This document shows, piece after piece, positions 1 to 64,000 of a stretch of DNA of 64,000 nucleotides. The notes beneath the pieces were generated by a model, which did no database searches, was not told where the DNA came from, and was given only the letters and a program-made list of their open reading frames with translations. The position numbers were made by a program, and so were the translations under genes. Every line of letters begins with the position of its first letter. The first letter of the stretch is position 1. The stretch covers positions 1-64,000 of the forward strand of contig NZ_JAQUVZ010000006.1 in the NCBI RefSeq assembly GCF_028693135.1, in the 5' to 3' direction. Origin of the DNA: Methanosarcina sp. (GTDB lineage: Archaea > Halobacteriota > Methanosarcinia > Methanosarcinales > Methanosarcinaceae).

Positions 1-1241
1 ACGTCCACATTCCGGACCCTGACTTCAATTTAACAGGACAAAAATGCTATATTTGCTTCCAACATAATCATAAATTCAGAATGAGGGTCCGGAGTGCGAA
101 ATCAGAGGTACTTTCATGCCAAATAATCTCAAAAATGGATCGAAAGACTGTCAGGCACATGAATGTATCTCCTGTTATCTTTCAATCCATTCTCATACTT
201 CTCGGGCTCCTGTCGCATCTCTGCCGCCGCTCTGTGAATAAATATAAGTGAATACAAATCTAATTTTTAGAGAGTACATTTTGTTCATTCGAGTGTCCTG
301 GAAATACAGGAATAGACGAGTTTTCTTTTGATTACTGGAAAGAGTAAATGCAAAAAATATCCATTGGTCATCGGTTAAGGAATTTTCTTGCCCGCAAGCT
401 ATCGATTTTGTACCCGAAGACTGCCTCATATGTTGCCCTATTTACCGATAATCGACACCTTGCTCAACCCTCTAATCTGTTAATATTTTGAAAATCTATT
501 GGGGGATGGACGCAATTTGTCATGATTCCTCACTTAACAATTTGTACTATTGATGTGTCGTATTTTATATTCAGGCATCTGTGTATAATATTTTAGTCTT
601 TCTGTAAAAACTGCTTATATACCCCACAATAATACTTATCCAATTCTTTTGTACACATAAATGAATCCTCTTTATACAAAGCACATTCCGAGATGTATTC
701 ACATCTGGTGTCAAAGATATTCATTTTTTCAAAAACTGTGTCCAATAGTTTCATATGTCGATGTACTCTTTTAATATATTTATATCTGTCCCCCTGTATC
801 CCCTCATAGTGCATCACATAAGACTGTTTTCAGGGAAAGCAGGATGTAGCCCCTAAAGTGGTATGTCTGAAATGTGAACAGAAAAATCTAAAAACAGCCT
901 GAATGCTTGAAAATCGGAATTATAAGGCGGGTAGGATTATGCTGTTCTTATCTAGCCCGTGACTATATAACAAAAGATTTCATATAATTGGAAGATACGG
1001 AAGGCGAGGATTGATTATATCCTTCCTTTCTGTGCTAATAATACAAGTCCTCTTGAGTGCAGTGAAAAGGACCGCGGGCTCCCGACTCGCAATTCGGGTG
1101 GTAGAGCAAATAATGCTGTACGGGTCAGAAAGATCTAATTTCGTCCTCTTGAGCGCAGTTCAGTATTAACATCCAACATCCATAATTTAGTCCCCTGAGC
1201 AAAGTTCACTGCTAAAATCCATCAAGTAGTCTTCTTGAGCG
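1..1241. other. Gene-poor stretch at the window's left edge
   Basis: No convincing gene is visible. Short open frames exist (for example minus strand 193-429 and 593-817), but none has a recognisable domain. The segment 359-490, read on the minus strand, matches 31470-31600 on the plus strand and looks like the start region of a degenerate gene. Around 1047-1100 there is one diverged copy of the dispersed element that is tandemly repeated just downstream (leader resembling CTCTTGAGTGCAG, then a hairpin ending ATTCGGG), with partial leader copies near 1142 and 1189. Confidence 0.6.
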
Positions 1242-1475
1242 CAGCGAAAAGGACCGCGTACTCCCGAGGCGCAATTCGGGCAGCGAAAAAGACCGCGTAC
1301 TCCCGAGGCGCAATTCGGGCAGCGAAAAAGACCGCGTACTCCCGAGGCGCAATTCGGGCAGCGAAAAAGACCGCGTACTCCCGAGGCGCAATTCGGGCAG
1401 CGAAAAAGACCGCGGGCTCCCGAATCGCAATTCGGGCAGCGAAAAAGACCGCGGGCTCCCGAATCGCAATTCGGG
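1242..1475. repeat. Six tandem 39-bp repeats
   Basis: Six head-to-tail units start at 1242, 1281, 1320, 1359, 1398 and 1437. Units 1-4 carry CGTACTCCCGAGGCGC and units 5-6 carry CGGGCTCCCGAATCGC, so the array consists of two sub-types. Each unit ends in a hairpin arm (ATTCGGG). Because 39 is a multiple of three, long repetitive open frames run through it in several frames; they have no start context and are not genes. Single copies of the same element occur at about 1047-1100, 14625-14686 and 46427-46476. Confidence 0.95.
1458..1475 (-). terminator. Hairpin just after modC, possible terminator
   Basis: A perfect 7-bp stem (CCCGAAT / ATTCGGG) with loop CGCA begins three bases past the modC stop codon. 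It is part of the last 39-bp repeat unit. No U-tract follows on the minus strand, so it may act as a 3'-end stabiliser rather than a true terminator. Confidence 0.4.
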
Positions 1476-1477
1476 CG

Positions 1478-2608
1478 TCAGAAGACAATCATATCCGATG
1501 CTCTGAGCCCGACCATGCATTCATCTCCAGTCCCTATTTTTAATGAGTCAAAGACATGGTTTGCGACTTCCACCTTCAGGACATCCTCGCTTTCTTTAAG
1601 TATCAGGGACATGATCCGGCTGGTGCCTTTGTTCACCACGTTCATTATTACGCCGTCGAACAGGTTTTTCCTCTCTTCCTGTCGGATAACATGCATATTC
1701 CTCCTGTCCACAAGTTCGACATTCTCAGGTCGAATGCCCCAGCTGACCCTGTCTCCTGCCTTGCGTTCTATGTAGGGAGCGGTAATTTCCGTCCCAAGAG
1801 ACCACAGGAAGGTGCACTCGTCTCCTTCCCCATGGCCTCCGACCACGGCATTATCAAAGAGGTTCAGGAAACCCACAAGTTCAGCCACATAGCGAGTTTT
1901 CGGGTGGTAGAATACATCCTCAGGGGAACCGATCTGCTGCACCCTGCCGTCGTCAAAGACTGCCATCCGGTCTGCCATGGTAAAGGCTTCGACAGGATCA
2001 TGGGTAATGAAGATCACAGGAATCCCGAGCCTTTTCTGGATCATCCGCAGTTCTTTTCTCAATTTCAGGCGGACTACGGTGTCCAGGGCTGAAAATGGCT
2101 CGTCCAGGAGCAGGACTTCGGGGTCCGGGGCAAGGGCACGGGCAAGTGCAACTTTCTGTTTCTGGCCGCCTGAAAGTTCGTCCGGGTATGCAAACTCAAG
2201 TTCTTCTATCCCCACAAGGCCCAACATCTCGTTCACCCGATCCGTTTTTTCCATGGAACTCAGGCCTTTTAACCCGAACTCGACATTCTGCCGTACGTTC
2301 ATATGCGGGAAGAGGGCATTTTCCTGGAACATATACCCGATTTTCCGCTTCTGGGGGGGCAGGTTTATTTTTTTCCTGCTGTCAAAGTACACGGTGCCGT
2401 TTATCTTTATAGTCCCTGCGTCCGGCTTCTCAAGCCCTGCAATACAGCGGAGAGCTGTGGTTTTTCCTGAACCTGAACAGCCGAACAGGACCACAAAATC
2501 GGAATCTGCATCAAAGCTGCAGTGCATTGAAAAGCTGGGGTTTTTCCCCTTCTTTTTCCTGTTTTTCCTTCCGTAAAATTCCTTTTCAATGTCAACTTCA
2601 ACAGTCAT
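1478..2608 (-). CDS. modC: Molybdate ABC transporter ATPase ModC
   Basis: This is the cytoplasmic ATPase that powers molybdate import with ModA and ModB. About 376 residues. The N-terminal ABC domain shows Walker A (GCSGSGKTT, near residue 45), signature LSGGQ followed by QKVALARAL, Walker B with DEPFSALD and the switch histidine in IFITHD. The C-terminal 130 residues form a TOBE-type region, the usual oxyanion-binding regulatory domain of ModC. It starts at ATG 2608, 20 bases after modB. It is the last gene of the nif-mod run, so the transporter probably supplies Mo for FeMo-cofactor. A tungstate or sulfate carrier is possible on ATPase sequence alone, but the nif context favours molybdate. 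The stop lies directly beside the 39-bp repeat array. Confidence 0.9.
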   Translation of the reverse strand: MTVEVDIEKEFYGRKNRKKKGKNPSFSMHCSFDADSDFVVLFGCSGSGKTTALRCIAGLEKPDAGTIKINGTVYFDSRKKINLPPQKRKIGYMFQENALFPHMNVRQNVEFGLKGLSSMEKTDRVNEMLGLVGIEELEFAYPDELSGGQKQKVALARALAPDPEVLLLDEPFSALDTVVRLKLRKELRMIQKRLGIPVIFITHDPVEAFTMADRMAVFDDGRVQQIGSPEDVFYHPKTRYVAELVGFLNLFDNAVVGGHGEGDECTFLWSLGTEITAPYIERKAGDRVSWGIRPENVELVDRRNMHVIRQEERKNLFDGVIMNVVNKGTSRIMSLILKESEDVLKVEVANHVFDSLKIGTGDECMVGLRASDMIVF

Positions 2609-2628
2609 CCCTACTCTCCCCTTTCTTT

Positions 2629-3294
2629 TTATCGTTCTCCCAGTTTACTGGTGGCTGCAATCGTTATGAGGGAGATGACAACCAGGATAATCACAAGCAG
2701 GTTCGCAAGTTCATTATTTCCTGACTGGTATGCTCCGTAAATGGAAAGAGGCATGGTGCTGGTCTTTCCCGGGATATTTCCTGCGACCATCAGGGTTGCT
2801 CCGAACTCTCCGACAGCCCTTGCAAAACTCAGGACGCAACCTGCGATAATGCCTTTCTTTGCAAGGGGCAGGGTTATGAAAAGCGCAGTTTCGAACTCGC
2901 TTCTCCCCAGAATACAGGCAGCTTCCTCAACACTCCTGTCTACTGCCCCGATGGCTGAGGTGGTGGTCTTTACCATCAGGGGCAAAGATACTACAAAAGC
3001 TGCAATGGCTGCTGCCTGCCAGGTAAAGAGGATGCTGCTCCCCGTAATTTTGGTGAAGATGCTTCCTAATATTCCGTTTTTTCCCAGCAGGATAACAAGG
3101 ATATACCCGGTTACCGTTGGGGGAAGAATCATGGGCAGGGTAATCATCGTGTCAGCTATCCATTTCCCGGGAAACTCCCTTTTTGCCAGTATATAAGCAA
3201 TTATAATCCCAAACCCCGTAACAAAAAGGGTTGCAATGATGGAAATTTTGAGGGTAAGTAGAAGTGGGGTCGCGATTAGTTGAAAGGTTTCCAT
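2629..3294 (-). CDS. modB: Molybdate ABC transporter permease ModB
   Basis: Membrane permease of about 221 residues with roughly five hydrophobic helices. It has the binding-protein-dependent transport motif for contact with the ATPase (EEAACILGRSEFETALFITLPL around residues 130-150, followed by GIIAGCVLSFARAVGEFGATLMVAG), typical of the ModB/CysT group. ATG at 3294 is preferred over an in-frame TTG at 3297 because an AAGGGA-like ribosome site lies at the right distance. It sits between modA and modC in the same orientation. Confidence 0.9.
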   Translation of the reverse strand: METFQLIATPLLLTLKISIIATLFVTGFGIIIAYILAKREFPGKWIADTMITLPMILPPTVTGYILVILLGKNGILGSIFTKITGSSILFTWQAAAIAAFVVSLPLMVKTTTSAIGAVDRSVEEAACILGRSEFETALFITLPLAKKGIIAGCVLSFARAVGEFGATLMVAGNIPGKTSTMPLSIYGAYQSGNNELANLLVIILVVISLITIAATSKLGER

Positions 3295-3350
3295 CAAATC
3301 CCTTCTATTTTATGCTGTTTTGATTCGGAGTTTCTTGATTCCGGGGAATA

Positions 3351-4151
3351 TTATGCTGCGCTGAAGCCGTATTCTGCCAGGATCTCCTGTCCTCTGGTTC
3401 CGGTTACGAAATCCACGAATTCCTGTGCTTCCTCCTTATTTTTTGATGAATTTACCACTGCTATGGGGTAGGAAATCGATTCATTAACAGGGACCGTGTA
3501 CGTTATTTCATACAGGTCTTTCCGGCCACTTTCGGCATCCGTCATGTATACGAAACCTGCATCGACTTCTCCTGTTTCCACATAAGTGAGTACCTGTTTA
3601 ACATTTTCTGCAAGGATGATTTTGCCTGCAAGTTTGTCCCAGATCCCGGCTCTCTCCATTGCCTGCTTCGTATACTTACCCACAGGTGCGCTTTCCGGGT
3701 CCCCAATTGCGATCTTTTCCACGTTGTCTGCAGTCAGGTCTTCTAAAGACTTCGGGGATTCGGACCCATTCTTCTCAGGCACAACCATTACGAGGGTGTT
3801 GGTAGCAAAGTCCTTTCTCGAGCTGTTTTCGATCAGTTTTTCCTCGGAGAGGAGGTCCATATGGGCCTGGGAAGCCGAAGCGAACACATCAATAGGTGCT
3901 CCCCCTTCAATCTGCATCCTCAGGGTACCCGAACCTGCGAGGTTCAGTTCCACCTTTGTGTCCGGATGGGCAACTTCAAACTCTCTGGCAATGTCAGTAA
4001 AAGCCTCGGTCAGGCTTGCTGCAGCCGAAACAGTGATGGGGGTCGGCTGTTCGCCTGCTCCCGGGGACGCTGCAAGGAAGGCGACTATCCCAAGGCAAAG
4101 GACAGCTGCAAGGACTGGAAGTATCAGCTTTTTTGCTTTACTTTCACTCAT
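3351..4151 (-). CDS. modA: Molybdate-binding lipoprotein/periplasmic protein ModA
   Basis: Extracellular substrate-binding protein, 266 residues. It starts with a charged stretch and a hydrophobic signal/anchor (about residues 9-29), followed by the ModA signature ITVSAAASLTEAFTDIAREFE, the AGSGTLRMQIEGGAPIDVFASAS segment and IGDPESAPVGKY, all matching the molybdate-binding family. Its ATG overlaps the nifN stop by four bases (ATGA at 4148-4151), so translation is probably coupled to the nif operon. This overlap is the strongest sign that Mo uptake and nitrogenase are expressed together. Confidence 0.92.
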   Translation of the reverse strand: MSESKAKKLILPVLAAVLCLGIVAFLAASPGAGEQPTPITVSAAASLTEAFTDIAREFEVAHPDTKVELNLAGSGTLRMQIEGGAPIDVFASASQAHMDLLSEEKLIENSSRKDFATNTLVMVVPEKNGSESPKSLEDLTADNVEKIAIGDPESAPVGKYTKQAMERAGIWDKLAGKIILAENVKQVLTYVETGEVDAGFVYMTDAESGRKDLYEITYTVPVNESISYPIAVVNSSKNKEEAQEFVDFVTGTRGQEILAEYGFSAA

Positions 4152-5698
4152 TGCGCTCCTTCCATGAATTCTTTTTCTGCTCCCTGACCGGCATATGCTG
4201 CCGGTTCCACCTGTACAGGTGCGGTGAAAGTATCAGTAGCTTCAAGAATTGTGTTTGTGATCCTGTCCAGCAGTTCCAGGGCTCCCCTGTATCCGACGGT
4301 AAGGATGCGCTGTGCACCTACTCGGTCGTGGATTGGAAGGCCAACCCTTACAAGAGGAATATCACGGGCTTTGGCAATGTATCTCCCGTTTGAGTTTCCA
4401 ATCAGAATTTCGGGGTTGCATTCGCTGACCGCGTCGTTGAGGCTGTCAAAGTCGATCCCGTCCAGAACCACAGGTTCCAGTTCCGGCCTGATCTCTTCGA
4501 AGATTTGCTTTATTCTCTTTCCAAAGTCCCGGCTTTTGCTTCCTGTTGCTACCAGCACGGGGTTCATTCCGAGTTCCAGCATGAAGGCCGTCAGGCTAAA
4601 TACAGTGTCCGGGTCTCCGTAAACAGCCACTTTTACGCCGTAAAGGTACTTGTGCACGTCCACCATGGCATCGAGGAGCCTTCCCCTTTCTTTCTGGTAT
4701 TCCTCAGGGATCGGACAGCCGATGGTGTTGACCAGTTCCGTAAAGAAACTGTCCGTGTTTGAAAGCCCTATTGGGATTGGGACGCTGTGCCCGGGCACGC
4801 CGTGGGATTCTTCCAGGTATGCCAGTGCCAGGTTCTTGCTGACTATGCCCAGGCCCAGGCTTGCCCGGCTGTTTGGCATATCTGCTATTTCGGAAAGTCT
4901 GGTGCCGCCAGGGGCAATTTTTGGAAGCTCGTTTCCCAGGGGGGCGTCAAAGGTTTCGGAAATGTCAGGCAGGAAGATGTAATCTCCGGCCGTAGCTTCC
5001 AGAATCTCCTTGAGTTCCCGCACATCAGCAGGGGAAAGGCTTTCAGTCGGGAGGAGGTTAAGTTTGCCATTTGTGGTTTCTTTTATATCAGGACTTTTTG
5101 CTTCCTGTAAAGTTTCCGCTACCTTCTCTTTTTCTATGATTTCCGTATATCCCATAATTTCCATATTTTCCATGTAATCCATGATCTCAATGTCTTCCGG
5201 AATTTTCGGTTTTTCCGAGTTTTCCGCAAATTTCCTGACAACCGCATCCAGGGCTTTTATGTACCCGCTTACATGGCTCTCCCCGTAGCTGGGGGTGGAA
5301 ACGGAAATAATTATGATATCTTTTTCGGGGTCGTCTCCGATCCCTTCCTCTTCTTTGAATTCTCTGATTATTGCAGAGACATCGTCTCCTATTGTTTCGG
5401 CAAGGCAGGTGGTTGCAACGCCTATTACCTTCGGGTTATACCTGTTGATGACGTTTTTCAGTCCCTTTTTCAGGTTTTCCCTGCCTCCGTAGATCGCTCC
5501 TTTTTCGCTGAGGGAACTTGATGCGATGTCTACGGGTTCCCTGAAGTGGTGGGCAAGGTGCAGGCGCATATAGGTGCTGCAGCCCTGGGAGCCGTGGAAG
5601 AGAACCATGGTATTTTCAATTCCTTTAAAGGCAAGGGCACTTCCCATGGGCTGGCACATAACACATGGGTTCACGGTTGCATAGTTTCTTTTAGTCAT
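4148..5698 (-). CDS. nifN: Nitrogenase cofactor scaffold subunit NifN
   Basis: NifN pairs with NifE to form the scaffold on which the FeMo-cofactor precursor is matured. 516 residues. The N-terminus shows NPCVMCQPMGSALAFKGIENTMVLFHGSQGCSTYMR, the nitrogenase beta-type cluster region, followed by GVATTCLAETIGDDV. Similarity to NifK is clear, but the NifK-specific context is missing. There is an unusual acidic insertion at about residues 163-212 (DNA about 5070-5210), with near-repeated EIMDYMENMEIMGYTEI-like segments before the family sequence resumes at KLNLLPTES. It starts 12 bases after nifE and its stop overlaps modA. Confidence 0.9.
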   Translation of the reverse strand: MTKRNYATVNPCVMCQPMGSALAFKGIENTMVLFHGSQGCSTYMRLHLAHHFREPVDIASSSLSEKGAIYGGRENLKKGLKNVINRYNPKVIGVATTCLAETIGDDVSAIIREFKEEEGIGDDPEKDIIIISVSTPSYGESHVSGYIKALDAVVRKFAENSEKPKIPEDIEIMDYMENMEIMGYTEIIEKEKVAETLQEAKSPDIKETTNGKLNLLPTESLSPADVRELKEILEATAGDYIFLPDISETFDAPLGNELPKIAPGGTRLSEIADMPNSRASLGLGIVSKNLALAYLEESHGVPGHSVPIPIGLSNTDSFFTELVNTIGCPIPEEYQKERGRLLDAMVDVHKYLYGVKVAVYGDPDTVFSLTAFMLELGMNPVLVATGSKSRDFGKRIKQIFEEIRPELEPVVLDGIDFDSLNDAVSECNPEILIGNSNGRYIAKARDIPLVRVGLPIHDRVGAQRILTVGYRGALELLDRITNTILEATDTFTAPVQVEPAAYAGQGAEKEFMEGAQ

Positions 5699-5710
5699 CT
5701 CAATGCCTCC

Positions 5711-7255
5711 TCATACCTGGCTCTCAACTGCATCATCCTGATTCTGGCGCAAAAACTCCGGATCCATGTGCATTTCTTTATATTTTTTTGCGCAGGGTTT
5801 TTCGGAAATATTTTCTCCATTTTCTTTTACTGCTGTCCTTTCTGATTCCACACCTTCGGGTTTCAGGATCCTCTGCTTTACAGCTTTCCAGACAGGGCTG
5901 TTGATCGAGGCGTCCACTTCCCTGGTGAAATTTACAAAGCCGTCAAAGCCTTCGAACTCCACCACCCTATCATGGTTGAAGTCACAGAAAGCAACACCCA
6001 GTTTGTACGCGATAAACCTCTCCTTAACGCCTGCAACCATCAGGTCGGCTTTCTGTTTCACAAGCAAATCGGCAAGTTCAAGGGGGTTTGCATCGTCTAC
6101 AATGACCGTTCCATTCCGGACTGAATAACTGATCTGCTCGTAGTCTTCCTTTTTCCCGGTCTGGGTCCCGATGATGACCACTTCCATTCCAAGTTCTGAA
6201 AAGCCTTTGATGAGCGTAAGAGCTTTGGCTGCCCCTCCCATGTAAATGGCTGCTTTTTTCCCTTCGACTCTCTCCCGGACCCGGGAAATTTCGGGCATTA
6301 TCCGGTTTGTTTCGGTTTCCAGGATTTCTTCTGCCTGCTTTTTCATCTCTTCAGAACCAAAGTATTCTGCAGTCTTCCGAAGCGCAATGGAGATATCTTC
6401 GATTCCGAAGAAGCTCACGTTTAAGTATGGAATTCCGTACTCTTGCTGCATCCACTTTGCCAGGTAGTTCATGGACCCACTGCACTGGACGAGGTTGAGG
6501 TCGGCTTCCGCTGCCCTTGAAATTGTTTTGGCAGTTGAATCCCCGGTCATGGAAACTATGACTTCGATTCCCATCTGCTCAAAGAGGGGTTTTACAAGCC
6601 ATACATCTCCTGCAACGTTGAAATCCCCGAGGATGTTAATCTTTGGCTTTCTGGCTTTCTGACTTACCTCGGGCTTCTTTTCTACAGTTTCTTCTTCCGG
6701 TCTTTTGATAAGCTGCTTTAAGGCATCACAAGCAGCCTTGTACCCGTCGGATTTGTTACCTTTGAAACCTTCGGACTTTATAGGGAGTACCGGGATATTG
6801 TGCTTCTGACTTGCTGTTTTGCATACGGAATCAAGGTCATCCCCAATAATTCCTACAATGCATGTGGAATACACGAAGACCACCGGAGGGCGGTAGATGC
6901 CTACCAGTTCGTCGATCGCGTTTGAGAGCTTTTTTTCTCCTCCGAAGACGATATCGATTTCTTTCATGTCCGTGCTGAAACTGCTGCGGTTTGTTTCAAT
7001 CCCACTGGACTTTGCGCCTCTGATGTCCCAGGTATAGCCTGCACAGCCAATTGGGCCGTGGACCAGGTGAACGGCATCGGTTACTGGGTTTAAGACAACC
7101 CTGGCTCCCGAATAGACACAGGCCCGCTGGCTGATGGCTCCTGCCAGAGAATTGTTGTCGCAGGCAAGGGGGATTACCTGTCCCCTTTCCTGCTTTCTGA
7201 TGATGTATGGTTGCCTTTCTTCGAGAGTATCCACTATCCCGGTTTTCTCTTTCAT
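5711..7255 (-). CDS. nifE: Nitrogenase cofactor scaffold subunit NifE
   Basis: Alpha-like partner of NifN in FeMo-cofactor assembly. About 514 residues. Visible motifs are CVYSGARVVLNPVTDAVHLVHGPIGCAGYTWDIRGA (cluster cysteines) and VFVYSTCIVGIIGDDLDSVC, plus the C-terminal FCDFNHDRVVEFEGFDGFVNFTREVDASINSPVW that parallels NifD. ATG 7255 is chosen over an upstream GTG at 7264 because the GGGGAG ribosome site is too close to the GTG. The C-terminal 40 residues are charged and low in complexity. A 122-base spacer separates it from nifK, enough for an extra RNA-processing or promoter signal. Confidence 0.9.
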   Translation of the reverse strand: MKEKTGIVDTLEERQPYIIRKQERGQVIPLACDNNSLAGAISQRACVYSGARVVLNPVTDAVHLVHGPIGCAGYTWDIRGAKSSGIETNRSSFSTDMKEIDIVFGGEKKLSNAIDELVGIYRPPVVFVYSTCIVGIIGDDLDSVCKTASQKHNIPVLPIKSEGFKGNKSDGYKAACDALKQLIKRPEEETVEKKPEVSQKARKPKINILGDFNVAGDVWLVKPLFEQMGIEVIVSMTGDSTAKTISRAAEADLNLVQCSGSMNYLAKWMQQEYGIPYLNVSFFGIEDISIALRKTAEYFGSEEMKKQAEEILETETNRIMPEISRVRERVEGKKAAIYMGGAAKALTLIKGFSELGMEVVIIGTQTGKKEDYEQISYSVRNGTVIVDDANPLELADLLVKQKADLMVAGVKERFIAYKLGVAFCDFNHDRVVEFEGFDGFVNFTREVDASINSPVWKAVKQRILKPEGVESERTAVKENGENISEKPCAKKYKEMHMDPEFLRQNQDDAVESQV

Positions 7256-7377
7256 CTCTTTCACTCCCCTCTGCTTCTGCTTTTCAGATTTGCAGCGGCT
7301 GGTTTTCCAGTTTTTCTGATTTCCTCAGTTCTCTTCTGGAAATTAGTTTGAAATTAGTTATCTTGAAGTCAGACCCC

Positions 7378-8748
7378 TCACTGGATGGTTTCAAGCAGCC
7401 AGTCTGGCGCATCTCTGTCTTTCCTGTCAAGCAGGGTGTTTCCTATGCGCTCCACCAGTCGTGCAGCTCCGGCGTACCCCATGATAGGGAAGTAGTGCAG
7501 ATTTGCCCGGTCCATGATCGGGAAGCCTACCCTTATCAGGGGCACATCCTCTGCCCTTGATATGAATTTCCCGTATGTGTTGCCGACAAGGAGGTCCACG
7601 GGCTTTCGCTTGATGATCTGGTGGAGCATGAAGAGGTCCCCACCCGAGATTATATCGGCGTCCGGGTATTCGGAACCTATGAGTCCTTCTACTTCTTTCT
7701 CAAACTCTGAGTTCTGGGTTCCGGTGAGGACAACACTCGGTTCCATGCCCATTTCCAGCACAAGGCTCGTAAGCCCTGAGAGTATGTCCGGATCCCCGTA
7801 AATGGCTACCTTCTTTCCATGGTAGTGGGGGTGGGCGTCAGTCATCATGTCAACAAGTCTTCCCCTTTCGTCTTCGATTTCGGGGGGAATCGCCACGTTG
7901 GCAAGTTTTGCCGCGTTCATGACGAAACGGTCAGTGTTTCTGATTCCTATGGGGGTGGGCCCTACTCTGGCAGGGATCTTGAAACGGCTTTCAAGGATCT
8001 TTGCTGCAGAACCTCCTGCCATCTTGCAGGCCGCAATGGTCCCCAGGGAGTTTGCGGAATCTTCGATGTCTCCGATCGGGGTCCCGCCTTTGGGGTACAT
8101 GTTGTATTCTCCCGTAAGGGGGGCGTCAAAGACGTCCGTGGTATCCGGAAAGACGATACTTGAGATTCCCATGATTGAGAGAATGCGTTTCATTTCCCGG
8201 ATATCGGCAGGTTCCACAAAGCCCGGAATGAGGTTGAGTTTCCCGTTTGGCTTGCTTTTGCTGGCAAAAGTGGTCACGAAGGCCTTTACCATGTTGTCAT
8301 AACCGGTGATGTGGGATCCCACATAACTCGGGGTGGAGGCTGCACAGATCTTGATTGAGGGGTCTATAAGCTCTTCGGCCCTTATATCTTCTACAATGGA
8401 TCCCACGTCATCACCTATGGTTTCTGCCACGCAGGTGGTGTGGATGGCAATTACTTCGGGTTTGTAGACTTCAGTCAGGTTTTCGAGGGCCTCCTTGAGA
8501 TTTGCTGCACCTCCGAAGACGGCGGTTCCTTCGGAGAAACTGCTGGTCGTTGCAATTGCAGCTTCCCGGTAGTGCCTGCTCAGGCACATGCGCAGGTATG
8601 AGAGGCAGCCCTGTGAGCCGTGGCTGTGCGGCATGCAGTTGTGGACACCAAGGGCAGCATAGACTGCGCCTATTGGCTGGCAGATTTTTGCAGGGTTGAT
8701 TGTGATGGCTGAGCGTTCAACTTCTTCATATGGGGTGTAGTCTAACAT
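7378..8748 (-). CDS. nifK: Nitrogenase MoFe protein beta chain NifK
   Basis: Beta subunit of the MoFe protein, holding half of each P-cluster. 456 residues, short like other archaeal and clostridial NifK proteins that lack the long N-terminal extension. P-cluster region: INPAKICQPIGAVYAALGVHNCMPHSHGSQGCLSYLRMCLSRHYRE; then IAIHTTCVAETIGDDVGSI and a conserved C-terminal VGFPIMDRANLHYFPIMGYAGAARLVERIGN. It starts 12 bases after nifD, consistent with equal co-translation of the two subunits. Confidence 0.95.
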   Translation of the reverse strand: MLDYTPYEEVERSAITINPAKICQPIGAVYAALGVHNCMPHSHGSQGCLSYLRMCLSRHYREAAIATTSSFSEGTAVFGGAANLKEALENLTEVYKPEVIAIHTTCVAETIGDDVGSIVEDIRAEELIDPSIKICAASTPSYVGSHITGYDNMVKAFVTTFASKSKPNGKLNLIPGFVEPADIREMKRILSIMGISSIVFPDTTDVFDAPLTGEYNMYPKGGTPIGDIEDSANSLGTIAACKMAGGSAAKILESRFKIPARVGPTPIGIRNTDRFVMNAAKLANVAIPPEIEDERGRLVDMMTDAHPHYHGKKVAIYGDPDILSGLTSLVLEMGMEPSVVLTGTQNSEFEKEVEGLIGSEYPDADIISGGDLFMLHQIIKRKPVDLLVGNTYGKFISRAEDVPLIRVGFPIMDRANLHYFPIMGYAGAARLVERIGNTLLDRKDRDAPDWLLETIQ

Positions 8749-8760
8749 TTATCTCTCTCC

Positions 8761-10362
8761 TTACTCCTCTGCTCCTTCTCCTTTCCATGGCGGGCGTATG
8801 AACTTCCAGGTGGGGCTATGAAGTGCCATGTCGATGTCCCGTGCGAAATTCAGGACCCCGGAAAAGCCAGTGTAACGTCCGCTGTAGTCGTAGGAGTGAA
8901 TCTGCCTTGAAGGGACCCCGAGCTTCTGAGCCCAGTACTTATCCTTGATCCCCGAACAGAAGATGTCAGGTTTAAGGGCTTTTACAAGGGCTTCGGTCTC
9001 GTGGTGGTTCAGGTCATCAATGACAATGGTCCCGTCTTCCATTTCGGGGAACATACCTTCATATTCCATGAGTCCGATTTTCTTTTTCAGCTCTTCAATC
9101 CTTTCCGGGCTGACTGCGGGGGTGATATTTTCGTCCCTTTCGTAGTGCACATCCTCCAGCATTGATCCAAGAGCACTTCCTTTGATCTGAGGGATGATCT
9201 GTCTGCCCTCGTAGTCGTCCCTGTGGGCAAACTGGTAGCCTGCAACAACTATTTTCATGCCGAGCTCTTCGAAGAGGTTTGTATAGTGGTGGCTCCTGGA
9301 ACCTCCTGAATAGATGAAGGCGGTTTTTCCCTTGAGTTTCCTCCTGTACTTTTCGATTTCATCCATGTACTTCGCTTTTTCTTCAGCAATGATTTCTTCA
9401 GTCTTCCGGGTAATTTCCGGGTCTTCAAAGAACTCTGCCATTTTCCGGAGGGACTTTTCGGTTCCTTTTGTGCCGATGTAATTGACTTTCAGCCAGGGGA
9501 CCCCGTATTTTTCTTCCATCATCCGGTTAGTGTAGTTGATTGAACGGTGGCAGAGCAGGATGCTGAGTTTTGCCTGGTGTGCCTGTGATATCTTGTGGAA
9601 TGATCCGTCCCCGGTCAAACTTGAGACTATCCTGTACCCGATTTTTTCAAGGATCGGCTGGATTTCCCAGAGGTCTCCTCCGATGTTGTACTCCCCGAAG
9701 ATGTTTATGTCAAAGGGAGTGGGGTTTTTGATATCCTCGGTCCCTATCAGGTGTTCCATCAGGGCATTGCTTGCAATGTGGTGGCCTGCCGACTGGCTGA
9801 CTCCCCTGTACCCTTCACAGCGGGCGGGAACGATCTTTACCCCGTGCTCTTTCTCAGCTTCGCGGGCAACGGCTTCGATATCGTCTCCGATAAGCCCTAC
9901 AGGACAGGTTGCGCAGATGGTGATGGCTCCGGGATTGAAGATTTTCACAACTTCATCAATGGCCTTCTTGAGCTTCTTCTCTCCACCAAAGACGATGTCG
10001 GTTTCCTTCATGTCCGTGCATACACAGTAGTTGCTGAAGTTATCCCCTCCTTCTTCGGCTTTTGCAAGGTTTCGCCTGGTTCCCCAGGTGAAGTAAGCAC
10101 AGCCTATGGGGCCATGGACCAGGTGTACCATATCCTTGATGGGCCCGAAGACCACACCCTTGGTACCTGCAAAAGCACATCCGCGGTTTGTGAGGATGCC
10201 CGGGATTACCTTGTCGTCGGCTTCGATGTGCTGTTCGGTGGAACAGTCCCTGACAACGATGTGTTTTCTCCGGTTCCTGGCAGCTTTTTCCGGGAACGCC
10301 TTCAGCATGTCATCGACAATTTTTTGTTTGTCTTCAATTCCCGAACCAATTTCTGCTCCCAT
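8761..10362 (-). CDS. nifD: Nitrogenase MoFe protein alpha chain NifD
   Basis: Alpha subunit of the MoFe protein carrying the FeMo-cofactor. About 533 residues. P-cluster cysteine regions GCAFAGTKG and HGPIGCAYFTWG, ICATCPVGLIGDD, a cofactor-ligand type cysteine in ILLCHRSINYTNRMMEEKYG and the C-terminal HSYDYSGRYTGFSGVLNFARDIDMALHSPTW region are all present. A longer frame from 10392 would overlap nifI2. The ATG at 10362, one base after the nifI2 stop and preceded by AAGGAG, is the better start. The length and an internal insertion (residues about 380-430) are typical of the methanogen Mo-nitrogenase group rather than Vnf/Anf. Confidence 0.95.
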   Translation of the reverse strand: MGAEIGSGIEDKQKIVDDMLKAFPEKAARNRRKHIVVRDCSTEQHIEADDKVIPGILTNRGCAFAGTKGVVFGPIKDMVHLVHGPIGCAYFTWGTRRNLAKAEEGGDNFSNYCVCTDMKETDIVFGGEKKLKKAIDEVVKIFNPGAITICATCPVGLIGDDIEAVAREAEKEHGVKIVPARCEGYRGVSQSAGHHIASNALMEHLIGTEDIKNPTPFDINIFGEYNIGGDLWEIQPILEKIGYRIVSSLTGDGSFHKISQAHQAKLSILLCHRSINYTNRMMEEKYGVPWLKVNYIGTKGTEKSLRKMAEFFEDPEITRKTEEIIAEEKAKYMDEIEKYRRKLKGKTAFIYSGGSRSHHYTNLFEELGMKIVVAGYQFAHRDDYEGRQIIPQIKGSALGSMLEDVHYERDENITPAVSPERIEELKKKIGLMEYEGMFPEMEDGTIVIDDLNHHETEALVKALKPDIFCSGIKDKYWAQKLGVPSRQIHSYDYSGRYTGFSGVLNFARDIDMALHSPTWKFIRPPWKGEGAEE

Positions 10363-10363
10363 T

Positions 10364-10741
10364 TTATACCAGCTCCTTGTTAACGGTTGCATCTCCGCTT
10401 TCTCCGGTCCGGATACGGAGTGCTTCGCTGATGTTTGACACGAAAATTTTTCCGTCTCCTACATTCCCGGTCTGGTTTACCTCAATGATTTTCTGGACCA
10501 CTTCGTTTACACTTGAGTCGTCTACCACGATGGTGAACATGCGTTTTGGAATGAAACGGATGCAGGTTTCAGCTTCCTTTTCCGGTTCGGGCAGGGGTGG
10601 GTTAAACTCAAAGCAGAGCCCTCTTTGTTTCCCGCGGCCCATGACCCTTCTTACGGTAAAAGAAGGAAAGCCGCATTCCAGCAGGGCATCCTTGGTTTTC
10701 TGGACCTTGTTCATCCTGATTATTGCCGTTATCTCTTTCAT
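10364..10741 (-). CDS. nifI2: PII-like nitrogenase switch protein NifI2
   Basis: One of two GlnB/PII-family proteins that in methanogens bind NifDK and switch it off after ammonium addition, sensing 2-oxoglutarate and ATP. 125 residues. The PII fold is recognised from [38 protein letters not shown] at the start and the C-terminal [23 protein letters not shown]. The T-loop region is longer than in NifI1, as is usual for NifI2. It lies between nifI1 and nifD, the characteristic methanogen position. Confidence 0.93.
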
Positions 10742-10765
10742 GGGGATTTCCTCCGAAAAGCCGGT

Positions 10766-11083
10766 TTAAAGTCCGGCTTTCCCAGTCCTTATGGTATAGG
10801 CTTCTTCTACGGGGTTTACGAAGATCCTTCCATCCCCATATTTTCCGGTTCTTGCAGAATCCATTATGGTCTGAATAACTTTGTCCTTATATTCGTCTTC
10901 GACTACCATCAGGAGCATGGTCTTTTGAAGTTCGTCGTAGTGGATGTCTGCGATATGAATTCCTTTCTGCTTCCCCCTTCCGAAGACTTCCATTTTTGTA
11001 AGGGAAATGCAGCCCTCTTTTTCCAGGCTCTCGATGACTTTTGACTCAATTCCCGGCCTGATGATTGCGCGTATCATTTGCAT
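10766..11083 (-). CDS. nifI1: PII-like nitrogenase switch protein NifI1
   Basis: Partner of NifI2 in post-translational nitrogenase control. About 105 residues, with PII features MIRAIIRPGIESKVIESLEKEG, a T-loop segment FGRGKQKGIHIADIHYDELQKT and GKYGDGRIFVNPVEEAYTIRTGK. ATG at 11083 is preferred over ATG 11092 because AGGAG directly abuts the upstream ATG. It starts 26 bases after nifH and ends 24 bases before nifI2. Confidence 0.93.
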   Translation of the reverse strand: MQMIRAIIRPGIESKVIESLEKEGCISLTKMEVFGRGKQKGIHIADIHYDELQKTMLLMVVEDEYKDKVIQTIMDSARTGKYGDGRIFVNPVEEAYTIRTGKAGL

Positions 11084-11109
11084 CGTTTTCATCTCCTATG
11101 CATCTTTAA

Positions 11110-11946
<837 letters not shown>

Positions 11947-11963
11947 TTAATTAATTTACTAGG

Positions 11964-12055
11964 CAACCGGAAGCCGGTAACCTTTGTACTACTTGCTATT
12001 ATTTAAATATATCTACCAATTTAAAACTATTTTTTATTCGTCTTCACTGCTTTTT
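11964..12055 (-). promoter_or_regulatory. Proximal nifH promoter module with inverted repeat
   Basis: Read on the minus strand, a TATA-like stretch (ATATATTTAAATA, about 12000-12012) is followed by GTACAAAGGTTACCGG and then the perfect inverted repeat ACCGG-AAG-CCGGT at 11966-11978. This is where a repressor such as NrpR would act, just downstream of the TATA box. The assignment to NrpR rests on location and the known regulation of Methanosarcina nif genes, not on a verified operator match. Confidence 0.55.
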
Positions 12056-12126
12056 TTTCCAGGGAAGGCTTACAATAAAACCTGTTCAGTAGATAATAAG
12101 AACAATAACTCCTTCGCAACCCGTCA

Positions 12127-12205
12127 TTGGCGGAAACCGGCAACCTTTGTACTATTTAATATTATTTAATCTTTTCTATTACCTGAGTATCTTTTTCACT
12201 GCTTA
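12127..12205 (-). promoter_or_regulatory. Distal copy of the nifH promoter module
   Basis: It repeats the proximal module 163 bases further upstream: the 15-mer CAACCTTTGTACTAT versus TAACCTTTGTACTAC, followed by ATTATTTAAT, and a second matching patch TTCACTGCTT. It again has a TATA-like AT-rich stretch and an imperfect ACCGG/CCGGC element. It may be a second start site or a duplicated operator. Confidence 0.5.
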
Positions 12206-12230
12206 TGTTCTTACAAACATTTTTTTCAAA

Positions 12231-12285
12231 AATAAGGCGGGAAGTCCCCCTCCTCGGAGCGAAGCGGCAGGTGAGGGTAGTTCAC
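12231..12285 (+). mobile_element. Solitary IS200/IS605-type right-end-like sequence
   Basis: AAGGCGGGAAGTCC is followed by a CCCTC...GAGGG hairpin and then GGTAGTTCAC. This layout resembles the right ends of IS200/IS605 (tnpB) elements, which also form the 3' part of the TnpB guide RNA. No tnpA or tnpB frame lies next to it. A close match is at 34419-34475, and a weaker one at 20785-20816 on the minus strand. Confidence 0.4.
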
Positions 12286-12379
12286 TGATTGAATCTCTAT
12301 TTCTGGCTTCAGGAAAGTATTTATAAACAATTCCTCAGTAAATTGCAGAGGCAAAAATAAACAACAGGAAGACCCTTTC

Positions 12380-13570
12380 ATGATTCCAAAAGCCTCTTAC
12401 GATGTCATCGTTGTGGGTGCAGGCCCTGCGGGTTCCACTGCTGCCCTTTATGCCGCAAGGAACGGAGCCACTGTACTTATTCTTGATAAAAAAAGGGAGA
12501 TCGGAAGCCCTATTCAGTGTGCAGGTTTTCTCCCCGATGCCTCGGAAGTTCAGGCTCTGATGCCTGATGCCGAATTGCCGGAGACCCTGAAAAGCTATCC
12601 TGATTCCTGCGTGCTGCAGCATATCAAAACCCAGCGGATCATTCCCCCTAATTGCAATACAAAAGAATTTTCCGTGAGGGGTGCTGTCCTCGACCGCCGC
12701 CGCTATGACCAGTTCCTGGCTGAGCAGGCCGCCATGGCAGGAGCCGAACTGATGGTAAAAACGCGTGTGACAAAAGTGGAGGGCACAATTGTTGAGGCTT
12801 CAGGAATTTTTGGGAAACATACGATCAAAGCAAAAGCGATTATCGGAGCTGACGGCCCAAATTCCCTGGTTGCAAAATCAAAAGTTCTCGCCTGGAAACC
12901 GGAGTCAAAGGAAACTTCTGTTGCCATTGAATATCAGGTCAGGAACGTTGATATTGACCCTGATGCCCTTGAAATGTATTTCGGAAAAGATTATGTCCCC
13001 GGGGGTTATGCGTGGATTTTTCCCGAAGGCGAGGGGCGGGCAAATGTAGGAATTGGAATCCGAAGCGGTATGGCTGAAAAAGGGGTTTCTGCAAAAGAGT
13101 ACCTGCACCGTTTCATGCGGGATCACCCTCTAGCCGCCCCTAAGCTGAAAAACGCCATCATTATGAATGTTATCGCAGGCATTATTCCTGTAAACGGAGC
13201 CCCTGCAAACACTGCAACTGAAGATTCCCTTATTGTGGGGGATGCCGCCGGGCATATCATCGCAACAAACGGGGGTGGAATCCCTCCTGCAATGATCGCA
13301 GGAAAAATAGCCGGGGAAACTGCAGCTGAATTTGCAGCCGGAAACTGCAGGCTTGAAGAATACGACAGGCGCTGGAGGGCTCAGTTCGGACCCGCGCTTG
13401 AAACTTCGGTACAGGCGAGACAGATAATGGACGGGATCATGAAATCTGATGCCCTCATGAACGCGGCTTTCAAGTTTATTTCCCCTGAACAGATGAAAGT
13501 CATGCAGTGCGGGAAACTTCCGGGGCCTGTAAAACTCGGGCTTCATGCACTGAACCGCGGGAAAAAATAA
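12380..13570 (+). CDS. Geranylgeranyl reductase family FAD-dependent protein
   Basis: Flavoprotein of 396 residues. The N-terminal dinucleotide-binding fold VIVVGAGPAGSTAALYAARNGATVLILDKK with acidic end residue, the PIQCAGF segment typical of geranylgeranyl reductases and the C-terminal FAD motif LIVGDAAGHIIATNGGGIPPAMIAGKIAGE are clear. Members reduce double bonds of geranylgeranyl chains in archaeal membrane lipids (digeranylgeranylglycerophospholipid reductase), and this is the likeliest role. Methanosarcina encodes several paralogues, so this one could act on menaquinone-like or other prenyl groups instead. It is divergently oriented to nifH and stands alone. Confidence 0.85.
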   Translation: MIPKASYDVIVVGAGPAGSTAALYAARNGATVLILDKKREIGSPIQCAGFLPDASEVQALMPDAELPETLKSYPDSCVLQHIKTQRIIPPNCNTKEFSVRGAVLDRRRYDQFLAEQAAMAGAELMVKTRVTKVEGTIVEASGIFGKHTIKAKAIIGADGPNSLVAKSKVLAWKPESKETSVAIEYQVRNVDIDPDALEMYFGKDYVPGGYAWIFPEGEGRANVGIGIRSGMAEKGVSAKEYLHRFMRDHPLAAPKLKNAIIMNVIAGIIPVNGAPANTATEDSLIVGDAAGHIIATNGGGIPPAMIAGKIAGETAAEFAAGNCRLEEYDRRWRAQFGPALETSVQARQIMDGIMKSDALMNAAFKFISPEQMKVMQCGKLPGPVKLGLHALNRGKK

Positions 13571-13694
13571 ATGATGTTCTCGGCAGTTTGGTAAAATCTA
13601 CCTGTCCCCATCCGGTTTCTGTTTTTTAACCTTCGGTCACATTTCCTTTCTTTTTTCTTCTTCCCTATCCTTTTATTCCTTCTTCTGTTCTCTC

Positions 13695-14048
13695 TTATAC
13701 TTCCACTGGTCCTTCTTTCTTCTCTTCAACCGGATTTTCTGCTGTACTGATCTTTCTTAATTCAGTTTCAGCATCTTCTTTATTGTACCTTGCTTCCGGA
13801 TAGCTGGGTCTTATTTCAAGTGCTTTGTCAAAAGAGGCAATGGCTTCTTCATACCGCTTCAGGACCACAAATTCGAGTCCTCTCAGGTTCCAGGCTCCTG
13901 CAAAATCAGGCTTTAACGTCAGAACCTTATCAAAAGACTCAATCTTCTTTTCCGGGTCTGTTTCACCCACAGCAATCCCATACCACTCTTCTACGGTTTT
14001 TCCTTCGATTTTCTTCTTGAAAAGTTTGTCCAGAAATCCCAATAGCAT
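13695..14048 (-). CDS. Small TPR-repeat protein
   Basis: About 117 residues. Two tetratricopeptide repeats are visible (AWNLRGLEFVVLKRYEEAIASFDKALEIRPSYPEARYNKEDAE), preceded by a short conserved head (MLLGFLDKLFKKKIEGKTVEEWYGIAVGETDPEKKI). A GTG directly upstream of the ATG could also initiate. The gene downstream on the same side (14228-14551) encodes a clear paralogue. TPRs mediate protein contacts; no specific partner can be named. A charged tail rich in Glu/Lys ends the protein. Confidence 0.8.
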   Translation of the reverse strand: MLLGFLDKLFKKKIEGKTVEEWYGIAVGETDPEKKIESFDKVLTLKPDFAGAWNLRGLEFVVLKRYEEAIASFDKALEIRPSYPEARYNKEDAETELRKISTAENPVEEKKEGPVEV

Positions 14049-14227
14049 CACTTCCGATTGAATATACGCGGGGTTGGAAGAAATAGCTGGTGATGCCTAT
14101 TGATGTCCTTGTTTTTAAAAACAGATGTGATCATGCTGAAAAGAGAATTTTCTCCTGCTGGTTTTTTGTGAAAATGAATAAATGTTTATTTTCCCTCCGC
14201 AGGTGAGTTTGATGGATTAGTGTTTCT

Positions 14228-14551
14228 TTACGTTCCTGTTTTTAATTCGGCTTCTCTCATCTTTTTCTCAAGATTTCTCCTGTTATTCTTTGCTTCCTTA
14301 TACATTGGGCATATCGAAAGAGCCTGGTCGTAGCATTCCATGGCTTTTTCATACGCTCCCATATCGGCATAAGCATTCCCAAGCACAGTCCAGCCGCCTA
14401 CGAACCCCGGTTTTAACTTTACGGTATTTCTTAAGTACTCTACCTTTTTTGCAGGGTCTTTTTCTTTTGCTCCCAGTTCAAGCCAGTCATGGGAGTTCTT
14501 GCCGTTAATCTTTTTCAGGAATATCCTTTCGAATACGCTGGAAAGTCCCAG
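14228..14551 (-). CDS. Paralogous small TPR protein with a non-standard start
   Basis: An uninterrupted frame of 107-108 codons reads (L)GLSSVFERIFLKKINGKNSH and continues DWLELGAKEKDPAKKVEYLR. It has TPR sequence GWTVLGNAYADMGAYEKAMECYDQALSICPMYKEAKNN and ends TGT-stop. It aligns along its length with the neighbouring TPR protein (KKKIEGKTVEEW versus LKKINGKNSHDW). No ATG, GTG or TTG lies in frame before the conserved head. A CTG at 14551 has GGTGAG just upstream and fits the paralogue's start. Either CTG initiates, or the start has been lost and the gene is decaying. Confidence 0.65.
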   Translation of the reverse strand: MGLSSVFERIFLKKINGKNSHDWLELGAKEKDPAKKVEYLRNTVKLKPGFVGGWTVLGNAYADMGAYEKAMECYDQALSICPMYKEAKNNRRNLEKKMREAELKTGT

Positions 14552-14624
14552 AGCCTCACCTCATTTTTTTAATTTTATTTCATCACGTTCTCTTTCTTTA
14601 TTTATTCAACCTATCTGGGCTGTA

Positions 14625-14686
14625 CTTCCCGAATTGCAATTCGGGAGCCTGCGGTCCTTTTCGCTGCTCTCAAGAGGACTATATAT
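14625..14686 (-). repeat. Single copy of the dispersed 39-bp-type element
   Basis: On the minus strand it reads CTCTTGAGAGCAGCGAAAAG, then GACCGCAGGCTCCCGAATTG and a perfect CCCGAATTGCAATTCGGG palindrome, matching the leader and unit of the array at 1230-1475. Confidence 0.85.
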
Positions 14687-14852
14687 AAAGATTGATAGAG
14701 CTTTTCTGTGTCTTCCTGTGTCTTTCCGTATTTTTTCCGTATTTTCCCGTGTCTCATCTCTTAGTCGAGATTAATCTTGCATTCCGCAGAACACAGATGT
14801 ATATATTTATTTACCGATTTGTCCAATATTATTCTTAAAGGTGGGATGAAGA

Positions 14853-15115
14853 TTTAAACCCACTTTCCGCAGATGTCCTGTCAATTTTCACAATTTTTCC
14901 TGCTATCGTTTTTTCTGAAAACTGCTGTGATTGCTCAAACATGTGTTTTTAAAATATCCCACAATTTTCGACCTTTTGCCTTCATTGAAAATTTCCATTA
15001 CCCATTTCCCAAAGCTTCAGTTGAGATAATGACTGTAGATTTTCGAATAATTCTCCAAAAACGATAGCAATATAAATGTTATTTTTTTGAAGATCTCTGC
15101 GGAAAGTCGGTTTAA
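14853..15115. mobile_element. Candidate MITE of about 263 bp
   Basis: The ends are long imperfect inverted repeats: TTAAACCCACTTTCCGCAGA on the left, and TTAAACCGACTTTCCGCAGA when the right end is reverse-complemented. Further in, TGCTATCGTTTTT (left) matches the complement of AAAAACGATAGCA (right). No transposase frame lies inside. TTAA at both ends could be target site. The size and structure fit a non-autonomous element. Confidence 0.6.
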
Positions 15116-15330
15116 ACTACTGCGGTATTGAGAAAATAGGCGGTATTGTCTGGTTTTTTTTCTGGGGGGCAGTTTGGCTTCAGCTCTGTGAAGAGCAGAA
15201 GAGGAAACCTGAAGATGCCAGAAGAACAAAAGTAGAAGGTAAAAATAAACATAAAAACAATAAAACCAAAAAAACCAAAAAAACAAAGTCAAAAAAAACA
15301 AAAAAAATTTAAAAAAGAAAGTTTGCCTGC

Positions 15331-16242
15331 TTATATTGAAAGCAGGGCACTTTCGTTGTACAGGCTCTCAAAGTCTGAACTTATTACCAGTTTAGTAATA
15401 TTATCCAGAGTAGTTACGTTGTAGGCCACTCTACGTTCGCTTGAGTTTGCCTGGTAAGCTTTGATCTTTTCATTTAGTTCAGGCTCAGGGTCAAGGTAGA
15501 TGGAGGTCTGCGTGTAACTTCCGTCATCCAGCTTTTTGAGATCTCTGTAGTATTGTTCGGCGGGAATATCGGAGGAGTTTGTTCTTTTGACAACTTCCTG
15601 GTAGATGCTTCCTTCCGGCTCTGCCTGGCTCAAAATCTGGTCGTATTCGGTAGTAGCTGTTGCATTTCCTTCAAGGATATCGATGACACCCGCTACATTC
15701 TGGATGGGACCTATAATTGAAGGGCTACCAACAGCGTTCCATATGTTGTAGGTGCCGTTTGTCCTGTCAAGGAGTTGATATCCTTCATATGGCATCACTC
15801 TTGTTTCCGCAGGCACGCTAATCTGCTGCTCAGGAATCTGGTGCAGCTCAAAGCCACTTTCATTGGCATAACTTGCACCATATCTCTTCGTAACATCAGC
15901 ACCGTAAGAGAATGAGGTACTCATAGTTTGCCCGTTTCCAAAGATAGTTTCTAAGGGCGTTCCCTTTGTTTTTTGAAAGTCAACATACACCGCATTCGTT
16001 ACTCCTTCAGGTGACATTTCTAATCCATTGATAATAGAGTTAAACTCATGCTGAACGTGTTTACCCGGTATCTGGGAAAAGAAAATCATTGACTCATTCC
16101 CAACTTCGGGAGCAGGGACATCATTATCTTTATCATTACCTGTGGCCGTGAAATATATCAAAAAGGCCGAGAGAAACATTGTTACGGCCAGGAAGATAGC
16201 CAGATACTTCTGGTTCTTTGTTGCTGAATTCTTTTGTTTCAT
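15331..16242 (-). CDS. Membrane-anchored extracytoplasmic protein of unknown function
   Basis: 303 residues. A basic head (MKQKNSATKNQKY) precedes one hydrophobic helix at about residues 13-32, and the rest is hydrophilic and Ser/Thr/Asn-rich with several N-glycosylation-like NxS/T sites. It is therefore probably anchored by its N-terminus with the body outside the cell. No cysteine-lipobox is visible and no enzyme motif is recognised. The ATG has a GAGGTT ribosome site. It stands alone between a lysine/adenine-rich spacer (15240-15325) and pyruvate kinase. Confidence 0.75.
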   Translation of the reverse strand: MKQKNSATKNQKYLAIFLAVTMFLSAFLIYFTATGNDKDNDVPAPEVGNESMIFFSQIPGKHVQHEFNSIINGLEMSPEGVTNAVYVDFQKTKGTPLETIFGNGQTMSTSFSYGADVTKRYGASYANESGFELHQIPEQQISVPAETRVMPYEGYQLLDRTNGTYNIWNAVGSPSIIGPIQNVAGVIDILEGNATATTEYDQILSQAEPEGSIYQEVVKRTNSSDIPAEQYYRDLKKLDDGSYTQTSIYLDPEPELNEKIKAYQANSSERRVAYNVTTLDNITKLVISSDFESLYNESALLSI

Positions 16243-16422
16243 AAATGAAACCTCATAACAGAATGCAAATTATTCTGAGTGTTAAAAACATACATCGTAT
16301 CTAAATCTATTGTCTTGAAAAAGTTTTCGCATCCATTTTTTGACAAAAAAAGAGTTTCCGGGATAAATTCGGAATTTTAAGTCTCAATTTCTGTTTTTGA
16401 AAGCTTCTGCTCGATATTTGGT

Positions 16423-17856
16423 TCAGTCCAGAGTCAGGATCTTGAGCATGTTTGTACCACCGGGTTTTCCGGAAGCAGGGCCCTGGGTGAAAACTACGAT
16501 GTCTCCGCTGTTTGCAAATCCCAGCTCTTTTGCTTTTTTTGTGGTTTCCAGTTCCCAGTTTTCAATTGTTTCTTTTACGATTACCGGGTAGACTCCGTAA
16601 GACAGGGCAAGGCGGCTGCCGGTATCAGGGAAACGGGTGAAAGCCAGGATCCAGGGCTCGGGCTTGAAGCGGGACAGCCGGCGCGGGGTCGCTCCGCTCC
16701 GGGTTGGGGTCAGCACGGCTGCCACCGGGAGCTTCTGCAGGGCTTCGTGCACCTGGAGGGCGATTACCTCGTCCACTGACATTTCCTGATCCGTGATGCC
16801 CTTGATCATTGTATCAAGCCCCCATTTCGTCCTGGAGCGCCAGTTTTCGGTGGTTTTTGCAATTTTTGCCATCATCTCCACGGTTTCTACCGGGTAGTTC
16901 CCAACTGCGGTTTCCTCCGAGAGCATGACCGCATCCGTCCCGTCCAGAATGGCGTTGGCAACGTCTGTGGCTTCAGCCCTTGTGGGCCTTATGTTGTCGG
17001 TCATGGAGATCAACATCTGGGTGGCTGTGATCACAGGGATGCTCAGGAGCTTTGCACTCCAGATTAGTTCTTTCTGGACCGAGGGGACTTCCTGGATAGG
17101 GATCTCGACTCCGAGGTCTCCTCTGGCAATCATCAGGGCGTCGGTTTCCTCCAGAATCTCTACAATATTCTGGACAGCCTGTCTCCGTTCGATTTTAGAG
17201 ACAACATATACGGACTTTCCCCTGGCTGAAGCAAAATTTCGGACCTTACGAATATCTTCTGCATTTTCCACAAAAGAGATGCTAACAGCATCAACTTCCT
17301 CATTAAGGGCAAACTCAAGGATTTTTAAGTCATGTTCCGTTACAGGGTCCAGGAAAATCTTTGCCCCGGGAAGGTTCAGCCCTTTATGGGAATAGAGCTG
17401 GCCTCCTATCATAACTTCGCAAAGTACATCTTTTCCCGAGATTTCCAGGCAACGGAGCTGGATAAACCCATCACTCAAGTAGATGAGGCTTCCCGGAGAT
17501 ACGCTTTCCGGGAGCTGTTTGTAGCTGACCGGGATGCGATCCTCGCTTCCGGATGTTTCATCCACAGTAAGGGTTATCCGGTTCCCTTTATGGAGCATAA
17601 GCGACTCTTTTATGAGCTTGCCTATGCGAATTTTCGGGCCGGGCAGGTCGGCAAGGATGGCAATTGTCCTGTCAAGTTCTTCTGCAACTTTTCGGACCAG
17701 CTGGATTACTTTTCCGTGGCTCTCGAAGTCCCCATGGGAAAAGTTAATCCTTGCCACGTTCATGCCTGCAAGCACCAGCTCCCTGAGCACTTTCTCAGAA
17801 GAAGAAGCAGGCCCTATGGTGCAGACGATCTTTGTCTTATGGTCAGGGATTTGCAT
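16423..17856 (-). CDS. pyk: Pyruvate kinase
   Basis: Converts phosphoenolpyruvate and ADP to pyruvate and ATP. About 477 residues. The N-terminal KTKIVCTIGPAS, the active-site MNVARINFSHG, the catalytic-lysine region VYVVSKIERRQAV, the metal/substrate region MIARGDLGVEIP and TATQMLISMTDNIRPTRAEATDVANAILDGTDAVMLSEETAVGNYP are all present. The frame extends to a TTG at 17892, but that extension comes from a small AATATCAA repeat and lacks a ribosome site, so the ATG at 17856 is chosen. It lies downstream of an aldolase gene with a 15-bp repeat array between them. Confidence 0.95.
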   Translation of the reverse strand: MQIPDHKTKIVCTIGPASSSEKVLRELVLAGMNVARINFSHGDFESHGKVIQLVRKVAEELDRTIAILADLPGPKIRIGKLIKESLMLHKGNRITLTVDETSGSEDRIPVSYKQLPESVSPGSLIYLSDGFIQLRCLEISGKDVLCEVMIGGQLYSHKGLNLPGAKIFLDPVTEHDLKILEFALNEEVDAVSISFVENAEDIRKVRNFASARGKSVYVVSKIERRQAVQNIVEILEETDALMIARGDLGVEIPIQEVPSVQKELIWSAKLLSIPVITATQMLISMTDNIRPTRAEATDVANAILDGTDAVMLSEETAVGNYPVETVEMMAKIAKTTENWRSRTKWGLDTMIKGITDQEMSVDEVIALQVHEALQKLPVAAVLTPTRSGATPRRLSRFKPEPWILAFTRFPDTGSRLALSYGVYPVIVKETIENWELETTKKAKELGFANSGDIVVFTQGPASGKPGGTNMLKILTLD

Positions 17857-17940
17857 ATTTTCACGGTCGTTGATATTCAATTTGATATTCAATGCCGTTT
17901 TTGGATTGTTACTTTTAGCAGCATCAGAACTTATGCTGCT

Positions 17941-18090
17941 TATTGCTATCTGTTTTATTGTTATCTGCTTTATTGCTATCTGCTTTATTGTTATCTGCTT
18001 TATTGTTATCTGCTTTATTGTTATCTGCTTTATTGTTATCTGCTTTATTGTTATCTGCTTTATTGTTATCTGTTTTATTGCTATCTGCTT
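17941..18090. repeat. Ten tandem 15-bp repeats between aldolase and pyk
   Basis: Ten units of TATTGTTATCTGCTT (with a few C/T variants) fill the space between the aldolase stop codon, which is partly inside the last unit, and the pyk start. On the transcribed strand the unit is AAGCAGATAACAATA. The array would lie in the leader of pyk or the aldolase-pyk intergenic transcript. Confidence 0.95.
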
Positions 18091-19012
18091 ATTTTCCCCT
18101 GTAGATCTTCAGGGCTTCCTCAACGCTTGCTTCTTCCACGGTTATGGCGTAGACAGCGTTGCACATGCGGACAGCTTCATCCAGGGATTTCTGGTGGATA
18201 TTTCTGCCGGTTGCATTTCCCTGGGCTCCTGAGATGTGGATCTGGTCGTGAAGCTTTTTAAGGAAAGCTTCTGCTTCGTCGCTTGAGCCGCCAGCGCAAA
18301 CGACTTTGGTGCGCCCTGCAGCTTTTACGGCTTCCTTGAAAACCTCTTCAGATTTTGCCCCTTCCTTTTTCGGATAGTTGACCTTTACAAAGTCAGTCCC
18401 GAGGCAGGCTCCTACTCCTGTTGCCCCTGCGATCAGGTGAGGGTCCTTTTCGTCTTTTACGGCAGTTCCGCGGGGGTAGATCCAGAGTACGGACAACATT
18501 CCATGCTGATGGGCATCATAAACTACCTGGGCGGCCTGCACAAGCATCTCGGCTTCAAATTCGCTGCCAAGATAGATCGTATACCCAACCCCAAGGATAT
18601 TGAGCCCGCTGTTTTCCTTAAATTCGGCCACCTGGTCAATGTCATACCAGAGGTTGCTAAAAGGGTCAGCCTGGGAAGTTTCCACGAGATGGGTCTTGGA
18701 GTTTACCTTTACAAGATAGGGGATATCCCTGTAGTCCATGCCGTAGTGGGCAATTAGCCCGATTTGGGTTGCAAAAACCCCTATCTTGCTATGGGATGCA
18801 ATCCTGAAAAGGTGTTCCGGGTCAGCATCGTCTTCAGGGATCCCCTCTCCAAAAAAGTCATCATTCAGGTGTTCTACTTTCTGGTCTCCGGCAAAAAGCA
18901 TGAGCCTGCCGGTTCCTTTTGTAATCTCCATGTAGTTTTTCACGTATGTCTCACGCATTGCTTTCGGGACATCTAAAGGTACGATTACTTCTTCTTTGTT
19001 AATTGAAACCAT
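18089..19012 (-). CDS. DeoC/FbaB-type class I aldolase, likely fructose-bisphosphate aldolase
   Basis: 307 residues, with the (beta/alpha)8 archaeal class I aldolase pattern: LMLFAGDQKVEHL near the N-terminus, IYPRGTAVKDEKDPHLIAGATGVGACLGTDFVKVNYPK, whose lysine is the probable Schiff-base residue, and KVVCAGGSSDEAEAFLKKLHDQIHISGAQGNATGRNIHQ. The likely role is interconversion of fructose 1,6-bisphosphate and triose phosphates in gluconeogenesis. A related function (2-amino-3,7-dideoxy-heptulosonate or other aldol condensation) is possible, since the family is broad. It sits directly upstream of pyk, in the same orientation. Confidence 0.8.
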   Translation of the reverse strand: MVSINKEEVIVPLDVPKAMRETYVKNYMEITKGTGRLMLFAGDQKVEHLNDDFFGEGIPEDDADPEHLFRIASHSKIGVFATQIGLIAHYGMDYRDIPYLVKVNSKTHLVETSQADPFSNLWYDIDQVAEFKENSGLNILGVGYTIYLGSEFEAEMLVQAAQVVYDAHQHGMLSVLWIYPRGTAVKDEKDPHLIAGATGVGACLGTDFVKVNYPKKEGAKSEEVFKEAVKAAGRTKVVCAGGSSDEAEAFLKKLHDQIHISGAQGNATGRNIHQKSLDEAVRMCNAVYAITVEEASVEEALKIYRGK

Positions 19013-19399
19013 GTGTATAAACCTCAGTCTGATCGAGTAGCAGTAGTTGGATGATGAGTGGTATGCCAGATGATTTAGTTAAAAGGTAGGTAGTAATACG
19101 AGAAATGATTTATCTAGTTTATTCTTCTCAACTATATTTAATAATTGTCTCAGTTGAACTGCTTGAACATTGCATCAGGATCTCCCTGCTTCAAACTTCC
19201 TGAAGCTTTCAAATCTCTTCCTGTTTTTACTAAAAAACTATTCGATCAAGAATTATTAAGCGTTTCGGAAATTTAAAACCGGATCAATTACAGGGTTCAA
19301 GCAATGAAAAGAGTAAAGCATAGAATTCCTGAATAATAAATAAGGAACTGAGAAATACAAGTGAGAAAGCAAATTTAAGCAAAAAAGTATGATTTTTTA

Positions 19400-19472
19400 C
19401 GCCGCTTGCAGGGCTCGAACCTACGACATTCTGGTTAACAGCCAGACACTCTACCAACTGAGTTAAAGCGGC
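19400..19472 (-). tRNA. tRNA-Asn (GTT)
   Basis: A 73-nt cloverleaf: acceptor GCCGCTT/AAGCGGC with discriminator G, D-arm CTCAGTTGGTAGAG, anticodon loop CTGTTAA with GTT, T-arm GTAGGTTCGAGCCCTGC. Identical in sequence to the copy at 19775-19847. No CCA is encoded. Confidence 0.95.
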
Positions 19473-19548
19473 TTTCTGATGGGGAAGCTGTTCTATTTGT
19501 TTACCCTCAAATCTTCTTATACAGGAGATTCTTCGGATATAAAGTTTA

Positions 19549-19623
19549 TGGGCCTGACCGGATTTGAACCGGTGACCGCTCGGTTATGAGCCGAGCGCTC
19601 TAACCTGACTGAGCTACAGGCCC
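19549..19623 (-). tRNA. tRNA with CAT anticodon (Ile2 or elongator Met)
   Basis: A 75-nt cloverleaf: acceptor GGGCCTG/CAGGCCC, anticodon stem CTCGG/CCGAG around loop CTCATAA, T-arm CCGGTTCAAATCCGG. A CAT anticodon may be elongator Met or the modified Ile (AUA-reading) tRNA. The GGGCC acceptor start resembles archaeal Ile2, but identity cannot be settled by eye. Confidence 0.9.
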
Positions 19624-19654
19624 GAATTGTTTCTACGGCACTTTAGTAGTTGTT

Positions 19655-19745
19655 AGTAAGGTTTTTATAATAAACTTTTTGCATGTGTTTCTCTTTCTAG
19701 TAAGGCTTTAATGATAAGCTTTTTGCATGTGTTTCTCTTTTCTAG
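19655..19745. repeat. Tandem duplication of about 45 bp between tRNAs
   Basis: Two consecutive copies share AGTAAGG, TTTTTGCATGTGTTTCTCTT and TTCTAG with small changes. It looks like a local slip duplication of tRNA flanking sequence. Confidence 0.8.
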
Positions 19746-19774
19746 AAAAAGGCTTAATATATGCAAAATTTTTA

Positions 19775-19847
19775 CGCCGCTTGCAGGGCTCGAACCTACG
19801 ACATTCTGGTTAACAGCCAGACACTCTACCAACTGAGTTAAAGCGGC
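19775..19847 (-). tRNA. tRNA-Asn (GTT), second copy
   Basis: Same 73-nt sequence as the tRNA-Asn at 19400-19472, including the flanking TTTTTAC. The pair brackets the CAT tRNA. Confidence 0.95.
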
Positions 19848-21388
19848 TTATGGTATCGGGTGTGCTTTTTTGCCCACCTTTCGCGAACACTCCTACAGTG
19901 ATTATATTATTTATATATTTCGCTTGAAGCCTTTCTCCCAAACTGTGGCCGGGGGGGACTTAGAAGTAATCTACAGATAGTAAGCCCACTCTATTTTCCG
20001 TTATGTCATTTTACCAATGCCTTTATTTGATTTCCTTTCAATCTATTTTCATTCATTTTAGCTCTTTATTTTATATTTTTGAATTTAATATTCATTTGCC
20101 CGTTATCTTTATTTGATTAACATTCATTTTACTATCTATTCAACTAATATCTTTATTTAATACTTCCCTTCTTTTTTCTCAAAGTTTATGCTATTCTTAT
20201 ATAGTATTTCCAGGGCTTCCCTTTTCCTTTTATTATAACATCTCCTCGCTTGTTTGCGAGATAAACCTTATATCCTATAATGAATAATATATTGATTGGC
20301 TTTTTACAACTTAAGGTAGCAAAGTAGGATGGGCATTGTTTTAAGCAATGCAAATTTATTTTCGCTTAAAATTCCTGTGTTTAAAGGCCTGTTCAGGGGA
20401 TTTCAAGCATTATAAAAGCTGCTTCAAGCTTTATATAAATGTCAGCATCAGGGGTTTAAGGTCAGTTTCTCTCTGTACTGTTGGGTATCTTTTCAGGTTT
20501 TTTTTCTGTATAAAGACACTCTTCGGTTCCTATAGTGCTTCTGGTCTCTTAACCTGACAGTTAATAATGTAAACTAAGGGGGCTTATTCACGGATCATCT
20601 TAAAATATGTCCAAAATGCCACGCTGAGCTTAAATTGAGTGCAGATGGTGAGATGCAGTACTGTGTTATTTGCAAGTACTGGACAAAAACAGGCACTGCA
20701 AGGCTCGACTCAATCATGATATATACCTGAGGAGTTTGCATGGAAAATTTCAGTGTTCCTAATTTTTGCAGTGAATGCAAGATCTAGGTCAACTACCTGA
20801 GCGAAAGACTCAGGGTTTTCGAAACGCTATGTTATAATTTATAATGTTTCCCACTGCTGCAGGAGCCGCAGACGCATGAGTTATGAGGGCTGTTTCTCCG
20901 GGGTAGTGGCATAACTTATGTTCAGAACCCCTGTCTTCCCAAAGGGCTTCTTCTGTTACAAATCTGGATCTCTGTTACAAATCCGCATATCTCTGAAAAC
21001 GCCCCGAACGCTATTGTGGAGCCCTAATTTAAAAAAAGTTTTTGGCACAAGAAATTTAGAATATTCAAATTCAGTTTTTTGAAAATGAGCCTGAAAAGGC
21101 GCTCAATTTTTTTCTATTTAAACAGTTAAAATGTTTTTTTTTCTCTGGATATGTGGAACCTAATTGTCATTCATTTCAAAGTTTCATGGTTCTGTTGCCT
21201 TCTTTCTCAACAGGGGTTGCGCTGGATAATGCAACTGGTTTTTGTCGGAAAAACCTTCTGGAGAAAATGCGTAAAAAATTAAATTCCGTCCAGATAATCG
21301 ATAGAAAATCTCACGGTAAAAAAATGAAGAGAAATGGAATGTATAAAAAAGAAATGTTAAATTTTGCTGAAAAAATCCGGTTACTTTT
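19848..21388. other. Long spacer without an intact gene
   Basis: About 1.5 kb of AT-rich sequence. The only coding-like trace is a zinc-ribbon fragment at 20581-20730. On the minus strand, 20785-20816 forms a hairpin (CCTGAG / CTCAGG, loop CGAAAGA) followed by GGTAGTTGA, resembling the solitary IS605-type right ends elsewhere in the window. The rest (19860-20340 and 20830-21380) shows nothing recognisable. Confidence 0.5.
20581..20730 (+). pseudogene. Zinc-ribbon protein fragment lacking a start codon
   Basis: The frame between stops reads ...HLKICPKCHAELKLSADGEM and continues QYCVICKYWTKTGTARLDSIMIYT. CPKC and CVIC form a convincing four-cysteine zinc ribbon. There is no ATG, GTG or TTG before the first cysteine pair; the in-frame stop is at 20575. 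It may be a remnant, may start at an unusual codon, or may be the 3' part of a broken gene. No function can be assigned. Confidence 0.4.
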
Positions 21389-22438
21389 TCACTGTCCGGC
21401 TTTGAGCAATTTGCAAACGTTTTCCACTTCGGCTCGAAAATCATCCTGGGAGATCCCGAAAAGGCCTGCAAGATACATGGCACCCCCGGCACCTGCGCCT
21501 TCCTTGATTGTACCTGTTTCGTACCTGTGAAGTCCTTTTAGGGATGATTTCCCAAAACCAGGGTCAGCAATATAGACTACCGGTACGCCCAGGGCTTTTG
21601 TGAGCTCGACAAAATGTGCGGATTTATCCTCTACTACGTAGCGGGTTGTTGCAATTGAGAGCTTTTCTGTGTTAAAACCCAGGTGTTTGATAATAGCGTA
21701 GACTGCTGCCATCTGAGTTCCGCCGGCGAGGACAACACTGATCTCTGTGCCCTGGAAACCTGCAACAAGGCCCACAACAGCAGGCATCATGGGGTCTCCC
21801 ATACAGGCAATAGCTTTCATAGGGTCATCTTTCAGACACCCAAATGTCAGGCCTGAGGCTTTCATGCCTTCTTCAACAACCTGCTTTTTTAGCTCAAGGG
21901 GGTTTTCATCTGCGCTGCTGCTGACGTTCCCGTTATATCCGAGTGCTGTTAAAACTCCCATCGCTGTTGTTGTGCCTCCGGGGATACTTTCCCCGATTAT
22001 TACATGGTCTGTCTGGTTTCTGAGCCTCTTGGCAAGGAATTTTCCCCGCTCGTAGATGCCCTGCACATCTCTTACTGCAATCGGCTCCCGGATATCCTCT
22101 CCGGGCTTTGCTTTAAGGTCAATGCACGGGACATCCGGAGTAACTATCATACCGGAATTAATGAAATGGTAGGGAGTGTCCGTAAGCTTCAGCGCCGAAC
22201 GGGTCATGATCGCAGGAGTAGGGGTATCATAAGGAGGAGTCATGGGAAGCACCGGTACACTGATAATGTTTCCTGTTTCCATAAGTTCTGCATCCCCTGC
22301 AGGCGTATAATCCGTAAGTTCAGCCGTTTTCCCTGCTGCCGAGAGCTTTGGGATATGTGCTGTCTTTGTACTGGAAAGTACGCACAAAAACATCGGTTTT
22401 TTAGGCTTTTTCGTTACTTCCGGTTCTATCCAGGCCAT
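21389..22438 (-). CDS. CobT-like phosphoribosyltransferase (UPF0284 family)
   Basis: 349 residues. It resembles the archaeal branch of nicotinate-nucleotide-dimethylbenzimidazole phosphoribosyltransferases, recognised from [61 protein letters not shown] and the C-terminal [15 protein letters not shown]-like segment (here [12 protein letters not shown]). In bacteria CobT activates the lower base of cobamides. In methanogens, which use 5-hydroxybenzimidazolyl cobamide, the same role in corrinoid completion is plausible. Corrinoids are needed by the CdhDE complex encoded elsewhere in this window, but no local cobalamin operon is seen. Confidence 0.8.
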
Positions 22439-23065
22439 ATCATATCTCCTCTATGAAATTAAGTCGATAAGTCTGTAACAATTTTTAAAATGTTTGGATC
22501 GTTTTAAAGTTATTTTTTCCGGGATCGGGTTTCGTATAAATCAGCGAGTCTCGTACACAGCATTGATGTAAATTGATGTAAATTGAGGTAAATTTCCTCG
22601 AAGTCTAGTGAAGAATTCTTCTACTTAGTATTTAATATTTATCGGCACTCAATAATAATTTGATTATACCCAAATTAACTTTACTTTATTTTGTTCAAAT
22701 TTCGTTATCTGTTGCTTTGTCGCTGTGAACTCTATAATAAAGATCAATTGAGTAAAGGCTTATGGGCATCCTTTATATACAAACGTGGTACTGTATCCGG
22801 GCTGTTAAAGTGGATGTTACTGTTTAAAGAGAGTCTTCCCGGGAAGGGTTGCCAACTGTTTTGAAAAAATGAATTGAGTGGCCTGAAAATAATTTTCCGC
22901 TGCATTTCTCCTTATTTCTTCAAGTCCGGATCTTCTATAAGTCTGGATCTTCTGTAAGTTTGGACTCTTTAAAGCAAATGGTATCAGGAGTAAATGCCAG
23001 GAATATGGGGTGCAGTTGCCCCATATTTTTCCGGCTGAACTTTTACGAAAAGGCTTTTAACGGGT
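22439..23065. other. Spacer with short direct repeats and a hairpin
   Basis: No gene. Repeated GATGTAAATTGA units lie at about 22563-22592, and three AAGT(C/T)TGGA-type units at about 22918-22970. A perfect 8-bp hairpin (ATATGGGG / CCCCATAT) at 23003-23026 is followed by T's on the plus strand and lies 40 bases past the proS stop. Confidence 0.6.
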
Positions 23066-24508
23066 TCAGTATGTTCTTGCAACGTAAACGCGGATTTCGG
23101 TTTCTTCTCCGCAGGAAGGGCATTTCTCTTTTCCTCTTCCTCGCGGGGTCAGGGGAATTCCCAGGATGCCTGCTCCTATACGTTCTTCCATTGCAAGTCC
23201 GCACTCTCTCTTGCCGCACCAGGGTATTGTTGCAACCCCTTTCTGGATCTTTTCCTTTACTTCTTCAAGTTCAGTGCAGTCAAAGATACGGCTTTCAAGT
23301 CCAGTTTTTGCTTTTTCGTAGAGGCTGTCATGGATTGCCTCAAACCTCGAAAGTACTCCGGCTTCAATTTCAGGTAGAGGGATCTGTTCCTTTTCCCCGG
23401 TATCTCTCCTGACCGCAACCACAACATTATTTTCCAGATCTCGGGGACCGATTTCAAGCCTGAGAGGTACGCCTTTCATTTCCCACTTGTAATACTTTGC
23501 CCCGGGGCGCAGGTCGCTTGCATCGATTTCAACTCTCATTCCTGCTTTCTTCAGGCGCTCCTGAACATCTTTGCAGGCCGCAAGCACTTCGGCTGCTCCC
23601 TTCTTGAAAATGATCGGGATAATAACTGCCTGAACAGGTGCGATTTCGGGAGGCAGGACAAGCCCTTTGTCGTCTCCGTGGATGGAGATTGTGGCTGCAA
23701 TACACCTTTCTGAAATCCCGTAACAGGTCTGGTGGGCATAGCGTTGTTCGCCGTCGGGGGCTTCGTACTTGATATCGAAAGTCTTTGCGAAGTTGTCTCC
23801 AAGGTGGTGGGCAGTGCCTATCTGAAGGGTCTTTCCGTCAGGCATCACGGCATCAATAGCATCGGTGTAGTCGGCGCCCGGGAACTTATCCCAGTCAGGT
23901 CTCCTTGAGCGGAGCACAGGGACCCCCAGTCTGCGGTATATCTCGGTATAAAGCTCAACAGCTTCTTTTACCTGGGCTTCTGCATCTTCCCAGGTGGCGT
24001 GCACGGTATGGGCTTCTTTAAAAGAAGTAATCTCCCTGAGCCTTATCAGAGGGCGGGTATGCTTTGTCTCGTAGCGGAAAGTATTGACTATCTGATAGAG
24101 CTTGAGAGGGAAATCCGCATGAGACCTTATCCATATTTTGTACATTGGATAGATGGCAGTCTCACTTGTGGGGCGGAGAGCCAGAGGCACGTCAAGAAGG
24201 TCTTTTCCTCCGTGGGTAACCCAGTATACCTCATCCTCAAAGCCTTTGATGTGCTCGGCTTCTTTCATGAACTCGTTTTCGGGGATAAGCAGGGGGAAGA
24301 GAGCCTCCTGGTGCCCGCTGTTATCAAGAATTTCCCTTATAATGTTGTAAGTGTTCCTTCTGATGGCAAAACCGAAGGGGTACCAGACATAAAGTCCCTT
24401 TACAGGGTAGCGGACGTCCATTATTTCTGCCATCCACAGGAGTTCGTTATACCAATCGCTGAATTCCTCTTTTGGAGGGAGTGCTGCTTCTTTTTCGCTT
24501 TCTGCCAT
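23066..24508 (-). CDS. proS: Prolyl-tRNA synthetase
   Basis: Class II aminoacyl-tRNA synthetase that charges tRNA-Pro. 480 residues, the archaeal/eukaryotic-type length without the bacterial editing insertion. Motif 2 region [34 protein letters not shown], the [10 protein letters not shown] motif, the anticodon-binding region [15 protein letters not shown] and the C-terminal zinc-binding domain (CGKRECGL...CPSCGEE, ending VYVARTY) are visible. It starts at ATG 24508 and is a single-gene unit. Confidence 0.96.
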
Positions 24509-24868
24509 ACCTTCACCGTATTATTGTGATCTCAGTTAATTTTTATTATAAACCATATTATGAAACGTGTTAGTCCAGATACAACGCGTTATTCGTTACC
24601 TTATAATGAGGTGTTGTTGCGTATAATGAGATGTTGTTATCTCTAATAATTGAACTTAGGGGACTGTGATTTCCGGGTGGTGTAAATGTCTGAATGGTCA
24701 GAAACATAGTCATTTTTTCATTCAGGCTGTCTACCCGGAAGGTCCTGCATATGGCTTTTCCGAAGTTTGCACCTTGTGCGGCATCTCTGCTACTTTATCT
24801 GGACAGGAAAATGCCTGCGTAGCCCTTGACGTGTTTGCCTTTATTGAAATAAAAGTAAATAACTATAT
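24509..24868. other. Spacer with no clear gene
   Basis: It contains small repeats (TATAATGAG(A/G)TGTTGTT at about 24600-24635). A plus-strand frame at 24666-24905 has no recognisable domain and overlaps a terminator hairpin, so it is not called. Confidence 0.5.
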
Positions 24869-24883
24869 GGGGGCTCTGCCCCC
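24869..24883 (-). terminator. Terminator hairpin after the sepF-ZPR1 unit
   Basis: A perfect stem GGGGGC/GCCCCC with loop TCT, 39 bases past the 24923 stop. The minus strand continues into a T-rich stretch. Confidence 0.65.
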
Positions 24884-24922
24884 TGAATCATGTAAGGGCT
24901 GTTAAAAAATCGGAAAAAAGAA

Positions 24923-25573
24923 TTAATCTCCTCCGGGGGGTTGGACATTGTCCGAAACATCATGTACAAGTTCGGATTTGTCAACATCGAAAACTATCAT
25001 ACCGGTGTTTAGCTCCTCAGCTTCTTCCTTTGAGAGTTTGGTAGCAACAGCCTTTTTCGAAATTATTGCGCTGTTTCCGAGCGGGTCTTCAATGATAACT
25101 GTGATTGTTCTCTTGCCTTCGATTACTTCATTGAGCATGCACAGGAGTTCCTGACTGCGGGCGATTTTCTCTTCATCTTCATCTTCCTGTACCCATCTGC
25201 TCGCAGTCATAAGGACATTCTGAACCCTTTGCAGCACACCTTCAATGTTCGTTATATACGAATCAGAAGCCGGGCCGGGTTCGACAGCGATCCCCATTTC
25301 CGGAATGCGGATTGTTCCTGAGGTTGAGCGGACGACTCTTGCATTCAGGTCTTCCAGGTTCTCAACTGACAGCTCATAGCGCACGGGCTCTTTACTGGAG
25401 AGGATCATAGTATCTGCAAAACGGAAGCTGCACTGGCAGTTTGCAGTTATGTACATGATCTCCCCTAAATAGGGAATATTATCTTTCTGCCACTTCATTA
25501 CAAGGTCGTTCTGACACATAGGGCAGGTGGTCCTTGTCTCAAAGTTTTCATTCTTAAAATAATCCTGATTCAA
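24923..25573 (-). CDS. ZPR1-type zinc-finger protein
   Basis: 216 residues. The first 50 hold a four-cysteine zinc finger (TTCPMCQND...NCQCSFRFADTMILSSKEPVRYEL), followed by the ZPR1 beta-rich domain (RVVRSTSGTIRIPEMGIAVEPGPASDSYITNIEGVLQRV). Eukaryotic ZPR1 assists eEF1A folding, and the archaeal single-domain versions are uncharacterised. It begins with TTG overlapping the sepF stop (TTGA), with GGTGG six bases upstream, so it is translationally coupled to sepF. This conserved pairing suggests co-expression, not necessarily a shared task. Confidence 0.82.
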   Translation of the reverse strand: MNQDYFKNENFETRTTCPMCQNDLVMKWQKDNIPYLGEIMYITANCQCSFRFADTMILSSKEPVRYELSVENLEDLNARVVRSTSGTIRIPEMGIAVEPGPASDSYITNIEGVLQRVQNVLMTASRWVQEDEDEEKIARSQELLCMLNEVIEGKRTITVIIEDPLGNSAIISKKAVATKLSKEEAEELNTGMIVFDVDKSELVHDVSDNVQPPGGD

Positions 25574-25950
25574 TATTTTCCACCAATAATCTTTGATCTG
25601 TCTATTTTAATGCCAGTAGGAGTTACAATCACAGTGTTTCCTTTGACACCTGCGATATCTCCATGGACATCGACAACAACATCTTTCAGCTCTTTTAAAA
25701 CCCTGTCCCTTAGAAGGTCATCGCCCCTGATGTTTGAGATGTCAATCATAAGGATGTTCCCGTTGTAAATCTCCTGCTTGAGTGCAGATACCTGGTTGAT
25801 GCTTGAAACTTCTGCAATTTTTACGTAAGTTTCTGCAGGCTCGGCCTCCATAACTTCTTCATATTTGCTGAGGTCAATTTCAGTATAATCTTCGGCACTG
25901 GTTGAACTTTTCACATTGCCGCCAAGGAGTTTGTCCATGAATTTTGCCAT
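25570..25950 (-). CDS. sepF: SepF-like cell division protein
   Basis: 126 residues. The N-terminus (MAKFMDKLLGG) can form the amphipathic membrane-binding helix. A linker follows and then the SepF domain (TYVKIAEVSSINQVSALKQEIYNGNILMIDISNIRGDDLLRDRVLKELKDVVVDVHGDIAGVKGNTVIVTPTGIKID). In archaea with FtsZ, SepF is the membrane anchor for the FtsZ ring. An ftsZ gene lies 11 kb away in this window. The gene ends in a four-base overlap with the ZPR1-like gene. Confidence 0.9.
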   Translation of the reverse strand: MAKFMDKLLGGNVKSSTSAEDYTEIDLSKYEEVMEAEPAETYVKIAEVSSINQVSALKQEIYNGNILMIDISNIRGDDLLRDRVLKELKDVVVDVHGDIAGVKGNTVIVTPTGIKIDRSKIIGGKY

Positions 25951-26122
25951 TTATGCACGCCTTTTGTATTTTTTTAAATTTAGATAGTATTGCCCTATAT
26001 TGGGATCTATATTAATTAATTTTGCTATTATAAAGCCACACTGGTTACCAGCTTCTTTTCAGGAGTTTTTCCGTTTGCTGGGGAAGATTTTATCTCAAAC
26101 AGGGTCCCTTTTATGAGTTATC

Positions 26123-26608
26123 TCATAGCTCAAAATTCCAGAGTTTGTCCCCTACATAGGTTATTGACTTTATGGCTTTTCCTGAATCTGCATCAACCAT
26201 CTGTTGCCCTTCCATAAGGGCTTTCCCTATGGCAAGAGGTTTTCTGTGGGTCTCTTCAACTATAATTACGAGATCTCCTTCCTTTATTTCAGGGTCAGCT
26301 TCCAGGATCCCGGGGGCCATAATATCCGCTCCGTTTGAAACGAAACGAATAGCTCCTTTGTCTACAACAACAAGACGTTTCTGCAGCCCCATCTCAAGAG
26401 CTCCGCGGACTGTAGGGAAAAGAGTTCCCTCTATTTCAAACAGAAGAGGCCTGCCTTCCACAAGGATAAGGGAATATTCATCCAGAGTAACCTTTTCCAG
26501 AGTTTTGTTTTCCAGATCTGCCATCTCTTCCCCGAAGGCGGACTCAAGGTCTTTTAACATCTTGTTCTTTGCATTTTTCCTCAGCTGAACTCTTGCCTTT
26601 ACTTTCAA
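26123..26608 (-). CDS. PUA-domain RNA-binding protein (MCT-1/Tma20-like)
   Basis: 161 residues. The N-terminal alpha/beta part (KARVQLRKNAKNKMLKDLESAF...) and the C-terminal PUA domain (RLVVVDKGAIRFVSNGADIMAPGILEADPEIKEGDLVIIVEETHRKPLAIGKALM) match the archaeal relatives of MCT-1/Tma20, which in eukaryotes act with the ribosome and initiator tRNA. It starts at TTG 26608 behind AGGTGA. It may instead be an RNA-modification accessory, since PUA domains are shared widely. Not obviously in an operon. Confidence 0.8.
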   Translation of the reverse strand: MKVKARVQLRKNAKNKMLKDLESAFGEEMADLENKTLEKVTLDEYSLILVEGRPLLFEIEGTLFPTVRGALEMGLQKRLVVVDKGAIRFVSNGADIMAPGILEADPEIKEGDLVIIVEETHRKPLAIGKALMEGQQMVDADSGKAIKSITYVGDKLWNFEL

Positions 26609-26782
26609 TCAATCACCTGATTTTAAAAGGGTACAGTTATTCATAGGATAGGGTTTCCGAGCCTTTTAAAGTTTATGTGGATCCTCAGGGGTTCCTGTTG
26701 CAGGATATTTGCTGCAGGATATTTAATATCATTTTATAGTTTTTATCCTGATCTTATGGCTTTTACTCGAAGCTTGCGGTTT

Positions 26783-27946
26783 TTATTCCAATTTGATAAA
26801 TAGTATCATAAGAAGCACCAGGGAGCTTCCGAGAAACACCGTTTCATAGCCTAAAGGATCTATAAATAAACTTCCAAAAACCGGCACCAGCCCGAGACCT
26901 GCATAAATTCCTGTATTAAAGATCCCCATTGCAAATCCACTTGAGCTGATCCTGGATACGGCAGTAACAAGCCCTATAACTGCAGCCCCTCCTCCCGCGC
27001 CAATAAGGAAGAATGCCAGTAGAGGTGCTTTTGTAGAGAGCAGAACGCCTGCAGCTGCCAGGATTATTCCCGTCCTTACTATCTTCTTATAATCCGCACT
27101 TGATCTCCCTGCGGCCAGGGAACTCAGCATTGCAGCTATATATGAGGCGGAAATTGCAAGCCCAAGCTCTGGTTTTGTCAGGAAGTCAGCACTGTAGTCC
27201 GGATAGTTTGAAGTCAATAGGCCTGTGGCTCCGTAGAGGATAACTGAAATTCCCCAGATCTTCCAGAAGCCGTTTTCGGAAAAAGCTTTCCTAACTTTTT
27301 TAAGGTGTCCGGCAGGTTCAAAGATCATTAAGGCTCCAAGCTGCTCTCCGGAAGATCTTTTACTGTTTGAGGTGCCGGATTTTTCCTTTGTCCTGCCAGA
27401 CTTGCCTGAAGATAGCAATTTCCAGGCTTCCGGAAGAATTAAAGCAAAGGAAAAAACTGCGAGAATAGTAAAGATGCTTATTGCAGTTTTGATTCCCAGT
27501 TCCGCAAGCATTCCTGAGAAAAAAACTCCTGACGCAAGTCCGGCATTTAACAGGAAATTAAATTCTCCCATACTTCGCCGGCTGTCTTTCCATTCTGAAA
27601 TCATGGAATAAGCCGCAGGAAAAAAAGCCCCGCAGCCCAGGCCTTCTACGAACCTTGAGATGCCGAGAATCCACAGGTTGTCAGAAAATGAAATAAAAAG
27701 CCCCGAAATAACAGTAAGTGTGATTCCCAGGCCTGCTACCTTCAGGTTTCCTATTCTGTCTGCAAGAATTCCGAATGGGAGCATTGTGAGAAGAGCCCCT
27801 ATAAAATATCCGGAATAAAGCAAACTTGAGACAGCAGGGCTTGCGTTGCCTTCTCCTGCAAGCTCAGGAAGGATGGGGATTGCTGCATTAGAAAGGCCCT
27901 GGATCGCAAAGACCGAAGAGTAGAGTATGAGTTTTTTCAGGTTCAT
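26783..27946 (-). CDS. Major facilitator superfamily transporter
   Basis: 387 residues with about 12 predicted membrane segments. The loop 2-3 signature appears as GILADRIGNLKVAG and the helix-4 sequence as SRFVEGLGCGAFFPAAYSMISEWKDSRRSMGEFNFLLNAGLASGVFFSGMLAE. A hydrophilic central loop (about residues 180-220, SGKSGRTKEKSGTSNSKRSSGE) separates the halves. Substrate unknown. It is closely similar to the next gene and clearly arose from the same duplication. Confidence 0.85.
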   Translation of the reverse strand: MNLKKLILYSSVFAIQGLSNAAIPILPELAGEGNASPAVSSLLYSGYFIGALLTMLPFGILADRIGNLKVAGLGITLTVISGLFISFSDNLWILGISRFVEGLGCGAFFPAAYSMISEWKDSRRSMGEFNFLLNAGLASGVFFSGMLAELGIKTAISIFTILAVFSFALILPEAWKLLSSGKSGRTKEKSGTSNSKRSSGEQLGALMIFEPAGHLKKVRKAFSENGFWKIWGISVILYGATGLLTSNYPDYSADFLTKPELGLAISASYIAAMLSSLAAGRSSADYKKIVRTGIILAAAGVLLSTKAPLLAFFLIGAGGGAAVIGLVTAVSRISSSGFAMGIFNTGIYAGLGLVPVFGSLFIDPLGYETVFLGSSLVLLMILFIKLE

Positions 27947-27980
27947 GGTTTTTTTTTCTGTTCTGTGTTTTTGATCAATA

Positions 27981-28043
27981 ATTTAATTTTCGGTAAGTCA
28001 AATTTAATTTTCGGTAAGTCGAATTTAATTTTCGGTAAGTCGA
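27981..28043. repeat. Three tandem 21-bp repeats
   Basis: Three units of TTTAATTTTCGGTAAGTCRAA lie 35 bases upstream of the first MFS gene (minus strand), between the two MFS genes. They might be promoter-proximal sites or simple slip repeats. Confidence 0.9.
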
Positions 28044-28172
28044 CTTTCCACAATCTAATTTTTCCTGTAAGTTTAAGATATTTCTGCTTTCTTTGGGATC
28101 TATTTCCTTCTGGTTTTTATTCTGAATTTTTTCTTCTTTTATGTGGATACCCCTGAATGTGGATACTATCTT

Positions 28173-29306
28173 TTAGTTTTTTAATAGAAGGGTTACTGCC
28201 AGGATACAGCCAGTTGCAACAAATATCTGTTCAAAGCTCACGGTCCCTGCAAGGAGCCCTGCAGTGATCGGGAGCAAGGAAAGGCCTGCATATATGGTTG
28301 TGTTAAAAAGCCCCATTGTAAGACCTCTATCTGCATCCATTCTTGCAACAGCCAGGGCAAAACCTACCATTGCCATTCCTGACCCTCCCCCGAGGCTTGA
28401 AAAACCCAGAAAGGGGTGTTTGATAGCAAAAATAGCACCAAGAGCAGAGAAAAATAATCCTGTCCAGATGATTGTTTTTTCCTTGACTCTAAAACGCCCA
28501 ACCAGAAGAGATGTGACCATGGCGCAGATATAGAGGCTCGCAATAGCGCTTCCAAGCTGGGCTTTTGTCAGGATTCCAAGACTATAGTCAGGATAGTAGG
28601 CTATAAGAACCCCGATAGATCCGTTGAGCAGAAAAGAACTCAGCCATATCCCTGAATTATGGCGGTTAAGGAGCCCTGCAACTTTCCTGAAAGAGTGTTT
28701 GAAATGGTCTTTGAGATAACCTGGACCTGGCAGTAAATCTGATTCTTTTCCTATCCTTTTCGGGTTAATGAGTTCTCTGTATCTGGGAAGAAGAGGGATA
28801 ACCGAAAGCAAAGCTAAAAAAGTGAATATAAGGATGGCACCTTTCAGGTAGATCTCTGCCAGCAGGCCTGAGAATAAAGCTCCAGAAGCCAGTCCTGCAT
28901 TGAAGAGAAAGGTGAATTCTCCCATACAACGTCCTGGATCTTTACACTTTGAGAGTGTAGAAAAGGCTGCAGGAAAAAAAGCTCCACAGGCAGAGCCTTC
29001 CATAAACCTTGAAATAATAAGGACCCACAGGTTTTCGGAGAAAAGAATAATTAGCCCTGAGATGGCTGTAAGGATAATGCCGATCCCTATGAACCTGAGG
29101 TTTCCGAACCTGTCAGCCAGAATCCCAAAGGGTAGCATTGTTGCAAGGGCTCCCAGAAAGTACCCTGAAAAGAGCAAGCTTGATGCCAATTCTCCAAATG
29201 TACTGTGATAACGGGCTGCAAGTTCTGGGAGGATGGGAATTACAGCATTGGAAAGCCCCATAATTGTAAAAACTGCAATATAAATTAAACGCCTCTCAGG
29301 GTTCAT
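28173..29306 (-). CDS. Major facilitator superfamily transporter (paralogue)
   Basis: About 377 residues from ATG 29306; an upstream TTG at 29324 is less likely because the ATG aligns with the start of the paralogue (MNPERRLIYIAVFTIMGLSN versus MNLKKLILYSSVFAIQGLSN). It carries the same loop motif GILADRFGNLRFIG and SRFMEGSACGAFFPAAFSTLSKCKDPGRCMGEFTFLFNAGLASGALFSGLLAE. Twelve membrane segments. Substrate unknown; drug/sugar-type exporter is only a guess. Confidence 0.85.
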   Translation of the reverse strand: MNPERRLIYIAVFTIMGLSNAVIPILPELAARYHSTFGELASSLLFSGYFLGALATMLPFGILADRFGNLRFIGIGIILTAISGLIILFSENLWVLIISRFMEGSACGAFFPAAFSTLSKCKDPGRCMGEFTFLFNAGLASGALFSGLLAEIYLKGAILIFTFLALLSVIPLLPRYRELINPKRIGKESDLLPGPGYLKDHFKHSFRKVAGLLNRHNSGIWLSSFLLNGSIGVLIAYYPDYSLGILTKAQLGSAIASLYICAMVTSLLVGRFRVKEKTIIWTGLFFSALGAIFAIKHPFLGFSSLGGGSGMAMVGFALAVARMDADRGLTMGLFNTTIYAGLSLLPITAGLLAGTVSFEQIFVATGCILAVTLLLKN

Positions 29307-29834
29307 AGAACTTAAAACCCGCAATCTCGTATAAGTTTCTTATCTTGGTTACCCTCCTAGAATTGTTCTTCTTTTTTTTCTTTCAATATTTGCGGTTTCT
29401 TCTTTTTAACATCGATTAAATATATTCAAAATGCAGAAAGTACAAAATGCAGAAAGTACAAAAGGCAGAATGTTCTGGGTAATGTTCTGGTATGTTATTT
29501 TGTAACTCGTATGGGGTAATATGCAGCCTTTAATTTTATAGCTGCATTTTCCTGAAATAAAAGCAGGCTGGAATGGTTGTTTTTGTAACTTATGGCATTG
29601 TCTGGCTTGAATTGATTAGATTACTATCCTTCACTCTACGGCTCTCCGGTAATTTTACATGTTACAGCTTTGTTTTCACAGAGTCTGGCAATTTTCCACG
29701 AGCTTACTTTCTGTAGAGAACAGATGAATATTTGGCCCTCAACTTGTAAACGCAGGTTAATTGGTGTTGATTTTTATAAAAGAGAGGCATCTGATTACTA
29801 ACTGATGAATAATGAAACAAAACAACCAATAGCC

Positions 29835-29962
29835 AGGAAGTGAATAAAATCAATTCACAAAAATTTACCCCTTTATTCTTAATGTTAATGGCCATTGAAG
29901 GAAGTGAATAAAATCAATTCACAAAAATTTACCCCTTTAGTCTTAATGTTGATGGCTATTGA
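29835..29962. repeat. Two tandem 64-bp direct repeats with inverted ends
   Basis: The unit AGGAAGTGAATAAAATCAAT... is repeated at 29835 and 29899 with about four differences. CAATAGCCA just before the first copy (29827-29835) is the reverse complement of TGGCTATTG at the end of the second, so the whole block is bracketed by inverted repeats. Confidence 0.85.
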
Positions 29963-30746
29963 TATTGTTTTTGATGGGCTGAATCTCCGTGATTTTTTTA
30001 TATTATATTAAACTCGAAAGAAATGCATAGCTATTTATATAATTACTTTGAATAGGGATAATGTGAGTAATGTGAGCGGGCAACTTTTTTCACATACCAT
30101 ACCCCCCACTCCCCATATGACCCCCCACTCCCCAGCTCGCTCACACTACTTCTAACTTACTTTAATATGTAGCTCTTTTTTTCTTGTTTTTTCTTTCCAG
30201 ATTCAGTTATGCTTCTGTGAGTTTTTTAGCCAGGTCTAACTGCCTTTGTTTACCTTTTTGCCTTTGTTTACCTTTTTTGTTTACCTTTTCTATTATTTCA
30301 CGAGGATTTTTTGCCGTCTGCTGAAATCTCAGATATGTAATGATAGGACACATTTACCTGGCACTTTCCCCTGCGACTCTCTATCCCTAAACCTTCAGCA
30401 GGCAATCCATGAGGTTTTAGTTAAGGGGGTTGACAATTTACTTAATCTCTAAATGTCTATTAATTTTTTAACTCATCTTATATTTTTATCTTAATTCTTT
30501 TTTTCTATTCAGAATATAATATGATTATCTACTATATTATCTTTTCTATTTTTATACTTATGTTAAATTTATTTTAAAGCTATATTATTGTTTATAATGA
30601 TTATTCATCCTTTTATATGCATATTTAAACTCTTTTTATTTTAGAATATTTTTAATATGTTTTCCAGTCTTTAATATCTGAACTCCTCTGAATGTTTTTT
30701 ATTCTTCTTTAAAAAAAGAGCATGAAATTCTATACAATATACCGTT
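29963..30746. other. AT-rich spacer, no gene seen
   Basis: It holds a short C-rich direct repeat (CCCCCCACTCCCCA, about 30104-30140) and otherwise nothing recognisable. A plus-strand frame at 30246-30452 lacks domains and a ribosome site. Confidence 0.5.
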
Positions 30747-31199
30747 TTAAAAGCCACTTGTTCCGAGAAGTGCAAGCCCTACCACTGCAAGTCTTGTTAC
30801 AGCCCCCCCGCGGAATGCAACTGACATGGCTTTCTCAATTCCGCTTGATGCAGCATTAGCAGTGCGGATATTTGCCCTGACTGAGACGCTCATTCCTATG
30901 TAGCCGGCAGCAGCTGAACTTATGGCACCTGCCAGGAATCCGATAGCTATTTTCAGTCCATCATCTAGGAAAAAGATCATCAGGAACGCGAGAATGATCG
31001 AAACTAGTGCAATCGTTTTGTACTGGCGATTTAGATAAGCCCTAGCTCCTTCCTGAATTGCACCGGCAATTTCCTGCATTTTCTCATTGCCGGTATCTTC
31101 TCTCAGGACGTTTTTTGCGAAAAAAGCAGCGAAGACCAGACATATAACGCCTGCAATTGATCGGAAACATATAACGCCTGCAATTGATCGGAAACATAT
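30747..31199 (-). pseudogene. Truncated membrane pyrophosphatase remnant
   Basis: The N-terminal ~130 residues of a membrane-bound pyrophosphatase: [20 protein letters not shown], then [37 protein letters not shown], and [28 protein letters not shown]. It stops after LLGTSGF, before any catalytic motif; intact members are above 650 residues. At the 5' side there is no start codon, and a 27-bp direct duplication (CATATAACGCCTGCAATTGA...) is inserted in frame. It faces away from the intact pyrophosphatase gene. Methanosarcina genomes commonly carry two such genes side by side, so this is probably the lost second one. Confidence 0.85.
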
Positions 31200-31777
31200 A
31201 TGAGCAGGGACTGTTTAATCATCAGGGTTTTTCTATATCAGCAATAGTTGTCTAATCAAGATGAATCACCTGAATAATAGGATTGATTAACCATCAAAAG
31301 TCGTTTAAATTCAGGGTTGTCTAAAAACGCAAACCTATTAAAAAAGAAGGTAAAATCTCAATCTATGAGACCGGCGGCATATTCTCTCGAGTAGATTTAT
31401 ATGCATGCGTCTTCGGTTAAGTGAGAAAACATGATAAATTGCATCCATTTCCACAACAGTTTTCCAAAATTTTTATATAATCGGGAGTGGAGCAGGGCAT
31501 AAATTATAGGTAAAGAGGACAAAATTTGAGGCAGACATCTGGTACAAAATCGATAGCGATCAGGTAAAAAATTCCTCAACCGATGACCAATGGATTTATA
31601 TGATATTGTAACAACGTGTCTGTTTACAATGAAATATTTTTGTTGTTTAGGGGCTTTGGGATGAAATTCTCAGTTCTTCCTATCTTCAGCGAAAAATCAA
31701 GTTCAATTTAAATACAAAGAATTAGTTATTAGCACAAAAAATACTTCAGAGGATTACGATCTTAAAATGTTTTTTAT
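31200..31777. other. Spacer with a dispersed repeat and mvp upstream region
   Basis: The stretch 31470-31600 matches 359-490 (opposite strand): TATA-like sequence, GGTAAA, then a start-like codon followed by AGGCAG and, further on, AACCGATGACCAATGGAT. It looks like the promoter and first 25 codons of a decayed gene family. The remaining 180 bases lead into the pyrophosphatase gene. Confidence 0.55.
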
Positions 31778-33835
31778 GTGTTTTCCGGTAGGATGGTTGA
31801 AATTATGAATATGTTAATCTACCTTGCACCAATATGTGCCCTTATTGGTCTGATTTTTGCGGGTATATCCTACAAAAACGTCCAAAAAGAAGGCGAGGGT
31901 AATGATCTTATTAAAAAAATCACGGCGTTAATTCACAACGGAGCCATGGTCTATCTTAACAAGCAATATCGTGCAATTGCTGTTTTTGTCGTTTTCCTTG
32001 CAATTGTAATTGCGTTAATTCTGCCTAATGGAGTTCTCACTGCAGCATGTTTTGTTTTTGGTGCAGTGCTTTCCGCAACAGCTGGATATGCAGGGATGCT
32101 TACGGCTACTATTGCGAATGGGCGGACCACACATGCTGCCACAAGGGGCATTGGTCCTGCTTTCAAAGTTTCATTTGCATCTGGTACCGTTATGGGCATG
32201 AGTGTTGTAGGTCTCGGTCTTTTTGGGCTGTCTGTTTCATTTTTAGTTATTTCAAATATCTTTACAGATATCCCTCTGCTCACCACCGTGAACATTGTTG
32301 CGGGCTTTTCCCTCGGAGCTTCGTCTATCGCTCTCTTTGCTCGCGTAGGCGGCGGAATATTCACCAAAGCTGCTGATGTCGGTGCAGATCTCGTGGGCAA
32401 GGTCGAAGCCGGGATTCCCGAAGATGACCCGAGAAACCCTGCTGTAATCGCTGACAACGTCGGAGATAATGTTGGAGACATTGCCGGAATGGGGGCTGAC
32501 CTCTATGAATCATATGTAGGTTCAATCCTTGCAACGATGCTTCTTGCAGCAGCAACAGCAGCAACTACTTTCCCTGGAATCCCGGTTCAGAATGTTGTTC
32601 TGGTTCCGCTGGTTATTTCAGCTGTTGGAATTCTTGCATCTATTATCGGCACCTTTTTTGTCCGCACAAACAAGACTGAGTCTTCAGCAATCCACATGGC
32701 ATTTAATATGGGGTTGATTGTTGCAATCGTTCTTACTGTCATTGCTTCATACTTCGTTACAAGCCAGCTTCTTGGAGAGTACGGGCTGAACGTATTCTTT
32801 GCAACCGTTGCAGGGCTTGTTGCAGGTTTCCTCATCGGGCAGATCACGGAGCACTACACATCATATGATAAAAAGCCGACTCTCGGGGTTGCATATTCCT
32901 GCCAGACAGGTTCAGCTACAAACATCATCACAGGTTTTGCAAAAGGGATGGAATCAACTCTCTGGCCTGTAATTATCATCTGTGGTGCAATCTATATTTC
33001 GTTCCAGCTCACTGGCCTTTACGGTATAGCCATTGCAGCTGTCGGAATGCTTGCGACTCTCGGGATCTCACTCTCAGTTGATGCATACGGTCCAGTAGCT
33101 GACAACGCAGGAGGTATTGCAGAGATGTCCCACCAGAAGAAAGAGGTGCGCCAGATTACCGATACGCTTGATGCGGTAGGAAACACTACGGCCGCTATGG
33201 GAAAGGGTTTCGCAATCGGGTCAGCAGCTCTTACTGCACTTGCCCTCTTTGCTTCATATGGTATTGCAGTAGGTCTCGATGCTATCGATGTTATGAATCC
33301 GAATGTATTCATCGGGCTTACTATTGGTGCAATGCTTCCTTTCCTCTTCTCATCAATGACCATTCTGGCTGTCGGAAACGCTGCAGGTGAAGTGGTTGTT
33401 GAAGTGAGGAGGCAGTTTAAAGAGATTAAAGGTTTGATGGAAGGCAAAGCGGATCCGGATTACAGCAAATGTATTGCAATCTCAACACACTCTGCTCTTA
33501 AAGAGATGGTTGCACCCGGTGTGCTGGCCGTTGTTTCACCCCTTTTAGTCGGACTGGTACTCGGTCCCGGTGCACTTGGCGGACTCCTTGCAGGTTCCGT
33601 GGTTTCAGGTTTCATGCTTGCAATCACAATGTCTAATGCAGGAGGTTCGTGGGACAATGCAAAGAAATACATTGAACTCGGAAACTTCGGTGGAAAGGGT
33701 TCTGATGCCCACAAAGCAGGTGTAACCGGCGATACGGTAGGCGATCCTTTCAAGGATACAGCAGGTCCTGCAATCAACATCCTCATTAAGCTCATGAGCA
33801 TCGTGGCTGTTGTATTTGCACCCCTGTTTCTGTGA
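31778..33835 (+). CDS. Membrane-bound, K+-dependent-type ion-pumping pyrophosphatase
   Basis: It hydrolyses pyrophosphate and pumps Na+ and/or H+ out of the cytoplasm. Up to 685 residues with about 16 membrane helices. Catalytic loops: [51 protein letters not shown] and [18 protein letters not shown]. The GNTTAA motif carries alanine where K+-independent enzymes have lysine, placing it in the K+-dependent group; the characterised Methanosarcina mazei member is a Na+ pump. ATG at 31778, 31793 or 31805 could start it. The last fits the hydrophobic N-terminus best and has AGGATGG upstream. A T-tract terminator follows. Confidence 0.95.
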
Positions 33836-33837
33836 TT

Positions 33838-33871
33838 TCCTTAACTTTTTCCCTTTTTTTTCTTTTTTTTG
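33838..33871 (+). terminator. T-tract terminator after the pyrophosphatase gene
   Basis: Three bases past the stop lies a pyrimidine run with stretches of five, eight and nine T's, the usual archaeal transcription end signal. Confidence 0.65.
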
Positions 33872-34565
33872 GTTTACTCTGGTCTTTTTAACTTAGTTTA
33901 CTCTGGGCTTCCTTTCCAGTGTTTCTTTTGCTTAATCTGTGGCAAGTTGTTTATTTCCTGTTTCTCGTGTTGCCCTTTTTTGAGTATCTGAAGAATGTGC
34001 CCTTTCTTCCAGTGTCTCAAGTTTTCCGGTTTGATGGCTCATGAGGTTTGATGATCTCATGAATCTATTATCCACAGTTTAAACTCTTTTATGTGCCAGG
34101 GAATAAATGTCCTCAGGAACAAAAACAGCATAGTATCAACTCTTCAATTCTTTCTATCCTATAGGATAGCTTCTTGTTTACACTATGATGAGTTATTCAC
34201 ATTCGATATTATTCACACACGATAGGATGTTCATACGCGATGAGTACTTATATCTTGAATAGTCAAAAAGGAATGCAGTTTCCTATTTGCAAATAATATA
34301 ATAAAAACTTTTCTATCTTATTCAATGTTGTAGGTGAATTCTCTGCCTTTTATCAAAAATAATTTCCCTGGATGTAAATTCAGCTATTTCTTCAAATTTT
34401 AACAATAAGGATTTAAGAATAAGGCGGGAAGACCCTTTCCTCTACAGGCTTTAGCCTGGCAGATGGGGTAGTTTACTTTATTTTAAATATGAAAGAAAAA
34501 AGACCTTTTGTAAAGGAAAAAAAATCTGTCTTTTTGAAGCACCGGTTATTTGTCGGTAGGGGGGT
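33872..34565. other. Spacer, no gene seen
   Basis: AT-rich. The only structured feature is the IS605-type end-like sequence at 34419-34475. Between 34140 and 34240 there are small repeats of ATAGGAT and CACGATAGGATG type. Confidence 0.5.
34419..34475 (+). mobile_element. Solitary IS200/IS605-type right-end-like sequence
   Basis: AATAAGGCGGGAAGACC is followed by a hairpin (AGGCTTTAGCCT core inside CCTC...GGGG) and GGTAGTTTAC. It shares its first 14 bases and the GGTAGTT end with 12231-12285, while the hairpin sequence differs but keeps the fold. No adjacent tnpA or tnpB. Confidence 0.4.
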
Positions 34566-35024
34566 TCAGTTAATTCCCCTTACCTGAAGCAGCTGGAATT
34601 CTATCTCATCAGGAACTGTCGCAAGGAATACAAAGGTGTTGTACCCCAGTTTCTGTACTTCTTTGATTGCATACGCCTGGGCCTCATTCAGGTCTCTGGA
34701 GTCACTTACGATACAGAATGACTTCCGATTTCCCGTGTTCACAAGGAAGTTAAAGGTCTGCCCATTGGTGTTGAGGAAGGTGACCAGGGCCTTAAGCTCA
34801 TTCCATGTATTGCACATGTGGATGTTCCTTGATCCCATATTTTCCACATACCAGTCCCGGCTCACGTAAGAGTAAGAAGCATACTGTTCGTTCAATTCCT
34901 CATAGGATTTGATGATCTTATTGAGGTCTTTCCTCAGGTTTACCCATTTCCAGTTCTGTGTTGTGAAATAGCGGGCTGCCACTATCTCAAAGATTGATTG
35001 CTTATCTTCATTTTCGAGTTTCAT
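34566..35024 (-). CDS. Conserved-looking protein of unknown function
   Basis: 152 residues, soluble, with alternating helix/strand character and aromatic-rich patches (ARYFTTQNWKWVNLRKDLNKIIKSYEELNEQY; IHMCNTWNELKALVTFLN). I recognise no family. The ATG at 35024 has GTGAG ahead of it. It is 37 bases after the DHPS-like gene on the same strand, so the two may be co-transcribed. Confidence 0.7.
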   Translation of the reverse strand: MKLENEDKQSIFEIVAARYFTTQNWKWVNLRKDLNKIIKSYEELNEQYASYSYVSRDWYVENMGSRNIHMCNTWNELKALVTFLNTNGQTFNFLVNTGNRKSFCIVSDSRDLNEAQAYAIKEVQKLGYNTFVFLATVPDEIEFQLLQVRGIN

Positions 35025-35061
35025 TTTCTCACATCGCTATTTTTCTTGCTTTCCAGTGTGC

Positions 35062-36543
35062 TCAGAATATATCATCCTGAGCATAACTCCGGTTAAAGCG
35101 CAGGGCAAGTTCGGCTTTTTCCAGTTCTCTTCCAAGGTATGCAGCATGGTCCAGGCGTGAAACCAGCTCAAGTTCAAGCAGTGTGTCCATAACTTCCCTG
35201 GCATTCTCTCCTGCAACCGCAGCTTTCTCGTGCTCAGCTACAATCAATCCGCCGTTTCCGCTTATTCTGTCCGGCACAATCCGGACGCGAATGGGACCTG
35301 CCGGGTCTACACGCCAGTTTTTCGAAGCTCTGGCCATGATTACTTTTTCAGGGAAGGGGCCGTCAGGACGCCTTCGTTTTTCCTTTATGCAGAGAAGATC
35401 AATGCCAAGATCCTTTGGGGAGCTTTCCCTTATCCTGCAAAGCTGCATCATCTCAGAGGCTTTTTTCAGCTCTCTTATGGAGCCCCGGGCTTTGTCGCTG
35501 TATTCTGGGGTAAATAGGATGCTTGCCCCTGTTTCAGCTCCTATTCCGCAGAGTGTGGCATTTACTCCTATGGTGTCCACGTCCATGAGTTCCGTTACAT
35601 TGCCAGCTCCGAAGAATAAAGGGACCTCAGGATATAGCCTGTGAAACTCATGGTAGCGTACAATAGATTCGGTTATATTATGGCCTACAGGGTCAAGGAC
35701 AGGATCAGCTATGATTTTTTCAATCCCAAGCCTGCGGGCAGCTTCGATGTTTCTTACCAGGCTTTCCAGACTGTTTCCTTCATCGGGAATTACAACTGCT
35801 GCAACGCCTGCTCCCGCAACCTCCGGCCCTGCAGTTTCCATGTTCGTGCCATTAAGGCTCAGAACAAGGTCTGCTCCTGCTTTTATTCCTTCCTTTATCA
35901 GCTCAGGGTCAAGAGTATCAATACTTATCGGGGTGCATGTGAGGGCTTTTGCAAGGGATACTGTTTTTTTAACTTGTTCCGGAAGGGTGTTAAGTGTAGC
36001 TCCTAAGTCGATAATATCTGCTCCACGGGCGATAAAAGCTTCGATTCTTATCTCCAGGTCTGCAGGGTTCATTTCTGCTGCTCCTACAATCTCTCCCATG
36101 ACCTTCATGCGGGAATCTCCTCCTAGCTTTACTCCGCTGAGGGTAAGGGGAGGGACGGCTTCCTCTTCGGCTTTCCTGACAAGCTCAAGAGCCATCTCTT
36201 TTCTCACATCTGCGAGAAGTTCACAGGCCGGAACTTTTTCGGAAAACTCCACCTCCTCTGCAAAAAGGAGCACGAAGCTGAGGTCATAGGCGTGTTTTGG
36301 GCCCAGCCGGATTCTGCAGCCCAGCTCTTCCGAAGCCTTTGAAAAGTCCCCTGCTACAAGCCCGGGAAGTAGAATCAGGTCGTACCTGTTTGAAAATTTT
36401 GCTTCTAAAAATGATTTAATGAGCTTTTTAGGGGTTATAAATGCGGCAATATCGATATCTGCTACCAGGACATCTGCTTTTTCTCCAGCTGCTTTCCTCA
36501 CAGTATTTTCCGCAAGCCGCCCTGTTGCAATCAAAATTTCCAT
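35062..36543 (-). CDS. Dihydropteroate synthase-like protein (archaeal)
   Basis: 493 residues. The middle and C-terminal parts have a DHPS-type TIM barrel (IEAFIARGADIIDLGATLNTLPEQVKKTVSLAKAL, PISIDTLDPELIKEGIKAGADLVLSLNG, IIADPVLDPVGHNITESIVRYHEFHRLYPEVPLFFGAGN). The N-terminal ~120 residues are an additional archaeal domain. Because methanogens use tetrahydromethanopterin, its reaction is not that of bacterial FolP and is unproved; a role in H4MPT synthesis is the usual suggestion. It starts at ATG 36543, alone or with the small gene downstream. Confidence 0.85.
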   Translation of the reverse strand: MEILIATGRLAENTVRKAAGEKADVLVADIDIAAFITPKKLIKSFLEAKFSNRYDLILLPGLVAGDFSKASEELGCRIRLGPKHAYDLSFVLLFAEEVEFSEKVPACELLADVRKEMALELVRKAEEEAVPPLTLSGVKLGGDSRMKVMGEIVGAAEMNPADLEIRIEAFIARGADIIDLGATLNTLPEQVKKTVSLAKALTCTPISIDTLDPELIKEGIKAGADLVLSLNGTNMETAGPEVAGAGVAAVVIPDEGNSLESLVRNIEAARRLGIEKIIADPVLDPVGHNITESIVRYHEFHRLYPEVPLFFGAGNVTELMDVDTIGVNATLCGIGAETGASILFTPEYSDKARGSIRELKKASEMMQLCRIRESSPKDLGIDLLCIKEKRRRPDGPFPEKVIMARASKNWRVDPAGPIRVRIVPDRISGNGGLIVAEHEKAAVAGENAREVMDTLLELELVSRLDHAAYLGRELEKAELALRFNRSYAQDDIF

Positions 36544-36747
36544 ATTTTTTAAATAGAATCGCTAATAAAAAAGAGTATCTGTTCGATAACCACTTGAAAA
36601 AATGAGTGCTCGCTCAGGAAAAACCCGAACTTCCTGCCCTGAGGAAGCTTCCTGCTATAAATCTCTGATTGTTCTCCGGAAAAATCCGAAAAATAACCTG
36701 AGGAGAGCCCGGAAACCTGTGGATTCGGGCTTTTTCCTGAGCCTGGT

Positions 36748-37929
36748 TTAATTTATGAAATCAATAATTGATTCGTCCATCTTTTTTCTGAGAGGCCCTG
36801 CAGTCTCTCCTCTTTTGCCCGCATAGGGCATTCTTCCGAATTTCTTGTCCTGGAAAAGCTCAGCTTCGGCTCTGGACTCCAGGATTCCAGCTCCCGCCTG
36901 AGGGCCCAGGATCTGGGCAGATTGGACGCCTGTCATGATTGCCATTACCCGAACCTTGCCTTCATAATCGTCTCTGATCCTTGCGCCCCATATTACATTG
37001 GCACTCGGGGAAAGTTCATAGGTAAGCATAGAGGCAATTTCCTCGGCTTCCTTCAGGCTCAGGTCAGGTCCGCCTGTTACGTGGACGAGGCTTCCGGTTG
37101 CACCCTTGTAGTCAACATCAAGTAGGGGGTGGTTCAGGGCAGTCCGCACGACTTCCGTACTCTTGTCCTGGTTCTTGGATTCTCCAACAAGCATTACGGC
37201 AACTCCGCCGCAGCTCATGATGGTCCTGATATCGGCGTAGTCAAGGTTGATCAGAGAGGGCACTGTAATGGTTTCAGTTATTCCTTTTACGGTTTCGGCA
37301 ATTAACTGGTCCATTACTGAGAAAGCCTGGTCAATCGGAAGGTTAGGTACGTAGTTCAGCAGCCTGTTGTTGTCCAGGACAATTACTGTGTCTGCTGCCC
37401 TGCGCAGTTCTTCAAGCCCTTCTTCGGCTTTGAAGATGCGGGCTCTTTCGACCCTGAAGGGGCTTGAAACCATCCCTACGACGATTGCTCCCTGTTCTTT
37501 TGCAACCTCAGCAACTACGGGAGCCACTCCTGTTCCCGTGCCTCCTCCAAGGCCTGCTGTGATGAAAACAAGGTCTACATTCTTTAAAACTTCTTCAAGA
37601 GTACCTCTGGCAAGTTCTGCGGCTTTCTTTCCCGTTTCAGGATAGCCGCCTGCTCCCAGGCCTCTTGTGAGAGTTTTTCCTACAAGGATCTTCTTGTCAG
37701 CCCTTACATTGTCAAGGTGCTGCTTATCTGTATTGATGCATACGGTTTCTGCGCCTTCGATTCCTATGTTGTAGAGCCGGTTTACGGTATTGTTTCCTGC
37801 GCCCCCGCATCCTACAATCATAATTCTCGGCTGCCCGAAGTCTTCAAAGTCTTCTTCGGAGGAGGAAGTTTTTCGGTATTCCTTCTCTTTTTCGCTGAAT
37901 CTCATTGCTTCCTGTACTATAGATTGCAA
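36748..37929 (-). CDS. ftsZ: Cell division GTPase FtsZ
   Basis: Tubulin-like GTPase of the division ring. 393 residues. GTP-binding motifs [15 protein letters not shown], the signature [25 protein letters not shown] and the T7 loop [24 protein letters not shown] are intact. The ATG-free start is a TTG at 37929 with GAGGGG six bases ahead, better than the internal ATG at codon 9. It stands alone with a long AT-rich leader. Its C-terminal tail ([12 protein letters not shown]) fits the short conserved FtsZ tail that binds SepF; sepF is present at 25570-25950. Confidence 0.95.
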
Positions 37930-38945
37930 TTTATCCCCTCGGCTGGATTTCGTTTATCATGTTATCTTTATTTTTTCTTTTGACTCCCCACCCTCATATC
38001 GGGGGGTAAATTTCTGATTATATTCAGGTTTAATTGGGGATAACCCGTAAAAATCTAATAAAAGATTTTCATCCGTTATCTTTAATAAGTTGACACTCTA
38101 CTACATTTAAACATTTTGGACTTATTTAAACAGTATTCTTAAATTGTATATGAAGTTTAAATATGTCCCCCATAAATTTCATATATTTTACTTTTTTTGC
38201 CTTTACTCCTGAATTCTCAGGGTGAAGAGGCAGGAAACTTACATAATGTTTATATATCGAAACTTAATATTTTTTCATAAGTCTTGTTTGTCAGGAATGA
38301 TGTCCTGATCATGCATGTCAGGGCAATTTTTATTTTCTTTCTTAACTGTTATTTTGCTGCCCATCTTCACTAAAATTGTTAGATATGTTGCCTCTGCGCT
38401 ACATTTTTATTGAGAGTTCCTAACTGGGATACTTTCAATTTAATGAAACTGTTTATATTATTACCTTTAAGTAGAATTCTCATCTTAAAAACTTTTTCGG
38501 TATCATTCGAAGATTTTGAGGCTCTTGCTTATTTTTTCCAGTAGTAAGGGATAACTGCACATAAGTGTTTATAAAAATGTAAGTTAAATATCCTGAATTT
38601 TCTGAGTATCCCCTGAGATTATTTGTTCTGAATTTGCTTAATTATTTTATTCAGTTTGCAAATTCTGAATAATAGGTTTTCTTTTATACAGGGAAAAATA
38701 AGGAGATTTCAAATCTCTTCAAAATCGTATTATAAAAGCTTCGTACCACTTCGATTGAATTTTAATTAGTTTATTGTTCCTCTGGAATGCCGGGAAAGCT
38801 TTAAGACTGCAAAACCATTTTTACTTTGAGTTACTTTACCTCAACTCTTCACTAAACAGCACTCCGGAAGAGTCATTAATTGTTCATTAACTTTTTCAAA
38901 TCTTCTTAACTAGTTCCCATTTCTTTAGGTTCAGGAGTCAGAAGC
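37930..38945. other. Long AT-rich divergent spacer, no gene seen
   Basis: About 1 kb between ftsZ (minus) and the HAD gene (plus). No frame with domain content was found. It must contain the promoters of both genes; several TATA-like stretches (for example near 38250 and 38455) cannot be ranked by eye. Confidence 0.5.
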
Positions 38946-39587
38946 GTGTTAAAAGCATTAATTTTTGATATGGATGGTGTTCTTGTGGATTCCATGCCTT
39001 TCCATGCGGCAGCCTGGAAAAAGGCTTTTCTTGATGTGGGTATGGAAATCCGGGATGAGGATATCTATGCAATCGAAGGTTCAAACCCCAGGAACGGCCT
39101 CCCCCTACTGATCCGAAAAGCCAGAAAAGAGCCCGAGGATTTTGATTTTGAAACTATCACTGCAATCTACAGGCAGGAGTTCAAACGAATTTTTGAACTG
39201 AAGGCTTTTGATGGGATGAAAGAATGTCTCGAACTGCTTAAGGCACGTTTCCTGCTCTCGGTAGTCTCAGGTTCGGACCACCTCATAGTTAACGGAATCC
39301 TTGACCAGCTCTTTCCCGGAATATTTGATGCCGTGGTCACTGGAGATGACGTGCTTAATTCCAAACCCCATCCGGACCCTTTCCTGAAGGCAGTTGAACT
39401 TCTTAAGGTTGGGAAAAAAGAATGTGTTGTGATCGAGAACGCCGTTCTGGGCGTGGAATCTGCAAAACAGGCTGATCTTTATTGTATCGGGATTCCCACA
39501 TATGTAGAGCCTTCAAAGCTTGACAGGGCAGATCTGGTGGTGGGGGACCACAAAAAGCTAATGGAACATCTTCTTAGCCTTGGGTAA
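38946..39587 (+). CDS. HAD-family phosphatase (beta-phosphoglucomutase-like)
   Basis: 213 residues. HAD motif I DMDGVLVDSMPFH with the nucleophile Asp, motif II VVSGSD, the lysine in NSKPHPDPFLKA and motif III VVIENAVLGVESAKQADL. A small helical cap follows motif I, as in the phosphoglycolate phosphatase/beta-phosphoglucomutase subfamily. Substrate unknown. It starts at GTG 38946 behind CAGGAG. Monocistronic. Confidence 0.88.
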   Translation: MLKALIFDMDGVLVDSMPFHAAAWKKAFLDVGMEIRDEDIYAIEGSNPRNGLPLLIRKARKEPEDFDFETITAIYRQEFKRIFELKAFDGMKECLELLKARFLLSVVSGSDHLIVNGILDQLFPGIFDAVVTGDDVLNSKPHPDPFLKAVELLKVGKKECVVIENAVLGVESAKQADLYCIGIPTYVEPSKLDRADLVVGDHKKLMEHLLSLG

Positions 39588-39719
39588 TCTCCTCAGTCCT
39601 GAATTTGCTCCAGGGTACAGGGAATAAACAAGTTCTTGTAAAAGTCTTATCTCACTACTAATTTTTATCGACAATGTTTCTTCTATTTATTCTAAACATT
39701 TTTTCTTAAAAAAAGGATT

Positions 39720-39737
39720 GTGGCCCCATGGGGTCAC
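39720..39737 (-). terminator. Terminator hairpin at the fttA stop
   Basis: GTGGCCCC and GGGGTCAC form an 8-bp stem (one G-T pair) around AT, overlapping the fttA stop codon, followed on the minus strand by a run of seven T's. Confidence 0.7.
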
Positions 39738-41647
39738 AGTAGCCTTACGGTTTCGAGGTTCGTGAGAGCACGTGTCTCGATCTTAAGTTTCTTGTAAATG
39801 GAGCTTGCCAGGTCCACGCAGGCTTTTTCATCTCCGTGTTCGGTGAACACTCTCTCTGGACGGGGCTGCATTCTTTTTATATAATCCATAAGCTGTCTCC
39901 TGTCCGAGTGGCCTGAGAAGCCGTCTACTACCTGCACTTCCATGTTCATTTTCAGGATTTCGTTGCTTCCGTTCTTTCCTGTCATGGGGATTTCCTTCCA
40001 CCCCTTCTGGATCCTGCGCCCTACAGTTCCGTCAGCCTGGTAACCTACAAAGACAAGCGTATTGCGTGGGTCATCGGCAAAGGCCCTGAAATAGTCCATA
40101 ACAGGTCCTCCGTTCATCATGCCCGAGGTTGAAATAACCACACAGGGATGTGGGTTCTGAATTATCTTCTGGCGTGCCTCATGGGAGTCAACCGGTTTGA
40201 AGCATTCAGAGAGGAAGGGGTTCTGGCCTTTCTGGAAGATCAGTTTCCTCAGATCATTGTTGAGGTATTCAGGATGAGTCGCATGGATTGCAGTAGCTTC
40301 CCAGATCATCCCGTCAAGGTAGATCGGGACATCAGGAATTATACCTTTCCTTATGGACTCTTCGAGCACGATCATAACTTCCTGGCTTCTGCCCACAGCA
40401 AAAGCAGGGATAAGTGCAATTCCTCCACGTTCAACTGTATTCTTAACTACCATCTGCAGGTGCTTTTCAGCGTCCTTAATTGCAGGCTGGAAGGCGTTAG
40501 AATTCCCATAAGTAGCTTCAGTAATGACTGTTTCAACTCTTGGGAACTTGTTGACAGCAGGGTCAAAAAGCCTGGTTTTCTCATATTTGTAGTCTCCCGT
40601 AAAGACTACATTATGGAGCCCATCTCCGATATGGAAGTGGGAAATTGCCGAGCCCAGGATATGGCCTGCATTGTGGAAAGTCAGTTTAATGTCAGGGGCG
40701 ATGTCTGTTACTTCCTCATAGTCCAGAGGTATGGTGTGTTTGAGGGTCTTAGTTATCATCCCTGATTCGTAAGGGCTCTTCTTCCCTTCTTTAGCCGCCA
40801 CGTCGATGTAGTCGAGCTGGAGCAGCACCATAAGGTCTCTTGTGGGGGGCGTACAGTAGACAGGCCCTTCGTACCCATACTTGAAAAGCAGGGGAACAAG
40901 TCCCTGATGGTCCAGGTGTGCATGGGTAACTATTACAGCATCTATATGGCTTAATGGAAAAACTTCAGGAACATAGAGGTAAGGCGTCATGTTTTCGTCA
41001 GAACCTACATTGACTCCGCAGTCAATCAGGATTCTGGATTCAGGAGTAGAAAGCAAAAAACAGCTTCGACCTACTTCTTTGCATCCCCCGAGGGCTGTAA
41101 CCCTCACCCACTGGTCTTTTGAGGTACACTCCCTGTGAATTTTCCTCCCCACGGTTTTCAGGATTTCCTTTCTTTCTTTGAGGTTGTTTCTCATGAATTC
41201 CCGGATGTTTTTCACTGTACGGGACTTAATAGGAGGAGTCCGGACAACTTTGGGAATCCAGCCGATCTGCTTTGTAATCTCTCTCAGGGTTGCGCCATGT
41301 TTTCCTATTACAAGCCCGGGTTTTTCGGCTTCGATGATCACTTCTCCGGAATCGGGGTCAAAATAGTAGCTCGAGATGACGGATTCTTTTGGAACAACTT
41401 CTTCAATTATAGAAATAGAGTCTTCAGGAGTTGCAAGCACTCTGGGATCAGGACGCATAGCAATCCGTGTCCTGAGTTCTTTTGCCAGGTTGCGGATGAT
41501 ATTCCCGTCGTCTGCGAATTTACGGGGCTCTTCAGTGTACAGGACAAGCTGAGGGCCTTCGAATTCGACGTCGGTAATGGTAACTCCCGCGGGTAGATTT
41601 TTCTCAATTTTATTTTTGAGGTCTAATAGCACGTCTTCAATAGGCAT
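39734..41647 (-). CDS. fttA: KH-domain beta-CASP ribonuclease FttA (aCPSF1)
   Basis: Archaeal transcription termination factor and RNA 3'-end nuclease, related to eukaryotic CPSF73. 637 residues. The N-terminal ~150 residues form tandem KH-like domains (GKHGATLREITKQIGW). The metallo-beta-lactamase core shows VIVTHAHLDHQGLVPLL, FHNAGHILGSAISHFHIGD and VVFTGDYKYEKTRLFDPA; the beta-CASP part has EATYGN, IPAFAVGRSQEVMIVLEE and the C-terminal GFSGHSDRRQLMDYIKRMQP...VFTEHGDE. All metal-ligand motifs are present. It starts at ATG 41647. It is the first gene of a minus-strand group of information-processing genes but is probably transcribed alone. Confidence 0.95.
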   Translation of the reverse strand: MPIEDVLLDLKNKIEKNLPAGVTITDVEFEGPQLVLYTEEPRKFADDGNIIRNLAKELRTRIAMRPDPRVLATPEDSISIIEEVVPKESVISSYYFDPDSGEVIIEAEKPGLVIGKHGATLREITKQIGWIPKVVRTPPIKSRTVKNIREFMRNNLKERKEILKTVGRKIHRECTSKDQWVRVTALGGCKEVGRSCFLLSTPESRILIDCGVNVGSDENMTPYLYVPEVFPLSHIDAVIVTHAHLDHQGLVPLLFKYGYEGPVYCTPPTRDLMVLLQLDYIDVAAKEGKKSPYESGMITKTLKHTIPLDYEEVTDIAPDIKLTFHNAGHILGSAISHFHIGDGLHNVVFTGDYKYEKTRLFDPAVNKFPRVETVITEATYGNSNAFQPAIKDAEKHLQMVVKNTVERGGIALIPAFAVGRSQEVMIVLEESIRKGIIPDVPIYLDGMIWEATAIHATHPEYLNNDLRKLIFQKGQNPFLSECFKPVDSHEARQKIIQNPHPCVVISTSGMMNGGPVMDYFRAFADDPRNTLVFVGYQADGTVGRRIQKGWKEIPMTGKNGSNEILKMNMEVQVVDGFSGHSDRRQLMDYIKRMQPRPERVFTEHGDEKACVDLASSIYKKLKIETRALTNLETVRLL

Positions 41648-41759
41648 TAAGAATCTTCCTTTTAGTCAAAAAATCAAAAAGTATCTGGATGTTAAAAAAA
41701 TAATATTTGAAAAAGGTGTTAGTTTATATTTTGAAATAAAAAACCAACAGTTAAATTAT

Positions 41760-42392
41760 TTAGTTTAATGAAGCCCTTCTGGATTTTACTTCTTCAGGAT
41801 CCAGCCTTTTGAATGCCTCCTTTGTAATTACGACTACATCGATATTTTCTCCGGAAGCTGAGTCTCTTTTCGTTGCATTGTGAATTGCCCGAATCGCAAG
41901 ATCGAGACCTTCTTTCACAGTCATATCCTCCCTGTACTGGTCTTCCAGTACTCCGTAAGCCATGGGAGAACCTGAACCTGTTGACGAGATCCTTGTCTCT
42001 TCAATACTCCCTCCCATTGCATCCAGTGAGTATATTCCAGGTCCGTTTTTGTCAACCCCTCCGATAAGGAGCTGGACCATCATGGGGTAGTAGCGGTTAG
42101 CATTCAAGAAGTTGGATAGTAAAGTGGTAACTCCTTTGATAGTCATGGATTCATTCCTGCGCATTTTGTAAAGTTGTGACTCTACACTTACCAATCGCAC
42201 AAGCTGCTGAGCGTCCCCTACCGAACCGGCAGTGGTCATTCCTACCAGGTCATCGATCTGGTAGACTTTCTTTGCAGTTTTGCTTGCGATGAAATGCCCC
42301 ATTGTGGCTCGCTGTTCACTTGCGAGCACGATTCCGTCAGTACAAACTACTCCTACGGTAGTTGTGCCTTTTAGATATTTGTCATTATCCAT
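41760..42392 (-). CDS. psmB: Proteasome beta subunit PsmB
   Basis: Catalytic subunit of the 20S proteasome. About 210 residues. The short propeptide MDNDKYLKG is cleaved before [23 protein letters not shown], exposing the N-terminal threonine nucleophile. The lysine in [12 protein letters not shown] and the SxGSG-type loop ([15 protein letters not shown]) are present. ATG 42392 is preferred over ATG 42398 because GAGGGT is properly spaced from it and the propeptide then matches that of the Methanosarcina enzyme. Confidence 0.95.
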
Positions 42393-42646
42393 AAACATAC
42401 CCTCATAATAAGTTAAAAATGAGAAATGTTGCTAAAAAAAATGTTTTATTTGAGGTGAGCATTTTTAGCTTAAATCGCAGGATTTAGCAATCCATTATCT
42501 CATTATTAATATCGTTATATATAAGTTTTCCTCCTTTTTTCTAAATGCGTTCGCATTTAAAACCGGAGAATTATTTTACAAAATAATTTTTCTGTTTTTC
42601 TATATACCGGATGTCCGAATTATTCTCTTTCCGGAAAATTCTGAAT

Positions 42647-43159
42647 TTAGTGGGAAAGTCCCTCTACTTCTTCAGCGAGGGTCTTTACTCTCTGAACTAT
42701 ATGTTCAGATATATCCTTTTTACTCATAAGCTTCAATCTTTCGTTTATTGTTATTCTCTTCGTTCCTTTTACAAGGTTGTCGGCATGTGCAACGATTTTT
42801 TCTTCCAGACTCCGGGGAAAATAATCATCTTCGGGAAGTCCCAGCTCCTTTGCTTCTTCTTTTGAAATTCCGGCTCCGATATGTCGCTTTATTATTTCGG
42901 CAATTTCAGGTTCGACTCCTTTGTTTTTAGCCAGTTTTAATCCTTCAACCGCATGAGCAATCCCATGAGTCCGGCACCTTCCAAAGTCGTGCAAAAGAGC
43001 CCCTACTTCTACAAGCTCCGAATTTACGTTATTTCCGGCTGCTTTCGCCTTTTCTGCGATCTCGACTGCCAGTGAGGCGACCTCCTTGCAGTGTTCGATT
43101 ACATTAGGGGCGCAGCCTGATTCTTCAAGCAGCCTTATTGCCTGGGTCCGGGTAGTCAA
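42647..43159 (-). CDS. HD-domain protein (TIGR00295-like)
   Basis: About 170 residues. HD phosphohydrolase motifs are EHCKEVASLAVEIAEKA, EVGALLHDFGRCRTHGIAHAVEGLKLAK and IKRHIGAG. The start is taken at TTG 43159 with AAAGGAT ahead; another TTG at 43177 would overlap TFE. The natural substrate is unknown, though metal-dependent phosphohydrolase activity is likely. It directly follows the TFE gene, an arrangement suggesting co-transcription. Confidence 0.85.
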   Translation of the reverse strand: MTTRTQAIRLLEESGCAPNVIEHCKEVASLAVEIAEKAKAAGNNVNSELVEVGALLHDFGRCRTHGIAHAVEGLKLAKNKGVEPEIAEIIKRHIGAGISKEEAKELGLPEDDYFPRSLEEKIVAHADNLVKGTKRITINERLKLMSKKDISEHIVQRVKTLAEEVEGLSH

Positions 43160-43169
43160 GGCCGATCCT

Positions 43170-43664
43170 TTATACAATATTCAAGGCATCAACGCGCTTT
43201 TTCAGGACTCCTACAAAAAGGGAGTTATCGTAATAGGCCAGGTCTTCTCCGCACATGGGGCAGAGAAATTCTGTTTCAGTTGCCTCGTCAAAAAGAAGGC
43301 GAACACAGCCCTGCGGGCACGTATAGAAAACATTGTTTTCTTCAAACTCCAGGCGAGTCTTCAGGTTCCTGAGCAGTTTTTTCTTTTCTCTCATAAGCTG
43401 ATGCTCTATGCCGGAAAAGTCCAGGTGCCAGAGATATGTTAACCATCCGCTGTTTGAATCCCTCTCTCTTACAACGATTGCAAATTTATTCTCATAAAGT
43501 ATGAAGAGAGTTCTTCTCACTGTATTCAGCAGAACTCCGGTTTTTCCCGCAATTTCTTCATCCGTGACCTCGCCTTCGGGCATATCTCCTATCATTTTAA
43601 GCCCGTCTTCCCCTACAAGGCTCATGAGATATCCTCTAATTACCTTGTCATTTAAATCGACCAA
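43170..43664 (-). CDS. tfe: Transcription factor E alpha subunit (TFE)
   Basis: Archaeal homologue of TFIIE-alpha that helps open the promoter with TBP and TFB. About 164 residues. Winged-helix N-terminus (DKVIRGYLMSLVGEDGLKMIGDMPEGEVTDEEIAGKTGVLLNTVRRTLFILYENKFAIVVRERDSNSGWLTYLWHLD), a coiled region and a C-terminal zinc ribbon (CPQGCVRLLFDEATETEFLCPMCGEDL). TTG 43664 is preferred since GAGGTGA precedes it; the GTG at 43673 is too near. Confidence 0.93.
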   Translation of the reverse strand: MVDLNDKVIRGYLMSLVGEDGLKMIGDMPEGEVTDEEIAGKTGVLLNTVRRTLFILYENKFAIVVRERDSNSGWLTYLWHLDFSGIEHQLMREKKKLLRNLKTRLEFEENNVFYTCPQGCVRLLFDEATETEFLCPMCGEDLAYYDNSLFVGVLKKRVDALNIV

Positions 43665-43783
43665 AGTGTTCACCTCGCAAATCCCTTATATAAATTGGAC
43701 ATACCAGTATTAAAGTTTACATTAAGCTTTTTCTCAAATAGATCTTTCATTTCTGGAAAAAGCTGCACTTTTGAAACCGAACC

Positions 43784-44983
43784 TCATGCTTTTCCGGCAG
43801 GGTTCAGAGGCTTTCTTTCTTCTTTCGTTCGGTTTGCAATAAAAGTCTTTATCCTTTCTGCCCCTCTTTCAAGAGATAGGATTGCCTCGTCTTTTGTTGA
43901 GGCGCATGCAAACAGGGAGGTAAGAGGCCAGTCAGGCTCAGTAACAGTTCCCATGGAAGGAATATCAGCGCTTTTTTCCCTGAGAATGACGTTCATGAGC
44001 TTTCTGTCTATAAAAAGTTCTCTATCTGAGTACAGAACCCCCCGTGCAGCAAAAGTTTTTGCTTCCGGTTTTTCCGGAAGTTCTCCTCCGAAGCATCCAA
44101 TATGGGCTTCAAAAAGGTTAATTCCCGTTGACATCTCTATGGTATCCAGGCTGCCCTGGAACCTTGGGTTTACTTCCAGCACTACAGGCCCCTTTTCCGT
44201 GGCCAGGAAATCTACACCATTTGAGCCCAGGAGCCCGAGTTTGAGCACCAGTTCTTCAGCAAGGGCTTCCATTTCCTCTGCGTGCGCTGTCCTGAAAGGA
44301 GTTACGTTTCCGCAGTAGGCAAACGGCAGCCTCGAAAGCCAGGGCGTCCCTATCAATTGCTCATTTATAGCAACTGCCAGAGCTTGATTTTTTGTGGAAA
44401 GTAAAGAAACGCTTGAAGGAATTCCTTCCAGAAACTCCTGGATTACAACCTCCTTTTCTATAAATTCCGGGTCCAGCCTGGATAATTCTTCTAAAGCTGA
44501 TAGCAGTTCTTGCCTGTTCTTTGCAACCCTGTTAAAGATCCCCCCTCCTCCTGAGGCAGGTTTTAGAATAACAGGGTATTCGATAGCGTCCAGCTCCTCT
44601 GGAGAGTAACAGTGGGGATGTGGCATCCCAAGGGCTTCAAGTTTTTTTGCAAGGTGCAATTTGTTTGAAGCTTCCTTAACTGCGTCGGGACAGCTGGCAA
44701 GTACCGGACAGGAGAAACTGCATGAGTCCAGCATCTCCATTCCCGAGCCTGGCACGATGGCATCAAAGTCAAGTCCGAAGGCGTTCATTTGAGCTATTAT
44801 CCAGCGAGGATCAAGCTGATGGAGTTCACTTGAAGTCCTGCACTCAAGGAGCGCTGATGCATATGCACATTTCTGCAGGTCAAGGTCACGAAAAGCATCT
44901 ATAGAGCAGACAGTGTAACCTGCCCTGCTCGCGGAGCAGACAATGTTTCGTGTATCAAATCCAATTGCAAGGATATTCTGCAT
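43784..44983 (-). CDS. ATP-grasp domain ligase-like protein
   Basis: About 399 residues. ATP-grasp features: YPVILKPASGGGGIFNRVAKN (ATP-binding lysine and glycine loop), EKEVVIQEFLEG, GNVTPF and GPVVLEVNPRFQGSLDTIE (metal-binding E and N). The N-terminal domain (ILAIGFDTRNIVCSASRAGYTVCSIDAF) is a pre-ATP-grasp fold. Such enzymes join a carboxylate to an amine or thiol. Candidates in methanogens include cofactor ligases such as tyramine-glutamate ligase, but the substrate cannot be read from sequence. ATG 44983 follows GAGGG; an upstream ATG would overlap the NMD3-like gene. Confidence 0.82.
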   Translation of the reverse strand: MQNILAIGFDTRNIVCSASRAGYTVCSIDAFRDLDLQKCAYASALLECRTSSELHQLDPRWIIAQMNAFGLDFDAIVPGSGMEMLDSCSFSCPVLASCPDAVKEASNKLHLAKKLEALGMPHPHCYSPEELDAIEYPVILKPASGGGGIFNRVAKNRQELLSALEELSRLDPEFIEKEVVIQEFLEGIPSSVSLLSTKNQALAVAINEQLIGTPWLSRLPFAYCGNVTPFRTAHAEEMEALAEELVLKLGLLGSNGVDFLATEKGPVVLEVNPRFQGSLDTIEMSTGINLFEAHIGCFGGELPEKPEAKTFAARGVLYSDRELFIDRKLMNVILREKSADIPSMGTVTEPDWPLTSLFACASTKDEAILSLERGAERIKTFIANRTKEERKPLNPAGKA

Positions 44984-45005
44984 GTTCCCTCGTTTTTCCG
45001 GAATC

Positions 45006-46070
45006 TCATTTTTCCTGCGGAACATCGGAGTGTGCCAGCGCAAAGATTCCATATTCTGTTTTCAGAACCGGGATTTCACTTCCTGCTTCTGCACTAAAGG
45101 ACATTGGCTTTTTTATTGCAACAGTTTCATAGGTCTCAGGGTCAAGCACCAGAATTGCATTTTCTTCGATTGAAACCAGAACTGTAAAAACTGCATCCCC
45201 AAGATTTGCAATTTTTTCTGCGCCTTTGAGGTCTTCAGGAGTTGAAATAAACCTGGAGCCGTCTTCAAGGCTTATTCCGTTGACCTTCTTGCCTGAGCTT
45301 CTTATCTGGATAATCCTTCCCCTGAACCTTATCACGTCCCCTGGCCTGAACTCCGGAAGGCGCATGGCAAAAGTAATCCTGTAGAGGTTTTTCCCGTCTT
45401 TCATCCCAACAAGGGTAGGAGACTCGGAAAAACTGCCTCCGAGTTCGTTAATGATCAGCCGGCAGACCTGCCTGCTGGCGTTCATGGAACCCATGTAGAG
45501 GTCAATTCCCTCCTTCAGTTCAAGGGCTTCGCTTATAAAGGCAAGGCGGTCGCCTTTCTTTCTCATGCTTTCCATGGAGTCCCTGGCAATGGCAGAGCAG
45601 CGCCTCCTTTCCTCTTCAGTAGGGAACCTGCCTGCAGCCCTTATCTGGATGATTGCTTCAAAGTATCCTCCGGATTCACGGCTACACATATCGCAGGCTG
45701 TCCGCTGAACCCTTACTTCTGTCTCAGCTTCGGCATGGACTGACTCTTCTTTTACGATTGCATCTATTTCGGCTCTCACCTTGTATATATAAGGCGTCAT
45801 TTCTTTTGGTTCCATACAGAGTTCCACATCGCTGGCTTCATCGTGGATAAAAAGGGCATTTTCTACGGCTTTCAGCACCACTTCTTCGACATTGCCGATA
45901 TTTTCCCAGCGGCTCCTGTGGAAATACGCTCCGCAGCTGGAACAGATCCTTATGTGGAGTACAAGAGGCAGCTCAATTGGTTTGAAGGTTTCAAAGAAAC
46001 AGTCCCTGCAAACGGAATCAAAAAGTTTATCGCATTCTTTGCCGCATTTCGGGCATGTGATGGAATTCAT
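45006..46070 (-). CDS. NMD3-like ribosome-associated zinc protein
   Basis: 354 residues. The N-terminal zinc-binding part (CPKCGKECDKLFDSVCRDCFFETFKPIELPLVLHIRICSSCGAYF) and another Cys cluster (CDMCSRESGGYFEAIIQIRA) match the archaeal relatives of NMD3, the eukaryotic 60S export adaptor. In archaea a large-subunit maturation role is inferred. It is followed at 22 bases by the ATP-grasp gene, so the two probably form one unit. Confidence 0.9.
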   Translation of the reverse strand: MNSITCPKCGKECDKLFDSVCRDCFFETFKPIELPLVLHIRICSSCGAYFHRSRWENIGNVEEVVLKAVENALFIHDEASDVELCMEPKEMTPYIYKVRAEIDAIVKEESVHAEAETEVRVQRTACDMCSRESGGYFEAIIQIRAAGRFPTEEERRRCSAIARDSMESMRKKGDRLAFISEALELKEGIDLYMGSMNASRQVCRLIINELGGSFSESPTLVGMKDGKNLYRITFAMRLPEFRPGDVIRFRGRIIQIRSSGKKVNGISLEDGSRFISTPEDLKGAEKIANLGDAVFTVLVSIEENAILVLDPETYETVAIKKPMSFSAEAGSEIPVLKTEYGIFALAHSDVPQEK

Positions 46071-46426
46071 AAAACCTCAGCAGGAAACCCCTGAGTTTTT
46101 AGCTCATGAGTCATTGACCTATAATCCTTACTGGTCGTCTTCTTGGAATAGTGGGTGTCAGATTGTTCAGAAAGTAACGTCTCTACAGTAATAATGGACA
46201 GTTCTCCTGTTAAGTACTCTCATGTTATTTAAGAATAGCTGGATTCACTGATTTTACCTGTAAGCATCCAGGCTCCCCGAATTTTCTGGAATGCAAAACC
46301 CGCAAAAAGGTACAACATAGTTACAAATTGATTTTGAAAAATATATAGTTTAAACTTTAATCAAATAAGTATTTGTCTTATATAAATATTTCCCGCCCTC
46401 GTTAAGCCACCCTAGTTGCGCCACCC
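46071..46426. other. Spacer upstream of the NMD3-like gene
   Basis: No gene. It should hold the promoter of the NMD3-like gene. A single ATGAGTCATTGAC sequence at about 46106 resembles the ATGAGTC hairpins found upstream of cdhA. Confidence 0.4.
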
Positions 46427-46680
46427 GAATTGCGCCTCGGGAGTACGCGGTCCTTTTCGCTGCGCTCAAGAGGACTATTTTATGGTTTATTGTAGTGAAC
46501 TTCGTTGCGCTCAAGAGGGCTAATGATGGTTTATAGTAGCAAGCTACGCTCAAGTGGACTAATCTGTTAAACAGATCTGTATAGGTTTATAGTAGTGAAC
46601 TTTGCTTCGCTCAAGAGGGCTAATGATGGTTTATAGTAGCAAGCTGCGCTCAAGTGGACTAATCTGTTAAACAGATCTGT
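46427..46680 (-). repeat. Dispersed 39-bp-type element plus a duplicated 105-bp tract
   Basis: 46427-46476 is a minus-strand copy of the element seen in the 1242-1475 array (CCCGAATTGCGCCTCGGG ... CTCAAGAGGACT). Next to it two tracts of about 105 bp (from about 46480 and 46584) share TTTATAGTAG, GCTCAAGAGGGCTAATGATG and CTAATCTGTTAAACAGATCT, a tandem duplication that itself contains the element's CGCTCAAGAGG leader. Confidence 0.85.
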
Positions 46681-46856
46681 ATAAACAGATGCTGAGTTTT
46701 GCTATTGAGGGCGGATTTTTTACTGAGAATGAAACTCAAATGCTCCAGAAAATTCAAGAAAACTAAGTCTATTAAAGAACCAGAGTTTTCTGAAAAGCTA
46801 GCAGCTACTTTCATAATAAGGGACTGAGCTTGTATTTTTTAAAAAAGAAGAAAGTT

Positions 46857-46875
46857 CCGTGTCAGAAAGACACGG
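46857..46875 (-). terminator. Terminator hairpin of the first cdh operon
   Basis: A perfect 7-bp stem CCGTGTC/GACACGG with loop AGAAA, 31 bases past the cdhE stop, followed on the minus strand by T-rich sequence. The other cdh copy ends with a different hairpin. Confidence 0.75.
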
Positions 46876-46905
46876 ATCTGTAAGGTTTTCAATTTACATT
46901 TGGAC

Positions 46906-48315
46906 TTATTGTTTTGGGGGCCAGTTCTTCTCGATCCAGCCAGGTATACGGCCTGAGTCCATTGGACCAACCTTTACATTTGCACCTAGTGTATCTTCGA
47001 GGTCACCCTGCAGACGGGCTGATAGACCTGGAATGATAAGGGTGTTGTGGTTTGTGTCGGTCTTTAGATCGAAACCAGCCTTGTCGAAGGCGTCCTTTAC
47101 CTTTGCGGAAGTCAGCTGACCACCGGCAACTGCAGCTTCCACACCAATACCATCGGTGTCAACTGCAAGCAGCCAGCATACGATGCCATTTGCTGAGATA
47201 TCGCTTTCTACCGTGTAGTAGGTAAGGGCGAAGTTGGTGGTGAAGAATACCGGAGAGTCTTTGTCCGGGGCTCCAACCTTATACATCCCTCCGTCCACGG
47301 AGACAGGAGTCCTTGGGTCGGTGTAGATTGTTTCAGCCAGGTGCATTTCAGGCAGTGCTGCATATGGCTCCAGGCTGTGGAGTATCATAATGTCGCCGTA
47401 CCTGATTGTGAAGACTGAAGCAATAACGGTTTCCCAGTAGGATGCGCTGACAGGGTCTGCAATTCCTGCCATCCAGGCTGTGAGCGGGAGAGCCATGATC
47501 GGGTATGCGATCTCGGTGTCTCCCATAATGCCTGCTCTCCTGATTTTCAGGAAGTTTGTGAAGGAATCCTTCAGGCCTTTGCCGCTTGGGTAGGTCCCCG
47601 GGTCGAGCACAATGTCCTTAATTCCTGACTCTGCAAAGGTCTTTGCAAGGGTCTTAAGGGCATCGAGGTCATTGAAGGCTGAAACTACAACAGGCACCTT
47701 GTATTCAAGGGCGAGTTCTCCTACTTCTTTCCAGTTGTCCTTGTTTGCAGCGTAGAGCAGTGGGTTTTTATCCTTTGCAACCTCAAGTCCTGCCTTCAGG
47801 ACAGCGGGATTGAAGGAACAGAAGATCATAGGCAGGCCTATTTCCGCTACCTTCTTGACGGCTGCTGCGAACTTTGCAGGGTCGTTGGAAGTGGCTTTTA
47901 TTGCCACACCGTCGAGAAGCAGGTTTCGTCCTACATAGAACTTCTTGAAGTCAGCGATTTTGTTTACTCTCTCAATAAGGGCAGCTTCTTCGAGGTTGTC
48001 TGAAACATCGAAGAACAGCTTTGTCTTATTGAAGAAGGTAAGTTTGTGGCGGTACAAGACATCGTCTCCACCGATGTTTGCTGCCTTTTCGCCTACTCCT
48101 ATGGTAACCTGGCGGATCTCCGGGGCAAGGATAATATCGAGTTCTTTAAGCTTCTTTGCGTACTTCTTTTCCTTGACCAGGGGTGGGCATTCTGATGTCT
48201 TGCCGGACCTGTCAATCAGTTTGGAGGCAAAGGCCATACATGTAGGTTCACCACATTCTCCACAGTTTGTCTGGGGCAGGTACTTGTAGGCTTCTAATGG
48301 GCTGTTTATTTTCAT
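46906..48315 (-). CDS. cdhE: CODH/ACS gamma subunit CdhE, copy 1
   Basis: Large corrinoid iron-sulfur subunit of the acetyl-CoA decarbonylase/synthase complex; it moves the methyl group between tetrahydrosarcinapterin and the acetyl-CoA synthase site. 469 residues. The N-terminal 4Fe-4S motif NCGECGEPTCMAFASKL, the TIM-barrel methyltransferase-like body and a C-terminal corrinoid-binding region (NTLIIPGLSARLQGDLEDTLG) are present. It starts 4 bases after cdhD behind GGAGGTG. Identical base for base to copy 2 at 58954-60363. Confidence 0.97.
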   Translation of the reverse strand: MKINSPLEAYKYLPQTNCGECGEPTCMAFASKLIDRSGKTSECPPLVKEKKYAKKLKELDIILAPEIRQVTIGVGEKAANIGGDDVLYRHKLTFFNKTKLFFDVSDNLEEAALIERVNKIADFKKFYVGRNLLLDGVAIKATSNDPAKFAAAVKKVAEIGLPMIFCSFNPAVLKAGLEVAKDKNPLLYAANKDNWKEVGELALEYKVPVVVSAFNDLDALKTLAKTFAESGIKDIVLDPGTYPSGKGLKDSFTNFLKIRRAGIMGDTEIAYPIMALPLTAWMAGIADPVSASYWETVIASVFTIRYGDIMILHSLEPYAALPEMHLAETIYTDPRTPVSVDGGMYKVGAPDKDSPVFFTTNFALTYYTVESDISANGIVCWLLAVDTDGIGVEAAVAGGQLTSAKVKDAFDKAGFDLKTDTNHNTLIIPGLSARLQGDLEDTLGANVKVGPMDSGRIPGWIEKNWPPKQ

Positions 48316-48318
48316 GTT

Positions 48319-49632
48319 TTACACCTCCGTTCCGATCCAGTTGCTGATGTCAACAGGCTCTGCCTCAATTGAGCCAAAGAGGGTCTGTGTGATCTGCTTC
48401 AGGACTGCCACCGATGTTGGGTGCATCATCATGAATAGATCGTTTCCTGCAAGGGCAAGGGAGAGACCTGTTACGATTTCCCAGATAGGTCCTCTGTACT
48501 CTCTTGGGCCCCAGTCAGTGTCCTGACCCAATGGAGATCCAACCATCCATGATTCACGGGCACCCCATGCATTGGTGGTCCCTGAAGACATCGGGAAGGT
48601 CAGTTCGTCATCACCCATAAGGGCTGCAAGTCTGATGCGCTCCATGTTGGTGTAAGCGTAGTCGAGACCATACCCGAGGGCGGCAGTTGTTGGGTCCATG
48701 ATGATTCTGTCTCTGGGCACTTTGCACTGCTTCATTAGTTTCCTGTTAAGTTCCTTCTGGGCGTTCATGTCCAGCTGGGTCCAGGAAAGCACGTCGTGGT
48801 CATACTTTAATGCAGCTTCTGCGATTGCTGCATAGTCCAGGTTCAGGCTGGCAGATGCAAGGAGGCAGCGTTCGCCTTCCGCAACTTCTGCGGCTTTTGC
48901 CAGGACTTCGGGATCCTTCTGTGGGTTCCCTGATCCACCAATGGCTATTGGCACATCAACGGCCTGCAGGACTTCCTCAACGGTCTTGGCTGCGTCCTTG
49001 GGGGATGTGTCCTTAATGAGTGGGTCGGTTGAAATCAGGTGGATGGTGATCATGTCGGCGTTGAACTTGTCAACGTTCTTCTTTGCCCATTCTCCAGGGC
49101 TGTCCATGACCTCGTCGTAGTTCTCCTTGACAGCTTTTGCAAGCCCTATTCTCATGTCGAACACGTCTATTGTGACCTGGTTCCTGTTCGGCATTGGAGC
49201 ATCAAAGTAGAATGGAAGGGCTTTTTCGCCACCTACCATTACCCTCTTTCCACGGCTTCCGCCGTCTGCAGAGGTGTTTCCGATTGGAACTTCCTGAATC
49301 TGGGTTGCCCATTCTGCTATGTTTGCAACATCGAACTTTGCAGGAATGAGATCCTTAAGTTTCGGGGCTGCCAGAGCAGGAGCAATTGCGGGAGCAGCTG
49401 CTGAAGCTCCAAAGCCTACGGGGTACCCAAACATGCCTGCAAGTCTTGCAAAGTGCTGTGCAAGTACCGCACTTTCCTGCCCGAGGGCTGCGGCAAGCAT
49501 TGGGTCAAATCCCCCTCCGAGTCCACCGAGGTCAAGCTCAATGTCCCCTTCTATAGTCACACCTTCGAGGGATTCTACATCCATTCCCGCGAACATGTTT
49601 GTTATATCTGATAACTTCATTTTCTTTGCCAT
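48319..49632 (-). CDS. cdhD: CODH/ACS delta subunit CdhD, copy 1
   Basis: Small corrinoid-protein subunit that pairs with CdhE. 437 residues. It begins [37 protein letters not shown] and continues with a TIM barrel ([30 protein letters not shown]). A low-complexity Ala/Pro linker ([19 protein letters not shown]) lies near residue 85. The start has GTGAGG ahead. The reading frame and nucleotide sequence match the second copy (60367-61680) exactly. Confidence 0.97.
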
Positions 49633-49879
49633 GTAAACCTCACCGTTTCCGTAATTTTTCCATTTTTGTGAGTGACTGTATAATAAGGAATATAATACAG
49701 AACGTGTTTCCAGATCTTTTACCCTGATATAAGAACAGGGACCGGGGCAGGAACGAATCCTGCTCCGTTATTCTGTTTATTTTAAATGCCGTTTCAAGCT
49801 CTCAAACCGGATCTGGGTTCCTGTTCTCTTTTTCCGGTCGGTTTTCTGCATAATCCACAGGTTCAAAAGAAAGCTGGGG
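49633..49879 (-). other. 247-bp spacer between cooC and cdhD
   Basis: A rather long gap for an operon, also found unchanged in the second copy (61681-61927). It contains the cdhD ribosome site and AT-rich sequence that could carry an internal promoter or a processing site. No gene. Confidence 0.5.
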
Positions 49880-50641
49880 TCAGAGCCCCAGTTTTTGTAC
49901 TATTTTTTCGATTTCTACTGCAGCAACCGAATCATCCGGGATTTCAAAGAGAGGTATACCTTTTATGTCCATTTCCTCGATTTTCGGATCGAGAGGGATC
50001 ACACCTATCAGGTTCAGTTTCAGGTCCCCGGCCAGTTTGACAATCTCTTGACGGTTTGCATCTGTAACTTTGTTTGCAATAACGTGAATTCTGCCAACAT
50101 TTGAATCCAGTTCACTCACAAGTTCACGAATCCTTTCGGCAGTCTGGAACCCCCTTCTTGAGGCGTCAGTTACAACAATAAGATCATCAATATCCCGGAG
50201 AATCTTTCTACTGAAATGCTCAAGCCCGGCTTCCGCATCAATGACAACTATCTCATAATTCACGATCAGTTTGTCCATGATGCCGCGTAGGAGGTTGTTT
50301 ACGTAACAGTAACAACCTGTACCTTCGGGCCTGCCCATTACCAGCAGGTCATATCCCGGCATTTCTTCAATGATCTCATAGACTTTACTTTTAAGAATGG
50401 ATTCCTTGTTCATATCGGGGTTGTCAGGCCTTGGTTTTTTGATTTCAGTCTGCAAGGATTCCTTTGCATCCCCTACGGTTTTTACGTTCTCACAGCCAAG
50501 GGTTTCTGGCAGGTTAGTATCTGCGTCTGCATCAACTGCCAGTAAAAATTTCCCTTTTTTGGAAAGGTAGCGGATCATAAGAGCCGCTACCGCTGTTTTG
50601 CCAGTCCCACCTTTTCCCGTTATTGCAATTACTTTTGTCAC
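49880..50641 (-). CDS. cooC: CooC/AcsF-type nickel-insertion ATPase, copy 1
   Basis: P-loop ATPase of the MinD family that helps load nickel into CODH or ACS. About 253 residues. Walker A variant ITGKGGTGKTAVAALMIRYL, the DADADTNLPETLG region, and GTGCYCYVN with the CxC pair typical of CooC/AcsF. The open frame extends to a GTG at 50692, but GTG 50641, directly before TKVIAITGKGGTGKT, has AAAGGGG well placed, so it is used. It differs from copy 2 only in its N-terminal half. Confidence 0.92.
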   Translation of the reverse strand: MTKVIAITGKGGTGKTAVAALMIRYLSKKGKFLLAVDADADTNLPETLGCENVKTVGDAKESLQTEIKKPRPDNPDMNKESILKSKVYEIIEEMPGYDLLVMGRPEGTGCYCYVNNLLRGIMDKLIVNYEIVVIDAEAGLEHFSRKILRDIDDLIVVTDASRRGFQTAERIRELVSELDSNVGRIHVIANKVTDANRQEIVKLAGDLKLNLIGVIPLDPKIEEMDIKGIPLFEIPDDSVAAVEIEKIVQKLGL

Positions 50642-50696
50642 AGAATACCCCTTTGGATTGTTTTTCGGTTTTAGGCTATTGCCTTTCGTCACTCAG

Positions 50697-52106
50697 TTAT
50701 TTCTTTTCTTTCTTCTGGCTGATGACCATTTTGTCAATGGTGATCTTTGCGTTCTTGAAGGTCAGCTTTATTCCGCCGCCTGAACCGCCGGACATCATTG
50801 GCATTGCAGGCATCTGGAATCCGGATGCAGGCATCATCATTGGGGATGCTGCAACAGCTACTTCCTCTTCTTCTTCCTCTTCTTCTTCCTCTTCTTCCGC
50901 AGCTACCCAGGTGGCAACTATGGGGTGTTTCTTTTCCTCGAGGAAGGCTTTCAGAGATGCGATATCAGTTGCATCGTTCTCTGTTGCGATCTTGTCCTTC
51001 AGATCTGCAGGGATGGTTTCATCGATCTTCTCTTTGAGTATGGAGGGGAGCCAGACTACTCTGTTCCAGCCACCGTCAGCCTGGATGAACTTCGGGGAGT
51101 AGAAGTAGTTGACCCCAATTCCAAGGAAACCTACGATCTGCTTTCCGCCACCGGTCTGACCGGCCATTGTCGAGAAACCAATACCGTTAGGGGACATTCC
51201 CTGGTATTCTCTGTTAACCCAGCCAATACCGTCGACTTCAGGGATATAGAACCCGACTACTTCGAAGCAACCGCAGGATGTGTGCGGGGAGTCAAAGAAG
51301 GAGTGGAGTTTGATCTTGTCGAATTCACCGGCGGAGAGTTTCTTGGCAATATCGTTGACACCGGTGTATTCACCTGTAACAGCATCGAGAAGTTCACCTT
51401 TGGCAATTTCAAACTGTGGGCCTTCAGGGTCGACTTTTGCTGCTGCACGGCCGTCGAACCAGTTGATTGCACCACAAAGGGAAACTCTGTCAGGGGAAAC
51501 TACACAGACATTGGTCGGAGCAAAGGACTGGCAGAGAGTGCATCCGTAGAAGACATCAACATCTTCATCGTGCAGGTCCTTTGTCCTGGCGTCTCTTGCT
51601 TTGAAAATCTCCTTTGCTTCTGTCATCTGCTTTTCAACTTCAGCCTGTTCGGTGTAGAAGGTGACCTGCATCTTCTCGATAAAGGGCAGTTCTGTCTTGA
51701 AGAGCATCATGACAGCTCTTCCGAAGGGCTCGAAGGAGTCCATCTTCCCAGCTGTGTCCTTGGAAACTCTCATCCAGACATCGTACCTCTGGTTCAGGTG
51801 CATAATGCCCTGGCAGTAGTTGATGAAGTCGTGGACACGCCTTTCGACCACAGATTCAAGGTCAGCCTCGACAAGTTCTCCACCGATGTTGAAGATCATT
51901 GCCCAGGGGTAGGTCTTGCCCTCTTCCATGTCCTTGAGATCTGGACCGACAATTGTGACCTGGTCGTCTACAATTGCATCCATATCTGCTGCTCTGACGA
52001 GTTCGAGACCAAGGGATTTTGGGCCACCAAGTTCAACGAACATTCCTTCCTTTCTTACTCTTTCTCCTTCAAACATCGGGGAAATCTCGAATGGGTAATC
52101 TGCCAT
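50697..52106 (-). CDS. cdhC: Acetyl-CoA synthase beta subunit CdhC, copy 1
   Basis: Holds the Ni-Fe-S A-cluster where methyl, CO and CoA combine. 469 residues. A-cluster cysteine segments DVFYGCTLCQSFAPTNVC and SLCGAINW, and PHTSCGCFEVVGFYIPE. Near residue 395 a run of 13 glutamates (with one alanine-containing lead AAEEEE) and an Ala/Met/Pro-rich linker connect to a small basic tail (GGIKLTFKNAKITIDKMVISQKKEKK). Archaeal CdhC lacks the N-terminal CODH-binding domain of bacterial AcsB. It is followed by cooC; its C-terminal third differs slightly from copy 2. Confidence 0.96.
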   Translation of the reverse strand: MADYPFEISPMFEGERVRKEGMFVELGGPKSLGLELVRAADMDAIVDDQVTIVGPDLKDMEEGKTYPWAMIFNIGGELVEADLESVVERRVHDFINYCQGIMHLNQRYDVWMRVSKDTAGKMDSFEPFGRAVMMLFKTELPFIEKMQVTFYTEQAEVEKQMTEAKEIFKARDARTKDLHDEDVDVFYGCTLCQSFAPTNVCVVSPDRVSLCGAINWFDGRAAAKVDPEGPQFEIAKGELLDAVTGEYTGVNDIAKKLSAGEFDKIKLHSFFDSPHTSCGCFEVVGFYIPEVDGIGWVNREYQGMSPNGIGFSTMAGQTGGGKQIVGFLGIGVNYFYSPKFIQADGGWNRVVWLPSILKEKIDETIPADLKDKIATENDATDIASLKAFLEEKKHPIVATWVAAEEEEEEEEEEEEVAVAASPMMMPASGFQMPAMPMMSGGSGGGIKLTFKNAKITIDKMVISQKKEKK

Positions 52107-52130
52107 TGTGTTTTCGCCTCCTAAATCAAA

Positions 52131-52643
52131 TTATAGTAAGTCAATCAATTCATCCAGGGCAACAAAGTGTTCTTCCCTGCTTATGGTCCCGAAGGACATT
52201 GTTGCGTTCTGGACGTAGTCTTTACCAATTGAAATTGATTTTACTTTGGAAAAGTTCCTGGTTCCGGACAGTACCTGGTTAATATAGTACTTCTTGAATT
52301 CCAGGACTATTATGGTGTCGTAGTTACCTTTTCCGTCAAGTCCGGGCCATGCGGGGTCGGTTAAGTAGAATCCGAGCTGGTGCACATTGATGTACTTGGC
52401 ATCTACGTCCTTGTCTAAGAATCCATTGAGGGAGCTTCCGGTAGCTGCAATTGGAATGTTTGCCTTTTTGGCAATCTTAACTGCACGGTCCAGAATTTCT
52501 GGTCTAAGAACTCCGGTTCCGACCACAAGAAGTGGTCTCTTTGCCTTGGAGATCATCTTGGCTGCCATGTCAGGGTTGATTGCCTTTGAGGTGGTTACCC
52601 CGTAGCTGGTAAAGAGCTTTGTGTTCTTTGTAGTGTCAACCAT
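52131..52643 (-). CDS. cdhB: CODH epsilon subunit CdhB
   Basis: Non-catalytic partner of CdhA in the alpha2-epsilon2 CODH. 170 residues. The Rossmann-like fold of the ADP-ribose/FAD type is seen in [39 protein letters not shown], followed by the tail [34 protein letters not shown] ribosome site within the cdhA end (GGAGG) and a two-base gap to cdhA indicate coupling. The equivalent gene of the second operon lies beyond the window. Confidence 0.95.
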
Positions 52644-52645
52644 TT

Positions 52646-55066
52646 TCAGGCCTCCTTGCAGAGTCTCTTGAGGTTGGTGGGCTGTGCCGAGACGTCGAAC
52701 TTAATCTTCGGACCGGAGATGATCTTTTTCCTCTTCCAATCGATTTCCCAGCCTTTCTCTTCTTCGAGTTTCTTCATGAGGTCCGCACGCTTGGCGAGTG
52801 GCAGGTCGGCTTCGGTCCTGATGAACTTCCACCAGTCATCGGGCATTCCGCCGATATACTTTGCGTGGAGTTCCATCCAGTGGGTCAGCTTAATAGACCT
52901 ACCCATACTGTTGTCGGATGGGCGGATGCAGGCTTTTGCCATCATTGGGATTGCTTCCTGCCAGGTCTCTGCGGTGATCAGGAGGAATTCCGGTGCTGGA
53001 GGGATTGCCATCTCTTCGCCGTTTCTGGCGTCGTAGACCTTCCACTTCTCATCATCATAGTTCTTTGCGATCAGGGCTCTCCTGTACTTAGAACTGTGGG
53101 GACCAAGCACTGCCGGGATACCATAGATGTTACATCCGGTTCCTATTGAAGCTGCTTTCTGAGAGAACGCACCCCATGCAAGACCACAGGCACCAACACG
53201 GTTCAGGACATAGTCTGCGATTTCCGCGAGGTTGCCTCCCATGGTTCTGCCACCAAAGATAGCGGCGACTTTCTGGGCGGCTCCGGTAATGTGAGCATTC
53301 GAGACGCAGGACCCAATGTTAACCAGTCCACCAGACTGGAATCCACCGGGGAACCTCTCATAGAGAGTCTGGCCGTTCTCGTCCTTGTACATACCCATGT
53401 CCATGGACCCACATCCGGTACCGACAACGATATAGTTCCTCTTAAGGAATTCTTCTGCGATGTAGTACACGGATTTGGCTCCATCACCGTAGTTAGGACA
53501 TCCGATGATTGCGATGATACCGGGGGTGGTACCCATGACCAGGTTCAGACCTTCTGAACGGATTTCCGCATCAGATACCTGACCTCTGCCGGCTCTCATC
53601 CAGCCTTTCTCTTCTGCGATAACCTTCTGAGAGGCTTTTTCGATGACGCTAAGGATTGGGATTTCCTTCTTACAGACCTGTTCACAGCGGCGGCATCCGA
53701 TACACTGGTCGTGGAGATCTACAAGGTAGCTGTAGTCGCCTTCCTTGGCATGCTTCATAGCTTCCGGAATCTCCAGTTCTTCAGGGCAGACCAGGTAGCA
53801 GGAGCCACAGTCAGCACACTTGTCGACCCATTCCTTCATCTGCTCATCAGATGCGATTGTCCTGAATCCTGCTGCTTGGCGAATCGGGTGCATTACCTGG
53901 GTGAGCCTTACGGCGATTTCTCCAAGCTTATCGTAGTCAAGGATCACAGCACCCGGAATCGCTCCGGACTTGAGTTCCTCAATTGTCGCATCGACGTCCT
54001 GATCGTCCCTGCTGGGCAGGCCATACATGATCTTGGCGTTGGACGCAATAACGGGAATCCCAAGCTTCTGGGCTTCGGGTACGATGTCTCCACGGACACA
54101 CTGTTCATCAACAACAATGACGTCAGGCAGTCCTGTACGGATGATCTTGAGTTCCTGGGACATGGAACCGATGACCTTGGTGTAGGGAGCTCTCCTGTCG
54201 GCTTCCTTGTATCTGGTCAGGTCGATTGCGGTACAGCAGAGCCCACCGAGTTCCATCTTGTCGGTCAGGTCGTGCTCTTCCATGTAGTCCATCATGTAGG
54301 TGACACCGCCCACGTTGTGTCCGATAACACAGAGGAACGGTTTTTCCTTGTCAATGGTTCCGACACCCATCTCAATGAGTGGGGCTTCGGGATCGGCTTT
54401 CGGGAAGTCGAGGGCTGCGATCTGGACTATATCGGATATTTCCATTCCAACGTGGTCCAGGCTGCCGCTGAAGAGAGCCTTTGAGTCGTAGTCGATCTCT
54501 GCGGATTCCTGCCCGGCATGGACGGTTGCAAGGAGCTGGGTAAGCTGTTCCTCTGTGAACTCCATTGCAGGTTTGATTTCTCCGAGGGTCATTGGTCTCT
54601 GCCCGGTGGTAATCGTGATGTTAGGGGTCAGGACGTCGGATTGCCCAAGCTTGAGGGGTAAGTCTTCTCCGAAGACCTCAATCAGGTGGTCAAGCAGGTG
54701 GCGGCCATGGGCTGCGTGGCAGGCAGTACCGGTGATCACACGGAGGAAGAATTCCCTGCCGTTGTGGCCTAGCATGTCAATACCACAGGCGCCTCTCTTG
54801 TTGTTGGAGAGGTCACATGGGCCGTATGTGCAGTAGCAGCACTGGTCACACATAGGGGTGATTACAGGCTCATAACGGGCGAGTAATTTCAGGTTCCAGT
54901 CATCCCTGTAGGTTGCAAGACCAGGCCATGTGGATGGGCCCAAGGGGCCGAGATCTTTTGCTTTCTCGTCCGCGGCCTCCTTTGCTGCCCCTACAATATT
55001 ATTTATAGTGATCTGAACGGACTCCAGATCTTCTATAGAAAAACTCCCGGTAGTTAGGTTGCTCAT
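52646..55066 (-). CDS. cdhA: CODH alpha subunit CdhA
   Basis: Catalytic carbon monoxide dehydrogenase subunit with the Ni-Fe-S C-cluster and extra Fe-S clusters. 806 residues. The N-terminal cluster motif [28 protein letters not shown], the ferredoxin insert [20 protein letters not shown]...[12 protein letters not shown] (near residue 415), C-cluster region [10 protein letters not shown] and [15 protein letters not shown], and [24 protein letters not shown] are all intact. It is the first gene of the operon, behind GGAGGTAAAGC and a leader with a duplicated ATGCTTAAAGTCACTTT. The partner chain and C-terminus look complete. Confidence 0.97.
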
Positions 55067-55085
55067 TTTAGCTTTACCTCCTAAA

Positions 55086-55122
55086 TATGCTTAAAGTCAC
55101 TTTATATGCTTAAAGTCACTTT
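55086..55122 (-). repeat. Direct repeat next to the cdhA ribosome site
   Basis: Two adjacent copies of ATGCTTAAAGTCACTTT lie about 20 to 55 bases upstream of the cdhA start, in what should be the mRNA leader. Confidence 0.85.
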
Positions 55123-55194
55123 GCCAGACGATTGTATTTACGATATTTGGCATACCGACAACGATTATGCAATTTATATTGACGTCTGATTAAA

Positions 55195-57045
55195 AGTTCC
55201 ACTATTTAAAGACATTTTTAGTAGATCGTTTTTAACTTTTTATAGGAATTACTCACTTACAATACAAAATCAAGTACAGTAAATTAAACAGTTAAAACTT
55301 TAATTTTAGAGGGTCGGGGGTTTACTGTTCTTGTTTTAGACCTCAAATGTGTAAGTCCTATAAATGTTGCGATCTCAGAATAATAAAAGAGATCTGAGAG
55401 ACTATCCGAAAAGTTCTATGCATGTTGTAAAATTACAATTAGTGTCAAGTATCCGGAATCCGTTCGTTTGTACATGATGCCGATTGTATAAGTTACAGTA
55501 AGTCACAGCACTTTTCGAATAAATCCTTAAATTACACATAAGCGACGTGTTATAAATAACTTTCATTTTTGTTCGGTTTAGATACAAAATAAGAAAAGCT
55601 TGGTATAAATCTTATCTAAACTCTTATGAGTCGTTGACTCATGACGTCCCACTGTTTCAAGACATTTTTAGTAGATAATTTTTGACTTTTTATATAAGTT
55701 ACTCACTTACACTACAAAATCAAGTACAGTAAATTAAGCAGTTAAAACTTTTTTTAGAAGATTGGGGGTCCAATGCTCTTGTTTTATGCCTCAAGTGGGT
55801 AAGTCCTATATCAGTAAATGTTGTGATCTCTGAATACTAAAAGAGATCTAAGAGATTATCCAAAAAGTTCCATGCATGTTGTAAAATTACAATTAGTGTC
55901 CATTATCCGGAATCCGTTCGTTTGTGCATGATGCCGGTAGTAAAAGTTACAGTAGGTCACAGCCCTTTTCGAACACGCTCTTAAATTACTCATAAGCGAC
56001 ATGTTATAAATAATTTTCATTTTTGTTCGGTTTAGATACATAATAAGAAAAGCGTAGTATAAATCCTATCTAAACTCTATGAGTCGTTGACTCACGATGT
56101 TCCAACTGTTTAAATATAGTTTTTACAGGTCGTTTTTAACATTATATAAGAGGTTACACACTTACTATACAAAATTAAGTGCAGTAAATTAAACAGTTAT
56201 AACTTGAATTTGACTTAACTTGAATTTAACTTGTATTTTCGAGAGTTGGACGTTCACTACTTTTTTGTTTAAACTTCAAGTGGGTAAGTCCTGTATCAGT
56301 AAATGTTGTGATCTCAGAATACTAAAAGAGATAAGAGACTATCCGAAAAGTTCCGTGCATGTTGTAAAATTACAATTAGTGTCCATTATCCGGAATCCGT
56401 TCATTTGTGCATGATACCGGTAGTAAAAATACGTAGGTCACAGTACTTTTCGAATATCTCTTTAAATTACACATATGAGATATGTTATAAATACCTTTCT
56501 TTTCGGTTTGGTTTGGATACAAAATAAGAAAAGAGTAGTATAAATCCTATCTAAACTCTATGAGTCGTTGACTCATGATGTTCCAACTGTTTAAATATAG
56601 TTTTCACAGGTCGTTTTTAACTTTATATAGAGGTTACACACTTACTATACAAAATCAAGTACAGTGAATTAAACGGTTCTATCTTGAATTTAACTTGTAT
56701 TTTCGAGAGTTGAACGTTCACTACTTTTGTTTAAACCTCAAGTGGGTAAGTCCTTTACCAGTAAATGTTGTGATCTCAGAATACTAAAAGAGATATAAGA
56801 GACTATTCAAAAAGTTCCGTGCATGTTGTAAAATTACAATTAGTGTCCATTATCCGGAATCCGTTCATTTGTGCATGATACCGGTAGTAAAAATACGTAG
56901 GTCACAGTACTTTTCGAATATCTCTTTAAATTACACATATGAGATATGTTATAAATACCTTTCTTTTCGGTTTGGTTTGGATACAAAATAAGAAAAGAGT
57001 AGTATGAATCCTATCTAAACTCTATGAGTCGTTGACTCATGATGA
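55195..57045 (-). repeat. Four tandem ~465-bp promoter/leader-like units upstream of cdhA
   Basis: Four diverged copies follow each other. Using the anchor ACTATCCGAAAAGTT, they align at 55401, 55855, 56338 and 56802 (spacings 454, 483, 464). On the transcribed strand each unit has, in order, an ATGAGTC-AAC-GACTCAT-type hairpin (55626, 56079, 56560, 57024), TATA-like stretches (GATTTATAC and ATTTATAAC), an inverted-repeat element of about 135 bp ending TATCCGAAAAGT, and CACTTGAGG and TGTACTTGATTTTGTA-type blocks. Together they probably form the regulatory region of cdhA. Small frames inside (55402-55587, 55856-56041) are alike in two copies but broken in the others, so they are not called as genes. 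Confidence 0.85.
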
Positions 57046-57589
57046 AGCATGAAAAACAGCATCTTATACTCAGTTTTTCATAGGAAAAGAACATGAAATT
57101 CTTCGAATAACAGGCACAAAAAAACGAAAGTACCAGTGATTAGCAGAATTTTTATGTTAAATCAGGTTTAAAAGGCAGAAAATGGTCACAGGACTACCTG
57201 ATATATGGTGCAAAATTATGAAGTAAACGTTATAGTTATAATCGTAGTTTATACCATTAGGGGTTTATTGCGATTGGTTTTGTATTTAAAACCTCTATTT
57301 GACAGATCCTGTTAATTAATTCAGTAATTTCTTACACAAAACAAGTTGTTTCGACACATTACATTTTGGTAAAATAAAAAATGTCAAAACTCATAAGCTG
57401 CTAGACAAAACTTTGAATTGCAGATAAATACAGAACCATGAAGCCCATTTAGACATTGTATAATGTATACTTCTGTCAAATTTGGGTAAAATACAGAATC
57501 TAAAAATGGATTCAAAGCTTATTAATTAAATCAATAGTTAAATTGTTTTAGCACTGGTTATTTATACTACCTCTAGTTTGTGTAATTTG
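57046..57589. other. Spacer between the repeat block and the DUF134 gene
   Basis: AT-rich, no gene seen. It separates the upstream regions of cdhA (minus) and the DUF134 gene (plus). Confidence 0.5.
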
Positions 57590-58096
57590 ATGGTCAATAG
57601 AGTTAAACGCAGGGTCTCTTGCTTTCCGAAGGCCACCTATTACAAGCCCAGAGAAATCCCTCTTTGCTGTTTGGAAATTGCCAACCTATCCATAGAAGAG
57701 CTTGAAGCTATTCGTCTTTGCGACCTTCTCCAGATAGAGCAGAACGAAGCTGCTGAAAGAATGGGAATATCCAGGAAAACTTTCTGGAACGACCTCCAAA
57801 AGGCCCGGCAGAAGGTAGCTGATGCTCTTGTAAACGGAAAAGCTATCGAGATCTCTGGAGGAGAATACGTTAATACTGGTGAATGCAAGGTCGATTATCT
57901 CTGCAAAGAATGCGATCATGTGTGGGAACCAAAGTACGACCAGAATCGTCCCACAAGCTGTCCTAATTGTAATTCCAATTTAATTTTCCGACGCGGTGGC
58001 GATGGAAGAGGAAAGAGGTTTATTGATAATGATTATTGTTGCCCTAAAGAAAAGGGAAGCAGCAGGAATACTAGTGAAGGAAGCAAAAAAAAGTGA
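57590..58096 (+). CDS. DUF134/UPF0251 helix-turn-helix and zinc-ribbon protein
   Basis: 168 residues. The N-terminal sigma-70-region-4-like helix-turn-helix of the DUF134 family (YYKPREIPLCCLEIANLSIEELEAIRLCDLLQIEQNEAAERMGISRKTFWNDLQKARQKVADALVNGKAIEI) is followed by a zinc ribbon (CKECDHVWEPKYDQNRPTSCPNCNSNLIFRR) and a Lys/Ser tail. It is predicted to bind DNA. An upstream TTG at 57578 could also start it. It is coupled by overlap (GTGA) to a small NifX-like frame, matching the common genomic pairing of DUF134 with dinitrogenase-cofactor-like proteins. Confidence 0.88.
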   Translation: MVNRVKRRVSCFPKATYYKPREIPLCCLEIANLSIEELEAIRLCDLLQIEQNEAAERMGISRKTFWNDLQKARQKVADALVNGKAIEISGGEYVNTGECKVDYLCKECDHVWEPKYDQNRPTSCPNCNSNLIFRRGGDGRGKRFIDNDYCCPKEKGSSRNTSEGSKKK

Positions 58097-58233
58097 CAAT
58101 AATAGCTATACCATGCGAAGGCATGTTTAGTTCTTATGACACTCAGTGGCAAAAAACTAACACAGGCAAGGATTTTGACATTGTAACATTCGGAACCCTG
58201 TTTGGACCAAATACACACATGATAAAATCATAA
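58093..58233 (+). CDS. Short NifX/NafY-like protein, probably truncated
   Basis: 46 codons beginning at GTG, overlapping the preceding stop by four bases. It reads VTIIAIPCEGMFSSYDTQWQ and ends THMIKS. The start resembles the N-terminus of the dinitrogenase iron-molybdenum-cofactor-binding family (IAIP...S.YD), whose members are about 100-120 residues, so this one is either decayed or a reduced version. Family assignment is tentative and rests largely on the DUF134 neighbour. Confidence 0.5.
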   Translation: MTIIAIPCEGMFSSYDTQWQKTNTGKDFDIVTFGTLFGPNTHMIKS

Positions 58234-58901
58234 ACATAACATGTGATTCGTTGCGCACTATAAATATAAAAAAAGCAGAAGAGTTTAAAACTAAGGTTTA
58301 TAATTTAAAAGCTAGAAGATAACTTTTTTCTATATATTTCCTTCAACTGGAATGAAATGTATACAAAAAGAAGCAATCTTAGAATTAGACGGTGTCTTAA
58401 ATTATTGTGGACTTTTGTGCGAATTAGCTCGGCTAAATAGTGAATTTTTGGTAGTTTCTTTTGAAAAACATACAAAAAGTAAGTCATTCACAATAATTAT
58501 GAGTTTTGGAGAACTGGATCGGATTCGGATAATCGTTCTTTTTTCCAAATCCAAGAATCATTTTTATAGTTCCGTAATAATTTCCATATTCTAAGGGCCT
58601 ATCCGAAAAGTGGTTGCCTGCTGCAACTTTTACAATATGCATATGCAAAACCGGAACGGATGCTCTGGATATCATAGACTTATTTGACTTTTCAACATGC
58701 ACGGAACTTTTCGGATAGGCTCTTAAACGGGATTCTATGGATATCAACCGTTCAGTGAGTTCTTTAATTTGAGATTCAAGACTTACAGTAAGCAGTAACT
58801 TCAGGGTGTGAAGCACACAAAGCAAGAATCTCTTCACGTTTCACAAATTAAAAAAGAAATCATTTTATATCCAATTTTTTTCTCGAAAAAAGGAAAAATG
58901 G
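58234..58901. other. Spacer with relics and an inserted element
   Basis: No clear gene. On the minus strand 58731-58837 encodes MKRFLLCVLHTLKLLLTVSL and continues ESQIKELTERLISIESRL, a coiled-coil start that runs straight into the element at 58592-58725. It resembles the N-terminus of a transposase or other coiled-coil protein interrupted by insertion. A plus frame at 58352-58594 has no recognisable domain. Confidence 0.45.
58592..58725. mobile_element. 134-bp MITE-like element
   Basis: Terminal inverted repeats of 20 bp: TAAGGGCCTATCCGAAAAGT at the left and TAAGAGCCTATCCGAAAAGT as the complement of the right end (one mismatch). No internal gene. The same ends and size occur in each ~465-bp unit upstream of cdhA (for example 55395-55530, with ACTATCCGAAAAGTT and ACTTTTCGAATAAA). 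It is therefore a non-autonomous family whose parent is not in this window. Confidence 0.75.
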
Positions 58902-58922
58902 GGTAGCCTCCATAGGGCTACC
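58902..58922 (-). terminator. Terminator hairpin of the second cdh operon
   Basis: A perfect 7-bp stem GGTAGCC/GGCTACC with 7-base loop, 31 bases past the cdhE stop, followed by T-rich sequence on the minus strand (CATTTTTCCTTTTTT). Unlike the hairpin after copy 1. Confidence 0.75.
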
Positions 58923-58953
58923 TCAATAATTATTATTCAATTTACATTTGGAC

Positions 58954-60363
58954 TTATTGTTTTGGGGGCCAGTTCTTCTCGATCCAGCCAGGTATACGGC
59001 CTGAGTCCATTGGACCAACCTTTACATTTGCACCTAGTGTATCTTCGAGGTCACCCTGCAGACGGGCTGATAGACCTGGAATGATAAGGGTGTTGTGGTT
59101 TGTGTCGGTCTTTAGATCGAAACCAGCCTTGTCGAAGGCGTCCTTTACCTTTGCGGAAGTCAGCTGACCACCGGCAACTGCAGCTTCCACACCAATACCA
59201 TCGGTGTCAACTGCAAGCAGCCAGCATACGATGCCATTTGCTGAGATATCGCTTTCTACCGTGTAGTAGGTAAGGGCGAAGTTGGTGGTGAAGAATACCG
59301 GAGAGTCTTTGTCCGGGGCTCCAACCTTATACATCCCTCCGTCCACGGAGACAGGAGTCCTTGGGTCGGTGTAGATTGTTTCAGCCAGGTGCATTTCAGG
59401 CAGTGCTGCATATGGCTCCAGGCTGTGGAGTATCATAATGTCGCCGTACCTGATTGTGAAGACTGAAGCAATAACGGTTTCCCAGTAGGATGCGCTGACA
59501 GGGTCTGCAATTCCTGCCATCCAGGCTGTGAGCGGGAGAGCCATGATCGGGTATGCGATCTCGGTGTCTCCCATAATGCCTGCTCTCCTGATTTTCAGGA
59601 AGTTTGTGAAGGAATCCTTCAGGCCTTTGCCGCTTGGGTAGGTCCCCGGGTCGAGCACAATGTCCTTAATTCCTGACTCTGCAAAGGTCTTTGCAAGGGT
59701 CTTAAGGGCATCGAGGTCATTGAAGGCTGAAACTACAACAGGCACCTTGTATTCAAGGGCGAGTTCTCCTACTTCTTTCCAGTTGTCCTTGTTTGCAGCG
59801 TAGAGCAGTGGGTTTTTATCCTTTGCAACCTCAAGTCCTGCCTTCAGGACAGCGGGATTGAAGGAACAGAAGATCATAGGCAGGCCTATTTCCGCTACCT
59901 TCTTGACGGCTGCTGCGAACTTTGCAGGGTCGTTGGAAGTGGCTTTTATTGCCACACCGTCGAGAAGCAGGTTTCGTCCTACATAGAACTTCTTGAAGTC
60001 AGCGATTTTGTTTACTCTCTCAATAAGGGCAGCTTCTTCGAGGTTGTCTGAAACATCGAAGAACAGCTTTGTCTTATTGAAGAAGGTAAGTTTGTGGCGG
60101 TACAAGACATCGTCTCCACCGATGTTTGCTGCCTTTTCGCCTACTCCTATGGTAACCTGGCGGATCTCCGGGGCAAGGATAATATCGAGTTCTTTAAGCT
60201 TCTTTGCGTACTTCTTTTCCTTGACCAGGGGTGGGCATTCTGATGTCTTGCCGGACCTGTCAATCAGTTTGGAGGCAAAGGCCATACATGTAGGTTCACC
60301 ACATTCTCCACAGTTTGTCTGGGGCAGGTACTTGTAGGCTTCTAATGGGCTGTTTATTTTCAT
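58954..60363 (-). CDS. cdhE: CODH/ACS gamma subunit CdhE, copy 2
   Basis: Same 469-residue corrinoid Fe-S subunit as at 46906-48315, identical in nucleotide sequence over its whole length. It follows the second cdhD by four bases with the same GGAGGTG ribosome site. Identity begins 18 bases beyond its stop and ends exactly where the terminators differ, so the duplicated block is sharply bounded. Confidence 0.97.
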   Translation of the reverse strand: MKINSPLEAYKYLPQTNCGECGEPTCMAFASKLIDRSGKTSECPPLVKEKKYAKKLKELDIILAPEIRQVTIGVGEKAANIGGDDVLYRHKLTFFNKTKLFFDVSDNLEEAALIERVNKIADFKKFYVGRNLLLDGVAIKATSNDPAKFAAAVKKVAEIGLPMIFCSFNPAVLKAGLEVAKDKNPLLYAANKDNWKEVGELALEYKVPVVVSAFNDLDALKTLAKTFAESGIKDIVLDPGTYPSGKGLKDSFTNFLKIRRAGIMGDTEIAYPIMALPLTAWMAGIADPVSASYWETVIASVFTIRYGDIMILHSLEPYAALPEMHLAETIYTDPRTPVSVDGGMYKVGAPDKDSPVFFTTNFALTYYTVESDISANGIVCWLLAVDTDGIGVEAAVAGGQLTSAKVKDAFDKAGFDLKTDTNHNTLIIPGLSARLQGDLEDTLGANVKVGPMDSGRIPGWIEKNWPPKQ

Positions 60364-60366
60364 GTT

Positions 60367-61680
60367 TTACACCTCCGTTCCGATCCAGTTGCTGATGTCA
60401 ACAGGCTCTGCCTCAATTGAGCCAAAGAGGGTCTGTGTGATCTGCTTCAGGACTGCCACCGATGTTGGGTGCATCATCATGAATAGATCGTTTCCTGCAA
60501 GGGCAAGGGAGAGACCTGTTACGATTTCCCAGATAGGTCCTCTGTACTCTCTTGGGCCCCAGTCAGTGTCCTGACCCAATGGAGATCCAACCATCCATGA
60601 TTCACGGGCACCCCATGCATTGGTGGTCCCTGAAGACATCGGGAAGGTCAGTTCGTCATCACCCATAAGGGCTGCAAGTCTGATGCGCTCCATGTTGGTG
60701 TAAGCGTAGTCGAGACCATACCCGAGGGCGGCAGTTGTTGGGTCCATGATGATTCTGTCTCTGGGCACTTTGCACTGCTTCATTAGTTTCCTGTTAAGTT
60801 CCTTCTGGGCGTTCATGTCCAGCTGGGTCCAGGAAAGCACGTCGTGGTCATACTTTAATGCAGCTTCTGCGATTGCTGCATAGTCCAGGTTCAGGCTGGC
60901 AGATGCAAGGAGGCAGCGTTCGCCTTCCGCAACTTCTGCGGCTTTTGCCAGGACTTCGGGATCCTTCTGTGGGTTCCCTGATCCACCAATGGCTATTGGC
61001 ACATCAACGGCCTGCAGGACTTCCTCAACGGTCTTGGCTGCGTCCTTGGGGGATGTGTCCTTAATGAGTGGGTCGGTTGAAATCAGGTGGATGGTGATCA
61101 TGTCGGCGTTGAACTTGTCAACGTTCTTCTTTGCCCATTCTCCAGGGCTGTCCATGACCTCGTCGTAGTTCTCCTTGACAGCTTTTGCAAGCCCTATTCT
61201 CATGTCGAACACGTCTATTGTGACCTGGTTCCTGTTCGGCATTGGAGCATCAAAGTAGAATGGAAGGGCTTTTTCGCCACCTACCATTACCCTCTTTCCA
61301 CGGCTTCCGCCGTCTGCAGAGGTGTTTCCGATTGGAACTTCCTGAATCTGGGTTGCCCATTCTGCTATGTTTGCAACATCGAACTTTGCAGGAATGAGAT
61401 CCTTAAGTTTCGGGGCTGCCAGAGCAGGAGCAATTGCGGGAGCAGCTGCTGAAGCTCCAAAGCCTACGGGGTACCCAAACATGCCTGCAAGTCTTGCAAA
61501 GTGCTGTGCAAGTACCGCACTTTCCTGCCCGAGGGCTGCGGCAAGCATTGGGTCAAATCCCCCTCCGAGTCCACCGAGGTCAAGCTCAATGTCCCCTTCT
61601 ATAGTCACACCTTCGAGGGATTCTACATCCATTCCCGCGAACATGTTTGTTATATCTGATAACTTCATTTTCTTTGCCAT
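60367..61680 (-). CDS. cdhD: CODH/ACS delta subunit CdhD, copy 2
   Basis: Identical copy of the 437-residue subunit at 48319-49632, including silent sites. Confidence 0.97.
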
Positions 61681-61927
61681 GTAAACCTCACCGTTTCCGT
61701 AATTTTTCCATTTTTGTGAGTGACTGTATAATAAGGAATATAATACAGAACGTGTTTCCAGATCTTTTACCCTGATATAAGAACAGGGACCGGGGCAGGA
61801 ACGAATCCTGCTCCGTTATTCTGTTTATTTTAAATGCCGTTTCAAGCTCTCAAACCGGATCTGGGTTCCTGTTCTCTTTTTCCGGTCGGTTTTCTGCATA
61901 ATCCACAGGTTCAAAAGAAAGCTGGGG
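61681..61927 (-). other. 247-bp spacer between cooC and cdhD, copy 2
   Basis: Identical to 49633-49879. Perfect conservation of non-coding sequence shows that recent sequence exchange, not selection on protein, explains the identity. Confidence 0.5.
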
Positions 61928-62689
61928 TCAGAGCCCCAGTTTTTGTACTATTTTTTCGATTTCTACTGCAGCAACCGAATCATCCGGGATTTCAAAGAGA
62001 GGTATACCTTTTATGTCCATTTCCTCGATTTTCGGATCGAGAGGGATCACACCTATCAGGTTCAGTTTCAGGTCCCCGGCCAGTTTGACAATCTCTTGAC
62101 GGTTTGCATCTGTAACTTTGTTTGCAATAACGTGAATTCTGCCAACATTTGAATCCAGTTCACTCACAAGTTCACGAATCCTTTCGGCAGTCTGGAACCC
62201 CCTTCTTGAGGCGTCAGTTACAACAATAAGATCATCAATATCCCGGAGAATCTTTCTACTGAAATGCTCAAGCCCGGCTTCCGCATCAATGACAACTATA
62301 TCATAATTCACGATCAGTTTGTCCATGATGCCGCGTAGGAGGTTGTTTACGTAACAGTAACAGCCTGTACCTTCGGGCCTGCCCATTACCAGCAGGTCAT
62401 ATCCCGGCATTTCTTCAATGATCTCATATACTTTACTTTTGAGAATGGATTCTTTGTTCATATCGGGGTTGTCAGGCCTTGGTTTTTTGATTTCAACCTG
62501 CAAGGACTCCTTTGCGTCCCCGACTGTTTTTACGTTCTCACAGCCAAGGGTTTCGGGCAGGTTAGTATCTGCATCTGCATCAACTGCCAGTAAAAATTTC
62601 CCTTTTTTGGAAAGGTAGCGGATCATAAGAGCCGCTACCGCTGTTTTACCAGTCCCACCTTTTCCCGTTATTGCAATTACTTTTGTCAC
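61928..62689 (-). CDS. cooC: CooC/AcsF-type nickel-insertion ATPase, copy 2
   Basis: 253-residue counterpart of the protein at 49880-50641, with the same GTG start and ribosome site. The C-terminal half is identical to copy 1 at the DNA level. The N-terminal half carries about a dozen base differences, with the protein changes Val for Thr in KESLQ(V)EIKK and Asp for Glu in NY(D)IVVIDAE. P-loop and CxC motifs are unchanged. Confidence 0.93.
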   Translation of the reverse strand: MTKVIAITGKGGTGKTAVAALMIRYLSKKGKFLLAVDADADTNLPETLGCENVKTVGDAKESLQVEIKKPRPDNPDMNKESILKSKVYEIIEEMPGYDLLVMGRPEGTGCYCYVNNLLRGIMDKLIVNYDIVVIDAEAGLEHFSRKILRDIDDLIVVTDASRRGFQTAERIRELVSELDSNVGRIHVIANKVTDANRQEIVKLAGDLKLNLIGVIPLDPKIEEMDIKGIPLFEIPDDSVAAVEIEKIVQKLGL

Positions 62690-62744
62690 AGAATACCCCT
62701 TTTGATTGTTTTTCGGTTTTAGGCTATTGCCTTTCGTCACTCAA

Positions 62745-64000
62745 TTATTTCTTTTCTTTCTTCTGGCTGATGATCATTTTGTCAATGGTGATCTTTGCGT
62801 TCTTGAAGGTCAGCTTTATTCCGCCGCCAGAACCGCCGGACATCATTGGCATTGCAGGCATCTGGAAACCGGCTGCAGGCATCATCATTGGGGATGCTGC
62901 AACAGCTACTTCCTCTTCTTCTTCCTCTTCTTCTTCCTCTTCTTCTGCAGCTACCCAGGTGGCAACTACGGGGTGGTTCTTTGCCTCGAGGAAGGCTTTC
63001 AGAGATGCGATGTCAGTTGCATCGTTCTCGGTTGCGATCTTGTCCTTAATGTCTGCAGGGATGGTTTCATCGATCTTCTCTTTGAGTATGGAGGGGAGCC
63101 AGACTACTCTGTTCCAGCCACCGTCAGCCTGGATGAACTTCGGGGAGTAGAAGTAGTTGACCCCAATTCCAAGGAAACCTACGATCTGCTTTCCGCCACC
63201 GGTCTGACCGGCCATTGTCGAGAAACCAATACCGTTAGGGGACATTCCCTGGTATTCTCTGTTAACCCAGCCAATACCGTCGACTTCAGGGATATAGAAC
63301 CCGACTACTTCGAAGCAACCGCAGGATGTGTGCGGGGAGTCAAAGAAGGAGTGGAGTTTGATCTTGTCGAATTCACCGGCGGAGAGTTTCTTGGCAATAT
63401 CGTTGACACCGGTGTATTCACCTGTAACAGCATCGAGAAGTTCACCTTTGGCAATTTCAAACTGTGGGCCTTCAGGGTCGACTTTTGCTGCTGCACGGCC
63501 GTCGAACCAGTTGATTGCACCACAAAGGGAAACTCTGTCAGGGGAAACTACACAGACATTGGTCGGAGCAAAGGACTGGCAGAGAGTGCATCCGTAGAAG
63601 ACATCAACATCTTCATCGTGCAGGTCCTTTGTCCTGGCGTCTCTTGCTTTGAAAATCTCCTTTGCTTCTGTCATCTGCTTTTCAACTTCAGCCTGTTCGG
63701 TGTAGAAGGTGACCTGCATCTTCTCGATAAAGGGCAGTTCTGTCTTGAAGAGCATCATGACAGCTCTTCCGAAGGGCTCGAAGGAGTCCATCTTCCCAGC
63801 TGTGTCCTTGGAAACTCTCATCCAGACATCGTACCTCTGGTTCAGGTGCATAATGCCCTGGCAGTAGTTGATGAAGTCGTGGACACGCCTTTCGACCACA
63901 GATTCAAGGTCAGCCTCGACAAGTTCTCCACCGATGTTGAAGATCATTGCCCAGGGGTAGGTCTTGCCCTCTTCCATGTCCTTGAGATCTGGACCGACAA
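62745..64000 (-). CDS. cdhC: Acetyl-CoA synthase beta subunit CdhC, copy 2 (cut by window end)
   Basis: The start lies outside the window; about 418 codons are present. The A-cluster cysteines (DVFYGCTLCQSF, SLCGAINW, TSCGCFEVVGFY) and the glutamate run are intact. Differences from copy 1 lie only in the last ~115 residues: DIKDK for DLKDK, FLEAKNHPV for FLEEKKHPI, AAGFQ for ASGFQ and MIIS for MVIS. Upstream of 63051 it is identical to copy 1 to the window edge. Confidence 0.95.
   Translation of the reverse strand, partial: VGPDLKDMEEGKTYPWAMIFNIGGELVEADLESVVERRVHDFINYCQGIMHLNQRYDVWMRVSKDTAGKMDSFEPFGRAVMMLFKTELPFIEKMQVTFYTEQAEVEKQMTEAKEIFKARDARTKDLHDEDVDVFYGCTLCQSFAPTNVCVVSPDRVSLCGAINWFDGRAAAKVDPEGPQFEIAKGELLDAVTGEYTGVNDIAKKLSAGEFDKIKLHSFFDSPHTSCGCFEVVGFYIPEVDGIGWVNREYQGMSPNGIGFSTMAGQTGGGKQIVGFLGIGVNYFYSPKFIQADGGWNRVVWLPSILKEKIDETIPADIKDKIATENDATDIASLKAFLEAKNHPVVATWVAAEEEEEEEEEEEEVAVAASPMMMPAAGFQMPAMPMMSGGSGGGIKLTFKNAKITIDKMIISQKKEKK

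Follow-up and report, generated by a model that had tools for sequence, protein, structure and literature searches.

The window, that is, the whole 64,000-nucleotide stretch analyzed here, comprises positions 1-64000 of contig C41 (146,183 bp) in a draft assembly of Methanosarcina type (G000; 4.22 Mb, 89 contigs). It carries two cdh copies, both on the minus strand, whose gene order cdhA-B-C-cooC-D-E and matching protein families (from Pfam for copy 1 and by similarity for copy 2) are those of the CODH/ACS (ACDS) operon of Methanosarcinaceae. The operon proteins match PDB entries 3CF4, 31OX and 9C0Q. On the left, the locus is preceded by an NMD3-family gene (45006..46070, minus strand; PF04981), which borders the ancestral cdh locus (locus N) on that side and adjoins cdhE in nearly all relatives with an intact locus. 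Copy 1 consists of cdhE (corrinoid Fe-S protein gamma; 46906..48315; PF03599 and PF04060), cdhD (delta; 48319..49632; PF03599), a gene for a cooC-like nickel-insertion ATPase (49880..50692; PF01656/PF13614, and its position in the operon), cdhC (ACS beta; 50697..52106; PF03598 and PF19436), cdhB1 (CODH epsilon; 52131..52643; PF02552) and cdhA1 (CODH alpha, isotype A1a; 52646..55066; PF03063). Upstream of cdhA1 is a leader region of family D (55067..57044, minus strand), in which TRF detected four imperfect copies of ∼454 bp at 55196-57044.

A plus-strand DUF134 gene (57590..58096; PF02001, HTH and zinc ribbon) follows. This gene adjoins cdhA in all D loci and marks the D-side unit. In copy 2, cdhE (58954..60363), cdhD (60367..61680) and cooC (61928..62740) were assigned by similarity. 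The second cdhC (62745..64154) is cut by the window at 64000 and was completed from contig C41, where cdhB2 (64179-64691), cdhA2 (64694-67111) and, after cdhA2, a rhomboid gene (68370) lie beyond the window.

Base-level comparison of the two copies

The copies were aligned base by base at an offset of 12,048. Zero differences were found over the 3,364 bases of 46888..50251 versus 58936..62299 (minus strand), a homogenised tract that contains cdhE, cdhD, the 3′ part of cooC and 18 bp past the cdhE stop codon. The next 752 bp, 50252..51003 versus 62300..63051 (minus strand), hold 29 mismatches and form an island, presumed unconverted, that covers the 5′ half of cooC and the 3′ end of cdhC. A second identical tract of 989 bp (51004-51992 versus 63052-64040) extends past the window end into the rest of contig C41. 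The coordinates and the identical, diverged, identical pattern given in the preliminary description are thus exact to the base, and the differences are not evenly spread. The 949 bp that it had followed to the window end are indeed identical, but the tract really continues to 51992/64040.

Upstream of this point, 6 differences occur across the first 114 nt of cdhC, after which they become dense, with 22% DNA divergence in cdhB and cdhA. The island, earlier taken as the diverged part, is sharply bounded but minor; the main unconverted part is cdhA-cdhB, beyond the window for copy 2. Note that the compared copies are parts of operons, and that the larger contrast, between cdhAB and cdhC-E, lies outside the window.

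For 29 mismatches placed at random in the 5,105-bp tract, the probability that all fall within 752 bp is ∼1.5e-22, and none of 200,000 shuffles packed them so tightly. Constraint was rejected as the cause of identity because the sister species G008 differs from copy 1 at 161 sites in the first tract; the corresponding values are 37 sites in the island and 118 in the third block. Between copies, protein identity is 78% for CdhA, 74% for CdhB and 98.5-99% for CdhC and CooC. The cooC copies differ in 14 codons (3 nonsynonymous) and the cdhC copies in 18 (7 nonsynonymous), 6 of these 18 being at the 5′ end, outside the island. Recent import of the island into one copy was not supported, since its two versions lie at the same distance from G008 (35 mismatches each) and the allele pattern is mixed. 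The cdhC block at 51004-51992 differs from G008 by 8-10%, against 4.7% for cdhD/E, so import of this block may have preceded its copying.

A recurrent mosaic with separate trees for its segments

Pairwise profiles were computed for ten two-copy genomes (nine plus G036, from a sister genus), and tract edges were measured in nine. Within all ten, cdhC-cooC-cdhD-cdhE is largely homogenised and cdhAB is more diverged. In eight of the nine genomes, the 5′ edge of the homogenised tract falls between -109 and +8 nt relative to the start of cdhC; the 3′ edge lies between +1 and +61 nt past the cdhE stop. The exception at the 5′ side is G007, with an edge at -987 nt and two cdhA genes that differ by 5.5%; this longer tract between more similar cdhA copies suggests that divergence itself acts as a barrier to conversion. 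Identical tracts of at least 2 kb are present in G000, G004, G005 and G007, and identity covers all of cdhC-E in the metagenome-assembled genome BM5_bin.6 (G037). The patterns of identical runs differ from genome to genome. Homogenisation is also patchy, as expected from separate conversion events: cdhE copies in G003 differ by 5-8%, and the two cooC-cdhD spacers of G005 are unrelated.

In seven of the ten genomes (G001, G003, G004, G005, G007, G009 and G030, dispersed two-copy Methanosarcina genomes of one or two contigs each) the two operons are separated by roughly 0.3-3.5 Mb. That homogenisation goes with the tandem layout was therefore not borne out: distant copies are equally homogenised, and the layout was rejected as the cause.

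Trees for separate segments, proposed at the outset as a check, group the copies differently. In the cdhC+D+E tree, copies pair within the genome in 10/10 cases (support 97/98 or better; those of BM5 are identical), and a single clade of all D copies is rejected (p 2e-55). The 500-bp leaders upstream of cdhA split into two families, D and N, at 100/100, and the leader tree contains no exchange between them; judged from this tree, leaders are locus-specific and form two orthologous families. The cdhA tree rejects grouping by locus (p 5e-4) and instead has several isotypes spread over loci and species, with the cdhB tree following it. On this phylogenetic evidence, cdhA-cdhB behaves as an isotype cassette, switching from locus to locus and from species to species. 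Both isotypes have intact reading frames and evolve under purifying selection (dN 0.145/0.16 versus dS 0.91/0.92 for CdhA/CdhB between copies). By sequence, the nearest solved structure is 3CF4 for CdhA1 and 31OX for CdhA2. In the single-copy genomes G008 and G010, an N leader like that of copy 2 is joined to an A1-type cdhA, the switch lying between nt +10 and +62 of cdhA. The first 20 cdhA codons are unusually conserved at synonymous positions (0.15 versus about 0.4).

Across the genus, flanks and leaders are orthologous at each of the two loci, and the NMD3/rhomboid and DUF134 neighbours are conserved; the duplication is therefore older than the species. The earlier proposal of gene conversion or recombination after an older duplication agrees with this and with the pairing of cdhC/D/E within genomes. 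Judged from the trees and profiles, concerted evolution of cdhC-E has occurred repeatedly in separate lineages and still continues: copies are closest within a genome, the duplication predates the species and the context of both loci is conserved.

The reading that we favor, with a probability of about 0.88, is that two old paralogous CODH/ACS (ACDS) operons persist as four modules with different modes of evolution. Each locus would retain its own leader; cdhA-cdhB (CODH alpha/epsilon) would persist as distinct isotypes that switch as a cassette between loci and species; cdhC-cooC-cdhD-cdhE (acetyl-CoA synthase, nickel-insertion ATPase and corrinoid protein) would be repeatedly homogenised by gene conversion within the genome; and the 3′ flanks would remain locus-specific. 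Conversion tracts would end where homology ends, shortly past the cdhE stop on one side and at the diverged junction of cdhB and cdhC on the other, and would run longer where the cdhAB pair is alike, as in G007. The 752-bp island would then be a stretch missed by the latest conversions. The resulting organization, as read from sequence, combines two CODH isotypes, under two leaders, with a single ACS/corrinoid core common to both. Its presumed purpose is to let two differently regulated CODH isotypes share one interchangeable core, and the isotype arrangement might serve regulation or CO/oxygen adaptation.

The mosaic, the position of its edges, its recurrence across genomes and the differing segment trees are observed; gene conversion is the molecular event that we infer behind the homogenisation. 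The same sequences could also have been left by reciprocal crossing-over, or by both loci having acquired cdhC-E from a different strain. Recent duplication in each species, with cdhC-E alike because it is young and cdhAB diverging fast afterwards, would account for the pairing of cdhC-E within genomes. It is almost certainly wrong, as independent duplications would not yield the same two leaders. Flanks and leaders are orthologous at both loci across species and genera, and leader orthology refutes it; moreover, the cdhAB isotypes are common to several species and under purifying selection (dS 0.9). A recent tandem duplication was likewise rejected, given that cdhAB is 22% diverged and that the copies have unrelated leaders, each orthologous to leaders in relatives.

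The closest published frame for the mosaic of two maintained operons is the long-lasting, recurrent concerted evolution described in prokaryotes (Wang & Chen 2018, PMC6053082). The archaeal table of that 2018 survey lists mtmB, mtmC, mtbB, mtbC, mtrA, glnB and histone genes, and none of the cdh genes. Like those cases, the cdh genes are syntenic old duplicates that are closer within a genome than to orthologues across species, and the surveyed genes also belong to key complexes, methanogenesis enzymes included. Unlike them, the cdh operons convert only in their downstream part, with boundaries whose position varies little between genomes, and their unconverted part switches as isotype cassettes. 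Gene conversion between mtrA-1 and mtrA-2 of methanogens (Wang et al. 2015, PMC4632066) similarly leaves one part homogenised and another distinct in a core methanogenesis complex, but involves one gene pair inside one operon, whereas the cdh case involves a multi-gene block between operons that are often megabases apart. Highly efficient intermolecular gene conversion in the polyploid euryarchaeon Haloferax volcanii (PMC8223754) points to machinery that could supply the mechanism, although it equalises chromosome copies and the cdh operons are paralogous loci.

Such patterns matter in several ways. CODH/ACS performs the key step from acetate to methane, a major natural methane source. The mosaic separates diversifying parts (CODH alpha/epsilon and leaders) from interchangeable ones (ACS, corrinoid protein and CooC), and differences between isotypes can be mapped on the solved structures of close homologues (3CF4, 31OX and 9C0Q). 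It offers a natural, testable archaeal case of homologous recombination maintaining partial identity between operons. Note also that, in these organisms, phylogenies or marker assays relying on cdhA or cdhC-E mix paralogues, conversion and transfer.

The isoforms Cdh1 and Cdh2 of Methanosarcina acetivorans were reportedly the subject of work by Matschiavelli et al. in 2012. This species, too, has two CODH/ACS operons, there with different expression levels; they lie far apart, if G001 is M. acetivorans, and those of G000 lie in tandem. Both isoforms are considered functional (PMC4652020), and on acetate cdh2 is expressed more than cdh1 (PMC12918732). A literature search whose reach excluded most subscription papers found no description of the cdh mosaic or tandem.

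Tandem arrangement and history of the D-side unit

The tandem in G000 is very probably real, judged from the link between the copies and from relatives. That the tandem was created by the assembly, or that one chromosomal operon exists beside a 12-kb circle (R-cdhA1-DUF134, where R is the shared block), is very improbable. The assembly is a draft, the identical tracts of 3,364 and 989 bp exceed usual short-read inserts, and several draft genomes of relatives break exactly at the shared cdh block. However, the link cdhA1-spacer-DUF134-cdhE2 is unique DNA, so that, whatever the resolution of the shared block, only a linear tandem or the circle with a single operon fits. G036 has the order NMD3-[cdh]-DUF134-[cdh]-rhomboid with a spacing of 12,795 bp on one 4.21-Mb contig; its copies are 94.5% alike, and a difference of 5.5% cannot come from an assembly duplicate. 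BM5 has the same order with a spacing of 12,539 bp, and linked contigs imply it in strain KYL-1 (G023). The earlier statement that operons lie far apart in well-studied Methanosarcina is true of the complete two-copy Methanosarcina genomes compared, and the tandem is uncommon as supposed, but G036, BM5 and G023 share it. A tendency to deletion or amplification, also suggested, is plausible in view of the hybrid single operons of G008 and G010, which other routes could also have produced.

The two ends of the DUF134-cdhE2 junction (58097..58935, no strand assigned) carry sequences that in relatives lie at opposite outer ends of the dispersed D locus, which relates the tandem and dispersed forms by excision or insertion of the D-side unit. 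In G000, as in the sister genus, the tandem results from the D-side operon lying within the ancestral NMD3-rhomboid locus. For DUF134, the D leader and cdhA1a, the ratio of between-genus to within-genus distance is 0.9-1.25, without excess divergence, versus 1.35-1.8 for the N leader and for the genes on the NMD3 and rhomboid sides. Due to this lack of genus-level divergence, the D-side (DUF134-side) unit was probably exchanged between genera, and a strict ancestral tandem with vertical inheritance is weakened.

Two histories were weighed. We give about an even chance to horizontal spread of the 12-kb D-side unit, which would use cdhC-E to recombine homologously into the N locus and so remake the tandem. 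This history fits the distance ratios and the D-side cdhA of G038 (sister genus g5), 96% protein-identical to the window's cdhA2. Genomes in the tandem, single and dispersed states are intermixed on the species tree, and a donor fragment R-A1-DUF134-R would have homology at both ends. Against it, neither an intermediate nor a circular form turned up, the unit has no recognised integrase or relaxase gene, and the DUF134 and D-leader trees are too poorly resolved to name a donor. A serious possibility, at somewhat under even odds, is that the tandem is ancestral, dispersed D loci having arisen by looping-out and reinsertion and single-copy species by deletion. The identical tandem order in two genera speaks for this, as do the dispersed D site of G001/G007/G009 being unoccupied in G036, G000, G008, G010, G029 and G004, and an old local duplication common to most D spacers of both genera. 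The G008/G010 junction also fits a deletion, but could instead reflect a swap of the AB cassette and subsequent loss. The distance ratios argue against simple vertical inheritance, and dispersed (G038) and single (G039) states also occur in genus g5.

Tentatively, the D-side unit may be a module with homologous recombination as its only means of movement and the near-identical cdhC-cooC-cdhD-cdhE block as its homology arm. If so, a second, differently regulated CODH isotype could, with its leader, be gained, lost or swapped both within genera and between them, and conversion would keep the homology arm identical and hence exchange possible. Among the recognised genes of the 12-kb unit (six cdh genes and DUF134, small spacer ORFs being left out), no integrase, transposase or relaxase of an autonomous mobile element was present, and no close copies were found in the plasmid collection. 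A single insertion site for all dispersed D loci was rejected: only G001/G007/G009 share a neighbourhood, and the loci of G021/G011 and of the G003/G004/G005/G030 group have other flanks. The repeats in the D spacer need not be relics of a third operon, as a local duplication joining DUF134 codon ∼72 to cdhA nt ∼150 suffices.

Leader repeats and short elements near cdhA

Upstream of cdhA1, the D-type leader is present as a tandem repeat of four imperfect copies of ~454 bp each (positions 55196-57044). Fewer copies than these four were found at the other D loci compared (DUF134-side cdh operons with this leader), where leader copies are often accompanied by a 5' fragment of cdhA and by fragments of DUF134. 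A ~135-bp MITE-like element with inverted ends lies at 58594-58728. Across the genome it has 16 matches, which vary in quality; some of these fall within the leader repeats.

The first ~60 nt of cdhA and its ribosome-binding site (55007-55083, and 67052-67128 of contig C41, to which the window belongs, locus L004) are almost unchanging in DNA sequence between cdhA isotypes and across two genera. This segment is possibly a regulatory element or a recombination anchor.

Origin of the cdhC block

In the cdhC block (51004-51992) the two operon copies are identical, and their distance to the sister species is 8% to 10%, compared with 4.7% for cdhD/E. The block was perhaps acquired by import and subsequently copied between the operons.

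Arrangements in other genomes

In G021 (L039 on contig C5, L064 on contig C4), the NMD3-side operon leads into a D leader and DUF134, with no second cdhE within 4 kb. Because the other cdhE end sits on a separate contig, this layout involves either rearrangement or a choice made in assembly. In G038, a sister-genus genome (L196/L197), the D locus is in the dispersed state, and its cdhA looks like a transfer from Methanosarcina.

Follow-up and report, generated by a model that had tools for sequence, protein, structure and literature searches.

The four-fold tandem array upstream of cdhA is best explained as the promoter-leader module of an extra cdh (CODH/ACS) operon, kept in multiple copies. 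Inside the hairpin of each unit lies an 18-mer, which in units 2-4 is exactly antisense to the 5' end of the leader of the other cdh operon. We consider the chances evenly balanced that the units work as promoters and that their RNAs regulate in trans, by antisense pairing, so as to link the two CODH/ACS operons. Methane formation from acetate has CODH/ACS as its central enzyme, of which many Methanosarcina keep two copies. What the array offers is a specific sequence link between two cdh operons that is kept across three genera.

Tandem Repeats Finder, applied to the window (the whole stretch of DNA analysed, 64,000 nt), reported a single array at 55196-57044 with 4.0 copies and a score of 2249, against 409 for the runner-up tandem repeat of the window, which confirms the four-fold unit before cdhA described in an earlier note on this DNA. 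As cdhA is on the minus strand with its ATG at 55066, the array reads from right to left; units 1 to 4 measure 450, 454, 481 and 464 bp, and 129 bp of non-array sequence lie between the array and the ATG.

55196-55645, minus strand: unit 1, nearest cdhA; probable promoter and leader of cdhA
55646-56099, minus strand: unit 2
56100-56580, minus strand: unit 3
56581-57044, minus strand: unit 4, farthest from cdhA, adjoining DUF134
52646-55066, minus strand: cdhA of the array-bearing operon

A search of the same genome recovered four full copies, with 100, 93, 82 and 80% identity to unit 4, and no further full copy outside the array. The array is noncoding, and coding units were rejected because the 39 units examined have no conserved reading frame in common. 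Membership of a known RNA family was rejected since Rfam gave no match at gathering score within the array; relaxed thresholds produced one chance-level match inside it, to SNORD111 (20.4 bits versus a gathering score of 46). Arrays of the same kind recur in other genomes, including the single contigs of G001, G004, G007, G009 and G035, and we therefore do not regard it as an assembly artefact. The window holds other arrays at 17931-18090 (15 bp x 10.7), 1241-1476 (39 bp x 6.1) and 46484-46683 (100 bp x 2), and a 19-bp exact tandem duplication lies at 55085-55122, just upstream of the cdhA ribosome-binding region.

Judged by its sequence, each unit is a mosaic: its promoter faces cdhA and resembles the one in front of the DUF134 gene, and the other parts are a MITE-derived hairpin and a second inverted-repeat element. 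In the sense of cdhA, the order within a unit is ATGAGTC hairpin, promoter, palindromic core, and then a T-rich inverted repeat and the second inverted-repeat element.

57024-57040, minus strand: ATGAGTC hairpin of unit 4 (the others at 55626-55642, 56079-56095 and 56560-56576)
55529-55558, minus strand: promoter block of unit 1, TATTTATA box plus the stretch to GTGTAATTT
55983-56012, minus strand: promoter block of unit 2
56464-56493, minus strand: promoter block of unit 3
56928-56957, minus strand: promoter block of unit 4
55398-55526, minus strand: MITE-1 derived hairpin of unit 1, ends approximate
55852-55980, minus strand: MITE-1 derived hairpin of unit 2, ends approximate
56335-56463, minus strand: MITE-1 derived hairpin of unit 3, ends approximate
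56799-56927, minus strand: MITE-1 derived hairpin of unit 4, ends approximate
56772-56794, minus strand: T-rich inverted repeat 3' of the hairpin, unit 4 (also 55371-55393, 55825-55847 and 56310-56332)
55241-55362, strand not given: second inverted-repeat element (MITE-2-like) of unit 1, with counterparts in the other units
58599-58718, strand not given: solitary dispersed copy of MITE-1

The ATGAGTC hairpin, the TATA-like boxes and the inverted-repeat element are kept in all four units, as the earlier note had it; the hairpin reads ATGAGTC(GTT)GACTCA, with a different final base in unit 2, and a TATTTATA box faces cdhA every time. This box is followed by a conserved stretch terminating in GTGTAATTT, and transcription of a unit would begin about 25 nt past the box. 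The TAT.TATA box is invariant in 37 of 37 aligned unit copies (one of two identical L066 units was dropped from the original 38). Such a conserved cdhA-facing promoter in every unit makes it plausible that the array provides several start sites, one of the two roles previously proposed for it.

The other proposed role, titration of a regulator, is made plausible by the gene that adjoins the array.

57578-58096, plus strand: DUF134 gene (helix-turn-helix plus zinc ribbon), divergent from cdhA
57557-57588, plus strand: DUF134 gene promoter, like the unit promoters but in the opposite orientation

The DUF134 promoter is nearly the same as that of the units, and the gene probably starts at ATG 57590, which would give it little or no leader. 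Twenty-two DUF134 upstream regions align at the promoter block, and a search with a unit profile found a like block upstream of six of the seven examined DUF134 genes that lie away from arrays (L180-L184 and L194, with L185 negative; E-values 1e-6 to 3e-4). DUF134 adjoins the array in all 18 array-bearing loci. At two loci where it stands away from cdhA (L180 and L184), DUF134 is followed by a gene for a NifX-like 124-residue protein, and at L180 a Mrp/MinD-like ATPase gene precedes it; both were named by eye.

The palindromic core, about 130 bp long, belongs to a dispersed MITE family (MITE-1). Outside the array, the same genome contains ten end pairs of its terminal inverted repeats spanning 120-125 bp, and these dispersed copies align with the unit cores along their length, so that the hairpin core has the terminal inverted repeats of a MITE. 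It also has a related transposase: elsewhere in this genome a pair of the same ends, 861 bp across, encloses an IS4/5-type transposase ORF (Pfam DUF4096, DDE_Tnp_1). By eye, the MITE flanks look TAA/TTA-like, a possible trace of a target-site duplication. The hairpin shows weak covariation, with 4 of 24 pairs supported, and this was rejected as proof of an RNA; the palindrome is MITE-derived anyway. The T-rich inverted repeat past the hairpin, with a mean identity of 92% among farthest units, may serve as a terminator. For the second inverted-repeat element, the end sequence has 24 genome matches, five of them inside the array, compared with one for the control. Copies of this element also occur near other cdh genes, upstream of cdhA in G014 (L142:2907-3041) and between cooC and cdhD in G005 (L085:14710-14834).

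The cdhA leader of M. thermophila is reportedly 371 nt long and subject to early termination depending on substrate. We take the start of that leader to be at -371, which TTATATAGAT near -398 would fit. An ancestral leader with TTATATAGAT at this position is common to the second operon of our genome and to the single operon of the array-less genomes whose leaders were compared. Neither TTATATAGAT nor the ancestral leader sequence is present in the units, which are therefore not a leader of the M. thermophila type, and no unit match was found upstream of cdhA in those array-less genomes or upstream of the second-operon cdhA in our own. The comparison with the second operon's leader that the earlier note had proposed revealed no resemblance outside the 18-mer and the last ~100 nt, and the units were rejected as copies of that leader. 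The idea that a known cdh leader had been amplified thus gives way to a different module tied to the extra cdh operon. Because the last ~100 nt before the array-bearing cdhA still resemble, by eye, the end of the ancestral leader, the alignment suggests that the units replaced its front part. In two loci (L130 and L131, of G008 and G010) an ancestral leader precedes a CdhA that is 96% identical to the array-bearing CdhA; since these pair an array-type CdhA with the ancestral leader, the operons may have swapped leaders and coding sequences.

Arrays of two to four copies beside DUF134, as the leader of the extra cdh operon, were found in 18 genomes of Methanosarcina and sister genera. Fourteen belong to the genus, with the array beside DUF134 and, where the contig reaches it, cdhA; the other four are the sister-genus genomes G034 (STD2_68), G035, G036 (BM5_bin.6) and G037 (BL5_bin.6). 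Some unit match is present in 21 of the 30 genus genomes, although in several it is only a dispersed MITE or shorter pieces. Unit spacing is about 460 bp in our genome, about 310-640 bp in G003, G004, G005, G025, G027 and G029, where middle copies are shortened or remnants, and 1196-1291 bp in G001, G011, G020, G022 and BL5, where in the majority of cases the copies are separated by broken pieces of DUF134 or cdhA.

The array goes with a second cdh operon. All 12 genus genomes in which the contig with the array reaches cdhA have at least two cdhA (G001 has three; G025 and G027, whose contigs break at the array locus, stand outside the 12), compared with a single cdhA in 13 of 13 other genus genomes where cdhA was found, some of these being incomplete drafts. 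G015 is uncertain, with a DUF134 84% identical to ours near a contig end and a DUF134 remnant adjoining, and its array could be missing from the assembly. The sister-genus genome G033 (STCSWMC_2, L074) has a cdhA 88% identical to the array-bearing one over the first 135 residues, with no unit in the 5.4 kb and no 18-mer in the 2.6 kb searched upstream, and a second cdhA cut by the contig end; its upstream region may represent a third kind, or a loss. G038 has two cdhA, the second starting at a contig end, so that any array before it would fall outside the contig, and the 18-mer is absent upstream of the third cdhA of G001. These exceptions leave our estimates unchanged.

In our genome the second cdh operon lies behind the DUF134 gene, with its cdhA starting at contig position 67111. 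The two tandem operons (window 46888-55098; contig 58936-67143) share 91.8% identity across 8.2 kb, spread unevenly; their CdhD proteins are identical and CooC and CdhC are 98.9% and 98.5% alike, versus 74% for CdhB and 78% for CdhA, as if gene conversion had kept the downstream genes alike and not cdhA and cdhB.

The ancestral leader carries the 18-mer in the sense direction, at -349 to -378, and the units carry it in antisense; its target presumably covers about +2 to +19 of the other leader.

55437-55454, minus strand: 18-mer of unit 1, two mismatches to the other leader
55891-55908, minus strand: 18-mer of unit 2, its RNA exactly complementary to the 5' end of the other leader (contig 67461-67478)
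56374-56391, minus strand: 18-mer of unit 3, exact
56838-56855, minus strand: 18-mer of unit 4, exact

With this exact antisense match, a unit RNA could pair over 18 bp with the very start of the other cdh leader. These 18 nt are the longest exact match between the two leader regions of our genome, compared with at most 16 in 500 shuffles. Searches used TTAGTGTYYATTATCC across the genus and AATTAGTGTNNATTATCC across the family (111 genomes), and exact matches to AATTAGTGTNNATTATCC numbered 54 in the family, with none for the control. Of these, 52 lie upstream of a cdhA on the same contig and the remaining two in units of G025, whose contig ends before cdhA. The upstream comparison covers single copies of loci with at least 300 nt upstream and alignments beginning within the first three residues of cdhA. 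Among 13 array-less genus genomes, the ancestral 18-mer is exact in six and changed in seven; L073 (UBA293), where it is also changed, is not one of the 13. Since genomes devoid of the array keep the 18-mer too, its sequence conservation indicates that it has some role without the unit.

In all 17 genomes compared, the 18-mer of the farthest unit matches the other leader of its own genome, and the addition of G035 brings the count to 18 of 18. Three genomes in which the other leader is differently mutated carry the same mutation in the farthest unit: our own (CC), KYL-1 (GT) and BL5_bin.6 (ACCC). The permutation P for own-pair matching is 0.0002, and the difference between farthest units (17 of 17 exact) and nearest units (7 of 16) gives a Fisher P of 0.0003; these values rest on the 17 genomes before G035 was added (7 of 17 nearest units with it), and they overstate independence because the genomes are related, even if each of the three matched changes is a mutation of its own. 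The nearest unit of G025, cut by the contig end, stands outside the nearest-unit count; the other leaders of G025 and G027 come from the 18-mer searches, and their place before cdhA from cdhA mapping. The 17-genome table comprises unit matches of at least 100 bits, the weaker ones being short remnants. Middle units of G003, G004, G005, G027 and G029 are not exact. In our genome, because unit 1 carries two mismatches, the leader of cdhA itself is, on sequence, not the best partner of the other leader.

Identity among farthest units is 97-100% in the 18-mer stretch versus 85% in the promoter and 67-92% in other parts, which argues that the constraint on this 18-mer is specific; among nearest units the stretch is 92-93% identical. 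The units thus display the conserved complementarity with compensating changes expected of a trans-acting antisense sRNA, a pattern that points to cross-talk between the operons and not only to additional promoters. Short-duplex energies are best for the own pair in four of four sequence classes. Energies of full-length duplexes carried too much noise to tell own and foreign pairs apart; in 6 of 15 genomes (G001, G004, G005, G009, BM5 and STD2) the own pair did no better than the others did on average. Predicted mean unpaired values for the 18-mer run from 0.38 to 0.80 in units, most of them 0.41-0.66, and from 0.32 to 0.73 in the other leader, compared with RNA means of 0.40-0.51. Overall these values lie near the RNA mean, and by this prediction the accessibility of the 18-mer does not clearly exceed that of the remaining RNA. 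The full-length energy and accessibility set consists of unit copies with the promoter word, which leaves aside one copy each of G003 and BM5.

A less probable but still serious alternative is that the 18-mer is a DNA site for a cdh-specific transcription factor, inverted in the unit, such that both operons answer to one regulator and the array multiplies its sites. DNA-binding sites can be inverted, the 18-mer sits at what we take to be the start site of the ancestral promoter, and exact copies occur only at cdhA leaders and in array units. This alternative keeps its weight because the 18-mer is retained, exact or often changed (7 of 13), in all 13 array-less genomes. Changes that match inside one genome, and that fall at different positions from one genome to the next, are less expected of a DNA site. 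Against it, too, are a distance from the inferred unit start that varies by a few bases (63-74, mostly 68-74) and the retention of the 18-mer in every genome by the farthest unit alone. The first two bases of the 18-mer also weigh against it: the other leader has AA there in all 17 array-bearing genomes, and 5 of 13 array-less genomes have these bases altered (Fisher P 0.009, kinship uncorrected). The ancestral 18-mer as a whole is changed in 3 of 17 array-bearing versus 7 of 13 array-less genomes (P 0.056, kinship uncorrected), or 8 of 14 if G024 is counted (P 0.031, kinship uncorrected), and we lean on neither value.

We consider it improbable that the units are multiple promoters or operators and nothing more, in which case DUF134 or another factor would bind them, the copies would strengthen or grade expression or titrate the regulator, and the 18-mer would be incidental. 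The near-identity of unit and DUF134 promoters, the invariant TATA box and the constant presence of DUF134 beside the array all speak for such an arrangement, but it does not account for the 18-mer being better conserved than any other part of the farthest unit, nor for its match to the other leader in 18 of 18 genomes. Neutral debris, that is, tandem duplication of MITE-rich intergenic DNA with gene conversion keeping the copies alike, is already disfavoured and very improbable: the units do hold two mobile-element-like repeats, and the duplicated block of several relatives includes broken DUF134 and cdhA pieces, but the array persists in three genera, each lineage with its own spacing, and it has an invariant TATA box and an 18-mer that co-changes with a distant locus.

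Under the antisense reading that we prefer, each unit would start its own RNA. The nearest unit would furnish the cdhA leader proper, and the upstream units, above all the farthest, would also give short RNAs that could terminate in the T-rich repeat past the hairpin. By base-pairing in trans with the leader of the other operon at its 5' end, these RNAs could alter its elongation, stability or translation, and the two isozyme operons would thereby be tuned to one another. DUF134 is probably a repressor or an activator of its own gene and, by way of the promoter that they have in common, of the units, and copy number may set the dose. All of this is predicted: that the units are transcribed, that their RNAs end in the T-rich repeat, that these RNAs pair, and in which direction they act. 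We hold somewhat more tentatively, at a little under even chances, that a mobile element became an RNA link between isozyme operons, the duplicated cdh operon having gained a DUF134-type promoter together with a MITE hairpin that evolved an exact antisense to the nascent 5' end of its sister, after which the copies multiplied and those upstream of the leader unit took on the role of trans regulators dosed by copy number. If the pairing is real, a domesticated mobile element would be an antisense regulator between archaeal isozyme operons, and paralogous operons in an archaeon would be cross-regulated by complementary leader RNAs; if the 18-mer is instead a DNA site, the binding site of a cdh regulator would be revealed.

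Published work, as far as the accessible parts of the sources go, bears on these operons in several ways. In M. acetivorans, which has two cdh operons, expression of both is higher on acetate than on trimethylamine (PMC12918732), and a review reports that CdhA3 is theorized to control the two isoforms at the transcriptional and post-transcriptional level (PMC4652020). A study of RNA half-lives cites earlier work on post-transcriptional control of the cdh operon (PMC5112694). In the accessible text of a promoter study of M. acetivorans that searched for upstream repeats, cdh is not named among the mapped gene clusters (PMC2838876), and the accessible part of PMC7399021 holds nothing on the array, the DUF134 link or the 18-mer. 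The literature searched, with most subscription papers outside reach, yielded no recognised description of any of the three. The antisense relation between the unit 18-mer and the 5' end of the other operon's leader, as seen in the sequence, appears to be a new finding.

Among known systems, the long cdhA leader of M. thermophila resembles the array in preceding the same gene as a long leader, and both leader kinds carry the 18-mer. The units differ from it in having another promoter and sequence, in being repeated and in carrying the 18-mer in antisense; the second operon's leader is of the kind whose TATA-like box fits the reported M. thermophila start. Like sRNA41 of M. mazei, which reportedly represses ACDS mRNAs by masking ribosome binding sites, the proposed RNAs would act in trans on cdh (ACDS) mRNAs in Methanosarcina (PMC5867862). 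In contrast to what is described for sRNA41, the predicted target here is the 5' end of a leader rather than ribosome sites, and the predicted source of the RNA is the leader region of a paralogous cdh operon. sRNA154 of M. mazei is likewise a structured RNA whose loops pair with target mRNAs, but it is a nitrogen regulator, and the accessible description mentions no tandem array or MITE origin (PMC5867862). MITEs of the IS4/5 type share with the hairpin core their terminal inverted repeats, a length of about 130 bp and a transposase gene with the same ends in the genome; the unit copy, in contrast, occupies a single fixed locus in all three genera, its ends are worn, and it has acquired a conserved 18-mer in its interior.
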